From Verrucomicrobiia bacterium (GTDB taxonomy: Bacteria; Verrucomicrobiota; Verrucomicrobiia; Opitutales; Cerasicoccaceae), in the NCBI GenBank assembly GCA_030425485.1, contig JAUIAM010000006.1, positions 62,001-126,000 of the forward strand: a stretch of DNA of 64,000 nucleotides. The letters are read 5' to 3'. The position numbers were made by a program, and so were the translations under genes. The notes under the pieces were generated by a model. That model did not search any database and was not told where the DNA came from. It saw nothing but the letters and a program-made list of their open reading frames with translations. Within the stretch, counting starts at the first letter, position 1. Every line of letters starts with the position of its first letter. Below are positions 1 through 64,000 of the stretch, one piece after another.

Positions 1-1060
1 GACGCTCGCCCAGCGGGTGTCCGTCGGGGAACTGGGTCAGAAAGATGTGGGTGCCGACCTTGGTGTCGTAGGCCTTGCAGCAGCCGACGGTGTGGATGGG
101 CTGCACGGGCAGGCCGGCGGACTGGAAAAACTCCGGGCTGTAGGTGTGCGAGGCGGTCACGTTGGGGGCAAAGCCGTGGCGTTTATCCAGCCAGTAGGAT
201 TGGCCAAACTCGCCCACGATGCTCTGGCCACGCTGGAGGGCGAGCAGCATGCGCTCGCGCAGGTCGATGACCTGTTTGGACAGGGCGGAGCCTGCCTCCC
301 AGTAAACGTTGGTCAGTTCCTCCAAATTGAGCGTAAAGGGCTCGCTGCCGAGGAAGCGTTTGAAGTCAAACTCCTCGGCTGAGAAGATGCCCTGCTCGAC
401 GGCAGCGGCGTTGGCCCGCGTCTCGGCCTGGGTCAGGGTGTCGAAAAAGCCGTACCAATCCTCTGCGCTCACCTGGTAGACGTGTTGGATGGTCCGCAGG
501 GCGCGGTCGGCGCGCATGGCGAGTTTGGCCGCATAGTCGGATTTCTCCCCACGGAATGCGCCGTAGCCAATCTGGAGCTGGCCCACTTCGTCCAGGTAGG
601 AGGGGGTGATGCCGCGTCCGGTCGAGCCGCGCGGATCTTCGCCGAGGACTTTTACGCGGTAATTCTCCGAGGCCAGGTCGAGCAGGCGGTGGCAGAGGTC
701 GCTCACCATCGTGCGCTCGTCGATCGCCAGTCGGGCAATGACGTTGTAGCCTGCTGCCTCAAGGGGCTTGGCTTCCCACCAGAACTTGCGTGGGTCGGCC
801 ACTACGCCCATGCCGATAGCCAGCAGTTCGATGTCCGGGTCGATCACGCCCGCCGGAAGCAGGTTCAGCTTGAGCCCGCCCGCGGTGTGCCCGCTGTTGG
901 CTCCGCCATTTACCTTGAGCACGGCGGCGACCGGGTGCTCCAGCGATGAGGTTTCCTTCAGCTCGGCGATGAGCTCGTATACGACGCGGCCTTTGCCCTC
1001 GTCGCCCATGCTGATGCCGACGTCGGCCAGCAGTTGACTGGTAAAGGGAGTTAACGCCAT
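1..1060 (-). CDS. purA: Adenylosuccinate synthetase-like protein, C-terminus cut off by window edge
   Basis: Joins IMP and aspartate with GTP to make adenylosuccinate in AMP synthesis. The open frame runs 353 codons from ATG at 1060 to the window edge. Family landmarks are present: the phosphate loop [11 protein letters not shown] (canonical QWGDEGKGK), NGGANSGHT with the catalytic His (canonical GGHNAGHT), [23 protein letters not shown] (canonical GTTGRGIGPAY) and [12 protein letters not shown] near the edge (canonical LKAYTTRVG). Roughly the last 90 residues of a normal ~430 aa enzyme lie outside. Many normally invariant positions differ, for example TQF where PFPTEL is expected, so it is a divergent branch and might be a paralog. 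Family assignment is confident; being the main purA is not. Confidence 0.85.
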
Positions 1061-5352
<4,292 letters not shown>

Positions 5353-5376
5353 GCTCAGCCTACACGATCAATAAAA

Positions 5377-5407
5377 ACGGCCCGGAGTTTTTATCACTCC
5401 GGGCCGT
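5377..5407. terminator. Bidirectional intrinsic terminator
   Basis: Perfect 12-bp inverted repeat (5377-5388 with 5396-5407, ACGGCCCGGAGT/ACTCCGGGCCGT) around a 7-base loop. It is preceded by AAAA and followed by TCTTGT. It sits between the convergent glycanase and PEP carboxylase genes, so it probably ends transcription from both sides. Confidence 0.85.
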
Positions 5408-5434
5408 CTTGTATTCAAAAAACCACTACAAGGT

Positions 5435-8140
5435 TTAGCCCGTGGTGCGCAGACCGCTGGCGATAGCGTTGACGGACTGGAGCAGGTCGGTCAGCAGCTC
5501 TTGTGATTTTTTCGGGTTGCCGCTGGTGGCGCGCCAGGCCTTGAGCAGGCGAATCTGTTCGGCGTGCAGGCGGCGCAGCCCCCAGTCGCGGGCTTCGAGT
5601 GTCTTGATAAAGCGCGGGCGGCGGGTCTCCACGTCCCCGCCGAGCAGAGCGGAGAGCTGCGTGCGGGTGCGCTCGTACTCGCCCAGAATTTCGTCGAGGA
5701 ATGACTTGCGCACGGCGGCCTTGGTTACGAGTGCGCCGTAGTCGCTCATCAGCTCAGGGCTGGCACTGGCCAGCGAAGTTTCGACGTTGTAGAGCAGGTA
5801 GCGCAGGAAGGGCCAGTTTTTCCAGTCCTTTTGCAGGCGCTTGAATGCCTTCGGATCGCCGGACTGGAGCTCCTCCAGAGCAGTACCCACGCCGAACCAG
5901 CCCGGCAGGTAAAAGCGTGATTGGTTCCAGCTGAAGACCCACGGGATGGCGCGGAGGTCGTCCAGGGTTTGTGCGCCTGTGCGGCGTGAGGGGCGGGAGC
6001 CGATGCGGCTCTGCTCCAGCGCGTCAATCGGAGTCGCTCCCCGGTAAAACTCGATGAAGCCCTCTTTGCGCAGAAGCGACTGGTACTTCTCGCGGCTGGA
6101 TTCGGCCAGGGCAGCGACGAGCGTTTCGTCCTTCTTCGTGGCTACGGCATTGCTGTCGAGCAGGGCCGCGCCGACGGAGCCCGCGGCGAGCAGTTCGAGA
6201 TTCCAGGTGGCCGTTTCGAGGTTATTAAACTTTTGCCCGATGACTTCGCCTTGCTCAGTCAGGCGCATGCCGCCTTCGAGCGAGCCGCTGGGCAGGGCTT
6301 CGAGGAAACGGTGGGTGGGCCCGGCACCGCGGCTGACCGTGCCCCCGCGACCGTGGAAGAAGCGCAGGGCGACGCCGCGCTTGCTGGCGATGTCCACCAG
6401 ACGCAACTGGGCCTGATAGAGTGCCCACTGGCTGGCGATGATGCCGCAGTCCTTGTTGCTATCGCTGTAGCCGAGCATGACGATCTGCACGGGCTTGCCG
6501 TCGGCGGTGCGGTAGCGGGCGTCCTTTTCGGCCAGCAGCTTGAGGCTGCGTTGGGTGACGGGGTGGTCGAGGAAGGCAGCCAGAATGCCGTCGCTGGCGA
6601 TGAGGTCGTCCAGTGTTTCAAAGAGCGGCACCACGGGCAGGCGGCAGACGAGGCCGTCGTCGGCCAGGCGGGTGAGCCCGGTTTCGCGCCCGAGGAGGTA
6701 GACCGCTAGCAGGTCCGAAAGCTGGCGCGTCATGCTGACAACCAGTGCGCCGAGCCCGGCCCGCCCGTGGCGGTCGAGGTGGGCGGTGGCCACGGTGAAG
6801 CAGTCCAGGACGGCTTCGGCCTCGGGACCGGCGAGGCGGCCTTTCTGGGCAAAGGGGCGTGGCGTGGTCAGCTCGCGGTTGAGCAGATCGAGGCGGTCGG
6901 ACTCATCCCACTCGGCCCAGGCTTTGGCATTGGGGACGCCTCCGGCGATCATGAGCTGGGACAGGGCCTTGTCGTGGAAGCCGCTGTTTTGGCGGATGTC
7001 GAGGCTGGCCAGGTGGAAGCCGAAGACTTTGACCAGTCGCTGGATGGGCATGACGCAGCGCTCCACGAGAGACTCGCCGTTGACCTTGCGCAGGCAGGTG
7101 GCCATAAGGTCGAGGTCGGCGGAAAGTTCGTCCGGGTTAGCATAGCCGTGGCCCTCGCCTGCCTTGAGTTTGGCCCGCATGTCGGCCACAAAGGCGCGCC
7201 AGGGCTCGTCGGGAAGTTCGCCCCCGCGGGCTTTACCCAGCAGGCGTTTGCGCAGCTCGGGAGGAGTTTCCTGGGCATGGCGGGAGAAGCGCAGGGCACC
7301 TTCGAGCTTTTCCAGCTCGGTATCGAGTGCCTTGACCGCGCCCTGATGCAGACGGCGAAGTGATTTGAGGGTGACTTCTGCCGTGACCAGCGGATGGCCG
7401 TCGCGGTCGCCGCCGACCCATGAGCCAAAGGCAAACTGCGGGTAGGCCGGGTCTTCGAGTTTGGTTCCATAACTGCTCTTGTGCCAGGCGAAGCGCAGGC
7501 GCTCGTCGAGCTGTTTGACGGCGGCTGGAAAGACTTCCTGCAGGTAGTAGAGGAGGTTTTCGAGTTCGTCGGTCACCTCGGGCTTGCGCATGAAGACCTC
7601 GCCGGTGCGCCAGAGGCGTTCCAGCACGATGTGGATTTCCTCGGCGGCGAGCTCGCGCTCAAAGGGGGCGGTGGATTCGTCGAGCTTGGGCAGGAGGCGG
7701 TAAAGTTCGCGGTGCAGGCCGAGCACGGGCCAGCGCTTGGCCTCGGTAGGGTGCTTGGTGAAGACCGGCTCAACAAAGGCGGAGCCGATCGCGGAGCTGA
7801 CGGCCTTTGCTTCGAGGCCCTTTTTCTCCAGCAGGGTGAAGTAGCTGCCGAATAGGCCGGGTTCGGACTCGGGGCCGAGTTCGCGTTCGCGGCGGTTGCG
7901 GGTGTTGTTCGCGGCGTACTCTTCGGCCAGGTTGAGGAGCTGGAAGTAGAGCGAGAGGGCTTCGGCTCCTCCGGCGGGGAGTTTGGCTCCGGCTTGCTTA
8001 CCGCGCATGAGGGAGGCGCAGCCTTTTTCTCCTAAATCTTCAAAAACCTGAGCAGCGGCCTCGGTGAGAAAGGCCAGTTTGCTATCGATCGTATCGAAGC
8101 CCTCGGCGACGAGTTGGGCAAAATGAGCGTTTTGCGGCAT
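5435..8140 (-). CDS. ppc: Phosphoenolpyruvate carboxylase
   Basis: Anaplerotic cytosolic enzyme converting PEP and bicarbonate to oxaloacetate; 901 residues from ATG 8140. A TTG six codons upstream (8158) would also fit, but ATG is preceded by a purine/G-rich GGGGTGGGG. Motifs in order: FTKHPTEAKR (active-site His130), LDIRQNSGFH, VMLGYSDSNKDCGI, FFHGRGGTVSRG, LTEQGEVIGQKF, GSRPSRRTG with LRAIPWVFSW, and the C-terminal TTG resembling the usual NTG end. Length is normal for the family. The SDSNKDCG variant of the usual SDSAKDAG suggests a non-proteobacterial subgroup. Follows guaB on the same strand after 94 bases and probably has its own promoter. Confidence 0.95.
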   Translation of the reverse strand: MPQNAHFAQLVAEGFDTIDSKLAFLTEAAAQVFEDLGEKGCASLMRGKQAGAKLPAGGAEALSLYFQLLNLAEEYAANNTRNRRERELGPESEPGLFGSYFTLLEKKGLEAKAVSSAIGSAFVEPVFTKHPTEAKRWPVLGLHRELYRLLPKLDESTAPFERELAAEEIHIVLERLWRTGEVFMRKPEVTDELENLLYYLQEVFPAAVKQLDERLRFAWHKSSYGTKLEDPAYPQFAFGSWVGGDRDGHPLVTAEVTLKSLRRLHQGAVKALDTELEKLEGALRFSRHAQETPPELRKRLLGKARGGELPDEPWRAFVADMRAKLKAGEGHGYANPDELSADLDLMATCLRKVNGESLVERCVMPIQRLVKVFGFHLASLDIRQNSGFHDKALSQLMIAGGVPNAKAWAEWDESDRLDLLNRELTTPRPFAQKGRLAGPEAEAVLDCFTVATAHLDRHGRAGLGALVVSMTRQLSDLLAVYLLGRETGLTRLADDGLVCRLPVVPLFETLDDLIASDGILAAFLDHPVTQRSLKLLAEKDARYRTADGKPVQIVMLGYSDSNKDCGIIASQWALYQAQLRLVDIASKRGVALRFFHGRGGTVSRGAGPTHRFLEALPSGSLEGGMRLTEQGEVIGQKFNNLETATWNLELLAAGSVGAALLDSNAVATKKDETLVAALAESSREKYQSLLRKEGFIEFYRGATPIDALEQSRIGSRPSRRTGAQTLDDLRAIPWVFSWNQSRFYLPGWFGVGTALEELQSGDPKAFKRLQKDWKNWPFLRYLLYNVETSLASASPELMSDYGALVTKAAVRKSFLDEILGEYERTRTQLSALLGGDVETRRPRFIKTLEARDWGLRRLHAEQIRLLKAWRATSGNPKKSQELLTDLLQSVNAIASGLRTTG

Positions 8141-8180
8141 GACCCCACCCCATAGCAAGATGCGTGCTTGTCCAGCTTTT

Positions 8181-8214
8181 GCTTATATTTACTATTAAAT
8201 TTGCAGATATAAGC
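8181..8214 (-). promoter_or_regulatory. AT-rich inverted repeat in the ppc leader
   Basis: Perfect 8-bp arms GCTTATAT (8181-8188) and ATATAAGC (8207-8214) separated by 18 AT-rich bases, 40 to 75 bases upstream of the ppc start. It holds -10-like sequences when read on the minus strand (TAATAG, TATAAG). Could be a promoter/operator for ppc or a weak hairpin after guaB; no U-tract. Confidence 0.3.
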
Positions 8215-8234
8215 GCCTGGAATGGGGCAAAAGA

Positions 8235-9797
8235 TCAGCCTTCGTCTTTGGTTGTTTTGACCTCGATGACGTCGTGCGGGGAGGACTCGCGCTGTCCGGC
8301 GGGGGTGACGCGGATGTAGCGGGCGCGCTCGCGCAGTTCGGGAAGAGTTTTGGCCCCGAGGTAGCCCATACCGCTCTGGATACCGCCGATGAGCTGCCCC
8401 AGGACGGTATCGATCGAGTCGGAGACTTCCTTGACGGCTTCGACGCCTTCGGCTGCGACCTTGGCGTTTTTGTCGTTGCGGGAGTGTCCGTAGCGGGCCG
8501 CGCTGCCAGCCTTCATGGCCTCCAGGCTGCCCATGCCGCGGTACTGTTTATAAAGTTTGCCGTTGATCTCGATGATCTTGCCCGGGGCCTCAGGGCAACC
8601 CGCGAGCAGGCCGCCGCACATGACGAGGTCGGCCAGGGTGAGGGCCTTGACGATGTCCCCGCTCTTCACAATGCCGCCATCGGCGATGATTTTCACGCCC
8701 TGCTTGGCCGCTTCGCGGGTGGCCACGTAGAGGGCGGTCAACTGCGGGATGCCGACTCCGGCCACGATGCGGGTGGTGCAGATCGAGCCCGGGCCTTGGC
8801 CGACTTTGATCGCGTTGGCTCCGGCCTCGGCCAGAAAGCGCACGCCTTCGCCGCTGGTGACGTTACCCGCGATGAGGGTGAGGTCGGGGAATTCGCTGCG
8901 AAGCAGGCGCACGGCGTCGCCCACGCCAGCGGTGTGGCCATGGGCGGTGGAGACGGCAATGGCGTCAACGCCTTCTTCGACAAGGTTGGAGACGTGGCCG
9001 ACAATCTTGTCGCGGTCCAGTGCGCCTTCTGCCGTACGGCTGGCCGAGATGGCCGCGCCGCAGACCAGGCGGAAGTGCGAGTCGCGGGCGGGTTTGACGT
9101 TCTCGCGGCTCTCTTCACTGATGCGTTCAATGTCGCTCAGAGTAAAGAGTCCGGCCAGACGGTCCTCTTCGTCTACCACGAGGAGTTTGTGGATGCCCAG
9201 ATGCGTGTCGAAGAACTTGTCCGCTGCCGCGATGGGGTCACCCTCGATGTCCTTTTGGCGTAGGGTAAAGACTTCCTTGCGCGGCTGCATGGCCTCGTGC
9301 ACTTTGCGGTCGCGGTAGCGGTGCTTGACCGTGCGCCCGGGCAGGAGGCCGAGGAGCTTGCCCTGTTCGTCGATGACGGGGAAGGTGCTGAACTTGAACC
9401 CGCGGTCTTCCATCATTTCGAGGACTTCGGCGATGTGCTGGTCGGGCATGACCGCGATGGGGTCCTGGATGAGGCCGTGGATGTTGTTTTTGACCCGAGC
9501 GACTTCCTTGACCTGCTCGCGCTCGGACATGTTGTAGTGGATCAGGCCGAGGCCGCCATTGTTGGCCATAGCGATCGCCATGCGGGCCTCGGTCACGGTG
9601 TCCATGTCCGCCGAGATGATCGGCGTGTACAGGTGGAGCGACTCCGAGAGGTAGGTCGCGGGGTTGGTCAGCCGTGGCAGCACCTCGGAGTAGCGCGTGG
9701 CCAGGGTGATGTCGTCGTAGGTCAGGGCGACCTGTGCGTTGTCGCGGAAAAACGCGTCGGCGGGTTTGTAAAATGTCTGATCAATGTCTTCGCTCAT
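8235..9797 (-). CDS. guaB: Inosine-5'-monophosphate dehydrogenase
   Basis: NAD-dependent oxidation of IMP to XMP, the committed step to GMP. 520 residues: N-terminal barrel part (LTYDDITL), two CBS domains at about 110-230, then the rest of the TIM barrel. The catalytic loop GPGSICTTR places Cys340; [18 protein letters not shown] and SGMGYLGAK are family hallmarks. Oddities: the usually conserved Asp of the VIDTAHGH-type NAD-binding motif reads VSTAHGH here, and the flap segment that normally has a GR-P-YKG sequence reads AVKEVSDSI. It may be an atypical subgroup with altered cofactor handling. Upstream 134 bases separate it from divergent menC. Confidence 0.92.
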
Positions 9798-9931
9798 GGC
9801 AACCGTTGTTGCCCTTGGGAATTATGGGCGGGTATGTGCTCACGACAATGAAAAACGCAGGCGAATTTCAGGGCTCCTTTTGCCGCCTTTTCGTGACTTT
9901 TCGTGCGTTTTGTGGCTAGTTAATCCTGTCA

Positions 9932-10909
9932 ATGCCACAACTCGACCATAAGCTCTACCGCCGGACCTTTCGTCGTGCCCTCCAGACGGGGCACGGGGAG
10001 TGGGCTGAGCGCGAGGGAATCATCCTGCGCCTGCGGCGGGACGACGGCACCGTCGGCTACGGTGAGATCGCCCCGTTGCCGTGGTTTGGGACGGAGACGC
10101 TTGAGCACGCGCTGCAATTTCTGCAAGGGGGTGGGGGGACGCTCCCCACGGCTGTGCCGCCGGGGCTGCCCTGCACACGCTTTGCCCTGGACTGTGCCCT
10201 GGGCGCGCTGGACAACGCCCCCGCTAAGCGCTTTCACGTTGCGGGGCTGCTCCCGGCCGGTAAGGACGCCCTGCCTGCCGCCGAGCGTCTGTTGGCTGAG
10301 GGCTACACCACGCTAAAGTGGAAGATCGGGGTTCAGCCCATGGAGGTCGAGCAGCGCGTGGCCACCCAGCTCTTTCGCCTGCTGCATGGGCATGGCATCC
10401 TGCGTCTCGACGCCAATGGCGCGCTCACGCCGGACGAAGCCGACTCGTGGGCCCATTTTTTAAACGAAATGCCGGTTGAGTACCTGGAGCAGCCCTTGCC
10501 CAAGGGAGAAGAGGTCGCCATGGCGCATATTGCCCGCGAGCACGCCGTCCCTATCGCGCTGGACGAGTCTCTCTGCGGGGCAGACGCGCTCGAAGCCACC
10601 CTCTCGGGCTTCCCGGCCTGCGTGGCCATCCTCAAGCCCGCCTTTGTCGGCGGGGTTGCCTCCTACCTGAAGTGGCGTAGCGGGCATCGGCAAGCCCGCG
10701 TGGTTTACTCCTCAGCCTTCGAGACGGCTATCGGGGTGGAGGCTGCACTGTCACTTGCCGCCGTGGACGAGCACTGTGCCGAGGCGGTGGGTTTGGGCAC
10801 GTTGGCAGCGTTTACTGACGATGGCCTCGGCCACCACAAGCCCGGACCAATCCTCAAGAGCGGCACCCTGACCCCTGAGCATGCGGAGGCCCTGTGGAAG
10901 CGTCTCTAG
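9932..10909 (+). CDS. menC: o-Succinylbenzoate synthase
   Basis: Enolase-superfamily enzyme dehydrating SHCHC to o-succinylbenzoate in menaquinone synthesis. 325 residues. Visible barrel motifs: LKWKIG (catalytic Lys), RLDANGAL, EQPL, ALDESL, ILKPAFVGG (second Lys) and YSSAFETAIG. These match the K...D...E...D...K metal/acid-base layout of MenC. Overlap of 16 bases with the next gene, menE, supports the pathway assignment over other enolase-family roles such as dipeptide epimerase. Confidence 0.85.
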   Translation: MPQLDHKLYRRTFRRALQTGHGEWAEREGIILRLRRDDGTVGYGEIAPLPWFGTETLEHALQFLQGGGGTLPTAVPPGLPCTRFALDCALGALDNAPAKRFHVAGLLPAGKDALPAAERLLAEGYTTLKWKIGVQPMEVEQRVATQLFRLLHGHGILRLDANGALTPDEADSWAHFLNEMPVEYLEQPLPKGEEVAMAHIAREHAVPIALDESLCGADALEATLSGFPACVAILKPAFVGGVASYLKWRSGHRQARVVYSSAFETAIGVEAALSLAAVDEHCAEAVGLGTLAAFTDDGLGHHKPGPILKSGTLTPEHAEALWKRL

Positions 10910-12150
10910 AAACCTTCCGCGCCCGCCTGCGAGAGCCGTGGCTGGTCGAGCAACAGGATGATTTTACCGCCCTGTTTGAGCAGGCGGTGGCGGAGTTTAG
11001 CCCGTACCGTAGCGCGAATCTCATTGAGGAGGAGCTGCCGTTGGCTTACCTGGCTCGTGCGCTGGCCAGCATCGCGGTAGGGGCCCCGACGTTTTTGGCC
11101 AACCCCAACTGGCTTGCGCACGAGCGAGAGGCTCTGGAAGCGCTGAACCCCTACGAGGCGTCCTCGGACTACATGCACCATATCCTGATCCCGACCGGGG
11201 GCACAGGCGGGCGAATCAAATTTGCCCAGCACACGTGGGAAACGCTTCGCGCAGCGGTTGCGGGCTATGCGGAGTTTTTCAACACACCCACGATCCACTG
11301 CTGGTGTACGCTGCCGTTGTACCACGTGAGCGGGTTTATGCAGGCGGTGCGGAGCTTTGTTACGGGTGGGCGGTTTGTGCTGGCCGATTATCGGGATAGT
11401 TACGCACATCCCAAGCTCGACCGTTCGGGCTACCACCTCTCACTCGTGCCCACGCAGCTCCGCCGCATCCTGGCCAAGCCCGACGGTGCGGAGTGGTTGC
11501 GTAGTTTCGGGCTGATCCTGATCGGCGGTGCGGGCATGCCGGACGACCTCGCTGAGCAGGCCCGAAACGCGCGGCTCCCGCTCTCGTGCAGCTATGGCAT
11601 GACGGAGACGGCGGCGGTTATGGCCGCGCAAAGACTGGAGGATTTCTCAGAGAGGGCTGAGCTATCGGCCCGGCTGCTCCCGCATGTATCCGGGCACATC
11701 ATTGACGGGGAGATCGCACTCAGCGGTGAGTCGCTCTTTCGTGGTTATTACCCGAATACCCCCGCAAAGCAGGATATTTATCGAACCGGTGACGAGGGCA
11801 CACTCGATGCCAACGGCGCGTTACGGGTGACGGGTCGCCGCGACCGCTTTATCAATACTGGTGGCGAAAAGGTGGACCCGCGTCTGGTCGAGGACGCCAT
11901 TCGGGGTGTCTTGCCCGGGGCCGAGGTCTTGGTCTGCGGCGAGGACGATCCCGAATGGGGGCAGCGTGTGGTTGCGTTGCTGGCGATTACGTCACGAGAA
12001 CAACTTGAGGTAGCGCGGGCAAAACTTCCCGAGCGTTTGCCTGCGCATATGCAGCCCAAACGCTGGCTTTTGGTCGATACCTTGCCCCTGAAGCCAAATG
12101 GCAAACCGGACCGTGTTCGTCTGAATGCGATCCTTGCCGGAGGGAATTAG
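10894..12150 (+). CDS. menE: o-Succinylbenzoate-CoA ligase
   Basis: ANL-superfamily adenylating enzyme activating o-succinylbenzoate to its CoA ester. 418 residues, somewhat shorter than most MenE. The nucleotide loop is PTGGTGGRIKF instead of the usual SGTTGxPK type. Later motifs are standard: CSYGMTETAAV, YRTGDEG, VTGRRDRFINTGGEKV (hinge) and PNGKPDRVR with the catalytic Lys. Overlaps menC at its start, so the two are translationally coupled. Its TAG stop overlaps the TAA of the convergent small gene (shared TTAG). Confidence 0.85.
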   Translation: MEASLETFRARLREPWLVEQQDDFTALFEQAVAEFSPYRSANLIEEELPLAYLARALASIAVGAPTFLANPNWLAHEREALEALNPYEASSDYMHHILIPTGGTGGRIKFAQHTWETLRAAVAGYAEFFNTPTIHCWCTLPLYHVSGFMQAVRSFVTGGRFVLADYRDSYAHPKLDRSGYHLSLVPTQLRRILAKPDGAEWLRSFGLILIGGAGMPDDLAEQARNARLPLSCSYGMTETAAVMAAQRLEDFSERAELSARLLPHVSGHIIDGEIALSGESLFRGYYPNTPAKQDIYRTGDEGTLDANGALRVTGRRDRFINTGGEKVDPRLVEDAIRGVLPGAEVLVCGEDDPEWGQRVVALLAITSREQLEVARAKLPERLPAHMQPKRWLLVDTLPLKPNGKPDRVRLNAILAGGN

Positions 12151-12377
12151 CCGAAAAATTTCCAGCCAAGCAGGCCGCTGACGACCACCATGACCACGCC
12201 CACGAATTTGATGAAGACGATGTTGCCGGTGGTCAGTTCCAGATCACCAGAGCCAAAAAGCCTCCCGATCGAGGACTCCATGCGGCTCTTCGGCACCAGC
12301 AGCAGGTAGATGCCAAAGAGGAACATCAGCGTTACAATGCCGGTTTTAACAATGAAGAAGATTTGGGTTTTGCTCAC
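12147..12377 (-). CDS. Small two-span membrane protein, unknown function
   Basis: 76 residues with GTG start at 12377, preceded by AGGA at good spacing. Two hydrophobic segments: about 8-28 (FIVKTGIVTLMFLFGIYLLL) and 52-74 (GNIVFIKFVGVVMVVVSGLLGW), joined by a polar loop containing RLFGSGDLE. I do not recognise a named family. Convergent with menE, overlapping its stop codon by four bases. Confidence 0.65.
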   Translation of the reverse strand: MSKTQIFFIVKTGIVTLMFLFGIYLLLVPKSRMESSIGRLFGSGDLELTTGNIVFIKFVGVVMVVVSGLLGWKFFG

Positions 12378-12486
12378 GGGAAATCCTGATAATTAAAGGG
12401 TTTAGCACGCCTTATGACCTGCTAGAGTCAAGGAAAAACAGGTTTGGCTTTAGTTCCATCTATCGTCAGAAATAGTTGAAACTTTA

Positions 12487-13035
12487 ATGAGCGTGCAGTC
12501 CCCTGAACCCATCACTTACTCTTCCCGGCACAAGCTCGGGCGCCTGCTTTGGGGTGTGATCAGCGTGCTGCTTTATCGCCCCACACCGCGTAATTGCCAC
12601 GCCTGGAGGCGCTTTCTGCTCAAATGCTTCGGCGCAAAGATCGGTCCCGGGGCGAAGCCCTTTCCCGCTGCGCGCATCTGGGCACCGTGGGATCTGACCA
12701 TGGAGAAAAACAGTACGCTCGGCGACTATGTGGACTGCTACACGCAGGCTCCGATCATTTTGCGCGAGGGCTGCACCGTCAGCCAGTACACCTTTCTCTG
12801 CACCGGCACCCACGATTACACCCGCCTCGAACTGCCTCACCTCGTCGCCCCGATCGAGATCGGCAAGTACGCCTGGGTCACGGCGCAGTGCTTCATCGGC
12901 CCGGGCGTTACCGTGGGCGAGGGCGCCGTGGTGGGCGTCCGTTCAAGCGTCTTTGCGGACGTCCCGCCCTGGACCGTTGTCGCCGGCACCCCGGCTAAGG
13001 TGATGAAAAAGCGGGAGATTACCGATGGAAAATAG
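12487..13035 (+). CDS. WcaF-like hexapeptide-repeat acetyltransferase
   Basis: Left-handed beta-helix O-acetyltransferase of the kind found in colanic-acid and other exopolysaccharide loci. 182 residues. The N-terminus RPTPRNCHAWRRFLLKCFGAKIG is family-typical. Hexapeptide repeats run from about 55 to 165, including LGDYVDCYTQAPI, CTGTHDYT (likely catalytic His), VTAQCFIGPGVTVGEGAVVG and VAGTPAKV near the end. It stands alone as a single transcription unit. Acceptor sugar is not predictable. Confidence 0.85.
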   Translation: MSVQSPEPITYSSRHKLGRLLWGVISVLLYRPTPRNCHAWRRFLLKCFGAKIGPGAKPFPAARIWAPWDLTMEKNSTLGDYVDCYTQAPIILREGCTVSQYTFLCTGTHDYTRLELPHLVAPIEIGKYAWVTAQCFIGPGVTVGEGAVVGVRSSVFADVPPWTVVAGTPAKVMKKREITDGK

Positions 13036-13037
13036 GC

Positions 13038-13096
13038 CTCACGCAAAGGCGCAGTGTTCTCCTTTCCCGCATTTCTTCTCTTTGGTTTGGCGTGAG
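13038..13096. repeat. Intergenic hairpin with CGCAAAGGCGC core
   Basis: Perfect 7-bp arms CTCACGC (13038-13044) and GCGTGAG (13090-13096); the left arm runs into AAAGGCGCAG. This is the shortest member of a palindromic intergenic family seen at 13.9, 15.0, 16.1, 60.1 and 62.3 kb. Confidence 0.55.
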
Positions 13097-13173
13097 ATAA
13101 AAACTTAGCCACTTCGAAAAATCCCCGCCATATTCTCCATTCATCACTCAGCATTCTTCATTCATCCTTTCCC

Positions 13174-13917
13174 ATGTCCGTTTCCGTATTGATTCCCGCC
13201 CGCCTGGGCTCGACCCGACTCCCCCGCAAAGCCCTGCTCGACATCGGCGGCAAACCGATGGTGCAGCACGTCTGGGAGCAGGCCAGCAGGATGAAGTGCG
13301 CCGATCACGTGGCCATCGCCACCGACTCGGAGGAGATCAAGGCTGCGGCCGAGGGCTGGGGCGCCACGGTTTACATGACGAGCGAGGACTGCCAGTCCGG
13401 CACCGAGCGGCTGGCCACGCTCTTGCCGCAGATCGACAGCCAGTTCTTTCTCAACGTGCAGGGAGACGAGCCTTTTATCCAGCCCGACCTTCTCGACAGC
13501 CTCGTGCAGGTTTGGCAGGAAACAGGTTGCGACCTCGTGACTGCGCTTTACCGCATCCGCACGCAGCGGGAGATTTTCGATCCGAACCTCGTCAAGTGCG
13601 TACGCCGTGCCGACGGACAGGCCCTTTACTTTTCCCGCAGCCCCGTGCCGCACGTGCGCAGCACCCCGCAGGAGGACTGGGCCGACGGCCATGTCTTCTG
13701 GGCTCACATTGGGGTCTATGGCTACTCGCGCCAGACGCTATCGCGCTACCTCGACCTCACACCGACCCCGCTCGAGCAATCCGAAAAGCTGGAGCAGCTC
13801 CGCTTCCTCGAACACGGCCTCTCCATCCAGACGGTCGAAACCGCCTACCAGCCACTGGGCATTGACACCCCCGAAGACCTCGAACTCGCCCGCAGCCAAC
13901 TGCACCGGTTAGAGTGA
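13174..13917 (+). CDS. kdsB: 3-deoxy-manno-octulosonate cytidylyltransferase
   Basis: Activates Kdo with CTP to CMP-Kdo, the donor for the inner LPS core. 247 residues, normal length. Motifs: LIPARLGSTRLPRKALLDI (nucleotide-binding loop), VAIATDSEEI, MTSEDCQSGTERL, LNVQGDEPFI (metal-binding Asp), LVKCVRRADGQALYFSRS, and HIGVYGYSRQTL with QLRFLEHG near the end. Its partners kdsA and kdsD lie about 14 kb downstream; the phosphatase kdsC is not in the window. Confidence 0.95.
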   Translation: MSVSVLIPARLGSTRLPRKALLDIGGKPMVQHVWEQASRMKCADHVAIATDSEEIKAAAEGWGATVYMTSEDCQSGTERLATLLPQIDSQFFLNVQGDEPFIQPDLLDSLVQVWQETGCDLVTALYRIRTQREIFDPNLVKCVRRADGQALYFSRSPVPHVRSTPQEDWADGHVFWAHIGVYGYSRQTLSRYLDLTPTPLEQSEKLEQLRFLEHGLSIQTVETAYQPLGIDTPEDLELARSQLHRLE

Positions 13918-13919
13918 TT

Positions 13920-13995
13920 TTTAACCGCCAAGGACGCCAAGAGCGCAAAGAAATATCTGTGAAGCTTTGCGTCCTTAGTGTTCTTTGTGGTTAAA
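13920..13995. repeat. CGCAAAG-family intergenic palindrome downstream of kdsB
   Basis: Imperfect inverted repeat: 31-base arms 13920-13950 and 13965-13995, 24 of 31 positions pairing, with a 14-base loop. Arms carry TTTAACCGCCAAGGACGCC and CTTTGCG...GTGGTTAAA. It begins three bases after the kdsB stop, so it may also act as a terminator. Followed 31 bases later by a decayed GDP-fucose synthase tail, mirroring the layout at 14959-15075. Confidence 0.75.
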
Positions 13996-14026
13996 CAGAA
14001 TATTCTATCGCCGCAGGCCGAGCCTG

Positions 14027-14256
14027 CTAACCGCGCAGCGTCCCGTTTGCTAGTTCTTCCTTCAAGGACTGCTAGTGTACCGTTGGCCTAATTCATTACA
14101 AAATACATGGGTCCACAAAAAGGCACAAAACACACAAAATGCCTAAGCGGTGGCCAGGCAGCTCTGCGTACTTTGCGTGAACTATTTTAGATAGGAACTA
14201 AGCTAACATAACACTAGGTTTGCTCGATGCCCTGGCGGAGCTCGATCTTGGGGTTC
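14027..14256 (-). pseudogene. Remnant of a second GDP-L-fucose synthase 3' end, split by a miniature element
   Basis: Minus-strand reading gives NPKIELRQGIEQT (14218-14256) and QSLKEELANGTLRG plus stop (14027-14071). These match the tail of the intact gene at 15075-16022, [13 protein letters not shown] and [14 protein letters not shown], at 10 of 13 and 11 of 14 residues. The pieces are separated by a 138-bp element with CTAG on both sides. Rejoined, the Tyr codon TAC is TAG, so the copy already carried a stop, and that change created the CTAG target. Homology ends near 14256. Confidence 0.85.
14072..14217. mobile_element. Miniature inverted-repeat element, copy 1, with CTAG target duplication
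   Basis: A 138-bp body (14076-14213) flanked by CTAG at 14072-14075 and 14214-14217. The ends are imperfect inverted repeats: 17 of 23 bases match including the CTAG (left TGTACCGTTGGCCTAATTC, right read inward TGTTATGTTAGCTTAGTTC). The interior has no coding capacity but contains a degenerate CACAAAAAGGCACAAAAC / TACTTTGCGTGAAC palindrome. It interrupts the GDP-fucose synthase remnant. A second copy in inverted orientation lies at 62217-62380. A 4-bp palindromic YTAR-type duplication resembles that of IS5-group transposons (inference). Confidence 0.85.
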
Positions 14257-14338
14257 GCCTACCTGCGCTAACGTCGCTTCGATAAGCACGGCTTTCTGCT
14301 TGTTTATCATCAGCTTCCGGATATTTCTTGGAACCCTT

Positions 14339-14935
14339 ATGAGCTACGCCAAGAAGATTTTTGCGACCTTGGGCTTGATTGCTGTATTAGCAAATGCAGT
14401 GCTGGCTGAGATTTCCATAGCGGGTTACTCCTACTCTAATTCGCCCTCGTCATCCTATCCTGACAGCGGTGGCGAGTTGACCAACGGGGTAGATTCTGTG
14501 GTCGTCTGGGGCCAGGGGGTGGTCAACCCGCCTACCGCCCAGCTCGTTGGCTGGCTGAATAGGAACACCGATATCACCTTTAACTTCACTTCGCAGGCGA
14601 CGGTGAAGAGCTTCACCGTCTGGGCGGCTGATAGTGACAATTATGCCGGAGTCGGTCTGCCAGAATCGATCAGCATTCGAACGGCTGATGAGTCGTTTTC
14701 CCGTACCTTTACCGTGGACAACCCCGCAGGAAACGGGAACACCATCCCGCTCACTTTTGGCGGATTTGAGGTAACGACAGACCAACTGATTGTCAGCTTC
14801 GTGCGGAATTACCAGTGGACGATGTTTTCCGAGGTGACGTTCTCCGCCGTCCCCGAGCCCGCCCATACGGGCGTGTTACTCGGTCTGGCCGGGCTCATGC
14901 TGCTGGCCATTCGCCGCCGCCGCAACGTTGCCTGA
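14339..14935 (+). CDS. PEP-CTERM sorting-domain protein, unknown function
   Basis: 198 residues. Start ATG 14339 chosen because it heads a signal peptide (MSYAKKIFATLG, cleavage after AVLA). The C-terminal 28 residues are a classic PEP-CTERM signal: VPEP at 171, then a hydrophobic segment (GVLLGLAGLMLLA) and the Arg-rich end IRRRRNVA. The central part is a Ser/Thr/Asn-rich beta-type domain (ITFNFTSQATVKSFTVWAAD) without a recognised family. Predicted to be exported and processed by an exosortase; EpsI, a partner of that system, is at 60.3 kb. Confidence 0.85.
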   Translation: MSYAKKIFATLGLIAVLANAVLAEISIAGYSYSNSPSSSYPDSGGELTNGVDSVVVWGQGVVNPPTAQLVGWLNRNTDITFNFTSQATVKSFTVWAADSDNYAGVGLPESISIRTADESFSRTFTVDNPAGNGNTIPLTFGGFEVTTDQLIVSFVRNYQWTMFSEVTFSAVPEPAHTGVLLGLAGLMLLAIRRRRNVA

Positions 14936-14958
14936 GCGCAGCGACTCAAATTCTTTAT

Positions 14959-15036
14959 TTTAAACCGCCAAGTTCGCCAAGAGCGCAAAGCGTCCACGGC
15001 TGTCTCTTTGCGCGCTTTGTGTTCTTTGCGGTTAAA
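14959..15036. repeat. CGCAAAG-family intergenic palindrome between PEP-CTERM gene and fcl
   Basis: Arms about 14959-14990 (TTAAACCGCCAAGTTCGCC...GCGCAAAG) and 15006-15036 (CTTTGCGCGCTTTG...GCGGTTAAA) around a short loop. Lies 38 bases from the stop of intact fcl, as the 13920-13995 copy lies 31 bases from the fcl remnant stop, so repeat and gene tail were probably duplicated together. Confidence 0.75.
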
Positions 15037-15074
15037 GAAAAATGCGCTTTCGCTGGCGGAGCGCGGAGCCCCAA

Positions 15075-16022
15075 CTAGCCCCGTAGGGTGCCTGCGGCCA
15101 GCTCGTCCTTAAACGACTGGTAGGTTTGCTCGATGCCCTCTCTTAAACCGATTTTCGGCTCCCAGCCGGTGTCGCGGATGATGTCGCTGGACATGAGCTT
15201 GCGCGGGGTGCCGTCGGGGCGGGAGGTGTCCCACTTGAGCTCACCCTGAAAGCCGGTCACGTCGCGGATGATCTCGGCCACTTCCTTGATCGTCACGTCG
15301 CTGCCGTAGCCGATGTTGACCCAGTCGGGCGGGTTATCCAAGCCGAGCAGGTGCAGGCAACCGGCGGCGAGGTCGTCCACGTGGAGGAACTCCCGCAGCG
15401 GGCTGCCCGTGCCCCAGAGGGTGACGTCGGGCGCGCCGTTTTGCGTGGCCTCGTGGAAGCGGCGCAGGAGCGCGGGCAGGACGTGGGAATTCTCCGGGTG
15501 GTAGTTGTCGCCTGGGCCGTAGAGGTTGGTCGGCATGGCCGAATGGTAGAGCACGCCGTACTGCTTGCGGTAGTACTGGCAGAGCTTGAGCCCGGCGATC
15601 TTGGCGATGGCGTAGGGCTCGTTGGTCGGCTCGAGCGGTCCGGTCAGGAGCGAGGCCTCGGTCAGCGGCTGGGCGGCTTCGCGCGGGTAAATGCACGAGC
15701 TGCCGAGAAAGAGCAGGCGCTTGACACCGTGTTTCCACGAGAGGTGGATCAGGTTGTGCGCGCTGGCCAGGTTCTCGTGGATGAACTCCGCCGGGTAGGT
15801 GTTGTTGGCGTGAATGCCGCCCACGCGGGCCGCGCCCACGATGACGACCTCGGGCTTTTCCGCGCCGAGCGCAGCGTGAACCGCGGCGGCGTCGCACAGG
15901 TCGAGCTCCTGGCGCGTGCGCAGGGCGAGGTTATCGCAGCCCTTGGCCAGCAAGGCCCGGTGCATGGCCGAGCCCACCATCCCGCGGTGCCCGGTGAGAA
16001 ATATCTTCGTCGAAGGGTTCAT
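15075..16022 (-). CDS. fcl: GDP-L-fucose synthase
   Basis: Short-chain dehydrogenase converting GDP-4-keto-6-deoxymannose to GDP-L-fucose (epimerase and reductase). 315 residues: Rossmann loop [13 protein letters not shown], the family motif [30 protein letters not shown], the YAIAK catalytic pair after EPTNEP, and [20 protein letters not shown]. The C-terminal [11 protein letters not shown] is the segment also found in the 14.0-14.26 kb remnant. No GDP-mannose dehydratase (gmd) is in the window. Confidence 0.95.
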
Positions 16023-16035
16023 GGATAAACAGCTA

Positions 16036-16264
16036 TTTCACCGCAAAGACGCAGAGACGCAAAGCCGTTTTTTCGCTATCTCTCTGATCTAACAGGAGGA
16101 AGCAGAGAGAGCGGGGATTTTTTATAAACCACGGATCAAACGGATAGCACTGATACAAATAAGTGTGTGAGTAATGCTTACCAAATCTGCGAAAATCCTC
16201 ATCATCTGCGGACCAAACCTCATCTCTTCCCTTCTTTGCGTCCTTTGCGCCCTTTGTGGTTAAA
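16036..16264. repeat. Composite intergenic repeat upstream of polX
   Basis: Fills nearly the whole 329-base gap between fcl and polX. Outer arms: TTTCACCGCAAAGACGCAG... (16036-16064) and CTTTGCGTCCTTTGCGCCC... GTGGTTAAA (16234-16264). Nested inside is a second repeat type, AAACCACGGATCAAACGGAT (from about 16126) with a matching ATCTGCGGACCAAA on the right. No coding capacity seen. Confidence 0.7.
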
Positions 16265-16351
16265 AAAATAGAAGACTCCGCGCTCTCAGCTTCCTCCTGT
16301 TCAATTTAAATCCTGTTTGCCTGACGCGCCGATTCCGGCATCCTGACCTCC

Positions 16352-18109
16352 ATGGAAAAAGCCGACATCGTGGACATCCTGGAGGAGATTGCCGAGTTGC
16401 TGGAGTTGAAGGGCGAGAACGCCTTTAAGGTGCGGGCCTACAGCGGCGGGGCGCGGGCGCTGGAGACGCTCGACGAGGACCTCGGGACTGTCATCGCGGA
16501 GGAGCGCCTGGGCGACATCAAGGGCATCGGCAAGGCGCTGGTGGAAAAAATTACCGCGCTGCACGAGACGGGCGAGCTGGAGTATTTTGACAAGCTCAAG
16601 GCCTCGGTGCCGCCGGGTATGATCGAGATGCTGGAAATTCCCGGCCTCGGGCCGAAGAAGATCAAGAAGGTGCACGACGAGCTGGGCGTGGAGAGCATCG
16701 ACGCGCTGGCCGCGGCTTGCCGGGAGGACAAGATCGCGGGCTTGGCCGGCTTTGGCCAAAAGACGCAGGAGAAAATCCTCGCGGGCATTGCCAATCGCGA
16801 AGCCTACGCCGCGCGCCACCGTTGGGCGGACGCCGAGGCGGTGTCGCTGCCGATCCTCGAAGGCCTGCGCAAGCTCAAGCAGGTCGAGCGGGCCGAAGCC
16901 GCGGGCAGCCTGCGCCGCAAGAAGGAAACCGTGGGCGACCTGGACTTTCTCGTGGCCTCGACCGAGCCCGCGCCGATCATGGAATGGTTCACCACGCAGG
17001 CGGGCATCGCGGAAGTCACCGCGCACGGCGAGACCAAGTCCAGCATCCGGCTCGAAGGCGGCATGCAGGCCGACCTCCGCGTCGTGCCGCCCGCGCAGTT
17101 TTTCTACGCGCTGCACCACTTTACCGGGAGCAAGGAGCACAACATCCGCATGCGCGCGCGGGCGCTTGAGCGCGGGCTCAGCCTCTCCGAGTGGGGGCTT
17201 TTCCCCGAGGATACCCGCGCGGGCAAGGACAACGCGCCCAAGCCTAGCGAGCGCGACCCCGAGCCCATCGACGGCGAGCAGGAGCTGTTTAAAAAGCTGG
17301 AACTGGCCTACATCCCGCCCGAGCTGCGTGAAGACCGCGGCGAGCTCGAAGCGGCGGAAAAGGACAAGCTCCCCAAGCTGGTCGAACCCGAGGACATCCG
17401 CGGCGTTTTTCACAACCACACCACGGCTTCCGATGGCCGCGCCACCCTGGAGGAGATGGTGCAGGCCGCGCAGGAGCTGGGCTTTGACTACCTCGGCATC
17501 GCCGACCACTCCAAGGCTTCCTTTCAGGCCAACGGCCTCGATGCCGACCGTCTCTTGAAGCAGTGCGAAGCGATTAAGGCCCTGAATGAAACAAAACAGT
17601 TTAAAACATTTGTGTTTACCGGAAGCGAAGTGGATATCCTCAGCGACGGCTCGCTGGACTTCCCGGACGAGGTCTTGAAGCAGCTCGATTGCGTCGTCGC
17701 CTCCATCCACGCGGGGATGACCAACGACGAGGCCGCCATGACGAAGCGGCTCGTTGCCGCGCTGGAGAACGAGCACGTCACCATGCTTGGGCACATGACG
17801 GGGCGGCTACTGCTCAAGCGCGAGGGCTACCCGGTCAACGTGGCCAAGGTCATCGACGCCGCTCTGGCCAACGGCAAGATCATCGAGCTCAACGCCAACC
17901 CCTGGCGGCTCGACATGGACTGGCGCCACTGGCACAAGGCAGCCGAACGCGGCTTGCTCACGTCGATCAACCCCGACGCCCACGCCCCGGATCAGCTCGC
18001 GTTTTACAAAAACGGTGTCTACGCCGCGCGCAAGGGCTGGCTGGAGGCCAGGCACGTCTTTAACACCCGCAGCCTGCCCGAGGTGAAAAAATATCTCGGG
18101 GTGAAATAG
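16352..18109 (+). CDS. polX: Family X DNA polymerase with PHP domain
   Basis: Gap-filling DNA repair polymerase/3'-5' exonuclease. 585 residues, normal for bacterial PolX. N-terminal helix-hairpin-helix parts ([22 protein letters not shown]) occupy about 1-130. The palm motif [17 protein letters not shown] carries the two metal-binding Asp residues. The PHP domain runs from about 350 to the end with [23 protein letters not shown] and SINPDAHA. Alone between repeats and the convergent exporter gene. Confidence 0.93.
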
Positions 18110-18188
18110 GTTTTTTGCCCATACCCTCGCGGGTAGGCACAACGCGCCGTAGGGGCATAGCCCCCCAGTATCACCGCGTGTAACCCGG

Positions 18189-18521
18189 TCAGTGCGAGCT
18201 GGTCTTCGACAGGACGTTGATGATGACGACGCCGGCGATGATCAGGACCATGCCGATGATGGCAGGCAAGTCGGGCATTTGCTTGAACATAACGGCACCA
18301 ATCAGGGCCACGAGCACGATCCCCACGCCCGCCCAGATGGCGTAGGCGATGCCGACCGGGATGTCCCGCAGCGCGTGGGCCAGGCAGAAGAAGGCGATCC
18401 CATAGCCCACGACCACGACTACGCTGGGCCAGAGTTTGGTGAACTGCTGAGAGGCATTAAGTGCGGACGTGGCCACGACTTCAAAGATGATGGCGATTGC
18501 CAGGTAAAGGTATGCGTGCAT
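18189..18521 (-). CDS. Small multidrug resistance (EmrE-type) transporter
   Basis: Four-helix inner-membrane proton antiporter for quaternary cations. 110 residues from ATG 18521 (an upstream in-frame start at 18572 would add 17 charged residues unlike the family). The three EmrE signature residues fall at exactly the canonical numbers: Glu14 in IIFEVVATSAL, Tyr60 and Trp63 in AYAIWAGVG. C-terminal helix IIGMVLIIAGVVIINVLS. Lies 58 bases after a glycosyltransferase on the same strand. Confidence 0.9.
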   Translation of the reverse strand: MHAYLYLAIAIIFEVVATSALNASQQFTKLWPSVVVVVGYGIAFFCLAHALRDIPVGIAYAIWAGVGIVLVALIGAVMFKQMPDLPAIIGMVLIIAGVVIINVLSKTSSH

Positions 18522-18579
18522 GGCGCGAATAGTGACGATAGCAACGGCTTTTGCACGCCTGTATTTGCTCAAACACGGT

Positions 18580-19407
18580 TTAACGTTTCGCCTTGGCGAG
18601 ATTGCGCATCTCTTTTTTTATCTGGTGCTCGTACCAGCAAATGCGCTTGCAGTACTCCCATGCTTCGCGGCCTTCGAGGAAGCCCCCGCGCAGGAAGTAG
18701 GTGTAGCAAAAACGCAAGAGCGGCCAGCCGGGCAGGCGGGTGACGAGGCGCTTGATGGCCGGGTTGCGCTCGGAGGCGTGGCGGGAAAAAATGCGTCCCA
18801 GCGGTACGTCGGACGCGCGGCGGGCGACGGCCTCCTGCCTGGCGTACTTGTGGTGGCGCTTTTTCCAGACTTCCCAACCGCCGCCAAAGGCATAGTGCAG
18901 GTAGGGCTCGCGGATGTACTCCAGGGTGCCGTCCACCTCGCCCTCCTTTTGCCCGTGGCCAAAGTCGGTAAAGCGGGCCCGCCCGTGGCGCAGGAGGCGA
19001 AACTGCCACTTGGGGAAGTTGTCCGCCCGCTTGAGCCAACGTTCGTTCAGCATGAGGGCCCAGCAGCAGTAGTAGCCAGCGACAGACTCCGGTGCGGTGT
19101 TGGTTTTCAGTATCATTTCGGCCAGCATGGCGGGGGTCACGCGCTCGTCGGCGTCGAGAAAGAGGACCCAGGGGTGCTTGGTCGGGCAGTGGTCAAGCGC
19201 CCAGTTGCGCTGCTGGCCAAAGGACTGGAAGGGGTTGACCGAGACGGTGGCCCCAGCCGCATGAGCGATTTTTACCGTGTCATCGTGGCTGCCGGAGTCG
19301 AGCACATGCACATCGTCACACCAGTTGAGTGAGGCCAGACAGTCGGGCAAATCCCGCGCCTCGTTCAGCGTGAGGATGATGACCGATATGTCAGCGGCGC
19401 CGGGCAC
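18580..19407 (-). CDS. GT2 glycosyltransferase, WaaE/KdtX-like
   Basis: Cytoplasmic or membrane-peripheral inverting glycosyltransferase of the LPS-core type. 275 residues: SVIILTLNEARDLPDCLASL at the N-terminus, VLDSGSHDDT, QQRNWALDHC and the DxD-type metal site LFLDADERVTP, then a basic C-terminal part (KKRHHKYARQEA). The spacing of these motifs is that of WaaE-like enzymes, which usually add a sugar to heptose or Kdo. Exact acceptor unknown. Confidence 0.85.
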   Translation of the reverse strand: MPGAADISVIILTLNEARDLPDCLASLNWCDDVHVLDSGSHDDTVKIAHAAGATVSVNPFQSFGQQRNWALDHCPTKHPWVLFLDADERVTPAMLAEMILKTNTAPESVAGYYCCWALMLNERWLKRADNFPKWQFRLLRHGRARFTDFGHGQKEGEVDGTLEYIREPYLHYAFGGGWEVWKKRHHKYARQEAVARRASDVPLGRIFSRHASERNPAIKRLVTRLPGWPLLRFCYTYFLRGGFLEGREAWEYCKRICWYEHQIKKEMRNLAKAKR

Positions 19408-19456
19408 GAATTGGGATTACAATTACTCGCGGCCCCTCTGTCCACGCGAATCTGGT

Positions 19457-20125
19457 TTATTCATTTCCTGCTCTTTTGTAGATGCTCCAGATAATGCCCA
19501 CGGCGATGTATCCCACGCCAGACAAAAGAATCCAGTCAGATATGCCGAGTAGGAACAAGTAGCTGCTGAGGATGGCTCCGAGCAGAAAAGCCAGCGTAAT
19601 CCAGATCGGGATAACGATCTTCCAGGTCTCGATGTCGTGGCCCCGAAGCTTCATTCCCAGGTGGATGCCGAAGTCGGTAAAAAGGCCCGTCAGGTGTGTG
19701 GTGCGCAGAACAATGCCACGGTAGCGGTTCGCGAGTGCATTCTGGGTTCCGCACACCGCGCTTGCGATCAAGATGGAAAGCAGGGGGTAGCCGGTATAGA
19801 TAAAGTGAGCGACGATCAGGAAAATGCCCATTGCGGATAGCGTCCGCCCGTACGGCCTGCTTAACTCCAGCGTCGGATGATGGATTAAAAAGCCGGAGAT
19901 AGTGGCACCCGCGATAAACCCACATGTGGCCAAGGTCACCTTGATCAGCAATGCGTTTTCGGATTGATTGAGGAGGGAGAGGCCCGAGCCGATTCGAGCA
20001 ATGTCGCCGGTGAGGTGGCTAACCGAAGTGCCCGCCGAGAGCAGGAAACCTGTGTTCAGGAACGAGGCGCCGAAGGCCAGAATACAGCCCCCGAGGACGA
20101 TCTTATTTTGTGTAATATCCTTCAT
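19457..20125 (-). CDS. YoaK-family (DUF1275) membrane protein
   Basis: 222 residues with six hydrophobic segments. Family signs: an N-terminal GASFLNTGFLL, SVSHLTGDIARIG, the middle GTQNALANRYRG and TTHLTGLFTDFGIHLG, as in YoaK/DUF1275 proteins of unknown transport role. No linked function is evident. The upstream 158 bases to ugd are divergent and should hold two promoters. Confidence 0.85.
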   Translation of the reverse strand: MKDITQNKIVLGGCILAFGASFLNTGFLLSAGTSVSHLTGDIARIGSGLSLLNQSENALLIKVTLATCGFIAGATISGFLIHHPTLELSRPYGRTLSAMGIFLIVAHFIYTGYPLLSILIASAVCGTQNALANRYRGIVLRTTHLTGLFTDFGIHLGMKLRGHDIETWKIVIPIWITLAFLLGAILSSYLFLLGISDWILLSGVGYIAVGIIWSIYKRAGNE

Positions 20126-20283
20126 CCTGTTAGCAAAACAAACCGGATTCTATGTCTCTCCCGGTTCAATTTGTCGACTGCGCATTACTGAGTCGGGGTT
20201 GGCCCAGTTGATTATAGAGTTGTCAAAAACGCGTTTTTGGAGAGCATGCCCTGTCTCTCAGAGAATACCAAATACCTGCTACC

Positions 20284-21660
20284 ATGAAGATTTGCTGCAT
20301 TGGCGCTGGCTACGTAGGCGGACCTACGATGGCCATGATTGCAAAAAAGTGCCCGGAAATTCCGGTCACCGTCGTCGACATCAATCAGGCGCGTATCGAC
20401 GCTTGGAACTCGGACACACTGCCGGTTTATGAGCCGGGGCTGGACGAGGTGGTCAAGGAGGCACGTGGACGTAACCTATTCTTTACCACTGAGGTGGACA
20501 AGGGTATTCAAGAAGCGGACATTATTTTTGTCTCGGTCAACACGCCGACCAAGACCTATGGCACGGGTGCGGGCAAGGCCGCCGACCTGAAGTTTGTCGA
20601 GCTATGTGCGCGCCGCATTGCCGAGGTGGCCAATGGCGACAAGATCATCGTGGAAAAGTCCACCCTGCCGGTGCGCACAGCTGAGAGCATCCGTCGCATT
20701 TTGGCTGGTTCGGGCAAGCCCTATAACTTTCAGGTCATCTCGAACCCCGAGTTTCTGGCCGAAGGGACAGCCATGGAAGACCTCACCGAGCCGGACCGCG
20801 TGCTCATCGGTGGCGAGGAATCCGAGGCGGGCGACAAGGCTGTGGCTGCACTGGTTGACGTCTATGCCCACTGGGTACCCCGCGAGCGGATCCTCACGAC
20901 CAACGTCTGGTCCTCCGAGCTTTCCAAGCTGACCGCCAACGCTTTCCTGGCCCAGCGCGTCTCGTCTATCAACGCCATTTCCGCCCTCTGCGAGGCTACC
21001 GAGGCCAACGTGAGCGAAGTTGCCCGCGCCATCGGCACGGATTCCCGCATCGGTCCGAAGTTCCTCAAGAGCTCGGTTGGTTTCGGCGGCTCCTGCTTCC
21101 AGAAGGACATCCTGAATCTCGTCTACCTCTGCGAGCACTTCGGCCTGCCCGAGGTCGCTGCTTACTGGGAGCAGGTCATCGCGATGAACGACTATCAGAA
21201 GCGTCGCTTTGTCGACCGCATCGTCAAAACCCTCTTTAACACTGTTTCGGGCAAGAAGATCGCCATCCTCGGTTTCGCCTTCAAAAAGGACACCAACGAC
21301 ACCCGCGAATCGCCCGCGATCTACGTTTGCCGCGACCTCCTCGAAGAGCAGGCCAACGTGGCCGTCTACGACCCGAAGGTCACCCCGGAGACCATTTACC
21401 GTGATCTCCAGACGGATGCGTCCGACGAGCGCGTCAGCATCATGACCGATCCCTACGAGGCCATGAAGGACGCCCACGCCGTGGTTATTCTGACCGAGTG
21501 GGATGCTTTCAAGGACTACGACTGGCAGAAGGTTTACGACAATATGCTCAAGCCAGCCTTCGTCTTTGACGGTCGTAACATCCTCGACCTGAACAAGCTG
21601 CGCGAGATCGGCTTCGAGGCCACCGGTATCGGTCAGGGCGGCAAGCGCGGCACGATGTAG
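20284..21660 (+). CDS. ugd: UDP-glucose 6-dehydrogenase, eukaryote-like subtype
   Basis: Oxidises UDP-glucose twice to UDP-glucuronate. 458 residues, longer than the usual ~390-430 aa bacterial forms and resembling the animal/plant type: [54 protein letters not shown], and the catalytic [10 protein letters not shown] with Cys271 (human Cys276). C-terminal domain [16 protein letters not shown]. First gene of the co-directional polysaccharide block; its product would feed the UDP-glucuronate 4-epimerase at 24790. Confidence 0.93.
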
Positions 21661-21773
21661 GCTTCTTGTTGGGGCACAGCTAGCCCCACTAACAGGGGCG
21701 AAATCCCAGGCGAAGATTCCCTCAGCGTGTACCTCACAGCCGTCCAACTTAGCCAAGTCTCATTCTGCTCACG

Positions 21774-21795
21774 TTGTTCAAAAAAGCTTGAACAA
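21774..21795. promoter_or_regulatory. Perfect 22-bp palindrome upstream of the GbsR-type regulator, putative operator
   Basis: TTGTTCAA (21774-21781) and TTGAACAA (21788-21795) with a 6-base spacer, ending 39 bases before the regulator's ATG. Symmetry and position fit an autoregulatory operator for a dimeric winged-helix protein. I found no other copy in the window. No T-tract, so not a terminator. Confidence 0.5.
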
Positions 21796-21834
21796 AATGG
21801 CTCTTTTGGGCAGGATTACCGTCTTTCTGCACTC

Positions 21835-22356
21835 ATGTCAGCCGCTAGAAACACACGATCACCGCTCCCCGAAGGGGGCGAAGCCCAGTCTGACCTCCTC
21901 GATTGGGAGGCTGGGATGATAGATGTCTTCGTGCGCGCGGCCTCGCTCATTGGTGTGCCCAAGTCGATCGGCCAGATCTACGGGCTGCTCTTCTGCTCGG
22001 AGGAACCCCTGCCTATGGACGAAATCATGGACAAGCTGCTCATCAGCAAGGGTTCGGCCAGCCAGGGCCTCAAGACCTTGCGCGGCATCGGGGCGGTCAA
22101 GCCCGTGTACCTCATTGGCGACCGCCGCGACCACTACACCTGCGAGGACAAGCTCCGCCGTCTCGTGGGGGGCTTTATTTCCGACCAGGTTAATCCGCAC
22201 CTTACCAGCGGCAGCGATCGCCTCGACGTGATCGAAGCGGCGATCAAGCGGGACAACCCCGAAAATGCCAAACACGCGCTGGGGCGGCTCAAGCTCCTGC
22301 GTTCCTGGCACTCGAAGACGAAACTCTTTTTACCCGCCGTGCAGAAATTTCTCTGA
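21835..22356 (+). CDS. GbsR/MarR-family transcriptional regulator
   Basis: 173 residues from ATG 21835; an earlier ATG at 21727 would run across the palindrome and adds non-conserved sequence. Winged helix-turn-helix in the middle: IGQIYGLLFCSEEPLPMDEIM, then recognition helix LLISKGSASQGLKTL, then the wing GDRRDHYTC. The C-terminal half is helical (dimerisation). It sits at the head of the polysaccharide genes, where such regulators are common in this phylum, and is likely to control them and itself. Confidence 0.85.
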   Translation: MSAARNTRSPLPEGGEAQSDLLDWEAGMIDVFVRAASLIGVPKSIGQIYGLLFCSEEPLPMDEIMDKLLISKGSASQGLKTLRGIGAVKPVYLIGDRRDHYTCEDKLRRLVGGFISDQVNPHLTSGSDRLDVIEAAIKRDNPENAKHALGRLKLLRSWHSKTKLFLPAVQKFL

Positions 22357-22480
22357 CGCACGGCGCGTCCACATGCGGACGCAACCCACAGTTCAGCTTA
22401 AGCAAGCGATTGGCTTCCTCAAAGCGGGGTCCGGCCAAGGGCGGCAGCGTGCTTACTCAACCCGAACTTAACCATCTATT

Positions 22481-23227
22481 ATGTTTGAAGAACGACTTAA
22501 CGCCTTACATTCATCATACAATTTTCCGTCAGATCCTTTTTCCTCGGTGCAAGTGGCTTTAGAATTAATTGAATTGGCCCTGAGAGATAAAGAGTCTCCA
22601 GTACTCTTGGACGTTGGCTGCGGTAAAGGTATTGTACGCGATCCAGATCCACAACAACACTTCCGAACCTTGGTATCCCAGTATATCGGTATTGAGCCTG
22701 ACAGTGGGGTTCAGCCTCTTCAGGGTGTATTTGATGTTGTTCACAATTGCCTGCTGGAAGATGCCCCCCTCAAGCCAAATTCTATCGATGTAGCCTATGC
22801 CTTTTTTGTTGTTGAACACATACAGGACCCCGCGAGGTTTCTTGCTAAAATAAAAGAGTGCCTTAAACCCGGCGGTGTTTTTATCTTTTTGACGCCCAAT
22901 GCTAAATCGTATTTCGGGCAGGTGTGCTACTGGAGTGAGAGATTGGGGATCGATGAGTGGCTATTGCGTCTTATTAAAAGTTCAGATGATATTGAAAGCT
23001 ACCATTACCCCATCGCCTACAAGTTGAACTCGCCCAAAAGCATAGAAGAAAAGGCATCAGAGTATGGTCTCTCTGCAAGGGTCATCACTATTGAAGGATA
23101 CATAAATGCCCGAGGATATTTTCCTGGTCCACTGCGCCTGATTCTTAAATTATTAAAATGGAAACGTCGTAAGTTTCATAACCCTAACGTACTTATACAT
23201 CTCATCGGGGTGATTCAAAAAAAGTAA
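22481..23227 (+). CDS. Class I SAM-dependent methyltransferase
   Basis: 248 residues with glycine-rich SAM loop LLDVGCGKGIV (about 42-52), acidic IGIEPDSG, and FVVEHIQDPARFLAKIKECL with LKPGGVFIFLTPN. Family Methyltransf_11-like; probably methylates a sugar or phosphate group of the glycan. The gene is clearly more AT-rich than hldA after it, suggesting separate acquisition. Its TAA stop overlaps the next ATG by one base. Confidence 0.85.
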   Translation: MFEERLNALHSSYNFPSDPFSSVQVALELIELALRDKESPVLLDVGCGKGIVRDPDPQQHFRTLVSQYIGIEPDSGVQPLQGVFDVVHNCLLEDAPLKPNSIDVAYAFFVVEHIQDPARFLAKIKECLKPGGVFIFLTPNAKSYFGQVCYWSERLGIDEWLLRLIKSSDDIESYHYPIAYKLNSPKSIEEKASEYGLSARVITIEGYINARGYFPGPLRLILKLLKWKRRKFHNPNVLIHLIGVIQKK

Positions 23228-24204
23228 TGAGTATGGAGCAACTGCTCAAACAATTTTCCCAAACCCCCATCCTCGTGGTGGGCGACCTGATGCTCGACCA
23301 CTACCTCTGGGGCGATGCCACCCGCATCTCGCCCGAGGCGCCGGTACCGGTCGTCGCGCAGTACCGCGACAGCTACACCGCGGGCGGTGCGGCCAACGTG
23401 GCCATGAACCTTGCCGCACTTGGCGCGCCCGTCGAGCTCTTCGGCTGGTGCGGGCAGGATACAGCCGGGGACCAGCTGGCCAGTGTGCTGGCTGGGCAGG
23501 GGATTACCTTTTCACCGGACTGGCAGGCCGAGGGTGTGCCGACCATCCAGAAGACCCGCGTCATGGTCCGCCAGCAGCAGCTTTGCCGCATTGACCGTGA
23601 GGCCCACCGAGATCAGTACGCCTTCGATACGGATGCTTGTCTCAAGGCGCTTGAGAGCAAGATGGCTGCGGCCAAGGCCATTATTATTTCCGATTACGCC
23701 AAGGGCGTGGTGACCGAAAAGCTCGTCTCGCGCCTGCTAGAGCTGCGCGAAAGCACGGGTTGTCTCATCGCGCTCGACCCCAAGCCAAAGCGCAAGCTCG
23801 ACGCCAAGGGTGTGGACCTGATGACGCCCAACCGCGACGAGTCCCTCCAGATGGCGGGCGTCAATGCCGACCCGCACGACCCCTTCCCCGAGGCCGAAGT
23901 CTGCCAGGGCATTTGGGAGCAGTACGCCCCGCGCCACCTCGTGGTTACGCTCGGTGCCGACGGCATGCTCGTTTGCGACGAGGGCAAGGTCGCCCACCGC
24001 ATTCCCACTGTGGCCCGCGAGGTCTTCGACGTCTCCGGCGCAGGGGACACCGTCATTGCCACGCTCACACTCGCCCTTGCCGCGGGGGCCGAGATCGAGG
24101 AGGCTGCTCACCTGGCCAACGCCGCTGCCGGCCTTGCCATTGGTAAGCTCGGCACTGCCACCGTTACCCCTCAGGAGATTTTAGATTATGTCCAGCAAGC
24201 TTAA
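23227..24204 (+). CDS. hldA: D-glycero-beta-D-manno-heptose-7-phosphate kinase
   Basis: PfkB-type kinase domain (RfaE domain I) that phosphorylates heptose 7-phosphate to the 1,7-bisphosphate. 325 residues, so only the kinase half: the nucleotidyltransferase domain of fused HldE is absent. Motifs: VVGDLMLDHYLWGDATRISPE, AGGAANVAMNLAALG, and the C-terminal DVSGAGDTVIATL with the catalytic Asp. Overlaps gmhA by 17 bases, confirming the heptose pathway. GmhB, HldC and HldD are not in the window. Confidence 0.93.
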   Translation: MSMEQLLKQFSQTPILVVGDLMLDHYLWGDATRISPEAPVPVVAQYRDSYTAGGAANVAMNLAALGAPVELFGWCGQDTAGDQLASVLAGQGITFSPDWQAEGVPTIQKTRVMVRQQQLCRIDREAHRDQYAFDTDACLKALESKMAAAKAIIISDYAKGVVTEKLVSRLLELRESTGCLIALDPKPKRKLDAKGVDLMTPNRDESLQMAGVNADPHDPFPEAEVCQGIWEQYAPRHLVVTLGADGMLVCDEGKVAHRIPTVAREVFDVSGAGDTVIATLTLALAAGAEIEEAAHLANAAAGLAIGKLGTATVTPQEILDYVQQA

Positions 24205-24751
24205 GGACCAACTGCAGGAACTCGCTGCCACTGTGGCTGACTTCGAAGCCTGCCTGCCCGCGGTGGAAGCCAGCGGCCAGGCCATCGTTAGTGCCCTGAA
24301 AGCAGGCAACAAGCTCATGTCTGCCGGTAACGGCGGCAGTGCGACCGACGCCCTGCACGTAGCCGAGGAGCTGACCGGACGCTATAAGGCCGACCGCGCT
24401 GCGCTGCCCGGTCTTTGCCTTTCGGCGGACATCTCCGCCCTGACCTGCATCGCCAACGACTACGGCTTCGAGAGCATCTTTTCGCGCCAGATCGAAGCCT
24501 TTGGTAAGCCCGGCGACATCTTCGTCGGCTTCACCACGAGTGGAAACTCCGACAATATTCTAAAAGCCTTCGAGGCCTGCAAACGCCTCGGCGTCATCAC
24601 CGTTTTGCTTTCCGGTAAAGACGGGGGCAAGGCCCGGGGGCTTTGCGACCACGAGATCATCGTGCCTTCGCAGACGACCGCCCGCATCCAGGAGCTGCAC
24701 ACCTTTGTCCTCCACCAGTGGCTTGAAATGGTCGAGGCAGAGCAGTGGTAG
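24188..24751 (+). CDS. gmhA: Sedoheptulose 7-phosphate isomerase
   Basis: First step of ADP-heptose synthesis, converting sedoheptulose 7-phosphate to D-glycero-D-manno-heptose 7-phosphate. 187 residues, single SIS domain: SAGNGGSATDALHVAEELTG, ALTCIANDYGFESIFSRQ, FTTSGNSDNI and IQELHTFVLHQWLE, all diagnostic for GmhA. Coupled to hldA by overlap. Confidence 0.95.
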   Translation: MSSKLKDQLQELAATVADFEACLPAVEASGQAIVSALKAGNKLMSAGNGGSATDALHVAEELTGRYKADRAALPGLCLSADISALTCIANDYGFESIFSRQIEAFGKPGDIFVGFTTSGNSDNILKAFEACKRLGVITVLLSGKDGGKARGLCDHEIIVPSQTTARIQELHTFVLHQWLEMVEAEQW

Positions 24752-24789
24752 GTACTATTTTTTACCGAACACATTTATATTAAATTCCT

Positions 24790-25764
24790 ATGAGTGAAAC
24801 ATACTTCGTTACCGGCGTTGCCGGATTCATTGGCTGCCGCACAGCGGGCCAACTGCTCGAAAGCGGTGCCAAGGTCGTCGGTATCGACAACCTGAACGAC
24901 TACTACGACGTGCGCCTCAAGCGTAAACGTCTGGAGTCGCTGGCCGGGCACGAAGCCTTCACTTTTGTTGAGGGTGACATCGAAAACCTGGAACTGCTCA
25001 AGGGCGTCTTCCAGCAACACCGCTTTGACGCGGTGTTCAACTTAGCGGCCCGCGCAGGCGTCCGCTACAGCATGGAAAACCCCTACGTTTACCTGAGTAC
25101 GAACACCCTCGGCACCCTCAACCTGCTTGAGTGCATGAAGGACAACGAGGTGAAGAAGTTTCTCCTCGCCTCGACCTCCTCCCTCTACGCCGGGCTGCCC
25201 ATGCCCTTCACGGAAGACCTCCCGGTCAACACCCCCATCTCGCCCTACGCGGCCTCGAAGAAGGGAGCCGAGGTTATGGCCTATACCTACCACAAGCTCT
25301 ACGGCATCGATGTCTCCGTGGTGCGCTACTTCACGGTCTTTGGTCCCTTTGGCCGCCCGGACATGAGCATCTTCCGATTCATCAAGTGGATCGACGAGGG
25401 CACGCCGATCACGCTCTTTGGCGACGGCTCCCAGAGCCGCGACTGGACCTACATTGACGACATCGCTGCGGGCACGATCAAGGCCCGCAAGGAAGTCGGC
25501 TACGAGATTATGAACCTCGGCGGTGGTCGCAACCCGATCAAGCTGAGTACCATCATCGAGCAGCTTGAAGATTTGCTGGGCAAAAAGGCCGTTATTGACC
25601 ACAAGCCCTTCCACAAGGCCGACATGATGGAGACCTGGGCTGACATCTCCAAGGCCGAGAAGCTCCTCGACTGGAAGCCGCAGATTTCCCCCGAAGAGGG
25701 CCTGGCCCGTTCCGTTCAGTGGTACCGCGACAACCAGGCCTGGGTTACGGAGATTAATGTTTAA
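24790..25764 (+). CDS. UDP-glucuronate 4-epimerase-like SDR
   Basis: Extended short-chain dehydrogenase, 324 residues: TGVAGFIGCRTAGQLLE, GIDNLNDYYDVRLK (hallmark of glucuronate epimerases), STSSLYAGL, YAASKKGAE (Tyr-Lys pair), RYFTVFGPFGRPDMSIFRF and RDWTYIDDI. Probably makes UDP-galacturonate from the UDP-glucuronate produced by Ugd at 20284. Close relatives also act on other UDP-uronates or hexoses, so the substrate is inferred. Confidence 0.85.
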   Translation: MSETYFVTGVAGFIGCRTAGQLLESGAKVVGIDNLNDYYDVRLKRKRLESLAGHEAFTFVEGDIENLELLKGVFQQHRFDAVFNLAARAGVRYSMENPYVYLSTNTLGTLNLLECMKDNEVKKFLLASTSSLYAGLPMPFTEDLPVNTPISPYAASKKGAEVMAYTYHKLYGIDVSVVRYFTVFGPFGRPDMSIFRFIKWIDEGTPITLFGDGSQSRDWTYIDDIAAGTIKARKEVGYEIMNLGGGRNPIKLSTIIEQLEDLLGKKAVIDHKPFHKADMMETWADISKAEKLLDWKPQISPEEGLARSVQWYRDNQAWVTEINV

Positions 25765-25775
25765 CGACGCGCTTC

Positions 25776-27338
25776 TTGGTCTCAGATAAATCAGTAGCGA
25801 TCGATCCGGTTGAAGCCTTCCGCCGCCGTTCCTCGGGATCGAAGGGGCGTGCGGATGCTCCTCTGCACTGGCGTGAGCGTTTGACGCTCTTTGCGCTATG
25901 CCTGCCTATGATCGTGGCCCCGTGGATGCTGGGCAGTGTGCGTAGCACGGCTCAGATCATCCTCTTTGCCCTGAGTGTGCTGGCCTTTGTCACCTTGTTT
26001 ATTCCTGCGGGTGAGGTTGGCTATTCGGTGCGTGCAAATCTCAAGCGTCTCATTCGTTTTCCGATATTCTGGATGGGGCTGCTGTTTTTAATCTATCTTT
26101 TGATACAGGCCTTGAACCCCTATGCCCAGGTTAAACACTGGAACGAGGAGGGATGGGACATTTCCGCCAGTAAGTGGTGGCTTACACCCTTGCAGAATAT
26201 CAAGTGGCTGCCGGGGGGGGTCTCTGCCCCCTTTGATAAGTTGAACACCTGGCGCGCACTGATGAACTGGACCACGCCCATGTTGCTGGTGTGGACGCTC
26301 TGGGCCGGGCTTCAGCGTCGGCGCTCGTTCGTCATCCTGTTTTGGGTGATCTGCGTCAATGGAGCCCTGCTGGCCTTGATTTGCACGCTGATGCGACTCA
26401 ACGCTAATAATGAAGTGCTGGCGGGCTTTACCTTCTGGGAATCTAATGGAACGTATTTGGGCCCATTCCTCTACCGCAATCACGGTGCGGCCTACCTCTA
26501 TCCTAGCCTGGCGCTTTGCGGGGGCATGTTTTTGTATCACATGCTCCGGGCCAGGCGCAGGATGCAGAAGTCTAACCCAAGTATATTGTTTCTGTGCATG
26601 GGCATTCTAATCGCGAGTGCGATCGTGTTCAGCATGTCCCGCGCGGGGCTGGTGATCAGTGGACTCGTTGTACTGTTCTTTATTCTCCTTTTCCTTATTT
26701 CGCTCTTTAGGCAGGGTAGCATAATGAGTGCAGGCGTCGGACTCGTTTCGTTTGTCGTGCTTGGCAGCGGAGCAGGCTACGCCACGTATAAAGCCATCGA
26801 TACAGAATTGCTCTATGCTGACATGAAGGAACTTGTCACCAATAAGAGCCGGGTTTGGACGAGGGGCACATCGCTCAATCATCGCCTCATGATGATCCAG
26901 GCGACGTACGACTTGTTTGAAGAACGCCCAATCCAAGGTTGGGGTGCAAATTCCTTTCGTTGGACTTTTCGTCGCATGGTCTTGAAAAAAGAGTATGAAC
27001 CACTTTGGTACCCGGACGTAAAGCGCCGCTACAAGGCCGTTTATATCCATGCCCACAGCGACTGGTTGCAGTTCCTCTCTGAACTGGGCATCGTCGGCAT
27101 GATTCTGCTCACCGCTATGCCACTCTTCTGGTTTGGGGCTTTCTGCTACTACTACCGGGCCATTTCGTACGAGCACCTGATGATCATGAGCGGGTGCGTG
27201 CTCGCGCTCTTGCAGGCGGCGATGGAATTTAACCTCAGTAACCAGGCTGTCCTTATCCTTGTCAGTGTGCTCATGGCCGGAACGGTTGCTTGGATGCGGC
27301 TCAGCCCGGCCTTGCAAACAAGAGCGAAGTCAGCTTAG
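25776..27338 (+). CDS. O-antigen ligase/polymerase-family membrane protein
   Basis: 520 residues with about ten to twelve hydrophobic segments and the large loop near 340-430 typical of the Wzy_C/WaaL fold ([37 protein letters not shown] with the His pair and Trp). Function would be polymerising repeat units or ligating glycan to lipid A core; the sequence cannot tell which. The start appears to be TTG 25776: an in-frame stop at 25755 rules out an earlier ATG, and no Shine-Dalgarno is near. Next internal ATG would remove the basic N-terminal tail. Confidence 0.8.
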
Positions 27339-27355
27339 AAAACTGCGAGTTAACC

Positions 27356-28153
27356 ATGATTTACGACTCCGAACGCCTTCTGCTCATCGCAGGCCCCTGC
27401 TCGTTAGAGAGCGAAACGATCGCCCTCACTGTGGCGGAAAAGCTCGCCGCCCTCGGCCAGCAGTTCTCCGAGCTGAATCTCGTCTTCAAGGGCTCCTTCG
27501 ACAAGGCCAACCGCACCTCGCTCGGCAGTGACCGGGGCCCCGGCCAGGACGAAGGCCTCGCCCTCCTGCAAAAGGCCAAGGACGCCACCGGCCTGCCCGT
27601 GACGACCGATTTTCACCTGCCCGAGCAGGCCGCTCCTGTGGCCGAAGTCTGTGACGTACTCCAGGTGCCGGCCTTCCTCTGCCGCCAGACTGACCTCCTC
27701 GTGGCTGCGGCCAAGACCGGACGCGTGGTCAATGTGAAGAAGGGGCAATTCCTCTCACCCACCGAGATGCAGTTTGTGGTCAACAAGCTCGAAGGCGCCA
27801 ATGCGGCTGAGATCTGGCAGACCGAGCGCGGCACGACCTTTGGCTACCAAAACCTCGTCGTCGACATGCGCTCCTTTAGCATCATGCAGGGCTACGGCCA
27901 CCCCGCGATTTTCGACGCCACCCACAGCGTGCAGCTCCCCGGTGCTGGTGGCGGTAAGACCACCGGGCAGCGTGAGTTTGTGCCTTCGCTGGCCCGCGCC
28001 GCTCTCGCCGCCGGAGCCAAGGGCGTCTTTTTCGAAACCCACCCCAACCCGAGCGAGGCTATATCCGACGGGCCCAACCAAATCCCGCTGGAGGACTTCC
28101 CCGCCTTGGTGGAGTCCTGCCTGAAAATCTGGGCCGCCGCCCGCTCTGCCTAA
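27356..28153 (+). CDS. kdsA: 3-deoxy-8-phosphooctulonate synthase
   Basis: Condenses PEP with arabinose 5-phosphate to Kdo 8-phosphate. 265 residues from ATG 27356 ([19 protein letters not shown]); an upstream in-frame ATG at 27290 overlaps the previous gene and adds unrelated sequence. Motifs: [51 protein letters not shown] and [11 protein letters not shown]. Followed after one base by kdsD, so the two Kdo steps are coupled. Confidence 0.95.
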
Positions 28154-28154
28154 C

Positions 28155-29117
28155 ATGGCCGACGCATCCACAGATCACTTTTCCGCCGCCCGCGATGTCT
28201 TTTCGCGGGACCGCGACGCGCTTGCTCAGACGCTTGAGCGTATCGAGTCGAATTTCGACGCCTTCGTCACCGCGCTGCTTGAAACCAAGGGCAAAGTCGT
28301 CGTCACCGGCATTGGCAAGTCCGGCATCGTGGGGCACAAGATCGCCGCTACCTTTGCCAGCACGGGCACGCCCGCGGTGTATGTCAGCGCGGCCGAGGCC
28401 CTCCATGGCGACCTCGGGGTCGTCGGCCAGGGCGATGTCGTCCTCATGGTTTCCAACAGCGCGGAGACGGTTGAGTTGGCCAAAATGCTGCCCTCCATCC
28501 GCCGTATTGGAGCCAAGGCTTTGGGCATCTTTGGCAAGACGGACACCACGCTGGCCCAGCGTTGCGACATCGTGCTCGACGCCTCCATCGAGCGCGAAGC
28601 CTGCCCGCTCAACCTCGCCCCCATGACCAGCGCGACCGTGGCGCAAGTCATCGGCGACGCGCTCGCCGTGGCCATGATGAATGCCCGCGGCTTCCAGCCC
28701 GAGCAGTTTGCCGTGTTTCATCCCGGCGGTTCCCTCGGCCGCCGCCTGCTCCTGACCGCCGCCGATGTCATGGCGACAGGGGAGGGCATCCCGACCGTTG
28801 CCCCCGAGGCCACTTTTGAGCAACTCATCGCCGAGATGAACCGTCCCAACATCGGGGCTGTTTGCGTGGTGGATACGCTGGGAAAACTCCTGGGCATCAT
28901 CACCGATGGTGACATCCGCCGCGCCATGCTTCCGGGCGGCAAAGGCCCCGCCAACGCGGACAAGCTCATGACGGCCAACCCGAAGCAGGTGCGCCCCGAC
29001 TTGGCGGCAGGCAAGATTATCGACCTGCTCGAACAGCACGAAATTTACGTCGTCCCGGTGGTGGACGAAGCCGGGAGCCTCGTCGGCATCCTGCGCATGC
29101 ACGATTTATTGGGTTAA
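28155..29117 (+). CDS. kdsD: D-arabinose 5-phosphate isomerase
   Basis: Supplies arabinose 5-phosphate for KdsA from ribulose 5-phosphate. 320 residues: SIS domain at about 35-180 ([31 protein letters not shown] with active-site His) and two CBS domains at about 200-320. Architecture and length match KdsD/KpsF. Position directly behind kdsA makes the role firm. Confidence 0.95.
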
Positions 29118-29124
29118 ACCCGCT

Positions 29125-30189
29125 ATGACCATTCTCGTCACCGGTGGCGCGGGCTTCATTGGCTCGCACCTTGTTCGTCACCTGCTCACCGAGCGTGGTG
29201 TGCGCGTGGTCAACCTCGACAAGCTGACCTACGCGGGCAACCTCGATTCGCTGGCAGACGTGGCCGCGCACCCGCAGTATCATTTTGAGCAGGGGGACAT
29301 CTGCGATGCGCAAACCCTGCGCCGAGTCTTCGAGACGCATCAGCCGGACGCCGTCTTTCACCTCGCGGCAGAGTCACACGTAGACCGCTCGATCGACGCG
29401 CCCGCGACCTTCGTCCAGACCAACGTCGTCGGCACGACGACGCTCTTGCAGGAGTCGCTTCGCTATTACCGCGAGCTGGCCCCCGCGCGCGCCGCAGCTT
29501 TCCGCTTCCTCCATGTCTCGACCGACGAGGTGTACGGTTCGCTTGATTTTGACGACGCGGCCTTCACCGAGCGCACACCCTACGCCCCCCGCTCACCCTA
29601 CTCGGCCAGCAAAGCCGCGGCGGATCACTTCGTACGCGCCTGGCAGCACACCTACGGCTTGCCCGTCTTGCTGACCAACTGCTCCAACAACTACGGGCCG
29701 CATCAGTTTCCGGAAAAACTCATCCCGCACACCATCGTCAAAGCCCTGCGCAGGCAGCTCATCCCCATTTACGGGTGCGGCGAAAACATCCGCGACTGGC
29801 TCCACGTGCAGGACCACTGCCGCGCGCTTTGGACCGTCTTTGAGCAGGGCGCGCTGGGCGAAACCTACAACATCGGCGGCGACTGCGAACGCTCGAACCT
29901 CCAGCTCGTGCACGATCTCTGCGCTCTGCTCGACGAGCTCGTACCTGATGCGGACTTGCCCGAGCGCAGTGCGCTTATTACGTTTGTGGAAGATCGCCCC
30001 GGCCATGACCTGCGTTACGCCATCGACTGTACGAAGATTCGCAACGATCTGGGCTGGACCCCACACGTCACCCACGCCGACGGCCTGCGCCAGACTGTCC
30101 AGTGGTACCTCGACCACATCGCGTGGTGGGAGCGCATCCTGAGTGGTGAATACCAATTAGAACGTTTCGGCTTACCCGTAGAGCATTGA
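29125..30189 (+). CDS. rmlB: dTDP-glucose 4,6-dehydratase
   Basis: Makes dTDP-4-keto-6-deoxyglucose. 354 residues: [63 protein letters not shown] (Tyr-Lys), [17 protein letters not shown] and [11 protein letters not shown], all diagnostic. RmlA, RmlC and RmlD are not in the window, so the intermediate either meets enzymes encoded elsewhere or goes to another deoxysugar. Confidence 0.95.
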
Positions 30190-30211
30190 TTTATTTACCT
30201 ACTTACTGCTT

Positions 30212-32242
30212 ATGGCACATTTAAAATATAGACCTGAAGTTGACGGCCTGAGGGCATTGGCCGTTATCCCTGTGGTGCTGTTTCACATCTCTCCCGATTG
30301 GCTCAGTGGAGGTTACCTCGGGGTGGATGTTTTCTTTGTTATATCGGGATTCCTGATCACGTCGCTCATTATAAAGGATTTCGACACGGGGCGTTTCTCC
30401 ATGCGAAACTTCTGGATGCGACGTGTGCGGCGCATCGTTCCGGCACTGGTTGTTCTGCTACTCACTTTGCTGGTAGCTGCACCCTTCCTACTCTACGGCC
30501 CAGACGTTTACGAACTGGGTGGGCAGGCCTTGTCCACGCTCTTTGCTTACTCTAATATCTACTTCTGGCAGCAATCTGGGAACTATTGGGGTACCAATGC
30601 CGAGATGTCCCCGCTGCTCAACATGTGGTCACTTGCGGTCGAGGAGCAGTTCTACCTTTTTTACCCGCTGCTGCTCGTCTTTACCCTAAAGCACTTGCAC
30701 CGTTTTGTGACACCCTTGATTGCGCTGGCGACCATCATCAGTTTGTGCGTGTTTATCTACGGGTCGATCCATCACCCCAATCCGACTTTCTATTTTTTAC
30801 CAACTCGGGCTTGGGAGTTGGGGGCAGGTTGCCTATTGGCGGTTCTTATGCAGCGTCGAGATGGGTTTTCCGGCGTCAACCTGTCCGTGCAGAACCTGCT
30901 CTCCGTACTCGGGTTGATCATGGTCGTTGCTTCATACTTCCTTGTGGGTTTGGGCAGTGAGGAAAGCGTCGGGCTTGTGGCTGTGTTGGCCGTGGCGGGT
31001 GCGGTTTTTACAATCGGTTTCTCGGCGCAATCCGGCAATGTCGCAGCTCGTCTGCTTTCGCTGGCCCCTGTTGTCTATATCGGAAAAATTTCCTATTCTC
31101 TCTACCTGTGGCACTGGCCTGTGCTGGTCTACATGCGCGGCATGTATGCCAGTGAGCTGGGCGAGCATGAGGGTTTGCTTAACCTGATTGCAGTCGGCGT
31201 CTTTATGACGGCTTCGGTCCTGTCCTATCATTTTGTAGAGCAACCGTTCCGACGAAACAAGGCGATCGTTTGGCGCTTGATTCCGGCCTACTTGATTGCG
31301 CTGAGTGTTTCCATTGCGTGGATTAAGATTCCTTTTTATGAAGATGTATCTGACTATAAACCGACGCTATGGTGGGGTTATAATTACCAGTGGGGGCCAC
31401 AGCGAGTAAGCGAATTAGACGAACGTGTAAAACGTAGTATTAAGGTGTTAACATTACCAAAGATTGATGAAAATGAACACAGTCGAGATGAGACTGGTAT
31501 GGGCAATTTTAATGCAGATGATCCTGATGTTGAGGTCTATGTTATGGGGGACTCCCATGGTGTTATGCATGCCAAAGTACTCGATGAATCTTTATCTGAG
31601 CTGGGCAGTACATATAAAATAGCCGTATCAACAGGGGCGGATCCCATATTTAGTATTCCTGTGACGCTTGATAAGGGAGGGAGCATGTTCACACCCAGTC
31701 AGCTTTTTGAGTTTAATTCGAAAAAGTTAGCGTACATCGAAGAGTATAAACCTGATGTCGTTATAGTTGTCATGCGCTGGGATTTTAGAATGAACAGGGA
31801 GTATATCTTTAAAAACCTAGACGACCTAACAGCACTCTTGGCCTCTCAGGATTCGAAACTGCTTCTTATTGGGCAGCCTCCGGTATTGGCTTTTGGTCAA
31901 CGCAGTGCGCCCCAGTATAGCGCCTACATTGATGCCCATTCTGATGTGGGGAGTACTGCACAATTCCCCATTACCAAGATAGAAGAGTACAATGCCGCTG
32001 ATGACTTTTTAAAAGATTACAGTGCACGCCACGATAACTGCGAGTATCTGTCAGTTGAGGAGATCTTTCGGAATGGTGGTGAGGCTATATTGGTTCAGAA
32101 CGGTGAAGTGCTTTATGTCGACGATGACCACCTCTCTTATGCCGGATCGCTTTTGGCTAAGCCTCACATCAAAGCCAAAATAGCAGAGATGCTGTCTACT
32201 CCCTTGCCTCAGCCAACTGAGGACGAGAACACTGGATCATAG
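30212..32242 (+). CDS. OafA/YrhL-type O-acyltransferase with C-terminal SGNH domain
   Basis: 676 residues. The N-terminal acyltransferase_3 membrane domain (about 1-370; RPEVDGLRALAVIPVVLFHI, GVDVFFVISGFLI, RRVRRIVPAL) is followed by a periplasmic SGNH hydrolase-like domain (about 435-660) with GDSHGVMHAKVLD at block I and DDDHLSYAG at the catalytic Asp-His block. Together they O-acetylate (or otherwise acylate) a surface glycan. Base composition falls sharply near 31340, just where the membrane domain ends, so the gene may be a chimera of two sources. Confidence 0.9.
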   Translation: MAHLKYRPEVDGLRALAVIPVVLFHISPDWLSGGYLGVDVFFVISGFLITSLIIKDFDTGRFSMRNFWMRRVRRIVPALVVLLLTLLVAAPFLLYGPDVYELGGQALSTLFAYSNIYFWQQSGNYWGTNAEMSPLLNMWSLAVEEQFYLFYPLLLVFTLKHLHRFVTPLIALATIISLCVFIYGSIHHPNPTFYFLPTRAWELGAGCLLAVLMQRRDGFSGVNLSVQNLLSVLGLIMVVASYFLVGLGSEESVGLVAVLAVAGAVFTIGFSAQSGNVAARLLSLAPVVYIGKISYSLYLWHWPVLVYMRGMYASELGEHEGLLNLIAVGVFMTASVLSYHFVEQPFRRNKAIVWRLIPAYLIALSVSIAWIKIPFYEDVSDYKPTLWWGYNYQWGPQRVSELDERVKRSIKVLTLPKIDENEHSRDETGMGNFNADDPDVEVYVMGDSHGVMHAKVLDESLSELGSTYKIAVSTGADPIFSIPVTLDKGGSMFTPSQLFEFNSKKLAYIEEYKPDVVIVVMRWDFRMNREYIFKNLDDLTALLASQDSKLLLIGQPPVLAFGQRSAPQYSAYIDAHSDVGSTAQFPITKIEEYNAADDFLKDYSARHDNCEYLSVEEIFRNGGEAILVQNGEVLYVDDDHLSYAGSLLAKPHIKAKIAEMLSTPLPQPTEDENTGS

Positions 32243-32327
32243 TCTGCCTTGCGATTTTGGCAGATTTGGGCCATACCTTGATATGTTATTCGAGCGTTTC
32301 TCCCGACTTAACTTTGAGCGTCTCCCT

Positions 32328-33224
32328 ATGAAATACTTAATCACTCTGCTCCTTTTTCTCGGAGCTGTTTCGCTCCACGGGCTTGTCAATGTCGGCAGTC
32401 CAACGGGGAACACCACCGCGCCGTCGGGGATGGAATCGCTTTTCGCCAATGTCGGCAGCGTCAATGGCTCTACGGGCATTTACCTCGGTGATGGTTGGGT
32501 GCTGACCGCAAACCACGTTGGCAGTGGCGGTACCAAGAATTTTACCACGAGCGGCGGACAGACCTATTACTACGACGGAGTTAACGCCCACCGCATCGGC
32601 AGCACGGACCTCTACGTTTATAAGCTCAGTGAAACCCCTCCTCTGGCCAACCTCGACATCGCGGGTTTCACTCCTGACGTTAACGATGACCTCTGGATGG
32701 TTGGCGGTGGGCGAACGCCGAGCACGCAAACCCCTACCGAGTACTACGTGGATACGACGACATGGGCTTGGGACACCGAGTTTTTCATCGGAGCCAATGC
32801 CACGGTTGACGGCTATCTTACCAACAGTACCAAAACGATTCGTTGGGGTGAAAATAGCGTCAGCGGCTATGATGAAGTTCTCTCTACCCAAACCTACTAT
32901 ACGACGTTTGACCAGATTGGCGGCGCTACCTACGAAGCCCAGGCGGTTACGAACGACTCGGGTGGTCCGGTCTTTGCCTGGGACGGCGAGCGCTGGGTGC
33001 TATCTGGTATCATGCTCTCGGTGGCGCTCTATGAGAACCAGCCGACTGGCGCGAACTCGGCTTTCTTTGGCAACAGAACCTACATCGCGGACTTAGCAGA
33101 ATACCGCGACGAGATTCTTTCTATCGTGCCCGAGCCCTCGACCTTTGCCCTGCTGGCTGGTGTGCTGGCTATGCTCGTTGCCTTGCGCAGGCAAACATCA
33201 CGTCACAATCTTCACGTTGGCTAA
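32328..33224 (+). CDS. Trypsin-fold serine protease-like protein with PEP-CTERM
   Basis: 298 residues from ATG 32328, which starts the signal peptide MKYLITLLLFLGAVSLHG. Apparent catalytic triad in S1 order: His63 in GDGWVLTANHVG, Asp94 in STDLYVYKL, Ser211 in NDSGGPVF. C-terminus VPEPSTFALLAGVLAML then a basic tail (267-298) is a PEP-CTERM signal, so it should be processed and surface-retained by an exosortase. Tandem paralog follows. Target unknown; role in processing other envelope proteins is a guess. Confidence 0.85.
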   Translation: MKYLITLLLFLGAVSLHGLVNVGSPTGNTTAPSGMESLFANVGSVNGSTGIYLGDGWVLTANHVGSGGTKNFTTSGGQTYYYDGVNAHRIGSTDLYVYKLSETPPLANLDIAGFTPDVNDDLWMVGGGRTPSTQTPTEYYVDTTTWAWDTEFFIGANATVDGYLTNSTKTIRWGENSVSGYDEVLSTQTYYTTFDQIGGATYEAQAVTNDSGGPVFAWDGERWVLSGIMLSVALYENQPTGANSAFFGNRTYIADLAEYRDEILSIVPEPSTFALLAGVLAMLVALRRQTSRHNLHVG

Positions 33225-33284
33225 GCCACCGGCCCGAAAGCAGGCCGCTGCGCCTGCGCAACCTGTACCCATTGAATACCTATC

Positions 33285-34184
33285 ATGCGAAAGCCACAAA
33301 CGACCCATTTTCAGACATTCATAAGCTTGAGCATGATCCTGCTTGCCAGTGCCCTGCCACTTCAGGCGGTGGTCAACGCAGGCAACCCTGGTGGCAACAA
33401 GAAGATTCCAACCGGGGAAAACGGGGAGCCGACTGATCCGGGCTTTTTAAATGTGAGCAGTAACGGCATGTCGTCTGCCGTGTATCTAGGGGATGGCTGG
33501 GTGCTGACCGCCAAGCACACACGCGCCATTGGTTTCCGATATATGCGCACCAATTACAAGTGGGATGGCGTGAATAACTTTGTCATTCCCGGGGCGGACT
33601 TGCGAGTATTTCGGCTAACGGAGCCGCTCAAGCTGCGTCCGGTTCGTATCGTGGAAAAGGCTCCTTCAGTTGGGACGGATGTTGTCATGATTGGTCTTGG
33701 ACGTGCGTCAGAAGAGCAGATCAGCTTTTGGCAGGTGGACAACAAGCAGAATCCCTGGGTATGGACGCAGGTTTCTGAACCTTCCCAGGCAAACGCGGCC
33801 GGCATTCTGGCCCCCGGTAAGCCCGTTCGCAGTTGGGGCACGAATCGCGTCCAGCAGTACAGTGGCGATCCGCAGACCAGCCCGATGTTTATCACAGATT
33901 TTTCTGACAACCCTGCCGAACGCACGCCTTTCGAGGCTCAGGCCGTGCACAATGACTCCGGGGGGGGCGTCTTTGTGCAAGATGAAGACGGCTGGGCCTT
34001 GGCTGGAATCATGGTGTCTGTGGGGAAGCTTTACCCAAACCAACCGGGCATCCAGTCTAAGCCCATTTTTATCGGTTCCGCCTTTTTTGGTAACCTCACC
34101 ATTTGCATCAACTTGGCTCCGCATCGCGAATACATCCACAAGGTGATGAACGGCGAGATCCCTCCGCCTGAACCAAAGAAGTAA
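33285..34184 (+). CDS. Trypsin-fold serine protease-like protein without sorting signal
   Basis: 299 residues, paralog of the preceding gene: signal peptide 1-28 (ILLASALPLQA), His78 in GDGWVLTAKH, Asp105 in PGADLRVFRL, Ser225 in NDSGGGVF (Gly where the family usually has Pro). It shares VVNAGNPGG/VNVGSPTG after the signal and the GSAFFGNLT/NSAFFGNRT end, but stops with EIPPPEPKK and has no hydrophobic PEP-CTERM tail. Probably secreted or periplasmic. Confidence 0.8.
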   Translation: MRKPQTTHFQTFISLSMILLASALPLQAVVNAGNPGGNKKIPTGENGEPTDPGFLNVSSNGMSSAVYLGDGWVLTAKHTRAIGFRYMRTNYKWDGVNNFVIPGADLRVFRLTEPLKLRPVRIVEKAPSVGTDVVMIGLGRASEEQISFWQVDNKQNPWVWTQVSEPSQANAAGILAPGKPVRSWGTNRVQQYSGDPQTSPMFITDFSDNPAERTPFEAQAVHNDSGGGVFVQDEDGWALAGIMVSVGKLYPNQPGIQSKPIFIGSAFFGNLTICINLAPHREYIHKVMNGEIPPPEPKK

Positions 34185-34201
34185 GGCAAATAGGTGTTTT
34201 C

Positions 34202-34220
34202 GATAGTGAGACTCACTATC
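34202..34220. promoter_or_regulatory. Perfect 19-bp palindrome between protease-like and HU-like genes
   Basis: GATAGTGAG A CTCACTATC, 9-bp perfect arms around one central base. It lies 17 bases after the protease-like stop and about 105 bases before the HU-like start. Only ATTT follows, so an operator is as likely as a terminator. Confidence 0.5.
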
Positions 34221-34325
34221 ATTTAAGCGTTGATGTATGCGTATGCAGAAGATAGGTCTGTATCCCTACATCGCATAGCTAAATGGTTTAGCTATGTGGC
34301 AATCATAACATCAAATATCAAAAAA

Positions 34326-35039
34326 ATGCCTATCAAGTATCAACTCGTTGAGAATAAGCTGACTACGGACCCCAATGACTACTTTGCGTTGGTTAAACCG
34401 ATTGAGTCCTTGGATCTCGCAGCCATATCACAGCGTATGGTCGATGCCGGGTCTACGGTGACTGAAGCTGATATTGCTGCCGTATTTACGGATTTTGTGA
34501 AACAGTTGAAAATCGCCATCTCAGAGGGCTATCGCGTCAATATCGGTGATGTGGCCAACCTCTATCCCAGTATCTCTGGTGTATTCCATGGTGCGGATGA
34601 CGGCTACGATCCTGCACGTCATACGATACAGCTCAATGCTAACCCGTCTACCGGCATCATCTCCTACCTCCGTGAACACGCGCATGCGGTGAAAGAGCAG
34701 GCGGTCAAACCCTTACCCGTGCTCTTAGGCTATGTTGACCTAGGAACAGGAGAGACCAATACCCTCATTACGTCTAATAATATCGGCACGATAAACGGGA
34801 GTCGCCTTAAATATAACCCTGAGGAAGCGGATGAAGGCGTATACCTTATCCCCATAGACGGTACGCCTGAACAGAAAGTAGAAACAGTTCAGAAAAACAA
34901 GCCCAGCCAACTGGTATTTTTGACGCCTGAGTTGACGCAGGAACTGTACTACCTTGAGGTCCGAACTCGTGTGTCAGGTGGTAAAGACTTGCGGGTTGGA
35001 CGCCTAGATAAGCCCTTGCAGGTTACACCAACCCCATAA
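34326..35039 (+). CDS. HU/IHF-like DNA-binding protein with C-terminal Ig-like domain
   Basis: 237 residues from ATG 34326 (MPIKYQLVENKLT; an earlier in-frame ATG at 34230 adds a hydrophobic piece unlike the family). N-terminal half resembles the divergent HU-like domain of DUF4469-type proteins (ISQRMVDAGSTVTEADIAAVFTDF, VNIGDVANLYPSISG, HTIQLNANPSTGI). The C-terminal half about 130-237 looks like the beta-sandwich module (KPSQLVFLTPELTQELYYLEV RTRV). Such proteins are best known from Bacteroidetes. Lower GC than the flanking ancestral genes. Function in a glycan locus unclear, possibly nucleoid or phase regulation. Confidence 0.7.
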   Translation: MPIKYQLVENKLTTDPNDYFALVKPIESLDLAAISQRMVDAGSTVTEADIAAVFTDFVKQLKIAISEGYRVNIGDVANLYPSISGVFHGADDGYDPARHTIQLNANPSTGIISYLREHAHAVKEQAVKPLPVLLGYVDLGTGETNTLITSNNIGTINGSRLKYNPEEADEGVYLIPIDGTPEQKVETVQKNKPSQLVFLTPELTQELYYLEVRTRVSGGKDLRVGRLDKPLQVTPTP

Positions 35040-35048
35040 GGCTGCATT

Positions 35049-35139
35049 TCGACATTAAACAACCAGGGTTGTTGACACCCGACAACCCTGGTTATCCAGA
35101 GCGGGCAAGCATAGTTATCGACACCAAACAACTACGGTT
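35049..35139. repeat. Strong hairpin nested in a 22-bp direct repeat
   Basis: Perfect 12-bp stem AACCAGGGTTGT (35061-35072) / ACAACCCTGGTT (35082-35093) with a 9-base loop and no T-tract. The unit TCGACATTAAACAACCAGGG (35049-35070) recurs as TCGACACCAAACAACTACGG (35118-35139), 18 of 22 bases identical over the full repeat. Lies in the 225-base gap before the methyltransferase. Could end transcription of the HU-like gene or be the footprint of a recombination site. Confidence 0.5.
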
Positions 35140-35264
35140 CTCGGTCGCCGAAAACTATACATGTATGAAGTCTAGATGCTTGGTTGATTGCACCGAGTAC
35201 TCACGGTTCAATGTGCTTTTTTCTACTACTACATTTATACTATCAACTAACAATCAAGGCTTAT

Positions 35265-35933
35265 ATGATGAAGAAATATGTACAAAAGCTGTTTCTAAAG
35301 CTTGGATATGAGATCCGCAGAGTTAAAACAGCCAACAACATCAACAAGATCGATCCTCTTGATAGAAATCTCAAAGGGACATTGGATAAGCTCTGGGACG
35401 ATCCTGGCTTTAAAAAGAATTACATCAACCCTCGTCGTAAGAATCTGTACAACGTTATTGAAACTACAGCAAAAGAGTATGGCTTGCTCAATGACGATGA
35501 CTCGGTACTCGATGTCGGATGTGGCCCGGGATTCATGATAGAGCATCTTAAAAGTAACGGATACAAGGGCCAGATCTCGGGCTGCGACTTTTCAGAATCG
35601 GCTATCAAGCACGCCAAAGAGCAGCAACCAGATGGGCATTTCTTTGTTCACGATATCTATAAGCCTATACCTGATAGCTATGACGCTCTTTTCTGCATTG
35701 AAACCCTTGAGCACTTACTGAGGCCGGACTTGGCATTGGCAACCTTGGAAAATGCTGCTAGGTATATCATATGTACGGTTCCCGAAGGCCGAAAAGACAA
35801 CTTTAGAGGCCATATCAATTTCTGGAGTAAAGAAAGCTTTGAACAATTTATTTCGCTGCATCTCAACAATAAGCGTCTGCTCAAAGTAGAAGAGGTTAAC
35901 GAGTCGCATAACCTCATCGCTGTGATAGGCTGA
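35265..35933 (+). CDS. Class I SAM-dependent methyltransferase
   Basis: 222 residues from ATG 35265 (MMKKYVQKLF). SAM-binding VLDVGCGPGFMIEHL at about 85-99, acidic SGCDFSESAIKHAKE, then LFCIETLEHLLRPDLAL. Methyltransf_11/23-type; likely modifies a sugar, with no acceptor evidence. AT-rich like its downstream neighbours. Weakly similar in layout to the methyltransferase at 22481 but not a recent duplicate. Confidence 0.85.
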   Translation: MMKKYVQKLFLKLGYEIRRVKTANNINKIDPLDRNLKGTLDKLWDDPGFKKNYINPRRKNLYNVIETTAKEYGLLNDDDSVLDVGCGPGFMIEHLKSNGYKGQISGCDFSESAIKHAKEQQPDGHFFVHDIYKPIPDSYDALFCIETLEHLLRPDLALATLENAARYIICTVPEGRKDNFRGHINFWSKESFEQFISLHLNNKRLLKVEEVNESHNLIAVIG

Positions 35934-36020
35934 CAAGAAGTCATCTATTCCACCCGTTCGGGTCTAGTAGGCCCTTGTTTATTAAAAATTCATGTCATTC
36001 GATTAAACGAGACTCCAACC

Positions 36021-37313
36021 ATGAGCTATAAGATAAAAGTTATAGGGGCTCAAACACCCCGAGGCCGGGTCCGCGTCAGTGGTGCTAAGAATGCTGCTAC
36101 GCGACTGATGGCCGCCGCACTGCTCACGCGTGAACGGATTATCCTGTCTAACTTTCCTACCGAATTGGTGGATGTACGCCATAAAGGCCGCTTCATTGAA
36201 GCCATCGGTGGTCAGGTCAACTATGACACTGGGCTTAATACGGTTGAAATATGTGCGGCTGATATCTCATCGGATTTACTTGATGATTATAATTATCCCA
36301 TTCGTACCACCTATCTGCTCGCAGCGGGCTTGCTGGCCCGCCACGGCATAGCACGTATTCCCTTTCCGGGAGGGTGTAAGCTTGGGGAACGTAAGTATGA
36401 CCTGCATATTTACGTATGGGAGCAATTGGGCTGCACGGTAACGGAGAAAGATGACCACATCGAAATCGTTGCGGGCGAGGGAGGATTACGTGGAACTGAG
36501 ATTACGTTCCCCATCACAACGATAGGCGGGACAGAGAACGCCCTCTTGTCAGGAGCTGTTAGCAAGGGCATCACAGTTGTCCGCAATGCCTACATCTCCC
36601 CTGAGATCGAGAACCTAATTCAGCTTTTGCGATTGATGGGGGCACGTATCAAGGTAGAAGGCGGAAGCCTGATTACTATCGAAGGGGTCGAGACTTTACA
36701 TGCCGCCACACTCGAAGTGATCCCCGACAGAATAGAGGCACTCACGTGGATCATTTATGCTGCCCTGTCGCGTGGCGAAGTTCTCATAGAAGACGTGCCC
36801 TTTGACATCATGGAGATTCCCCTCCAGCACTTGCGTGCTGCTGGCTTGGATTATTTTAGCAATGAACGTTCGGTGTACGTAACACCAGAGTGCTTCAGAG
36901 AGCATTTCGTGCAACCCTTCGAATTGGCTTGTGGCACGCACCCTGGTATTATCTCTGACATGCAGCCGTTCTACGTGCTTCTTGCGATGTATGGTGCAGG
37001 TAAAAGTCTCATCGTAGATTATCGCTATCCGAAGCGTGTCGCTTTCCTGCAAGAGTTGCTGAAGTTTGCACCTGGAGCGCTTACATGGGAAACAAATGGC
37101 TCAGCCATGATTCGTGTGAATGGGCCCAATAAACTCGTGGGTGCTGAGGTAAAGTCTACGGACCTGCGAGGAAGTATGACATTGGTTATGGCCGGATTAC
37201 TGGCTGAGGGTGAAAGCCTGATTCACGATGTTACTATGGCTCTTCGTGGCTATAATTGCATGGAGAAAAAACTGCGTTCGCTTGGTATTGATTACGAGCT
37301 CGTTGAGAGTTAG
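36021..37313 (+). CDS. murA: MurA-type UDP-GlcNAc 1-carboxyvinyltransferase
   Basis: Transfers enolpyruvate from PEP to UDP-GlcNAc. 430 residues, EPSP-synthase fold. Substrate residues Lys23-Asn24 in SGAKNAATR and the fosfomycin-target loop PFPGGCKLGERKYDLHIY with Cys119 are intact; ITFPITTIGGTENALL and DLRGSMTLVMAGLLA are also family-typical. Unusual place: between a methyltransferase and a flippase gene in a glycan cluster, with murB eight bases downstream. AT-rich compared with flanking housekeeping genes. Probably a second copy dedicated to glycan synthesis, but the genome's other murA is outside this window. Confidence 0.9.
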   Translation: MSYKIKVIGAQTPRGRVRVSGAKNAATRLMAAALLTRERIILSNFPTELVDVRHKGRFIEAIGGQVNYDTGLNTVEICAADISSDLLDDYNYPIRTTYLLAAGLLARHGIARIPFPGGCKLGERKYDLHIYVWEQLGCTVTEKDDHIEIVAGEGGLRGTEITFPITTIGGTENALLSGAVSKGITVVRNAYISPEIENLIQLLRLMGARIKVEGGSLITIEGVETLHAATLEVIPDRIEALTWIIYAALSRGEVLIEDVPFDIMEIPLQHLRAAGLDYFSNERSVYVTPECFREHFVQPFELACGTHPGIISDMQPFYVLLAMYGAGKSLIVDYRYPKRVAFLQELLKFAPGALTWETNGSAMIRVNGPNKLVGAEVKSTDLRGSMTLVMAGLLAEGESLIHDVTMALRGYNCMEKKLRSLGIDYELVES

Positions 37314-37320
37314 CATTTAT

Positions 37321-38253
37321 ATGCAACAACTGATAGATCAGTTTCCTCAAGCGGTAAAAACCGATGTCTCGCTTGCCCCATATTCATGGTGGAAGATCGG
37401 TGGAACCGCAGATGGCTTCATCGAGATACAAAGCCAGGAGCAGCTCGTACAAGTGGTACGTGTCCTTAAAACGCAATCCATACGATGGTGTTTGATTGGT
37501 CGCGGGACGAACCTGCTCTTTGATGATGCTGGATTCCGAGGCTGTGTGTTGCGCCTTGGGAACGGTATGGCACAGATGCGCTTCCAGCAGAATAAACTGA
37601 CGGTGCAGGCTGGTTGTTGGACGCCCGCTGTTGCGCTAGCCGCTGCTCGTCGGGGGCTTTCTGGCATTGAGCATACCATCGGCATTCCTGCCTCGTTGGG
37701 AGGGCTCATCTGTATGAATGGTGGCAGCCAGCGCAAAGGCATTGGCGATATTGTGGAGACCGTAACTGCCTTAAGCCAAGGGGGCGAGCTTGTTGTATAT
37801 CCGAGAAGTGAGTGTGACTTCTCCTATCGGCATAGCCGCTTCCATATGGGTGACGAGATCGCTGTCGCTGCCACATTGAAGTTTATAGCGCATCGCCCTT
37901 ATGAGGAACAGCGTCCAGTGCTTTTAGGCATTCTGCGTGAGCGCAACCGGAAGTTCCCTCGAAAATTACCCAGTTGCGGTTCGGTATTTAAGAGCTCACC
38001 TGAACTGTATGAAGCCTATGGCCCTCCGGGAAAAGTCATTGAGGACATGGGCTTTAAGGGGCAGCGGCGCGGTAACATTGAAGTGTCCGCCCGTCATGCA
38101 AACTTTATTGTCAATAACGGAGGAGGCTCGTCGGTGGAAGTGCTTTCACTGGTTAGAGAAATCATGCAGACAGTACATGCCAAGACCGGCATCGTGATGC
38201 AGCCGGAATTTCGTTATCTTCACCCCGAGAAAGGAATTGTAGAGATTTCCTGA
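37321..38253 (+). CDS. murB: MurB-type UDP-enolpyruvyl-GlcNAc reductase
   Basis: FAD enzyme that reduces the MurA product to UDP-MurNAc. 310 residues from ATG 37321 (MQQLIDQFP; an earlier ATG at 37228 lies inside murA). Motifs: SWWKIGGTADGF, LIGRGTNLLFDD, IPASLGGLICMNGG, YRHSRF (Tyr-loop of the type II group), LPSCGSVFKSS with the catalytic Ser, ARHANFIVNN and QPEFRYL with the catalytic Glu. Complete and apparently functional. Directly follows murA, so the pair makes UDP-MurNAc. Confidence 0.92.
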   Translation: MQQLIDQFPQAVKTDVSLAPYSWWKIGGTADGFIEIQSQEQLVQVVRVLKTQSIRWCLIGRGTNLLFDDAGFRGCVLRLGNGMAQMRFQQNKLTVQAGCWTPAVALAAARRGLSGIEHTIGIPASLGGLICMNGGSQRKGIGDIVETVTALSQGGELVVYPRSECDFSYRHSRFHMGDEIAVAATLKFIAHRPYEEQRPVLLGILRERNRKFPRKLPSCGSVFKSSPELYEAYGPPGKVIEDMGFKGQRRGNIEVSARHANFIVNNGGGSSVEVLSLVREIMQTVHAKTGIVMQPEFRYLHPEKGIVEIS

Positions 38254-38255
38254 GC

Positions 38256-39746
38256 ATGAAGCGCCTATTTTACAGGCTGTGGCATTCACCAACTTTTACA
38301 ACATGGTGTGCCCGTGGAACGCAGGTGGTGCGGATGCTGGTGTTGCTGCCACTCATCATCAAGTACTTTGATGATGTGCAGGTAGCGTCATGGTTTCTCT
38401 TCACCTCAGTGTTGTTTTTCTCCAATGAGCTGGCCAACCAGGCTCGCTACGTCATGGCCCGTATGGTTGCGCAGGTTGCTGGCGGAGCCGAGAGCTTGGC
38501 TCCCATTACGGGAAATCAACATAAGTCCACCTCAGGCCAGACTAACTGGGAGTTGATGCGAACGCTATACCCCATGACCCAATCTTTCGCGGCAGTGCTA
38601 GCGGTGATCGGTTTGTTACTGGGTGTGCTATTAGGGTATTTTTCTTTGGATAAAATACTCCATGACTATGTGCATGCGAGTGATGTCTGGTGGGCCTTCG
38701 TGATCTTTCTTGCGGGCAGTACACTAAGCATTTTCAACCTCAAGTACCAAGTCGTGCTTCGTGGGCTTAATCAGGTGGCATTGACCAGCCGCTGGAATGC
38801 GATCTTTTCAGTCGCGAGCCCATGTGCAGGTGCCTTGACCTTAGCCCTGGGGGGAGGTATCATCGCCGTCTCCATTGTGATGCAGGCGTTCGTGGTATTA
38901 ACTTCGATCCGCATGTGGGTGTTGCTGAATATCGTAGTGGAACCACGTTTCCGCGAGATGACCTTTTGGGGTTGGAACAAGCAGGTAGCTGCATGGGTTG
39001 TGCAGCCGATGGTTCGCGGCCTGATGCAGTCTATGGCCTTTCGCGGCAGTACCAAAATCTGCATGGTGGTATTGGCTCGTCATGCGGATCCACCAACATT
39101 GTCTTTTGTGCTAATTGTGCTACGTATTTTAGAGTCGGTTGGAAGTGTCGCCGCTACGCCATTGACCAGCCATGTGCCTCGCTTCGCTAGGCTACTGGCA
39201 GCAGGCAAGATCGATGATTTCAGCAAAGCCTACTTGAAGAAGTTAAGCTTATCGATGGGAGTTGCTACTCTTGGCTGTATTGCTGTTCCATTGGGCATCT
39301 ATTTCATTCTTGCACTGCTTGATGCCAAGTTTACCGCGCAGAGCACGGCCTGCCTGCTCGTGTTTTCGGGACTCTATCTCGTTTCCTGGACGGTACAGCT
39401 ATCCCTGATGATTACAATAATCGGGAATCAGGTCATCGCGACGGGGCGAATGGTTGTCTCTGCCGCATTGTCGATCGCTCTAGCATTTACATTGATACCC
39501 CTCTGGCCAGTTGCGGGAATTATCATTAGCTCATATATCCCCATCATTCTAATTGTGAATATCATGCCGACTCAAGTGGGCTCGAAGCGGCTGGCTATCT
39601 CAACCCTTGATCTCGTAAAGCGATTTTCTGCTATCCCCGCTGCTGCATATACTGTGACAGCACTTATCGCTCTCTTGCTTCCCTGGCAGGCATGGACATC
39701 CCAATGGGGGAGCGAGATGCGTATCTTCATCGATTCACTGAAATAA
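38256..39746 (+). CDS. Wzx-type polysaccharide flippase
   Basis: 496-residue MATE/MOP-like inner-membrane protein with about 12 to 14 hydrophobic segments, starting three bases after murB. Recognisable parts: RGTQVVRMLVLLPLIIKYF at the N-terminus, LANQARYVMARM, and a C-terminal series of helices (GRMVVSAALSIALAFTLIPLW). Should flip the undecaprenyl-linked repeat unit to the periplasm. The only flippase in the window, which argues for a single Wzx/Wzy-type product from the central cluster. Confidence 0.8.
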   Translation: MKRLFYRLWHSPTFTTWCARGTQVVRMLVLLPLIIKYFDDVQVASWFLFTSVLFFSNELANQARYVMARMVAQVAGGAESLAPITGNQHKSTSGQTNWELMRTLYPMTQSFAAVLAVIGLLLGVLLGYFSLDKILHDYVHASDVWWAFVIFLAGSTLSIFNLKYQVVLRGLNQVALTSRWNAIFSVASPCAGALTLALGGGIIAVSIVMQAFVVLTSIRMWVLLNIVVEPRFREMTFWGWNKQVAAWVVQPMVRGLMQSMAFRGSTKICMVVLARHADPPTLSFVLIVLRILESVGSVAATPLTSHVPRFARLLAAGKIDDFSKAYLKKLSLSMGVATLGCIAVPLGIYFILALLDAKFTAQSTACLLVFSGLYLVSWTVQLSLMITIIGNQVIATGRMVVSAALSIALAFTLIPLWPVAGIIISSYIPIILIVNIMPTQVGSKRLAISTLDLVKRFSAIPAAAYTVTALIALLLPWQAWTSQWGSEMRIFIDSLK

Positions 39747-39752
39747 AGAACA

Positions 39753-40616
39753 ATGAAGCAACCTAAAGTTAGTATAGTCTCTGTGTTCTATAACAGGGCT
39801 AAATATGTAGCGGCATCGGTGCAATCGCTCATCGACCAGACCTATGAGAACGTAGAAATTCTGGTCGTGGATGACGGCTCAACGGATAATACCTGGGAGG
39901 AAATGCAGCAATTCGCTGGGCACTCTAAAGTGCGTTTATTCACGCATGCCAACCGTGGCTTTACACCATCTATTAAAACGGTGATCGAAAAGGAGGCCAC
40001 CGGTGAGCTTATTGCAATCCATGGTAGTGGTGACATCTCTTTAGCTGAGCGTATTGAGAAGCAGGTGAGCTATCTTTTAGATAATGAAAATGTAGTTGCG
40101 GTTGGGTGCAAAGTGAAATCGTTTATGCCGGATGGCTCATGGCGTATTGGTCATCCCAAGGGTGACCAGTGGCGTGCGGGGTCCATACCTCGTAGTGCGC
40201 CCTTTACTCATGGTGAAGTTATGTACCGTCGTAGCGCCTATGATGCAGTCGGTGGATACCGAATTGCCTTTAAGTACTCACAAGATTATGATCTTTGGCT
40301 GCGCATGATCAATATTGGCAAATTCGCAGTGCTTGATGCGCTCCTTTATGAGCGTCCTGCTGTAGAAGGAACAGTTCGTCATAATATCTACAAAGTGTTG
40401 GCGCAAAAACGCTATGCTTGTTTAGGAAGATTGAGTGCCAATCAGCGCTTGAGGAATGCTCCAGATATTATTAACGTAGTTGGCATGGATGCGATTCTAT
40501 ATTGTAAGTACGACTTAAGTACTAAATATATTATTTTTAAAATGCTACTTAAGACTGATTTTACTCAACAAACTATGGACAGGTGGGAGTTGTTGAAGAT
40601 CGTAATATTTTCGTAG
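39753..40616 (+). CDS. GT2 family glycosyltransferase
   Basis: 287 residues, GT-A fold: VSIVSVFYNRAKYVAASVQS, VEILVVDDGSTDNTWEEM (nucleotide-binding Asp), HGSGDISLAERIEKQV in the place of the usual DxD, then FTHGEVMYRRSAYDAVGGYR and SQDYDLWLRM (catalytic-type acidic). Adds one sugar of the repeat unit in the cytoplasm. Replacement of the classical DxD by SGD is noted. AT-rich at its 3' end. Confidence 0.88.
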   Translation: MKQPKVSIVSVFYNRAKYVAASVQSLIDQTYENVEILVVDDGSTDNTWEEMQQFAGHSKVRLFTHANRGFTPSIKTVIEKEATGELIAIHGSGDISLAERIEKQVSYLLDNENVVAVGCKVKSFMPDGSWRIGHPKGDQWRAGSIPRSAPFTHGEVMYRRSAYDAVGGYRIAFKYSQDYDLWLRMINIGKFAVLDALLYERPAVEGTVRHNIYKVLAQKRYACLGRLSANQRLRNAPDIINVVGMDAILYCKYDLSTKYIIFKMLLKTDFTQQTMDRWELLKIVIFS

Positions 40617-40621
40617 TTATT

Positions 40622-41551
40622 GTGAAAAAAATTCTAGCATATCTAAAATATCCAGCAGGGATATTGCTTCTTTTGCATGCGCATCTTCGTTTAGATGTAA
40701 CCAATATTATTGGTGAAAAACTGTATTTATGCATTTTCTATCGTAGGAGCACCGGTAAAAAGTTAAACATTGATGATCCCAAAACTTTTAATGAAAAGAT
40801 TCAATGGCTTAAGTTGCATGATAGGAATTCACGGTACACAAAGTTAGTTGATAAATATGATGTTAGGGATTTTGTATCCAATGTCGTAGGGGATGAATAC
40901 CTTATTCCCTTGTTAGGGGTATGGGATCGTTTAAGTGATATTGATTTCTCTGGGCTCCCCGATGAGTTCGTCCTTAAGAGCACGCATGATTCAGGTGGAA
41001 TTGTGTTGTGTAGAGATAAATCTACTCTGGATTGGGATGCGGCCCAGAGAAAAATTCAGCGCAGATTAAAAAGAAATTATTATCATAATAATAGGGAGTG
41101 GCCCTATAAGGATGTAACACCAAGAATTATTTGTGAACAATTGATGAAGGACAACGATCAGAGCGACCTAATGGACTACAAAATTTTTTGTTTCAACGGT
41201 GTCGCGAAACTGATTGAGGTAGATCTAGACAGGTTTACGAATCACAAAAGAAATATCTACGACACTGAGTGGAACTTTTTACCCGTATCGATAAAGTATC
41301 AGCGTGATACTGATGCGCGGATCGAGAAGCCAGCAAAACTAGATGAGATGTTAGCCGTTGCAGAGAAGCTGTCTAAAGGCATTCCGCATGTGAGGGTTGA
41401 TCTCTATTTAATTAATGACAGGATCTATTTTGGCGAAATGACTTTTTATCACGGTTCTGGGGTCGAGACTTTTTCTCCTGAGGCGTTCGGTTTGGAAATG
41501 GGCGAGTGGATTGACCTATCTGAGATCGGTGTACGCGACACAGTTATTTGA
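40622..41551 (+). CDS. TupA-like ATP-grasp protein
   Basis: 309 residues if started at GTG 40622, six bases after the previous stop; GTG 40583, overlapping the previous gene, is an alternative. Matches the ATPgrasp_TupA family: TFNEKIQWLKLHDRNSRY, KLVDKYDVRDFV, EFVLKSTHDSGG, PRIICEQLMKD, YKIFCFNGVAKLIEVD and VRVDLYLINDRIYFGEMTFY. TupA was described in teichuronopeptide synthesis; homologs are frequent in capsule loci and presumably attach amino acids or act as transferases. Very AT-rich. Confidence 0.82.
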   Translation: MKKILAYLKYPAGILLLLHAHLRLDVTNIIGEKLYLCIFYRRSTGKKLNIDDPKTFNEKIQWLKLHDRNSRYTKLVDKYDVRDFVSNVVGDEYLIPLLGVWDRLSDIDFSGLPDEFVLKSTHDSGGIVLCRDKSTLDWDAAQRKIQRRLKRNYYHNNREWPYKDVTPRIICEQLMKDNDQSDLMDYKIFCFNGVAKLIEVDLDRFTNHKRNIYDTEWNFLPVSIKYQRDTDARIEKPAKLDEMLAVAEKLSKGIPHVRVDLYLINDRIYFGEMTFYHGSGVETFSPEAFGLEMGEWIDLSEIGVRDTVI

Positions 41552-41588
41552 GCGAATTTAAGTAATGCTGCCGTTCAACTAGGAATTC

Positions 41589-42737
41589 ATGCGTATACTG
41601 GCGATATTCTCTGGGGCAAAACTTGAAACTGGTGCCCACTACCGATACATGCGCTTGCTGCGTGAGCTTCAGGAGAAAGGCTATCAGGTAGTTTTGCTTT
41701 GTCCCAAGGCTTTGAAAGAAGATGTCGGTGCTGCAGAAGTACATTACTTTAAGCCAATCGGTGTTGGCTTGCGTCAATGGCGGGTGGCCAAAGGGGTACG
41801 TAAATTGCTCCGCGCCCAGCCTGAAATTGTGCGTGATTTGGACAAGTGTGTAGTCTTTGGGGCGGCTAATGCATATTGTGCTTTGGCAAATAAAAAACTC
41901 ATCGGTGTGCCTGTAATTTTTTCAGCCCGATCCTGTCTAGTAGAAATGGCCAGGGCTTCAATTTTGCACAACGAGTATCTAGGCAAAAGTAGTTGGAAGG
42001 AGCTTCCTTACCTGTGGTTGGCCACGTACCGAGAATCATATTTGTTCCGAGGTACCGACCAACTCGTCCTGCAGACAGAGGCAGAAAGGCAGCGTGCGAT
42101 AAAGCGATACGGACTTGCTCCGGAGCGTGTTCATGTTATACCCAATGATTGCTCTCTTGGCAGCGGTGCAGGCCACCTCCAGAAAACTAAAAACAAGGAT
42201 AGCCTACGTTTGCTCTTTGCAGGTTCACTCTCTGCTCGCAAAGGACTGGAGGTTGCGTTGGATGCCATGACTCAAGTCGTAGCTAATGGGAACGCAGTTC
42301 GTTTGGATGTGGCAGGGGAAGGGCCCTTATTTGCATTTTATAAACAATACGCTGAACGCCTTGGCATCTTAGAGCGGGTTAACTTCCTTGGCTATGTCTC
42401 AGGCATGAACAAGCGGATGAGCGAGTATGACGTGCTTGTCCTGCCGTCGTATTATGAGCCATTTGCCAATGTTGCCCTAGAGGCAATTGCCGCCAGGGTG
42501 TTAGTCTTGAGCTCAAACACGGGCGGAATCGGCGAGCTATTGAGTCCTACAAACATGGTTTTTCCTGTGGGAGATGTGCAGGCTTTAGCCTCGATGCTTG
42601 ATTGGGCGGCTCGCGCAGGTGACCAGGAGTTTTCAGGTTTGCTCGAAGCCCAGCGTGAAGCGCTCAGACAACTCGATTTTGACTGGGCGGGAAGCTTTTC
42701 CTCTTTTCTGGAGGGTAACTCCACTTCTTGCGGCTAG
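41589..42737 (+). CDS. GT4 family glycosyltransferase
   Basis: 382 residues, GT-B fold. N-terminal acceptor half with GAKLETGAHYRYMRLLRELQ; C-terminal donor half with LLFAGSLSARKGLEVALDAM, LDVAGEGPLF, NFLGYVSGMNKRMSEYDVLVLPSYYEPFANVALEAIAA (the E-x7-E motif) and SSNTGGIGELL. Retaining transferase for one linkage of the repeat unit; sugar unknown. Confidence 0.88.
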   Translation: MRILAIFSGAKLETGAHYRYMRLLRELQEKGYQVVLLCPKALKEDVGAAEVHYFKPIGVGLRQWRVAKGVRKLLRAQPEIVRDLDKCVVFGAANAYCALANKKLIGVPVIFSARSCLVEMARASILHNEYLGKSSWKELPYLWLATYRESYLFRGTDQLVLQTEAERQRAIKRYGLAPERVHVIPNDCSLGSGAGHLQKTKNKDSLRLLFAGSLSARKGLEVALDAMTQVVANGNAVRLDVAGEGPLFAFYKQYAERLGILERVNFLGYVSGMNKRMSEYDVLVLPSYYEPFANVALEAIAARVLVLSSNTGGIGELLSPTNMVFPVGDVQALASMLDWAARAGDQEFSGLLEAQREALRQLDFDWAGSFSSFLEGNSTSCG

Positions 42738-42836
42738 GCATTTTCTCTCGTCGAAAAATCCATCGCCTCTTGCAACAAAGGACAAAGCTGACCTAGATGC
42801 AAGTAAGAGTATCAATTCTAGAACGATTTCAATACC

Positions 42837-44114
42837 GTGAATAAATTCACCGAAAGACTATTTCGCTATCTCCCCCCCATTGCCTTTGTCAGTGTTTTTA
42901 CTGGCATACAGGTACCTATTGGTGGTTTGATTATTCGCCCGTTCGACATCCTGTTTATCGTGGTTATACTACTATTGCCTGCGGTGAAGTTTCAGCATAA
43001 TCCGTGGCGACGCATTAGCCCAATCGATGTTGTTGTGCTCGTATACTATGGCTACATGTTGATGGCTAATTGGCTGGGTGGTATTTTCCGAGGGCACCAT
43101 TTTACAGAGAATATCCAACTACTGGAGTATGTCGTTATCTACGCAGTCTGTCGTGCCTATTTTTCTGAGCCCCGAAATGGGCGAACATTTGTTTTTGTCT
43201 GCCTATGGGGACTGTTCCTCGTGGCATTGGTCAACATGGGCTATCATGTTAGTATTGGCCGTCTTGTAGGGTATAAGTTGCTGGACGAACCTAAACTATC
43301 CTATGGCCTTCTGTCCGGTACTAGTATTTTTATAGTACTCGCGACTAAAGGCCAGAGGCTCCGCTGGTTATATGTTCTAGTGATGCTCGCTGCACTCCCC
43401 ATGATGGTGCTATCGGGCGAACGTAAGGGGTGGGTGGCTTTCATAATGAGTTTTAGTATAACCATACCGGTAACCCAAATTCTTCTGAAGAAGAATGCCT
43501 TTGAAAATGCCTTTAAAATGTTTTTTCTAGCAACGCTCGGCGTAGGCTTGCTTGCTATAGCTATCTATCTATTTCGGGATAACGAATATCTGGAAAGGCA
43601 GTTAAATAGCTTTAGTACTATTATGGGTAATATTACGGCAGAGGGAATTTATGCACAAGACTCGGATTCCTCCTCCGACGAGTCCCGTCTGGCTATGCTG
43701 GATCAGACGATTTACTATGTGAAAGACTCACCGATCTTTGGGCAAGGAATGGGAACATACTACCTCTACCAAATGCACGGTGAATATAACCGTATTGCCA
43801 CAGACTATGGCCTGAGTGGCTTTTTCCTCTACCTGTTGGTTTATTTTGCCGCGACATACCAATTACTGACAAAGCGATTACGTGCTCTGACTTCAACCTA
43901 TTGGGATGGTTTTTTGCCTTGGCTTTTTCTGTCATTCGGATTTGTAATTAACCAATTCCTTGCTGGTGGTGGACTCAACCAGGTCTTTTTTGTTATCCCA
44001 CTTGCCATAGTTACAGGCCTCAGCCTGAGGCCACTTCCCTTTCCTGGGCCATACCCCGTATCTGGTCATATGATGGGGCCGATGCCTAATCCAATGATGA
44101 CCAGGCGTTTTTAG
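42837..44114 (+). CDS. Wzy-like O-antigen polymerase family protein
   Basis: 425 residues with roughly ten hydrophobic helices, GTG start at 42837. A periplasmic loop at about 265-320 precedes DSPIFGQGMGTYYL and NRIATDYGLSGFFLYLLVYF, a layout seen in Wzy_C/O-antigen polymerases. VLSGERKGWVAFIMSF is the typical Arg-containing segment. Likely the polymerase of the central cluster, next to Wzx and the transferases. The protein at 25776 belongs to the same superfamily but is not a close copy. Confidence 0.8.
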   Translation: MNKFTERLFRYLPPIAFVSVFTGIQVPIGGLIIRPFDILFIVVILLLPAVKFQHNPWRRISPIDVVVLVYYGYMLMANWLGGIFRGHHFTENIQLLEYVVIYAVCRAYFSEPRNGRTFVFVCLWGLFLVALVNMGYHVSIGRLVGYKLLDEPKLSYGLLSGTSIFIVLATKGQRLRWLYVLVMLAALPMMVLSGERKGWVAFIMSFSITIPVTQILLKKNAFENAFKMFFLATLGVGLLAIAIYLFRDNEYLERQLNSFSTIMGNITAEGIYAQDSDSSSDESRLAMLDQTIYYVKDSPIFGQGMGTYYLYQMHGEYNRIATDYGLSGFFLYLLVYFAATYQLLTKRLRALTSTYWDGFLPWLFLSFGFVINQFLAGGGLNQVFFVIPLAIVTGLSLRPLPFPGPYPVSGHMMGPMPNPMMTRRF

Positions 44115-44154
44115 AGGGCTTATATTTCCTGCTACTGGTAAATTATAGAATGTT

Positions 44155-45036
44155 ATGAGTAAACCGATAGTGAACGTTTTTGTCGTAGGGGCAGAGAAGG
44201 CCGGCACGACGTGGCTACACAAGTACTTTGAGTCCCTCGAAGCGATTTATGTTTCACCTACTAAAGAGATTGGTTACTTCTGCTCGCACGACAGTAATAT
44301 GGTCGGTGTGCATGAATACGAAAGGCTTGGTGTAGAGTATTACCATCGCTTTTATCGAGCCTACGGGCAGGAGCCTCTGGTCGCCGAAATCATGCCTATG
44401 TATTTGTGTGACCCCAAGGCACCTGCGCGCATCCACCAGTATAATCCAAAGGCAAAGATCATCATACTCTTACGCGACCCTATCAGTCGTGCGTACTCGC
44501 ATTATTGGATGGCAAGATGGAAAAAGAATGTAAGGTGCGAGTTCGAGGACTTAACGCTCGAGAATGACCCCTGCTTTCTTGGGAGAGGTTTATATGCAGG
44601 ACAGGTCGAGCAGTACTACAACCTTTTTGGTCGAGAGAATGTGCAGGTTTTTTTCTACGAAGAGACGTTCCGAGATAAGGATATCTTTACGTCTGAGTTG
44701 GCTGCGTTCCTGGGTATCTCGGCCAAAAGTAAGGGGAGCTTCGACAAGGATACCAAAGTGTATGCGGCCTCTGAGGTCCGCTCTGCGGGCATCTATAACG
44801 GAGTGGTGCGTTTAAACCGCTTTCTCCACCGATCGAAGCTTGGATCAACGCTGAATGCATTTGCGAAATCGCTAGGCGCCGGCAATGCCTTCAGGAAGTT
44901 TATATTCAGGGAGGCGAAGTATCCTGCAATATCGCCCGATCGTCGGAAAGCATTACTTTCTCAATACGAGCCAGATCGTATTAAGCTTGAGCAGCTATTG
45001 GGGCGCAGCGTTCCTGCGAAGTGGCTTGAGTACTAA
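44155..45036 (+). CDS. PAPS-dependent sulfotransferase
   Basis: 293 residues of the Sulfotransfer family. 5'-phosphosulfate loop GAEKAGTTWL at residues 12-21 with Lys15, and the 3'-phosphate site LLRDPISRAYSHY with Arg107 and Ser111; the C-terminus LEQLLGRSVPAKWLEY is also typical (loop binding PAPS near GRxVP-W). Predicts that the surface polysaccharide is sulfated, as in many marine bacteria. No PAPS synthesis genes are in this window. Confidence 0.9.
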   Translation: MSKPIVNVFVVGAEKAGTTWLHKYFESLEAIYVSPTKEIGYFCSHDSNMVGVHEYERLGVEYYHRFYRAYGQEPLVAEIMPMYLCDPKAPARIHQYNPKAKIIILLRDPISRAYSHYWMARWKKNVRCEFEDLTLENDPCFLGRGLYAGQVEQYYNLFGRENVQVFFYEETFRDKDIFTSELAAFLGISAKSKGSFDKDTKVYAASEVRSAGIYNGVVRLNRFLHRSKLGSTLNAFAKSLGAGNAFRKFIFREAKYPAISPDRRKALLSQYEPDRIKLEQLLGRSVPAKWLEY

Positions 45037-45133
45037 ATTTTCAGGCCTGCCGACGATGGCATAAGGCACTCAGCAGTTTATCCTGTATTAGCATAATGCG
45101 TAGTGACGTTTTAGTGCTCCAATCCTGCAAGGT

Positions 45134-46213
45134 ATGAAAATTGTTCAAATTATCAACGCGCTTGAAGGCGGCGGTGCGGAAATTCTAGCGGTCAATCTTC
45201 ACGGGGCGTACCTTGAGGCTGGCCATGAATCTCATTTGATTGCCGTCGATGGCAATTGCCCGGAAGGGGTTCGAGGTGCATCGGTTGTTTCGAGTGGGAG
45301 CCCTTATCGTCTCGGTGCGGCATGGGCATTATTGAAGGCGCTGCGTAAGCTTAAATTGGAGCGAGAAGATATCCTGCACGTGCACTTGTTTCCGATGCAG
45401 CTTTATGTCGCACTCTTTCGGGTCTTGGGGTTGATCCGTTGCCGTCTATACACGACTGAACACAATATTCACAACCGACGCCGCGACCGTTGCCTTTTTC
45501 GCTTGATCGATCGCTGGTTATATCGGCGCTATGATTGCATCCTCTGCATCAGCCACGGCGTGATGGATTCGCTAAACAAATGGGCGGGACCTTTTAGGGA
45601 CATCCGTGTCGCCTACAACGGCATCCAGTTGGACGCGTATCGTGCAGCCTGCCGCGAGGAGTGCGAGCGGCCAAGTTCGAGCGACAGGTTCGAAATACTC
45701 TCCGTGGGCAGCCTTTCTGAACAGAAGAATTATCCCTTTATGATTGAGGTGCTTGCGGCGTGCAAGGACTTGCCCTGGCACTGGAGCATTGCGGGTCGTG
45801 GTCATCTGATGGAGCAGCTTAAGCTTCAGGTGAAGGCTGAAGGGCTGGAGTCACGTGTAAGTTTTCTTGGCTTTGTTAGCGATATACCTCAGCGCATGGC
45901 GGCGTGTGACCTCTTTCTGCATCTGCCTGCCTGGGAGGGTTTTGGGCTGGTAGCCGTAGAGGCGATGGCGGCAGGCTGCCCTGTTTTGGCCAGCGATGTT
46001 GACGGGTTAAACGAAGTCATCCGGCGCGACTCGAACGAAGGCTCGCTGGTTAAACTGTCTGACAAAGCCGCGGTCATTGCGCAGCTGCGCGCTTTTATCG
46101 AGGGCAAGGCGGGCGACGAAGCCACACTCGAACGTGCGCGCAAGCGGGCAGAAGCGTTTTCCTTTGAGCGGATGCTGGAGCAATACCTTGCAGCTTACCA
46201 GCAAGCGAACTGA
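45134..46213 (+). CDS. GT4 family glycosyltransferase
   Basis: 359 residues, GT-B: IINALEGGGAEILAVNLHGAYLEAG, HVHLFPMQLYVALFR, YTTEHNIHNRR, then ILSVGSLSEQKNYPFMIEVLA, IAGRGHLMEQL and LFLHLPAWEGFGLVAVEAMAAG (E-x7-E). From here on GC content returns toward that of the flanking genome. Followed after five bases by another GT4 gene. Confidence 0.88.
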   Translation: MKIVQIINALEGGGAEILAVNLHGAYLEAGHESHLIAVDGNCPEGVRGASVVSSGSPYRLGAAWALLKALRKLKLEREDILHVHLFPMQLYVALFRVLGLIRCRLYTTEHNIHNRRRDRCLFRLIDRWLYRRYDCILCISHGVMDSLNKWAGPFRDIRVAYNGIQLDAYRAACREECERPSSSDRFEILSVGSLSEQKNYPFMIEVLAACKDLPWHWSIAGRGHLMEQLKLQVKAEGLESRVSFLGFVSDIPQRMAACDLFLHLPAWEGFGLVAVEAMAAGCPVLASDVDGLNEVIRRDSNEGSLVKLSDKAAVIAQLRAFIEGKAGDEATLERARKRAEAFSFERMLEQYLAAYQQAN

Positions 46214-46218
46214 GTTGA

Positions 46219-47391
46219 ATGCAAAAGCGTGAGCAGTCTAAGCATGATGCGCGGCCTTGTGTTGTCGTAGCAGTAACGACCCGTGCCAGCCTTCTACTGA
46301 TGAAGGGCGTGCTGGAGCGCTGGAAGGCCGAGGGCTATCGACCGGTCTTTGTCTGTGGTGATCGAGTCGATGAAGCCGAGGTCGGAGCTGAGACGCTACA
46401 TGTCGCCATGGGGCGGGACATCAACCCTATCCGTGACTTTAAGGCCGTGTTGGCCATGCGCAAAGCACTGCTCAGGCTAAGCCCCGTGATGGTTGACGCC
46501 AGCACTCCCAAGGCGGGACTGGTGGTGACAGTAGCCGCGCGTTTGGCCGGTGTACCGGTACGCCTGTATACGCTTCGCGGTTTACCGCTGGAAACAGCTA
46601 AGGGGCTCCGTCGATTGGTTTACTGGAGCAGTGAAAAGCTCGCTACGGCCTGTGCAACACACGTCGTGTGTGTGAGCGAAAGCCTGCTCAGCTCTGTGGT
46701 AGCCAAGAAACTGATACCCGCCGACAAGGCTGAGGTCGTAGGGCAGGGGAGCAGCAATGGAGTCGACACGACCTATTTCCAACCTGGGGCCTGTGATCAA
46801 GCTGCGGTGGAGGCCTTGCGCGCGCAACTGGCCTGGCCGGAGGATGCGATCGTCTTCGGTTACATCGGCAGGATACATCCCGACAAAGGCTTGGTGGACT
46901 TGCTCGAAGCCTGGGCAATTATCCGCTCCCGCGAGCCGCGTGCTCGGCTGTTGCTCGTTGGGCCAAATGAATTGCTAAACTGGCAACTACAAGCTGTGTT
47001 CGAGACAGCGCTTGAGGACGATCGTGTGGTCTGGCTGGGGAATCAGGAGGATGTGCGCCCCTGCTATGAACTGATGGATGTCTTTCTGTTTCCATCGCAC
47101 CGCGAAGGTTTTCCCAACGTCCTGCTTGAATCGGCTGCCATGAAGGTGCCTGTTGTGGCCTACCGGGTAACGGGGTCCCGGGATGCGGTTTGTCACGATG
47201 TGACGGGTATCCTCGTGGAACCGGGTTGTGTTGAAGCTTTCGCCGAGGCAGCCTTAACCCAGTTAGCGCAGGGGCGGGAGAATCTGGATTTTTGCCAGGC
47301 CGCGCGTAGCTGGGTGGTCGAAAATTTCGAGAGGCGGACACATCAGGACAGGCTGTTTAAGCGTTACCTGGCATGGGTTAAGGGTATGTGA
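46219..47391 (+). CDS. GT4 family glycosyltransferase
   Basis: 390 residues. The N-terminal part VDASTPKAGLVVTVAARLAG and YTLRGLPLETAKGLRRLVYW is characteristic of the transferases that often add the second sugar after a PglC-type start. Donor half: GYIGRIHPDKGLVDLLEAW, LLLVGPNE, FLFPSHREGFPNVLLESAAM (E-x7-E) and TGSRDAVCHDVTG. A 180-base gap follows with no recognised feature. Confidence 0.87.
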   Translation: MQKREQSKHDARPCVVVAVTTRASLLLMKGVLERWKAEGYRPVFVCGDRVDEAEVGAETLHVAMGRDINPIRDFKAVLAMRKALLRLSPVMVDASTPKAGLVVTVAARLAGVPVRLYTLRGLPLETAKGLRRLVYWSSEKLATACATHVVCVSESLLSSVVAKKLIPADKAEVVGQGSSNGVDTTYFQPGACDQAAVEALRAQLAWPEDAIVFGYIGRIHPDKGLVDLLEAWAIIRSREPRARLLLVGPNELLNWQLQAVFETALEDDRVVWLGNQEDVRPCYELMDVFLFPSHREGFPNVLLESAAMKVPVVAYRVTGSRDAVCHDVTGILVEPGCVEAFAEAALTQLAQGRENLDFCQAARSWVVENFERRTHQDRLFKRYLAWVKGM

Positions 47392-47571
47392 GGGCACACT
47401 TATGCCATGCGCGTATACTATCATTCATGGCTTACATGTTTTTTCGTTTTTCTCGTACCCCCACTTTCGGCGTGGTACCCCTTACCGTTTCTAGGCTTGC
47501 TCGGCCGGGCCTGATTCGATGTTTTACGGGGTGCTGCATATCTTATGTCACGGGTATTATCCACTTAGCTT

Positions 47572-48570
47572 ATGACCACTAAACTACTACAACGAATTGC
47601 GATTATTGGCGGGGCCGGGTTCATCGGAACCGTCCTGGCCAAGCGTTTGCACGAAGATGGGCATGAAATCATTCTGATCGATCTGAACCAATCGGAGGCT
47701 TTTCCTGATAAGAGCGTGATTGCGGACGTGACAGACCTGTCTGAGCTCACGTCGGCTTTATCAGGTGTAGATGTAATTTATAACCTGGCGGCTGAACATC
47801 GCGATGATGTCTCGCCCGTGTCCAAGTACTACGATGTAAACGTCGGCGGTGCCGAGAACATCATAAAAGCGGCTGAAGCAAACGGCATTAAGACCATTGT
47901 ATTCACCAGTACGGTTGCGGTTTATCCGCTCAAGCCTGCGAATCTCCAGACAGGCTCCCGCGAGACCGATCCGCCCGCCCCATTCAACGATTACGGCAAG
48001 TCGAAGCTGGAGGCTGAAGTGGTCTTGAAGCGTTGGGCGGAGCAGGGTGAGGGCCGGACGCTTGTGATTGACCGCCTCGTTGCAACCTTCGGACCCAATA
48101 ACCGTGGGAACATATACACGTTGATGAGCCAGATCGCCGGGGGCAAGTTTGCCATGATCGGCAATGGCCAAAATCGTAAATCTATCGCCTACGTCGGAAA
48201 TGTCGCCGCATTTCTGGCGCACGCGCTCACTTTTCAACCAGGTACGCACCTTTATAACTATGCCGATAAGCCTGATTTGGTGACCCGTGATTTGGTCAGC
48301 ACGATTCGTCAGGCTTTGGGAATGCAGGGCATGGGGCCGCGTCTGCCGTACCCGCTGGGGCTTATCGGTGGTATGGGTTTTGATGTCATGGCAAAATTAA
48401 CCGGACGTACTTTTCCCATAAGTGCTGTGCGTGTGAGAAAGTTTTGTGCCAACACGATTGTCAGTGCGGATAAGCTGGAGGAAACGGGTTTCCAGCGCAA
48501 ATACTCTCTCGAGGACGGCTTGCGCGAGATGATTGAGGCCGAATTTCTGCACAATAAAGGAACCTCATAA
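47572..48570 (+). CDS. NAD-dependent nucleotide-sugar epimerase/dehydratase
   Basis: 332-residue extended SDR: IAIIGGAGFIGTVLAKRL, NLAAEHRDDVSPVSKYYDVN, FTSTVAVYPL, FNDYGKSKLEAE (Tyr-Lys) and RLVATFGPNNRGNIYTL. Belongs to a capsule-associated SDR group that commonly sits beside a GT4 and the initiating transferase, possibly reducing or epimerising a lipid-linked or nucleotide sugar. Substrate not predictable. Stop overlaps next start (TAATG). Confidence 0.82.
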   Translation: MTTKLLQRIAIIGGAGFIGTVLAKRLHEDGHEIILIDLNQSEAFPDKSVIADVTDLSELTSALSGVDVIYNLAAEHRDDVSPVSKYYDVNVGGAENIIKAAEANGIKTIVFTSTVAVYPLKPANLQTGSRETDPPAPFNDYGKSKLEAEVVLKRWAEQGEGRTLVIDRLVATFGPNNRGNIYTLMSQIAGGKFAMIGNGQNRKSIAYVGNVAAFLAHALTFQPGTHLYNYADKPDLVTRDLVSTIRQALGMQGMGPRLPYPLGLIGGMGFDVMAKLTGRTFPISAVRVRKFCANTIVSADKLEETGFQRKYSLEDGLREMIEAEFLHNKGTS

Positions 48571-49682
48571 TGGCTAAGCTGCTGCTCGTCATTAACCACA
48601 TGGACTGGTTCTGGAGCCACCGCTTACCGTTGGCGGAGGGAGCGAGGGATGCCGGATTTGATGTGGGAGTTGCCTGTGCACAGGCCGGGACTGATCCGGA
48701 TTTGGCCAAGCATCGTTTTCATGGCTACGAGCTCCCGGCTGGAAATATCCTCCAGGTCCTGCGGCATACGCGCAGAACGATCAAGCAGGCTGAGCCGGAT
48801 ATCGTTCATGCCATCACCCTGAAGTACGCTTTCATCGCAGGCTTAGCCAGCATCGGACTCAAGACTGCACGAGTGCACACCATAGCGGGCCTGGGGTATT
48901 TGTTTTCAGGCGACGGAATAAAGCCCAAAGTCTTGCGAGCGATCGTGTGCCCGTTTTTAAAGTTGGCATTGCGTAATTCCAAACTGATTTTCCAGAACCC
49001 TGATGACATGAAGCTATTGCTTGATCGTGGGCTGGCAAAGCCGGAGCAGTGTCATCTCATCCGGGGCTCTGGTGTCGATGTCGCTCAGTTTTCTCCCGTG
49101 CCACAAGCTGAGCGTGATGAACTGAGCGTCATGATGCCGACCCGATTAGTGCATGAGAAGGGCGTGGCTGTTTTTGTGGAAGCCGCAAGAGTATTAAAGT
49201 CCAGAGGCGTAAATGCGCGGTTTCAACTCGCCGGTGGTATTAGTACGACTAACCCCAATGCGATTACCCAGAGTGAAATGGACTCGATGGTGGCCGATGG
49301 TGCAGTCGAATGGCTGGGTAAGGTAAGCGACATGCCCGCCCTGTTGGCCAAGGCATCTCTCGTGGCCTATCCTTCGCATTATCGTGAAGGCGTGCCCAAG
49401 GTGCTGCTTGAGGCGGCGGCCATGGGGAAAGCGATTGTGACCACGGACCACCCCGGCTGCCGCGAAGCCGTGCGTGATGGCTACAACGGCCTGCTGGTTC
49501 CGATCAAAGACCCGGTGGCACTGGCCGATGCCATTGTGACGCTGCTCGAGGACCCCGAGCGTCGCGAGACGATGGGCAAGAACAGCCGTGAGCTCGCGGT
49601 CAACGAGTTTTCTGCCACGCTGATCGTGGAGCAAACCCTGGCCGTGTATACGGTAGACAAGTCGTCAGTTGTGGGCTCATGA
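48570..49682 (+). CDS. GT4 family glycosyltransferase
   Basis: 370 residues, coupled to the SDR by one-base overlap. HMDWFWSHRLPLAEGARDAG, IVHAITLKYAFIAGLA, ARVHTIAGLGYLFSG, then MPTRLVHEKGVAVFVEAARVL, and PSHYREGVPKVLLEAAAMGKAIVTTDHPGCRE (catalytic region, E-x7-E type). This subtype is usually the transferase that adds the second residue onto the PglC-loaded sugar. Confidence 0.88.
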   Translation: MAKLLLVINHMDWFWSHRLPLAEGARDAGFDVGVACAQAGTDPDLAKHRFHGYELPAGNILQVLRHTRRTIKQAEPDIVHAITLKYAFIAGLASIGLKTARVHTIAGLGYLFSGDGIKPKVLRAIVCPFLKLALRNSKLIFQNPDDMKLLLDRGLAKPEQCHLIRGSGVDVAQFSPVPQAERDELSVMMPTRLVHEKGVAVFVEAARVLKSRGVNARFQLAGGISTTNPNAITQSEMDSMVADGAVEWLGKVSDMPALLAKASLVAYPSHYREGVPKVLLEAAAMGKAIVTTDHPGCREAVRDGYNGLLVPIKDPVALADAIVTLLEDPERRETMGKNSRELAVNEFSATLIVEQTLAVYTVDKSSVVGS

Positions 49683-49691
49683 TATACGCCT

Positions 49692-52151
49692 TTGAATCCT
49701 CTTAGACGCATACTCCTTCTGATTGGCTGCATTCTGGTCCTGTGGCCTTCGGTAGCCTTTGGCCTGCAGCGGCATTTTAGTAAGGAGGGCGTACAGTCGC
49801 GCAAGACGGCGACCCGCCTGTTTAACGAGCATGAAGTGCTCGGGCCGATTTTCTATCCCCGTAGCGCTGGCGAGCAAGATCCCGAGTACCTGGCTGCGCT
49901 GGAGCTGGCGGAGGTGCTGGCCCAGGTATCCGGTCAGGAGTGGGAGGTGTTACCCGAGGAAGGGACGGGCGCGAAGCCGGGGGTCTACGTTGGCCACACG
50001 GTGCGATACTTTATCGAGAGCGGGCAGACGCTGCGCGCCTCCCGGGATGCGCTCTCTCGCCAGCCGCGCGACCCGGACCAGTACTTTCTCTTTGTCGATG
50101 ACGAGTGCGTCATCATCGGAGGGAACACCCGTGCGGCTACGGTGCGGGCGGTCTCGCGCTTTCTGATGGAGCAGGCCGATGTGTGGTGGTTTATCCCCGG
50201 GCCGCTGGGCGTGAGCATCCCCGCGCGCGAGGAGATGTATGTCGCCGCGCAAAGCACCTGGCAGGTGCCGGACTTTGCCTCGCGCTGGCTGCGGGTGCGC
50301 GATGTGGCCTGGAATCGCCACAACATGCTCGACCGTTGGATACCTTCGCAGCACGGGTTGTTTAAGCTGCTGGATGAGGAGGCGCTGAGCGAGCACCCTG
50401 AGTGGATGCCTCTTGTCAATGGAATGCGTGAGTTGAACAGGTCCGGGGGAACGTTTGCCCATCAGCCAGAAATTGCCGATCCGCAGTTGGCCGCCTTCAT
50501 CGCCCGGCGGGTAGATGAGAAATTTTTGAGTGATCTCGCCGAGCCGAGCGTATCGATCGGTATGAACGACACGCTCATCTACAGCGAGTCCGAGCTCTCC
50601 CGGGCGGCACTGCTGCCGTGGAGTTACTACCGTGGGCTCCCGAATACGAGCGAGCTGGTGTTTGCCTTTAGCAATGCAGTGGCGCAGCAGAGTTTCGGCC
50701 TGAAGCACAGCTACCCGGTGCCGCGTTATGTTTCGCAGTTGGCGTACTACATGCACCTGGAGGTGCCGTCCTTTAAAGTCGATCCGGGGGTGGCGGTGTA
50801 TGTTGCCACGGACCGGGGGCAGTGGTACGACCCTGAGCGTGATGCCGAGGGCAAGGCGCTGCTTGATGACTGGGCTGAAACGGCACAAGGCCCATGGGGG
50901 CTACGGGACTATTACTACGGACATCCCTACCTGATCCCGCGCATCTACACCGGGCTTATGGCTGAGTCGATCGCCTATGGTCACAGTGCCGGGGCGAGCC
51001 TCTTTATGGCTGAGAGCAACCCGCAGTGGGGCTACGATGGCCCGAAAATCTGGCTCGTCACGCAGTTGGCGCAGAACAGCCGGGGCGATGCGGATGCGCT
51101 GCTGGAGGAATATTATGCGCGCTTCTATGGGCCAGCGGCAGGGCCAATGTCAGACTTTTTTGCCCTCTGTGAAAAGCAGTGGATGGAGCAGCCAGGCAAG
51201 GCCAAGTGGATCAAATATTTTCTCAATCCGGCCCAGCTTGCGCTCTTTTCGCCTGAGGTGTGCGAGCAGCTTGATGTTTACCTGAAGGAGGCCGAGCGTC
51301 GTGCTAGAGTGGATACACGTGAGCCGTGGGCAGATCGGGTTGCGTTGACGCGGGAGTGCTTTGACCAAACGCGTGCCGCAAGCGTGTTTTATCATGCATG
51401 GCTCACGATGGCGAAAAATCCTCTCGCTACAGAAGAGGACCGTGAACGCTTCCTTGCTGCGTGGCCGGAGTACGAACAGGCACGCTCGAATGTGTTGGAC
51501 CACATGCCCAAGAAATTGCCCACATGGTTGAAGATGATGTGGAATACCCTGATCGCGCTGGACCCGCGCCCCCGGTTGGAGGCCGGTGCGTGGCGTGGTG
51601 TGACGCAGGCCCGTGCGCGCTTCGACCAGTCCACGGAGGGCGAGTTGACCTGCGGGGAGAGTCTTTCGCGTGACTGGGCTTTGCCGGGCGGCTGGTCGGT
51701 AAGCGCGACCAATGGGGAGGGCTTTAGCTGGCAAATCCTGCAAGTCGATGGCGACGAAAGCGTCATGCGGGTCGAAGGGGCCAATAGTTTTTCGCTGAAC
51801 CGCCTCCTCCCGGTCAGGGCGGGGGAGGGCCTCGGCGTGCGCGTCAAGCTGCGGGGCGCGCTGAGTCCTGGTTGTCAGGTCTATCTGCTGGTTAGCTGGT
51901 GGGATGCTGAGGGTGAAAAAATCGAACGCTTTGAGCGTGCAGCGCTGCCCGAGGGTGACTTTACTGAGTGGATGTCCATCGTCGTAAACACTCGGGTGCC
52001 AAAGGGAGCGCAGGAGGCTTACCTTTCCTTAAAGGTGCGGGCTCAATTCCCGGGTGACTGGCTGGAGGTTGACGATGTGCTGGCCATGGGCTTGGCTGAG
52101 GCCAGCATGCGCATGGGGTCACAGCGGCCGGCGGAAAGGAGCCAACCGTGA
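49692..52151 (+). CDS. Secreted DUF4838-family glycanase-like protein
   Basis: 819 residues with apparent TTG start at 49692 heading a signal peptide (RRILLLIGCILVLWPSVAFG); no in-frame ATG is nearby. The N-terminal part about 60-165 resembles the alpha-glucuronidase-type N-terminal domain (YLAALELAEVLAQVSGQEW, IIGGNTRAATVRAVSRFL). The core about 180-640 is the DUF4838 TIM-barrel-like region (WNRHNMLDRWIPSQH, WGYDGPKIWLVTQLAQN). The end about 680-800 looks like a jelly-roll carbohydrate-binding module (DWLEVDDVLAMG). Probably acts on the locus polysaccharide or a related uronate glycan in the periplasm or outside. Catalytic residues not assigned. Confidence 0.75.
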   Translation: MNPLRRILLLIGCILVLWPSVAFGLQRHFSKEGVQSRKTATRLFNEHEVLGPIFYPRSAGEQDPEYLAALELAEVLAQVSGQEWEVLPEEGTGAKPGVYVGHTVRYFIESGQTLRASRDALSRQPRDPDQYFLFVDDECVIIGGNTRAATVRAVSRFLMEQADVWWFIPGPLGVSIPAREEMYVAAQSTWQVPDFASRWLRVRDVAWNRHNMLDRWIPSQHGLFKLLDEEALSEHPEWMPLVNGMRELNRSGGTFAHQPEIADPQLAAFIARRVDEKFLSDLAEPSVSIGMNDTLIYSESELSRAALLPWSYYRGLPNTSELVFAFSNAVAQQSFGLKHSYPVPRYVSQLAYYMHLEVPSFKVDPGVAVYVATDRGQWYDPERDAEGKALLDDWAETAQGPWGLRDYYYGHPYLIPRIYTGLMAESIAYGHSAGASLFMAESNPQWGYDGPKIWLVTQLAQNSRGDADALLEEYYARFYGPAAGPMSDFFALCEKQWMEQPGKAKWIKYFLNPAQLALFSPEVCEQLDVYLKEAERRARVDTREPWADRVALTRECFDQTRAASVFYHAWLTMAKNPLATEEDRERFLAAWPEYEQARSNVLDHMPKKLPTWLKMMWNTLIALDPRPRLEAGAWRGVTQARARFDQSTEGELTCGESLSRDWALPGGWSVSATNGEGFSWQILQVDGDESVMRVEGANSFSLNRLLPVRAGEGLGVRVKLRGALSPGCQVYLLVSWWDAEGEKIERFERAALPEGDFTEWMSIVVNTRVPKGAQEAYLSLKVRAQFPGDWLEVDDVLAMGLAEASMRMGSQRPAERSQP

Positions 52152-53425
52152 GCCAGCCCGTCATCGCTGTTATTGGCTTGGGCTACGTGGGGCTTCCGTT
52201 GGCTGTTCGTTTTGCGTCGAAGTACCGTGTCCTTGGCTACGATCACGCGGCCTCGCGCCTGGCAGACTTGCGTGCAGGCGTGGATAAGACCGGCTCGGTG
52301 GCTGCGTCTGAGCTCGCCACGACTACACTCGAGTACGTGGGCGAGACCGAGCGCTTGGTCGAGGCGGACGTACTGGTCGTTACCGTGCCGACGCCCGTCG
52401 ATGCCGGGCACTGCCCGGACCTGAGCGCACTGGAGTCGGCTACGGCCATGCTCGCGCAGCACCTCAAGCCGGGTGCAACCGTGGTCTATGAATCGACGGT
52501 CTACCCTGGGCTGACGGAGGAGGTCTGCGTGCCGATCATCGAGCGCGTTAGTGGTAAGCGTTGGCGGGAGGATTTTTTTGTCGGTTACTCGCCGGAGCGC
52601 GTCAACCCGGGTGATACCCAGCACACGGTCGAGAACGTGGTCAAGGTGGTGGCCGGAGATACGCCCGAGACGCTGGAGTTGCTGGCCACGCTTTACGGCA
52701 GTGTGATTCCGGCTGGGGTGCATCGAGCGGAAAGCATCCGTGTGGCCGAGGCGGCCAAGGTGATCGAGAATACCCAGCGCGATTTAAATATCGCCCTGAT
52801 GAATGAGCTCTCCGTGCTCTTTCATAAGCTCGATCTGGATACGGAGGCGGTGCTGCGGGCGGCGCGCACGAAGTGGAATTTCCTCCCCTTCGAGCCGGGG
52901 CTCGTTGGCGGACACTGCATCGGGGTGGACCCCTACTACCTCACGCATAAGGCGCACGCCGTAGGCCACCAGCCGGATGTTATTCTGGCTGGGCGAAAAA
53001 TTAACGACAGCATGGGAGAGTATGTTGCCCGCGAGACGCTCGCACTGCTTCAGGTGGCGAACCCCTCGGTGCTGGTGCTCGGTTGGACGTTTAAGGAAAA
53101 CGTGACCGATGCACGCAACACGCGAGTGATCGAGCTCGTGCGTACCTTGCGCGAAGCTGGGGCGTCGGTAGACATGCACGACCCGTGCGCTGATGCGGAA
53201 GTGGTTTCGCGCGAGTATGGCGAAACCCTTTTGACAGATTATCCGAAGGAAGCGCGCTACGATGCCATTATTCTGGCCGTGCGACATCAGGTCTACCGCG
53301 ACACGCTCACGCCGCAACTGCTGCGAACCTGGTGCCGGGGAGAAGCGCCTGTGTTGGTTGATGTGAAGGGGCTCTTTTCACGCGAGGAAACCGAGGCCGC
53401 AGGACTGCGCAACTGGAGGCTCTAG
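52148..53425 (+). CDS. TviB/WbpA-like UDP-sugar 6-dehydrogenase
   Basis: NAD-dependent oxidation of UDP-GlcNAc or UDP-GalNAc to the uronic acid. 425 residues, GTG start overlapping the previous stop (GTGA). AVIGLGYVGLPLAVRFA, VTVPTPVDAGHCPDL, YESTVYPGLTEEVCVP, FVGYSPERVNPGD, AEAAKVIENTQRDLNIALMNE and FEPGLVGGHCIGVDPYYLTHKA with catalytic Cys257 define the VipA/TviB/WbpA group rather than glucose dehydrogenase. Adds a second uronic acid to the precursor pool after Ugd at 20284. Confidence 0.92.
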   Translation: MSQPVIAVIGLGYVGLPLAVRFASKYRVLGYDHAASRLADLRAGVDKTGSVAASELATTTLEYVGETERLVEADVLVVTVPTPVDAGHCPDLSALESATAMLAQHLKPGATVVYESTVYPGLTEEVCVPIIERVSGKRWREDFFVGYSPERVNPGDTQHTVENVVKVVAGDTPETLELLATLYGSVIPAGVHRAESIRVAEAAKVIENTQRDLNIALMNELSVLFHKLDLDTEAVLRAARTKWNFLPFEPGLVGGHCIGVDPYYLTHKAHAVGHQPDVILAGRKINDSMGEYVARETLALLQVANPSVLVLGWTFKENVTDARNTRVIELVRTLREAGASVDMHDPCADAEVVSREYGETLLTDYPKEARYDAIILAVRHQVYRDTLTPQLLRTWCRGEAPVLVDVKGLFSREETEAAGLRNWRL

Positions 53426-53426
53426 C

Positions 53427-54035
53427 ATGGGTAAGCGGGCATTTGATTTTTTGATTTCCCTTTCGGCTTTGCTGCTGCTTTCACCGGTGCTGATGCTGTT
53501 GTACGCGATCTCACTTATAAAGCTCGGACGCCCCGTTTTTTTTCGCCAGCCCCGCCCCGGTCTGCATGGCCGTGTATTTCACATCCTGAAATTTCGCACT
53601 ATGACAAACACTCGTGGTGCCGACGGCGAACTGCTGCCCGATGCTGAGCGCATGACGGCCTACGGGAACTTTTTGCGTTCGGCCAGTTTGGACGAATTGC
53701 CGGAACTGCTCAATGTCTTGCGGGGCGAGATGAGCCTTGTCGGGCCAAGGCCACTGCTGGTGCGCTATCTGGAGCGTTACTCACCAGAGCAGGCGCGTCG
53801 CCACGAAGTGCGGCCAGGCATCACGGGTTGGGCGCAGGTCAACGGCCGCAACGCGCTAAGCTGGGAGGATCGCTTTGCGCTGGACGTCTGGTATGTAGAT
53901 AACCGGAGCTTTTGGCTCGACCTGAAAATAATCTTCATGACGCTGGGTGCAGTGCTGCTGCGCAAGGGCATTTCTGCCGAAGGCGAAGCCACCATGCCGG
54001 AATTTCTCGGCAGCAAAGGAAAACCTAATGAGTGA
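53427..54035 (+). CDS. pglC: PglC-like initiating phosphoglycosyltransferase
   Basis: Monotopic transferase that loads the first phosphosugar on undecaprenyl phosphate. 202 residues, the minimal form without the four-helix N-terminal extension of WcaJ. One re-entrant hydrophobic helix (FLISLSALLLLSPVLMLLY), FRQPRPGLHGRVFHILKFRTM, the catalytic Asp-Glu dyad in ASLDELPELLNVLRGEMSLVGPRPL and RPGITGWAQVNGRN. Ends with GTGA-type overlap into pglD (8 bases), as in bacillosamine clusters. Confidence 0.92.
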   Translation: MGKRAFDFLISLSALLLLSPVLMLLYAISLIKLGRPVFFRQPRPGLHGRVFHILKFRTMTNTRGADGELLPDAERMTAYGNFLRSASLDELPELLNVLRGEMSLVGPRPLLVRYLERYSPEQARRHEVRPGITGWAQVNGRNALSWEDRFALDVWYVDNRSFWLDLKIIFMTLGAVLLRKGISAEGEATMPEFLGSKGKPNE

Positions 54036-54672
54036 ACCGGAAACATTTGTCATCGTCGGCGCGGGCGGCCAAGGGGCCGAAGCGCTATGGGTTGCGCGGG
54101 CCAGTGGGCGCGGCGGCTTTCTCGGCTTTCTCGACAGTAAGTCGGAGCTAAAAGGAAGTGAGGTGCTCGGGGCAACGGTACTGGGCTCTGAAGACGACTT
54201 TATACGCGGCCAATGCGCGGGCGTAGGCTTTCACTGTGCGATCGGCAACAACGCTATCCGCCGTGAAGTTTCCGAAAAACTGGAGGCTTCCGGCATGGTT
54301 CCGGTCACACTGATTCATCCGCACGCCACTGTGGCGGCAGAGGCGCAGGTAGGGGCCGGGACGTATATCGGCGCGGGTGCGATTGTCTCTATTCGCGCGG
54401 AAGTCGGGCGACATGTTTTAATCAATCTGAATGCTAACGTCGGGCACGACGCCGTGCTGGGGGACTACGCCCAGCTCTGCCCCGGGGCCTGTGTGAACGG
54501 CTATTGCCGGGTTGGCCGTGAGGCGTTCCTCGGGTCCAATGCCGTGATCGAGCCGGGGAAGGTCGTGGGTGATAACGCCACGCTGGCCGCCTGCTCGTTT
54601 GCCGTCAGTGATATAGAGCCGGGCCACACGGCGATGGGCGTACCGGCACGAACTATTTTTCGCAAGCGATGA
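54028..54672 (+). CDS. pglD: PglD/NeuD-like sugar N/O-acetyltransferase
   Basis: 214 residues from ATG 54028, which has an AGGA box; an in-frame ATG at 53947 lies within pglC. N-terminal Rossmann-like half (FVIVGAGGQGAEALWVARA), then left-handed beta-helix hexapeptide repeats from about 100 (VGAGTYIGAGAIVSIRAEVG, NVGHDAVLGDYAQLCPGA with the catalytic His, MGVPARTIF). In the bacillosamine pathway this acetylates the 4-amino sugar made by PglE; a PglE-like gene lies at 61090. Confidence 0.9.
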   Translation: MSEPETFVIVGAGGQGAEALWVARASGRGGFLGFLDSKSELKGSEVLGATVLGSEDDFIRGQCAGVGFHCAIGNNAIRREVSEKLEASGMVPVTLIHPHATVAAEAQVGAGTYIGAGAIVSIRAEVGRHVLINLNANVGHDAVLGDYAQLCPGACVNGYCRVGREAFLGSNAVIEPGKVVGDNATLAACSFAVSDIEPGHTAMGVPARTIFRKR

Positions 54673-54908
54673 TCGAAGAAGAAATTAAGCAACTGGTGAT
54701 TGCCCAGCTCAATATCGAGCCGGAGCAGTACTCCGAAGACCTTATGGCGGGCGACATCCCGGAGTGGGATTCGCTGGCTCACGTCAACCTGCTCATGGCA
54801 GTGGAGAAGCGCTTCAACATCGTGTTTGATGTGGGGGATGCGATCGACATCGAGTCGGCGGGTGACCTGATCGACGCGGTCAAGGGCAGCACGCAGCCTC
54901 CGTCCTAA
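54669..54908 (+). CDS. Acyl carrier protein
   Basis: 79 residues, acidic, overlapping pglD by four bases (ATGA). Phosphopantetheine site IPEWDSLAHVNLL with Ser35, followed by helix LMAVEKRFNIVFDVGDAI. It is a standalone, pathway-specific carrier rather than the fatty-acid AcpP, and heads a set with an AMP-forming ligase and an acyl reductase. Likely carries the acyl group reduced by the LuxE-LuxC fusion at 57510. Confidence 0.92.
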   Translation: MIEEEIKQLVIAQLNIEPEQYSEDLMAGDIPEWDSLAHVNLLMAVEKRFNIVFDVGDAIDIESAGDLIDAVKGSTQPPS

Positions 54909-54964
54909 CGCAGTATTGGGCTGCAGTCGCTCCATGATTTTGACAACACTTTTGCGCTGATATC

Positions 54965-56365
54965 ATGCAACTGCTCACGGACATACTTCCGGCCCAGGCC
55001 GCTATCCGCCCCGAGGCGGAGGCGGTGTGCGACCCGAACGAGTCGCTGAGCTATGCTGCGCTGCTGGAGCGGGTAAACGCCGTGGCATTTGGTCTGCACG
55101 GTGCGGGCGTTGAGCCCGGCGATCGCGTGGCCATCGTCATGCCCAACAGCGTGGACTTTATCGTGGCGCACTTCGGGGTGCTGGCCGCGGGCGCGGTCAG
55201 CGTGCCATGTGAACCCGGAGTAAGCGATGCTACCCTCGCCTCGATTGTGGCCAGTTGCTCGCCAAAGCTTGTCCTGCGGAACAGTGATGATGTATTCAAA
55301 AAATGGATACAAGTAGGGGGGTGCGAAGCGCCGAAGGTGGAGCGTTCGCCGACGGACCTGGCCGCGCTGATGTACACCACAGGCACGACGGGCACACCCA
55401 AGGGAGTGATGCTGACCCATGCCAATGTGCTGGCAGCGCTGCGGAATATCTGCGCGTTTATTGGCTATACCGAGGCGGATCGTGAGGTCGTTGTGTTGCC
55501 CCTGTCGCATAACTTCGGCCTGGGGCATGTGTATTGCAACCTGATGAGTGGCGGCGCGGTTTACACCGAGCCGGGTTTGACGCGTGTCGGGCGCGTGTTG
55601 CGCAAGATACGCGACTGGGGCGCGACGGGATTTCCGGGCACGCCCCTGGGCTGCGTCATGCTCATGGATCGCTATGGTGAAGTTTTTAGAGAACGCTGTG
55701 CGGGGCTCCGCTTTATGGTGGTGAACTCCGCACCACTGCCGCCGAAGCGAGCTAAGCAACTGCGGGAGATGTTGCCCGATCTCGACCTGATGGTCTACTA
55801 CGGGCTGACGGAGGCCTCGCGCTCGAGCTTCATATCGCTCACGCGCGAGGGGCCGGAGTGCTACGATTCCGTTGGTCCGGCGATGGATGGGGTTTGTATC
55901 GAAATTTCTGATACAGGTGAGGTGCTTGTCTCGGGTCCAACGGTTACCTTCGGCTATTGGGGTGAGCCTGAGCGCACAGCCGAAGTGATCCGTAATGGAA
56001 AGCTGCACACGGGAGACTTGGGTGAGCTGGATGCGCGTGGCTACCTGCGTATCACCGGTCGCATCAAGGACGTGGTCAACGTCGGTGGCTACAAAGTTGT
56101 GCCGGAAGAGGTGGAGCGTGTGCTCTTGACCCATGCGAGCGTGGCCGATGCTGGGGTGGCGGGGGTTGATCGGGTGGAGGCTTTTGTTGTGCTGGCTGAT
56201 GGAGCGGAGTTTGACGAAGCGGAACTTTCGCGCCATTGTTTTGCCCAATTAGAGAACTACAAGGTGCCGACCCGCTACCACTGCGTGGAGGCCATCCCCC
56301 GTACGGACACGGGTAAACCGCGCCGTGCGGCCCTGCTAAAGCCCAGCGAAGACAGCTCATGTTAA
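54965..56365 (+). CDS. AMP-forming acyl-acid ligase
   Basis: ANL-superfamily enzyme, 466 residues, probably loading an acid onto the neighbouring carrier protein (or CoA) with ATP. MYTTGTTGTPKGVMLTHANVL is the P-loop; PLSHNFGLGHVY, YYGLTEASRSSFI, HTGDLGELDARGYL, TGRIKDVVNVGGYKV (hinge) and the final Lys in DTGKPRRAALL are all intact. Overlaps the next gene by seven bases, so coupled. The acyl group cannot be told from sequence. Confidence 0.9.
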   Translation: MQLLTDILPAQAAIRPEAEAVCDPNESLSYAALLERVNAVAFGLHGAGVEPGDRVAIVMPNSVDFIVAHFGVLAAGAVSVPCEPGVSDATLASIVASCSPKLVLRNSDDVFKKWIQVGGCEAPKVERSPTDLAALMYTTGTTGTPKGVMLTHANVLAALRNICAFIGYTEADREVVVLPLSHNFGLGHVYCNLMSGGAVYTEPGLTRVGRVLRKIRDWGATGFPGTPLGCVMLMDRYGEVFRERCAGLRFMVVNSAPLPPKRAKQLREMLPDLDLMVYYGLTEASRSSFISLTREGPECYDSVGPAMDGVCIEISDTGEVLVSGPTVTFGYWGEPERTAEVIRNGKLHTGDLGELDARGYLRITGRIKDVVNVGGYKVVPEEVERVLLTHASVADAGVAGVDRVEAFVVLADGAEFDEAELSRHCFAQLENYKVPTRYHCVEAIPRTDTGKPRRAALLKPSEDSSC

Positions 56366-57513
56366 ATTTACGTCTGCCCCTGCCACGACTGCTCAGTGCC
56401 GGAGAAGTGCTCTCCGGGGCGGGGAGTCTGGGCGCGCTCAAGGCGCTGGACGCGGCTCGTCTGGCTGTGCTGCTGTCGCCCACGCTGGCCGCAGACGAGG
56501 AGCAAATGGCCTATGTGAAGAAGTCGCTCCGGGCCGAGGTGATGACCTTTATCCCCATGCCGGGCGGTGAGCCGACGCTGGAAAAACTCCAGCCCGTATT
56601 GGCGGAGTTGACCCCATTTCGCCCGGACTGGATTGTGGCCATTGGCGGGGGATCTGTTATTGACGGGGCGAAGTTGGCCTGGGTTTTTCTGGAGCACCCG
56701 GATGCGGATCTGGAGAGGATATGCCGTCCGTTCGGCTTGCCAGGGCTGCGTGGTGTGGCTCGCTTTGCAGCGGTGCCGACGACGGCGGGCACGGGCTCGG
56801 AGGTGAGCTCATCGGCTTTGTTTTTGGACGAGGAGACGCGGGCCAAGCGAGCGATTGTTTCCCACGAGCTCTTGCCTGACGTGGCTGTGCTCGACCCGAA
56901 GCTGACGCTGGCTGTGCCACCACAGGCTGTTGCCGCGGCTGGTATGGACGCGCTGGCTCATGCTCTCGAGGGCTATGTTTCCAGGTTTTCACACCCGCTG
57001 GCTGATATGCAGGCGGAGAAGGCGATCGCTGTGCTGCTGGATAAGCTGGCGGCGACCTGGCGTCAGCCTGAAGATACCGACACGCGCCTGGCCGTGATGC
57101 ATGCGGCCATGCTGGCCGGGTGGGTGCAGAACTTAAAGGTCCCGGGTATGGGGCACGCGATCGCGCACCAGATGGGGGCGTATGGCATCGGGCATGGTTT
57201 GGCCGCCGGGGCATTTCTCATTCCCGCCATGCGTCACAACTCCGAGATGCCCCAGGTTCAGGCGCGTTACGCAAAACTGGCCGAGGAACTGAAGCTGCGC
57301 GACGACCTGGAGCTGATCGATACCGTCATGCAGCTCAAGGCCGAGATCGGATTGGCTGATGCTTTGTCTAAGCTGGCCGGGGTTGACCGCAAGCAGGTGC
57401 TGGCGGAGGCAGAGGCCATTTCCGCCGGGGCACTGGAGGATATTTGCGCGAAGGCTAACCCGACAGCTTTCGGGCCGGAGGTCGTTCACCGGGTGCTGAA
57501 GGAGGTGCTATGA
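56359..57513 (+). CDS. Iron-containing alcohol dehydrogenase
   Basis: 384 residues of the Fe-ADH family: AIGGGSVIDGAKLAW (NAD binding), PTTAGTGSEVSSSALF, LPDVAVLDPKLT, GMDALAHALEGYVS (metal His) and GMGHAIAHQMGAYGIGHGLAAG (metal His). Likely reduces an aldehyde to an alcohol, here the aldehyde from the LuxC domain of the next gene, which overlaps by four bases (ATGA). Confidence 0.9.
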   Translation: MLNLRLPLPRLLSAGEVLSGAGSLGALKALDAARLAVLLSPTLAADEEQMAYVKKSLRAEVMTFIPMPGGEPTLEKLQPVLAELTPFRPDWIVAIGGGSVIDGAKLAWVFLEHPDADLERICRPFGLPGLRGVARFAAVPTTAGTGSEVSSSALFLDEETRAKRAIVSHELLPDVAVLDPKLTLAVPPQAVAAAGMDALAHALEGYVSRFSHPLADMQAEKAIAVLLDKLAATWRQPEDTDTRLAVMHAAMLAGWVQNLKVPGMGHAIAHQMGAYGIGHGLAAGAFLIPAMRHNSEMPQVQARYAKLAEELKLRDDLELIDTVMQLKAEIGLADALSKLAGVDRKQVLAEAEAISAGALEDICAKANPTAFGPEVVHRVLKEVL

Positions 57514-60032
57514 GCGCGGAAGAATCCATCGACGCCTTGCTCAAGCTGCCTGTGTTCGGGACGCCCGCAACGCAGCGTGAGAAGCAGTTTTTAGCTGCCA
57601 TGCAGGCTGCGCTTACGCATCACCTGGAGGCATGCCCTGCTTTTGCCCGCTATGCAGTGGGGCGGGGTACTGATGCGGGTAAAATGCCTATGCGTCTTGA
57701 GGACTTTCCCTACCTGCCGGTGCAGGCTTTTAAGGAAAATGCCGAGCTGCTGCGTTCGGTGGCCGAGAGCGAGGTGCGCTCGGTTCTGAAGAGTTCGGCC
57801 ACCCGTGGCGTGCCCAGCGTGGTGGCGGTGGACAAGGTTACGGCGAAGCGCCAGGTGCGAGCCCTGGCTGCTGTGCTGGAGGCGGTGTTCGGCGGCAAGC
57901 GGCGGCCGTTTATCGTGCTCGATGTGGACCCACAGGGCGCAGATCGTGCGGCGATGGGCGCACGCAACGCCGCGGTGCGGGGCTTTCTAAACCTGGCCAG
58001 TGAAGTGCGCTACGTGATGAAGGCCGACGCGAGCGGTGCGCTGGTGTTGGATGAAGGCTTGCTGGCTGAGGCCCTCGCGGCGGTCTCTGAGTCCGCTGAG
58101 CCAGCGGTCATTTTTGGTTTTACCTACGTGCTCTATGCGCACGTGGTCGAGCCGCTGCTGGCCTCAGGTGGTCAGGTGGTGCTACCAGCGGGGTCGTTTG
58201 TGGCCCACATCGGGGGCTGGAAAAAGTTGGCCGACCGCGCAGTCGATTCGGCGAAATTCGGCGCGGATGTCAGCCGGGCCTTTGGAGTGGACGCAGCCCG
58301 AATCGTAGATTTTTACGGGTTTACCGAGCAAATGGGCATCACCTACCCGGATGCACCCGGCGGCGACAAGTGCTGCCCGGTTTTTGCCGAAGTCATCGTG
58401 CGCGACCCGGTGACGCACGCGCCCCTGCCTGATGGTGAGGAGGGCTTGCTGGAGTTTCTGACTCCGTTGCCGCACTCCTACCCGGGGATTGCCGTGTTGA
58501 CCGATGACATGGGCGTTGTGACCGGACGCGGGGAAGCTGACGGCTGGAGCGGTACGCGCTTTCGCGTGACCGGGCGGGCCAAGCGGGCCGAGGCGCGCGG
58601 CTGCGGTGACATCATGGGGGAAAAAGTGGCCCGACCTGCGAGTCTTGCGGCGCGGGTGATGCGTCCGGCAGGCCCGGGGGAGGCGCGACTGCTTTTTTCC
58701 GGCGAGGCCAACCACGTAGCTGGGCCGTGGCAGGCTCCGGTCGAGCTGGCAGACTTACCCAAGGTGGACAATTTATCGGCATTGGCGGGGCAGCTGCGTG
58801 AGGCGCGGGCCCGGCTGGATGCGTACTCGGTGGACGAGCTGGGGGCTTTGATTGGCGCGGCAGCTGCACGCTGGGGCGCGCCGGGATCGCCGCTGGCTGC
58901 GCTACGCCAGCAGGGCCTGCAGTTTCTGACTTCGTGGTGCCGCTCGGATGCGCTCCGGCGGACGGCAGACAACGCGCTGCATGGCGCACGGGGACATTTG
59001 GACGGGTTTCGTCCGGTGGGCGGAAGTGCACGGACAATGCTTCTGGCGCGCCCGCGCGGGTTGGTCTGCCATTGGCTTTCGGGAAATGTGCCGCTGCTGG
59101 CCATGCTGACGCTGGCCCAGTCGATCCTGAGCCGTAACGCGAATTTACTCAAAGCAGCGAGCCAGTTCACGCGTACGCTGCCCCTACTGCTGGATGCTTT
59201 CCGCGGGCTGGAGGTGAAGACTCCGGCCGGGCGCGTGCTGCGGGGTGACGACGTGCTGGCCAGCATCGCCGTGGTGTATTTTAGCCGTGATGACGAGGCC
59301 TCGGCGCTGGCCATGTCGAGCGAGGCGGATGTGCGCCTGGCCTGGGGTGGTCGCGAGGCGATGGAAAGCATTTTGGCGCTGCCGCGAACGCTGGGCTGTG
59401 AAGACATCCTGTTTGGGCCCAAGCTGTCCATGATGGTGGTGGGGCGTGAGGCATTGGCCGAGGGCCGGGCCCGGCAAAAGCTCGTCCGCGGTGCGGCCAC
59501 GGACGCATCGGTCTTTGACCAGTACGCCTGCGCTTCGCCGCACACGATTTTCGTCGAGCGTGGTGGCGAGTGGAGCCCGGAGGCCTTCGCGGAACAACTC
59601 GCGCTTGAAATGGAAAAGGCGCTGGCCCGTATCCCCAAAGAGCCGGAAGACCCGGCTGCCGCAGCCCAGATCAAGGCCCTGCGCCTGCGGGCGGAGCTGG
59701 TCGGGCGCGTGTGGCACTCCGACGACGGCGCGTGGACGGTGATTTATGATGAAACCAGCGGCGGGCTGGCCCCGCCCTCGTATTCGCGCACGATTACGGT
59801 AAAACCCGTCGAGGACGCCTTTGCCGTGCTGCCGCTGGTCAGCGCGGACATCCAGACGGTCGGCTTGGCCCTGAGCGGGGAGCGGCGGCTGGAGTTTGCC
59901 CGTCAGGCGGCTCTGCGCGGTGCGGAGCGATTTCCCGACGTGGGGCGCATGACCTTCTTCGATTCGCCCTGGGACGGCCTCTTTCCGATGGAGCGCATGG
60001 TCAAGTGGGTCACCCTTGGCGGCCCGGTCTAG
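57510..60032 (+). CDS. LuxE acyl-protein synthetase fused to LuxC acyl-CoA reductase
   Basis: 840 residues. The N-terminal domain about 1-370 is LuxE-like (FPYLPVQAFKENAEL, KSSATRGVPSVVAVDK, DFYGFTEQMGITYP) and ends with AEARGCGDIMGEK, whose Cys365 falls where LuxE has its acyl-acceptor Cys. The C-terminal domain about 430-840 is LuxC-like (CHWLSGNVPLLAMLTLAQSI, LKAASQFTRTLP, DQYACASPHTIFVE with catalytic Cys674). In lux systems the two proteins form a complex that turns fatty acid into aldehyde; here they are one chain, with ACP, a ligase and Fe-ADH just upstream. LuxA/LuxB are absent, so bioluminescence is unlikely. The product probably decorates or anchors a glycan (inference). Confidence 0.88.
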   Translation: MSAEESIDALLKLPVFGTPATQREKQFLAAMQAALTHHLEACPAFARYAVGRGTDAGKMPMRLEDFPYLPVQAFKENAELLRSVAESEVRSVLKSSATRGVPSVVAVDKVTAKRQVRALAAVLEAVFGGKRRPFIVLDVDPQGADRAAMGARNAAVRGFLNLASEVRYVMKADASGALVLDEGLLAEALAAVSESAEPAVIFGFTYVLYAHVVEPLLASGGQVVLPAGSFVAHIGGWKKLADRAVDSAKFGADVSRAFGVDAARIVDFYGFTEQMGITYPDAPGGDKCCPVFAEVIVRDPVTHAPLPDGEEGLLEFLTPLPHSYPGIAVLTDDMGVVTGRGEADGWSGTRFRVTGRAKRAEARGCGDIMGEKVARPASLAARVMRPAGPGEARLLFSGEANHVAGPWQAPVELADLPKVDNLSALAGQLREARARLDAYSVDELGALIGAAAARWGAPGSPLAALRQQGLQFLTSWCRSDALRRTADNALHGARGHLDGFRPVGGSARTMLLARPRGLVCHWLSGNVPLLAMLTLAQSILSRNANLLKAASQFTRTLPLLLDAFRGLEVKTPAGRVLRGDDVLASIAVVYFSRDDEASALAMSSEADVRLAWGGREAMESILALPRTLGCEDILFGPKLSMMVVGREALAEGRARQKLVRGAATDASVFDQYACASPHTIFVERGGEWSPEAFAEQLALEMEKALARIPKEPEDPAAAAQIKALRLRAELVGRVWHSDDGAWTVIYDETSGGLAPPSYSRTITVKPVEDAFAVLPLVSADIQTVGLALSGERRLEFARQAALRGAERFPDVGRMTFFDSPWDGLFPMERMVKWVTLGGPV

Positions 60033-60063
60033 GAGCGGTCTGGACGCATTCGAGATGCGAATA

Positions 60064-60259
60064 CTTCACCGCAAAGGCGCAAAGCGGTGTGTTTTTTTTG
60101 TGAAAAGACTGTGCGGCTGCTGCGCTTTTGGTGGAAAAATTGATTTAACCACAGAGGAGGGCACAAAGGACACAGAGCTCTTTTGAGGGGGAGGTGTGCA
60201 GCGACTCAACCATGCGCATTCTTAGAAAGAGTGAGTCCGCATCTGTGAAATCTGCGGAC
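60064..60259. repeat. CGCAAAG-type and CCGCA-type intergenic repeats between LuxE-LuxC and epsI
   Basis: Within the 260-base gap between convergent genes: CTTCACCGCAAAGGCGCAAAG (60064-60084), TTTAACCACAGAGGAGGGC ... GGACACAGAG (60144-60177), and a 7-bp hairpin GTCCGCA/TGCGGAC (60235-60241 with 60253-60259). Imperfect members of the same repeat families as at 13.9, 15.0 and 16.1 kb. No gene seen. Confidence 0.6.
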
Positions 60260-60292
60260 ATATAGCATTTCTTAAACCGCTCTCACTTGCTC

Positions 60293-61006
60293 CTAGGAGC
60301 TGCTGGCCTGATTCTGGGCGATGTCCTCTGCGGTGGGGGCGGCGAGAGTGAGGGCGGTCAGCTCGGAGAGGAGCTGGCGCATGCCGGGGTCGGTCTTAAA
60401 GATGTCGTAGAAGGGCTTGTTGCTGGAGAGGCGGACGAAGAACTGCTCCTGCATTTGGTCGAGGCCGTAGGTGAAGACGGTCTTGATCGGGTCGAGGCGG
60501 TCGAACTGACCGGCCTTGACGCGGTTGACGTAGAGTGTGTCGCCGACGGTGTGCCAGTAGTAGACGTGCTTGATATCGCCCGAGCCGGGCATTCTAAAAG
60601 AGCGGAATTCGGCAGGGTGGAGCGGGGTGCCCTCGCTGGTCAACTGCACGGAAAATTCCTTGTCCTTGAGTTCGGCGCCGTTGCGGACCCAGCAGACATC
60701 GGGCGTGTGGGACTGGACTTCGCGCACGGGCATTTGTTTGGGCTTCCAGTAGCCGACGTAGACATCGACCTCGCGGTCACCCTGACGGTAGACGCGGTGG
60801 ATGGCTTCCTCGTAGTTGAGGATCTCGCCCTCGTAGTCGGTAAACTCGAGCTCCTCGCTCTCCCAGCCGGGCAGGTCAGCGGAAATGGCCGTATCCAGCG
60901 AAGCGGCGAAGTGCTGTTCGGGGTTGTAGAAAATCTCCTGGCGAACGAAGACGCCGAAGAGGCCCAGGCAGATCAGGGAGGCAAAGGTGAGGAGGGCAAT
61001 TTTCAT
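60293..61006 (-). CDS. epsI: Exosortase-associated EpsI protein (DUF3485)
   Basis: 237 residues; N-terminal membrane anchor or signal (LLTFASLICLGLFGVFV). The key block SHTPDVCWVRNGAEL matches the EpsI His-Cys motif (usually SHxPExCxxxxGW), and the surrounding VDVYVGYWKPKQ fits too. EpsI accompanies exosortase, sometimes fused to it, in PEP-CTERM and exopolysaccharide systems. No exosortase gene is in the window. Opposite in direction to the big cluster. Confidence 0.87.
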   Translation of the reverse strand: MKIALLTFASLICLGLFGVFVRQEIFYNPEQHFAASLDTAISADLPGWESEELEFTDYEGEILNYEEAIHRVYRQGDREVDVYVGYWKPKQMPVREVQSHTPDVCWVRNGAELKDKEFSVQLTSEGTPLHPAEFRSFRMPGSGDIKHVYYWHTVGDTLYVNRVKAGQFDRLDPIKTVFTYGLDQMQEQFFVRLSSNKPFYDIFKTDPGMRQLLSELTALTLAAPTAEDIAQNQASSS

Positions 61007-61089
61007 GACTGAGCAAATTGTGGCTGTAAGAGACGTGACAGGTGTTATAAGTTAAGGTTCATTCAAAAGTTTTCAAGCGCTGTATTCCC

Positions 61090-62220
61090 ATGTCCTCCGA
61101 GCGTATCTATCTCTCTCCGCCCGCCATGTCGGCTGCCGATTTGTCCGCGTTGACGGAGGCTTTCCAAAGCAATTGGATTGCTCCGGTGGGCCCTGCGCTG
61201 GATGCTTTTGAGGCCGAAATCTGCCGCCGGACGGGGGCTCGGCACGCGGTGGGACTTTCCTCGGGGACGGCTGCGCTGCACCTGGCTCTGCTTGAGGTGG
61301 GGGTAAAGCCCGGCGACACCGTTTTTTGCTCCACGCTGAGCTTTGCCGCCTCGGCCAACGCCATCTGCTACTGCGGCGCGAAGCCGGTCTTTATCGATTC
61401 GGAGCGTGAGAGCTGGAATATGGACCCGGCGGTGCTGGAGCAGGCTCTGCGGGCTGCTGCCGAGCGCGGGAAGCTGCCCGCTGCGGTGGAGGTCGTGCAG
61501 GCCTATGGACAGTGCGCGGATATGGAGGCGATCGAAGCCCTTTGCGCGCAGTACGGGGTGCCTTTGGTCGAGGATGCAGCCGAGGCGCTGGGGGCCAGCT
61601 ACCGGGGGCGCTCAGCTGGGACTTTCGGTGCGGCGGGTGTCTTTTCTTTTAATGGCAACAAGCTCATTACGACCTCGGGCGGGGGCATGCTGGTTACGGA
61701 GGACTCCGAACTGGCGCGGCGGGTGCGTTACCTCTCAACTCAGGCGCGGGAACCGGGCCGGGAGTACGTGCACCACGAAGTCGGCTACAACTACCGCTTG
61801 AGTAATCTGCTGGCCGCGGTGGGGCACTCCCAGCTTCTACAGCTGGATGAGAAGATTGCCCGTCGGCGTGAGATTTTTGCTGGTTATGTTGAGGCATTGA
61901 GCGACCTGCCCGGGGTGAGTTTTATGCCTGAGGCGGCGCATGGGATGTGTACGCGCTGGCTTACGTCACTGCTTGTTGACAAAGATAAATCCGGTGTGGA
62001 TCGCGATGCGGTGCTCGATGCCCTGGAGGCGGACAACATCGAGGCGCGTCCGCTCTGGCGCCCGCTGCACACGCAACCATGCTTCGCCGACTGCGAAGTA
62101 TTCAGCACGGGGGTGGCCGACGCGCTTTTTGCCCAGGGGGTGAGCCTGCCCAGTTCGGGTAACTTGACCGAGGCGCAGCAGGCGCGGGTCGTGGCCGCGA
62201 TTCGAGGGGTTTTTCGCTAG
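61090..62220 (+). CDS. pglE: PglE-like DegT/DnrJ/EryC1 aminotransferase
   Basis: PLP enzyme transferring an amino group from glutamate to a UDP-4-keto-sugar. 376 residues: YLSPPAMSAADLSALTEAF, GLSSGTAALHLAL, STLSFAASANAICY, LVEDAAEALGASY, and the PLP lysine in FSFNGNKLITTSGGGMLV (Lys191), a match to PglE-type enzymes. Divergent from epsI by 83 bases. Its TAG stop is part of the CTAG target of the miniature element that follows. Confidence 0.88.
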   Translation: MSSERIYLSPPAMSAADLSALTEAFQSNWIAPVGPALDAFEAEICRRTGARHAVGLSSGTAALHLALLEVGVKPGDTVFCSTLSFAASANAICYCGAKPVFIDSERESWNMDPAVLEQALRAAAERGKLPAAVEVVQAYGQCADMEAIEALCAQYGVPLVEDAAEALGASYRGRSAGTFGAAGVFSFNGNKLITTSGGGMLVTEDSELARRVRYLSTQAREPGREYVHHEVGYNYRLSNLLAAVGHSQLLQLDEKIARRREIFAGYVEALSDLPGVSFMPEAAHGMCTRWLTSLLVDKDKSGVDRDAVLDALEADNIEARPLWRPLHTQPCFADCEVFSTGVADALFAQGVSLPSSGNLTEAQQARVVAAIRGVFR

Positions 62221-62380
62221 TGTCGTGTTAGCTTAGGTCGTGTCTAAACGATTTCACCGCAAAGGCGCAAAGACGCAGAGAGCTTCAGGTTCAATCTTAC
62301 CCCCTGGCAATGCCCTCTGCTCTTTTGTGCTTTTTGTGGCCATCTGCATTTTATAATGAATTTGGCTCACGGTAAACTAG
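62217..62380. mobile_element. Miniature inverted-repeat element, copy 2, with CTAG target duplication
   Basis: A 156-bp body (62221-62376) between CTAG at 62217-62220 and 62377-62380. Relative to the 14.1-kb copy it is inverted. Its left end TGTCGTGTTAGCTTAGG matches copy 1's right end read inward, and its right end read inward, TTTACCGTGAGCCAAATTC, matches copy 1's left end. The interior is a CGCAAAGGCGCAAAGACGC palindrome arm with CTCTGCTCTTTTGTGC opposite. No coding capacity. The flanking CTAGs supply the TAG stops of both convergent neighbours. Confidence 0.87.
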
Positions 62381-63519
62381 AAGCGATAGGGGAAGGTGCC
62401 ACCGGTGGAGAGCAGGCCGCGGTGTCGCGGCTTCTTGCGCACAGCGCGGATCTTCGCCCAGGAGAGGTAGCGCATGCGAAAAACGACAAAGCCCACGTAC
62501 ACGGTCGCCAGCACGAGGATGAGCGCGCCCAGGAGATTGCCTGATACGCTCAGGATGACTGCCAGCGCACCCAACACGATATTAATGGAGTAGAGGCGCA
62601 GTACGGTAATGCGTTGTCCGCCACCAAAGGTTTTTCCCATGCGGTGGTGCATGTGGTCCTTGTCCGGGTAGAACATCGGACGGCCTTTGAGCTGGCGACG
62701 CGTCATGGACAAGAGGGTGTCAAAGACGGGGAGTCCCACGGCCATGATGGGAATCATGAACGTGAACGCATTGGGCCCGACGGAGGTGGTCTTGAGCGAG
62801 TAGCAGGCGATGACATAGCCCAGAAACAGGCTGCCGGTGTCCCCCATGAAGATTTTTGCCGGGTGCCAATTCAGGATGAGAAAGCCCAGAATCACGCCCA
62901 CCATGCAGTAGACGAGGACGACCTCCAATTGAAGCCCGAGCATGAAGTAGCAGATGGTCAGGCTGATGAGCGAGATGAGAAAGGTGCCCCCGGCCAGACC
63001 GTCCATGCCGTCGATGAGGTTCATGGCGTTGATGACCCCGATAATCCAGAGGAAAGTAATGGGGATGGAAAGCAGGTCGGTGTAGCCGCGCAGCACACCG
63101 AAATCAAACTCCATGCGGTATCCGGCCAGAATAATGTAGACGGCGATCAGGGACTGGACGACGAGCTTTTGGCGGAAGCTAATGCCCTTGAAATCATCGA
63201 CCAATCCGGTCACTGCGATGACGATGCCTCCGGTAATGAAGTAGTTGTTGGGTAAGGCGAGGTACTCCTTACAGCAAGGAAACAGGCTGCGGATAAGCGA
63301 AAAGTACAGCAAGCTGGCCATCAACCCGGCAAAGATTCCCAAACCGCCGATGCGGGGGATGGGTTTGACGTGAATCTTGCGGTGGTCGGGCTTGTCGATT
63401 AGGCCCAGGCTTTCGGCGTAGTTGCTGATGATTTTGATCGCCGCCCATGTCGTAACCAGAGCGACGAGGAGTCCGCCGATCAGGATGAGCAGGAATTGCG
63501 TGTAGTCCGTTATCTGCAT
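62377..63519 (-). CDS. wecA: WecA/TagO-like undecaprenyl-phosphate sugar-1-phosphate transferase
   Basis: Polytopic transferase starting a glycan by moving GlcNAc-1-P (or a related sugar) to undecaprenyl phosphate. 380 residues with about eleven helices. Motifs: DKPDHRKIHVKPIPRIGGL, GLVDDFKGIS (Asp pair), NAMNLIDGMDGLAGG, FMGDTGSLFLGY and KDHMHHRM. C-terminal basic tail. A different enzyme class from PglC at 53427, so this region carries two types of initiating enzyme. Could also serve another glycan such as a rhamnan or O-antigen. Confidence 0.92.
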   Translation of the reverse strand: MQITDYTQFLLILIGGLLVALVTTWAAIKIISNYAESLGLIDKPDHRKIHVKPIPRIGGLGIFAGLMASLLYFSLIRSLFPCCKEYLALPNNYFITGGIVIAVTGLVDDFKGISFRQKLVVQSLIAVYIILAGYRMEFDFGVLRGYTDLLSIPITFLWIIGVINAMNLIDGMDGLAGGTFLISLISLTICYFMLGLQLEVVLVYCMVGVILGFLILNWHPAKIFMGDTGSLFLGYVIACYSLKTTSVGPNAFTFMIPIMAVGLPVFDTLLSMTRRQLKGRPMFYPDKDHMHHRMGKTFGGGQRITVLRLYSINIVLGALAVILSVSGNLLGALILVLATVYVGFVVFRMRYLSWAKIRAVRKKPRHRGLLSTGGTFPYRF

Positions 63520-63680
63520 GGCAGCGTGGGTAGTAGAAGGGCGGTGTTAGCGCATGAGACAGGTCTGGTCAACACCCGATAGCAATGGGCTTGCGGAGCT
63601 TTGGACTTGTTTCAGCGCGCGAAAACGCTATGAGTGAGGGCTTTTTCGCTACCTGTTTACCGATTACTACCTGCTGAACC

Positions 63681-64000
63681 ATGGTCAAACAAACAAACCG
63701 AGAAGGGCTGATCTATGCCGCACTGATGATGTTCCTGTGTGTGGCGGGTTTATACTTCGCCTATGAAATTCGGTGGGAATTTAAGCTGGAAGAGCACGCA
63801 CAGAAGCAGCGCTTCGAGGTCATGCTCTGGCTGATTCCACTTGAGATCGTTGTTCTCTATGCCTTCGGCCAATTTCAGGTAGCTGCCGCGCGTTTTCGCG
63901 GTTATGATTTTTTTCAACTGGCCTCTGCCCTCGGGCTGACCACCGTTTTCCTCTTTTACCTCTGGTATGTTTTTGGCGGCCGGGACTGCCCTTCGCGCGG
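63681..64000 (+). CDS. N-terminus of a probable PglF/CapD-type membrane dehydratase, cut by window edge
   Basis: About 106 codons from ATG 63681 (MVKQTNREGLIYAALMM), open to the edge. Three hydrophobic segments are visible: about 10-26, 48-63 (LWLIPLEIVVLYAFGQ) and 82-99 (LGLTTVFLFYLWYVFGG). The LIPLEIVVLYAFGQFQ block resembles the second helix of the four-helix anchor of PglF/CapD/WbpM 4,6-dehydratases. A UDP-GlcNAc 4,6-dehydratase would supply PglE and PglD. The catalytic part is outside the window, so this call is tentative. Confidence 0.5.
   Translation, partial: MVKQTNREGLIYAALMMFLCVAGLYFAYEIRWEFKLEEHAQKQRFEVMLWLIPLEIVVLYAFGQFQVAAARFRGYDFFQLASALGLTTVFLFYLWYVFGGRDCPSR

What the first reader, a model, noticed from the sequence alone, without database searches (positions are those of the whole stretch)
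54669..60032. Dedicated acyl-reduction module (ACP, AMP-ligase, Fe-ADH, LuxE-LuxC fusion) downstream of pglC-pglD
Four genes, the last three overlapping by 4-7 bases, encode a complete chain to activate an acid, hold it on a private carrier protein, and reduce it to aldehyde and alcohol. LuxE and LuxC, normally separate subunits, are one 840-residue chain with both acceptor cysteines (Cys365, Cys674) in family-expected places. No luciferase genes are present, and the module follows directly on the gene for a sugar acetyltransferase in a polysaccharide locus. It may make a lipid alcohol or aldehyde that anchors or modifies the glycan, a system I cannot match to a described pathway.
Basis: partly seen in the sequence, partly recalled or inferred. 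Interest (0 to 1): 0.75.

Follow-up and report, generated by a model that had tools for sequence, protein, structure and literature searches.

The report
Tetronate-type sugar acylation gene cassette
These genes most likely make a small hydroxy acid and attach it to an amino sugar of the cell-surface polysaccharide, using the same kind of gene set already described in Vibrio cholerae O1, so the finding looks like a new example of a known kind rather than a new pathway.

Summary
The four genes are real and placed as described: ACP, AMP-ligase, iron alcohol dehydrogenase and one 840-residue LuxE-LuxC protein. Both cysteines stand in 21 of 21 full fusions compared. The unmatched lipid-anchor reading does not hold. 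Content, order and fused reductase match the published tetronate set of Vibrio cholerae O1 (VC0248-VC0252). Of 21 full fusions, 12 (window, 7 verrucomicrobial, 4 Vibrio-like) have this order. In two genus mates pglD and these four genes are missing between pglC and epsI, while degT and pglF remain, so pglD goes with the module. Best reading: fusion and dehydrogenase reduce one carboxyl of a small diacid; ligase and ACP activate the other; the PglD-like enzyme N-acylates a 4-amino sugar. The acyl group is unproven (2,4-dihydroxybutanoyl by analogy). No named V. cholerae sequence could be compared, and two of 14 loci, the window's closest relative among them, show no glycan genes. Verdict: new member of a known kind, modest interest; the pairing with a bacillosamine-type sugar is the less expected part.

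The parts
53427..54035 (+). pglC-like phosphoglycosyl transferase (PF02397), the presumed first step of the repeat unit; neighbour, also kept in the two genus mates that lack the module
54022..54672 (+). PglD/NeuD/VioB-type hexapeptide acyltransferase, the proposed N-acyltransferase of the module
   Evidence: TIGR03570, 189.1 bits against cut-off 160.8; VioB, PglD, perosamine N-acetyltransferase; absent together with the four genes in two genus mates
54669..54908 (+). acyl carrier protein, Ser35 (RfbK-like position)
54965..56365 (+). AMP-forming acyl ligase, 466 aa (RfbL/WbeL/VC0249-like)
   Evidence: WbeL is 471 aa
56359..57513 (+). iron-containing alcohol dehydrogenase (VC0250-like)
57510..60032 (+). 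LuxE-LuxC fusion: acyl-protein synthetase plus acyl reductase (RfbN/VC0251-like), Cys365 and Cys674
60293..61006 (-). EpsI-like DUF3485 protein, conserved neighbour; not thought part of the module
61090..62220 (+). LegC-type DegT aminotransferase, the proposed maker of the 4-amino sugar
   Evidence: (TIGR04181 381.5 bits, below cut-off 420)
63681..64000 (+). start of a PglF-type nucleotide-sugar 4,6-dehydratase (618 aa) that runs past the window end

Best explanation
A five-gene acylation cassette (pglD, ACP, ligase, Fe-ADH, LuxE-LuxC) of the V. cholerae O1 tetronate type. LuxE adenylates one carboxyl of a small diacid and passes it by its cysteine to LuxC, which reduces it to an aldehyde; Fe-ADH reduces that to an alcohol. 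The product is an omega-hydroxy acid: 2,4-dihydroxybutanoate from malate if the analogy holds, 4-hydroxybutanoate from succinate if not. The ligase then adenylates the remaining carboxyl and loads it on the ACP. The PglD-like enzyme transfers the acyl group to the 4-amino group of a UDP-4-amino-4,6-dideoxy-sugar made by the PglF-type dehydratase and the LegC-type aminotransferase, and PglC starts the repeat unit with it. Shown here: the genes, their conserved residues, their conserved order, and the joint absence of pglD with the four genes in two relatives. Inferred: every reaction step, the substrate and the acceptor.
For: [quoted passage not shown] VC0248-VC0252 is the tetronate group, and tetronate acylates the amino groups of perosamine. 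RfbL activates 2,4-dihydroxybutanoate for CoA or carrier RfbK. A LuxE domain lies in RfbN. WbeL has 471 aa against 466 here. Of 21 full fusions compared, 12 have the order ACP-ligase-FeADH-fusion, the window included. In two genus mates pglD and the four genes are both absent between pglC and epsI while degT and pglF stay. The Vibrio-like loci place the set beside NeuC, NeuB, LegC and NeuD genes. Another locus has DegT, FdtA and a hexapeptide enzyme. The best solved relatives of the window PglD include VioB, PglD and perosamine N-acetyltransferase. Two separate carboxyl activators in one module fit a diacid better than a fatty acid (inference).
Against: No V. cholerae O1 sequence was available, so kinship to VC0248-VC0252 rests on published names and order and on unnamed Vibrio-like genomes. 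The Vibrio-like sets lie in nonulosonic-acid loci, not perosamine loci. Against them the ligase is only 28-30% identical, while fusion and ADH are 44-46% and 40-42%, so substrates may differ. Two of 14 loci show no glycan gene among the neighbours scanned: L003, whose fusion is the closest to the window's (62%), lies among a sigma factor, MacB- and T2SS-type genes (10 of 14 neighbours scanned), and L005 beside cytochrome bd genes (8 of 13 scanned). Fe-ADH scored below the cut-off of all 15 NCBIfam matches and the ligase below all 25 shown of 108, so substrate is not shown. The best solved relatives of PglD are acetyltransferases. Genus mates keep DegT, PglF and PglC without this PglD, so their amino sugar is made or acylated some other way.
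Confidence: 0.7

Rival explanations
1. Fatty-acyl reductase module: LuxE-LuxC and Fe-ADH turn a fatty acid into a fatty aldehyde or alcohol that anchors or decorates the glycan.
For: LuxE and LuxC of luminous bacteria act on long-chain fatty acids (recalled); the only solved relatives by sequence are the two chains of 7xc6, titled P. phosphoreum fatty acid reductase complex. A paper on Aeromonas flagellin islands with split luxE and luxC suggests a liposugar component.
Against: The fusion scores far below the LuxC and LuxE equivalog cut-offs (80.6 against 750 and 65.9 against 550 bits). LuxE already activates the acid, which leaves ligase and ACP unexplained. I saw no lipid-transfer gene at the module among those scanned; amino-sugar acylation genes are there.
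Confidence: 0.12
2. Same cassette logic, but the product is an unrelated short acyl group (such as 3-hydroxybutanoyl or glyceroyl) or the acceptor is another sugar, for example one made by the UDP-sugar dehydrogenase at 52148.
For: The ligase differs strongly from the Vibrio-like ones. The acceptor-sugar genes next to the cassette differ between loci.
Against: Fusion and Fe-ADH stay better conserved, which points to the same reduction chemistry.
Confidence: 0.13
3. A stand-alone acid-to-alcohol reducing pathway unrelated to the glycan, placed in this locus by chance.
For: In L003, the nearest relative, and L005 no glycan gene was found among the neighbours scanned.
Against: Twelve of 14 loci have amino-sugar or acyltransferase genes nearby; pglD is absent together with the four genes in two mates.
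Confidence: 0.05

Closest known systems
Vibrio cholerae O1 tetronate genes rfbK-rfbO / wbe, VC0248-VC0252 (Morona 1995, known here only as a cited reference)
   Same: Ligase, Fe-ADH, single LuxE/LuxC-type protein and acetyltransferase in one run, with a carrier RfbK; the ligase is of nearly equal size; the set lies in a surface-polysaccharide locus and serves an amino sugar.
   Different: The acyltransferase is upstream here (PglD type) and downstream there; the sugar here is probably of the bacillosamine type, not perosamine; phylum Verrucomicrobiota.
Aeromonas polar flagella glycosylation island group II (PMC7874193) and enterobacterial flagellin islands (PMC4875605)
   Same: ACP, AMP-ligase, LuxE and LuxC in a glycan locus; in Aeromonas next to pse genes.
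   Different: LuxE and LuxC are listed as separate genes, and a 3-oxoacyl-ACP reductase (FabG type) is listed where Fe-ADH stands here.
LuxC-LuxE fatty acid reductase complex of luminous bacteria (PDB 7xc6)
   Same: Both domains match; the acceptor cysteines are in the family-expected places (positions recalled).
   Different: Separate chains, fatty acid substrate.
Campylobacter PglF-PglE-PglD-PglC bacillosamine path (recalled)
   Same: Dehydratase, aminotransferase, hexapeptide acyltransferase and phosphoglycosyl transferase types are all present here.
   Different: The acyltransferase is coupled with a dedicated hydroxyacyl-ACP supply instead of plain acetyl-CoA (inference).

Membership tests
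V. cholerae O1-type tetronate set (VC0248-VC0252) | Carrier, ligase, Fe-ADH and LuxE/LuxC protein in that order on one strand | tested here: met
   Names published for VC0249-VC0252, VC0248 included in the set, carrier RfbK named; that VC0248 is RfbK is recalled
V. cholerae O1-type tetronate set (VC0248-VC0252) | LuxE and LuxC in one polypeptide | tested here: met
   VC0251 named with both activities, LuxE domain in RfbN
V. cholerae O1-type tetronate set (VC0248-VC0252) | Sugar acyltransferase gene in the run | tested here: met
   pglD at 54022-54672 overlaps the ACP gene by 4 bases and is absent together with the module in two mates
V. cholerae O1-type tetronate set (VC0248-VC0252) | Sequence kinship with VC0248-VC0252 themselves | not testable with these tools
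   No named V. cholerae record was found; relatives in 4 of 227 Vibrio-like genomes at 45-47%
V. cholerae O1-type tetronate set (VC0248-VC0252) | Product tetronate, bound to perosamine | not testable with these tools
   Product needs chemistry. The neighbours are LegC- and PglF-type genes, so perosamine is unlikely
Bioluminescence fatty acid reductase (luxCDE) | LuxC and LuxE equivalog scores | tested here: not met
   80.6 against 750 and 65.9 against 550 bits
Bioluminescence fatty acid reductase (luxCDE) | LuxD thioesterase and luciferase genes alongside | tested here: not met
   Not among the 28 window genes scanned with Pfam; the rest of the genome was not tested
Aeromonas FGI group II set | Separate luxE and luxC with a 3-oxoacyl-ACP reductase | tested here: not met
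Exosortase A-associated acyl ligase (TIGR03098) | Curated score cut-off | tested here: not met
   236.6 against 592.35 bits

The most novel reading that the evidence does not exclude
A transferable 'hydroxyacyl cassette' that different phyla plug into different amino-sugar pathways (bacillosamine-type in Verrucomicrobiota, nonulosonic acids in Vibrio-like genomes, FdtA-type amino sugars in another locus, perosamine in V. cholerae O1), with the PglD-type enzyme changed from acetyl-CoA to an ACP-bound hydroxyacyl donor. The window would then make an amino sugar, such as 4-N-(2,4-dihydroxybutanoyl)-bacillosamine, that I have not seen reported in the passages I read.
Probability: 0.45. Interest if true: 0.5.

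Novelty: new member of a known kind. Interest (0 to 1): 0.3.

Why it matters
The tetronate route of V. cholerae O1 is called putative or predicted in the passages I read. Relatives outside that pathogen with the whole cassette in one run, and near relatives without it, make the route testable elsewhere. They also suggest that such N-acyl decorations can be predicted from genomes. And it warns that a LuxE-LuxC pair in a glycan locus need not mean lipid or light chemistry.

Tried and rejected
Lipid-anchor reading: weighed and put among the rivals. Exosortase A-linked ligase: below cut-off. Direct comparison with V. cholerae: I looked for Vibrio genomes with RF00195, which I had recalled as Qrr; it is RsmY, so one search was wasted. 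LuxQ-periplasm PF09308 served instead (checked; 15 of 398 genomes match), and the genus of G460 held the full fusion in 4 of 227 genomes; none could be named. Plasmids: 66 of 72,556 records match, all under 60% identity, 3 of them with one place over at least 80% of the query. Structure model of the fusion: mean pLDDT 68, pTM 0.56, with both cysteine regions under 50. It supports fold only (top Foldseek matches PaaK-type ligases, 7xc6 chain A at rank 29; that the first fit the LuxE half is inferred, the ranges are not shown) and says nothing of the substrate pocket. Base composition of the cassette genes (GC 0.57-0.66) is not set apart from the neighbours (0.57-0.63), so a recent foreign origin is not shown. 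Paper searches for hydroxybutanoyl N-acyl groups gave no passage of use. A search on the set with Verrucomicrobia or exosortase terms listed 20 of 129 papers, none on such a cassette in Verrucomicrobia by title. Morona 1995 is not held.

They are not glycan genes, so I lowered the best explanation from 0.72 to 0.70 and raised the chance-placement rival from 0.03 to 0.05.

Not counted twice: L015 is the same place as L004, L141 and L142 are taken to be L006 and L007 (all from coordinates), L016 lies in L080, L044 in L010, and L001, L014, L086 and L092 are the window itself.
Full report
Observation. Their Pfam families are PP-binding, AMP-binding, Fe-ADH and LuxE plus LuxC on one chain of 840 residues. 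Cys365 and Cys674 stand in 21 of 21 full-length fusions, ACP Ser35 in 13 of 13, and Fe-ADH D197, H201, H266 and H279 in 17 of 17 sequences over 340 residues (three shorter ones were left out). Ligase Lys451 stands in at least 95% of 22 ligases. By sequence the only solved relatives of the fusion at E 0.001 are the two chains of the P. phosphoreum LuxC-LuxE complex 7xc6. A moderate model (mean pLDDT 68) resembles PaaK-type adenylating enzymes and, at rank 29, LuxC. In the genome the fusion is the one strong LuxC match; a second scores 23.3 bits, just over the cut-off, over part of the model.

Spread. One scan of genome contigs gave 11 loci: 9 with a fused reductase over nearly its whole length, one cut by its contig end (L012), one with LuxE and LuxC as two neighbouring genes (L013). 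In 387 genomes of the phylum, 19 have any match and 3, the window's own included, a full fusion. In the family it is 5 of 10: own genus 1 of 4, a second genus 4 of 4 (Cerasicoccus, inferred from the titles and shared coordinates), two other genera 0 of 2. In 398 Pseudomonadota genomes 32 match, of which 7 have the full fusion. In the genus of G460, taken as Vibrio from its LuxQ domain (inference), 21 of 227 match and 4 have the full fusion at 45-47%; the other 17 match with one or both halves at separate places.

Order. Of the 21 full fusions compared, 12 have ACP, ligase, Fe-ADH and fusion in this order on one strand: the window, L003, L004, L006, L007, L008, L009, L080 and the four Vibrio-like L135-L138. 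Two more show ligase, Fe-ADH and fusion: L005 begins at the ligase, and L010 has about 300 bases before its ligase with no ACP match. L011 has carrier, ligase and fusion but no Fe-ADH match. The remaining six, L074-L079, form a separate branch: four show Fe-ADH, fusion, ligase with no ACP seen, and two are near contig ends or lack these neighbours.

Link to the sugar. Of 14 loci (the 12 plus L005 and L010), 12 hold a DegT aminotransferase or a hexapeptide acyltransferase in the stretch held. L003 and L005 do not: L003 lies among a MazE/PemK-like pair and TonB-plug, sigma-factor, TauE, MacB, T2SS-F and response-regulator genes (10 of 14 neighbours scanned), L005 beside an acyltransferase-3, a beta-lactamase-fold and cytochrome bd genes (8 of 13 scanned). 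L003 is the closest relative of the window's fusion, so this counts against a strict tie to glycan loci, though the acyl group could serve a sugar made elsewhere. PglD sits next to the ACP gene in the window, L004, L006, L007, L080 and L009; the first five are one family, so these are two independent cases. The Vibrio-like sets follow NeuC-, NeuB-, LegC- and NeuD-type genes (families scanned in L135 and L137, the others by similarity). L008 has DegT, FdtA and a hexapeptide enzyme. No background rate was computed.

Natural comparison. In two genus mates, G128 and G225, the order is pglC, a methyladenine glycosylase gene, epsI reversed, degT, wecA reversed, then a PF02719 dehydratase of 617 and 620 residues. 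DegT is 72% identical to the window's. No PglD or module lies there; the nearest PglD-like genes of those genomes are elsewhere, at 36% and 30%. So pglD and the four genes were gained or lost together. The third mate lacks the fusion, but its locus was not read. The window's own pglF-type gene starts at 63681 and runs past the end.

Known counterpart. Passages in PMC3441752 state that VC0248-VC0252 are the tetronate genes, that tetronate acylates the amino groups of perosamine, that WbeL has 471 residues and that its in-frame deletion abolishes O1 antigen. [quoted passage not shown] A passage in PMC4772473 mentions the LuxE domain of RfbN. Of Morona 1995, the source of the pathway, I saw only the citation. 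That VC0248 is RfbK is recalled. Passages of PMC7874193 and PMC4875605 describe flagellin islands with separate luxE and luxC; the first suggests a liposugar there, which is a result for the rival reading.

Mechanism. LuxE makes its own acyl-AMP and holds the acyl on its cysteine, and LuxC reduces it (recalled biochemistry). The extra ligase and ACP therefore speak for a second carboxyl group: one end reduced to the alcohol, the other activated for transfer. This predicts an omega-hydroxy acyl amide on the sugar. The named Fe-ADH models nearest by score (AdhE, ErcA, lactaldehyde reductase, 4-hydroxybutyrate dehydrogenase) are all below cut-off and do not settle the substrate. The ligase is only 28-30% identical to the Vibrio-like ones, against 44-46% for the fusion, so the acyl group may not be the same. 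The solved relatives of PglD are acetyltransferases for the most part, so use of an ACP-bound donor is a prediction, not a finding.

Verdict. The cassette belongs, by content and order, with the tetronate set of V. cholerae O1; direct sequence kinship and product are untested. Its pairing with a bacillosamine-type pathway in Verrucomicrobiota is the less expected part.

Noticed in passing
L074, L076, L077, L078 (Pseudomonadota): A second fusion type: Fe-ADH, LuxE-LuxC fusion, AMP-ligase, after a gene of the response-regulator cluster (scanned in L076), beside a TPR-GT41 glycosyltransferase in L076 and a GDP-mannose 4,6-dehydratase in L078; no ACP gene seen. It forms its own branch.
   Followed up: partly
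L082, L083, L139, L140: Separate luxE-like and luxC-like genes with ACP-like and ligase genes, reminiscent of the Aeromonas flagellin islands.
   Followed up: no
60293-61006: EpsI-like DUF3485 protein, held between the cassette and degT in four family loci and before degT in both genus mates read.
   Followed up: no
49692-52151: DUF4838 protein of 819 aa with relatives upstream of pglC in L004, L006, L007, L080 and one genus mate.
   Followed up: no
L104, L105 (genus mates): A methyladenine glycosylase gene (PF03352) lies where the cassette is in the window.
   Followed up: partly
L003:5011-14669: The closest relative of the cassette stands beside a MazE/PemK-like gene pair and outside any glycan locus seen, which may mean it moves as a unit.
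   Followed up: partly
34230-35039: Protein with HU-type DNA-binding and DUF4469 domains upstream of the polysaccharide locus, near EPSP-synthase/MurA- and MurB-type genes.
   Followed up: no
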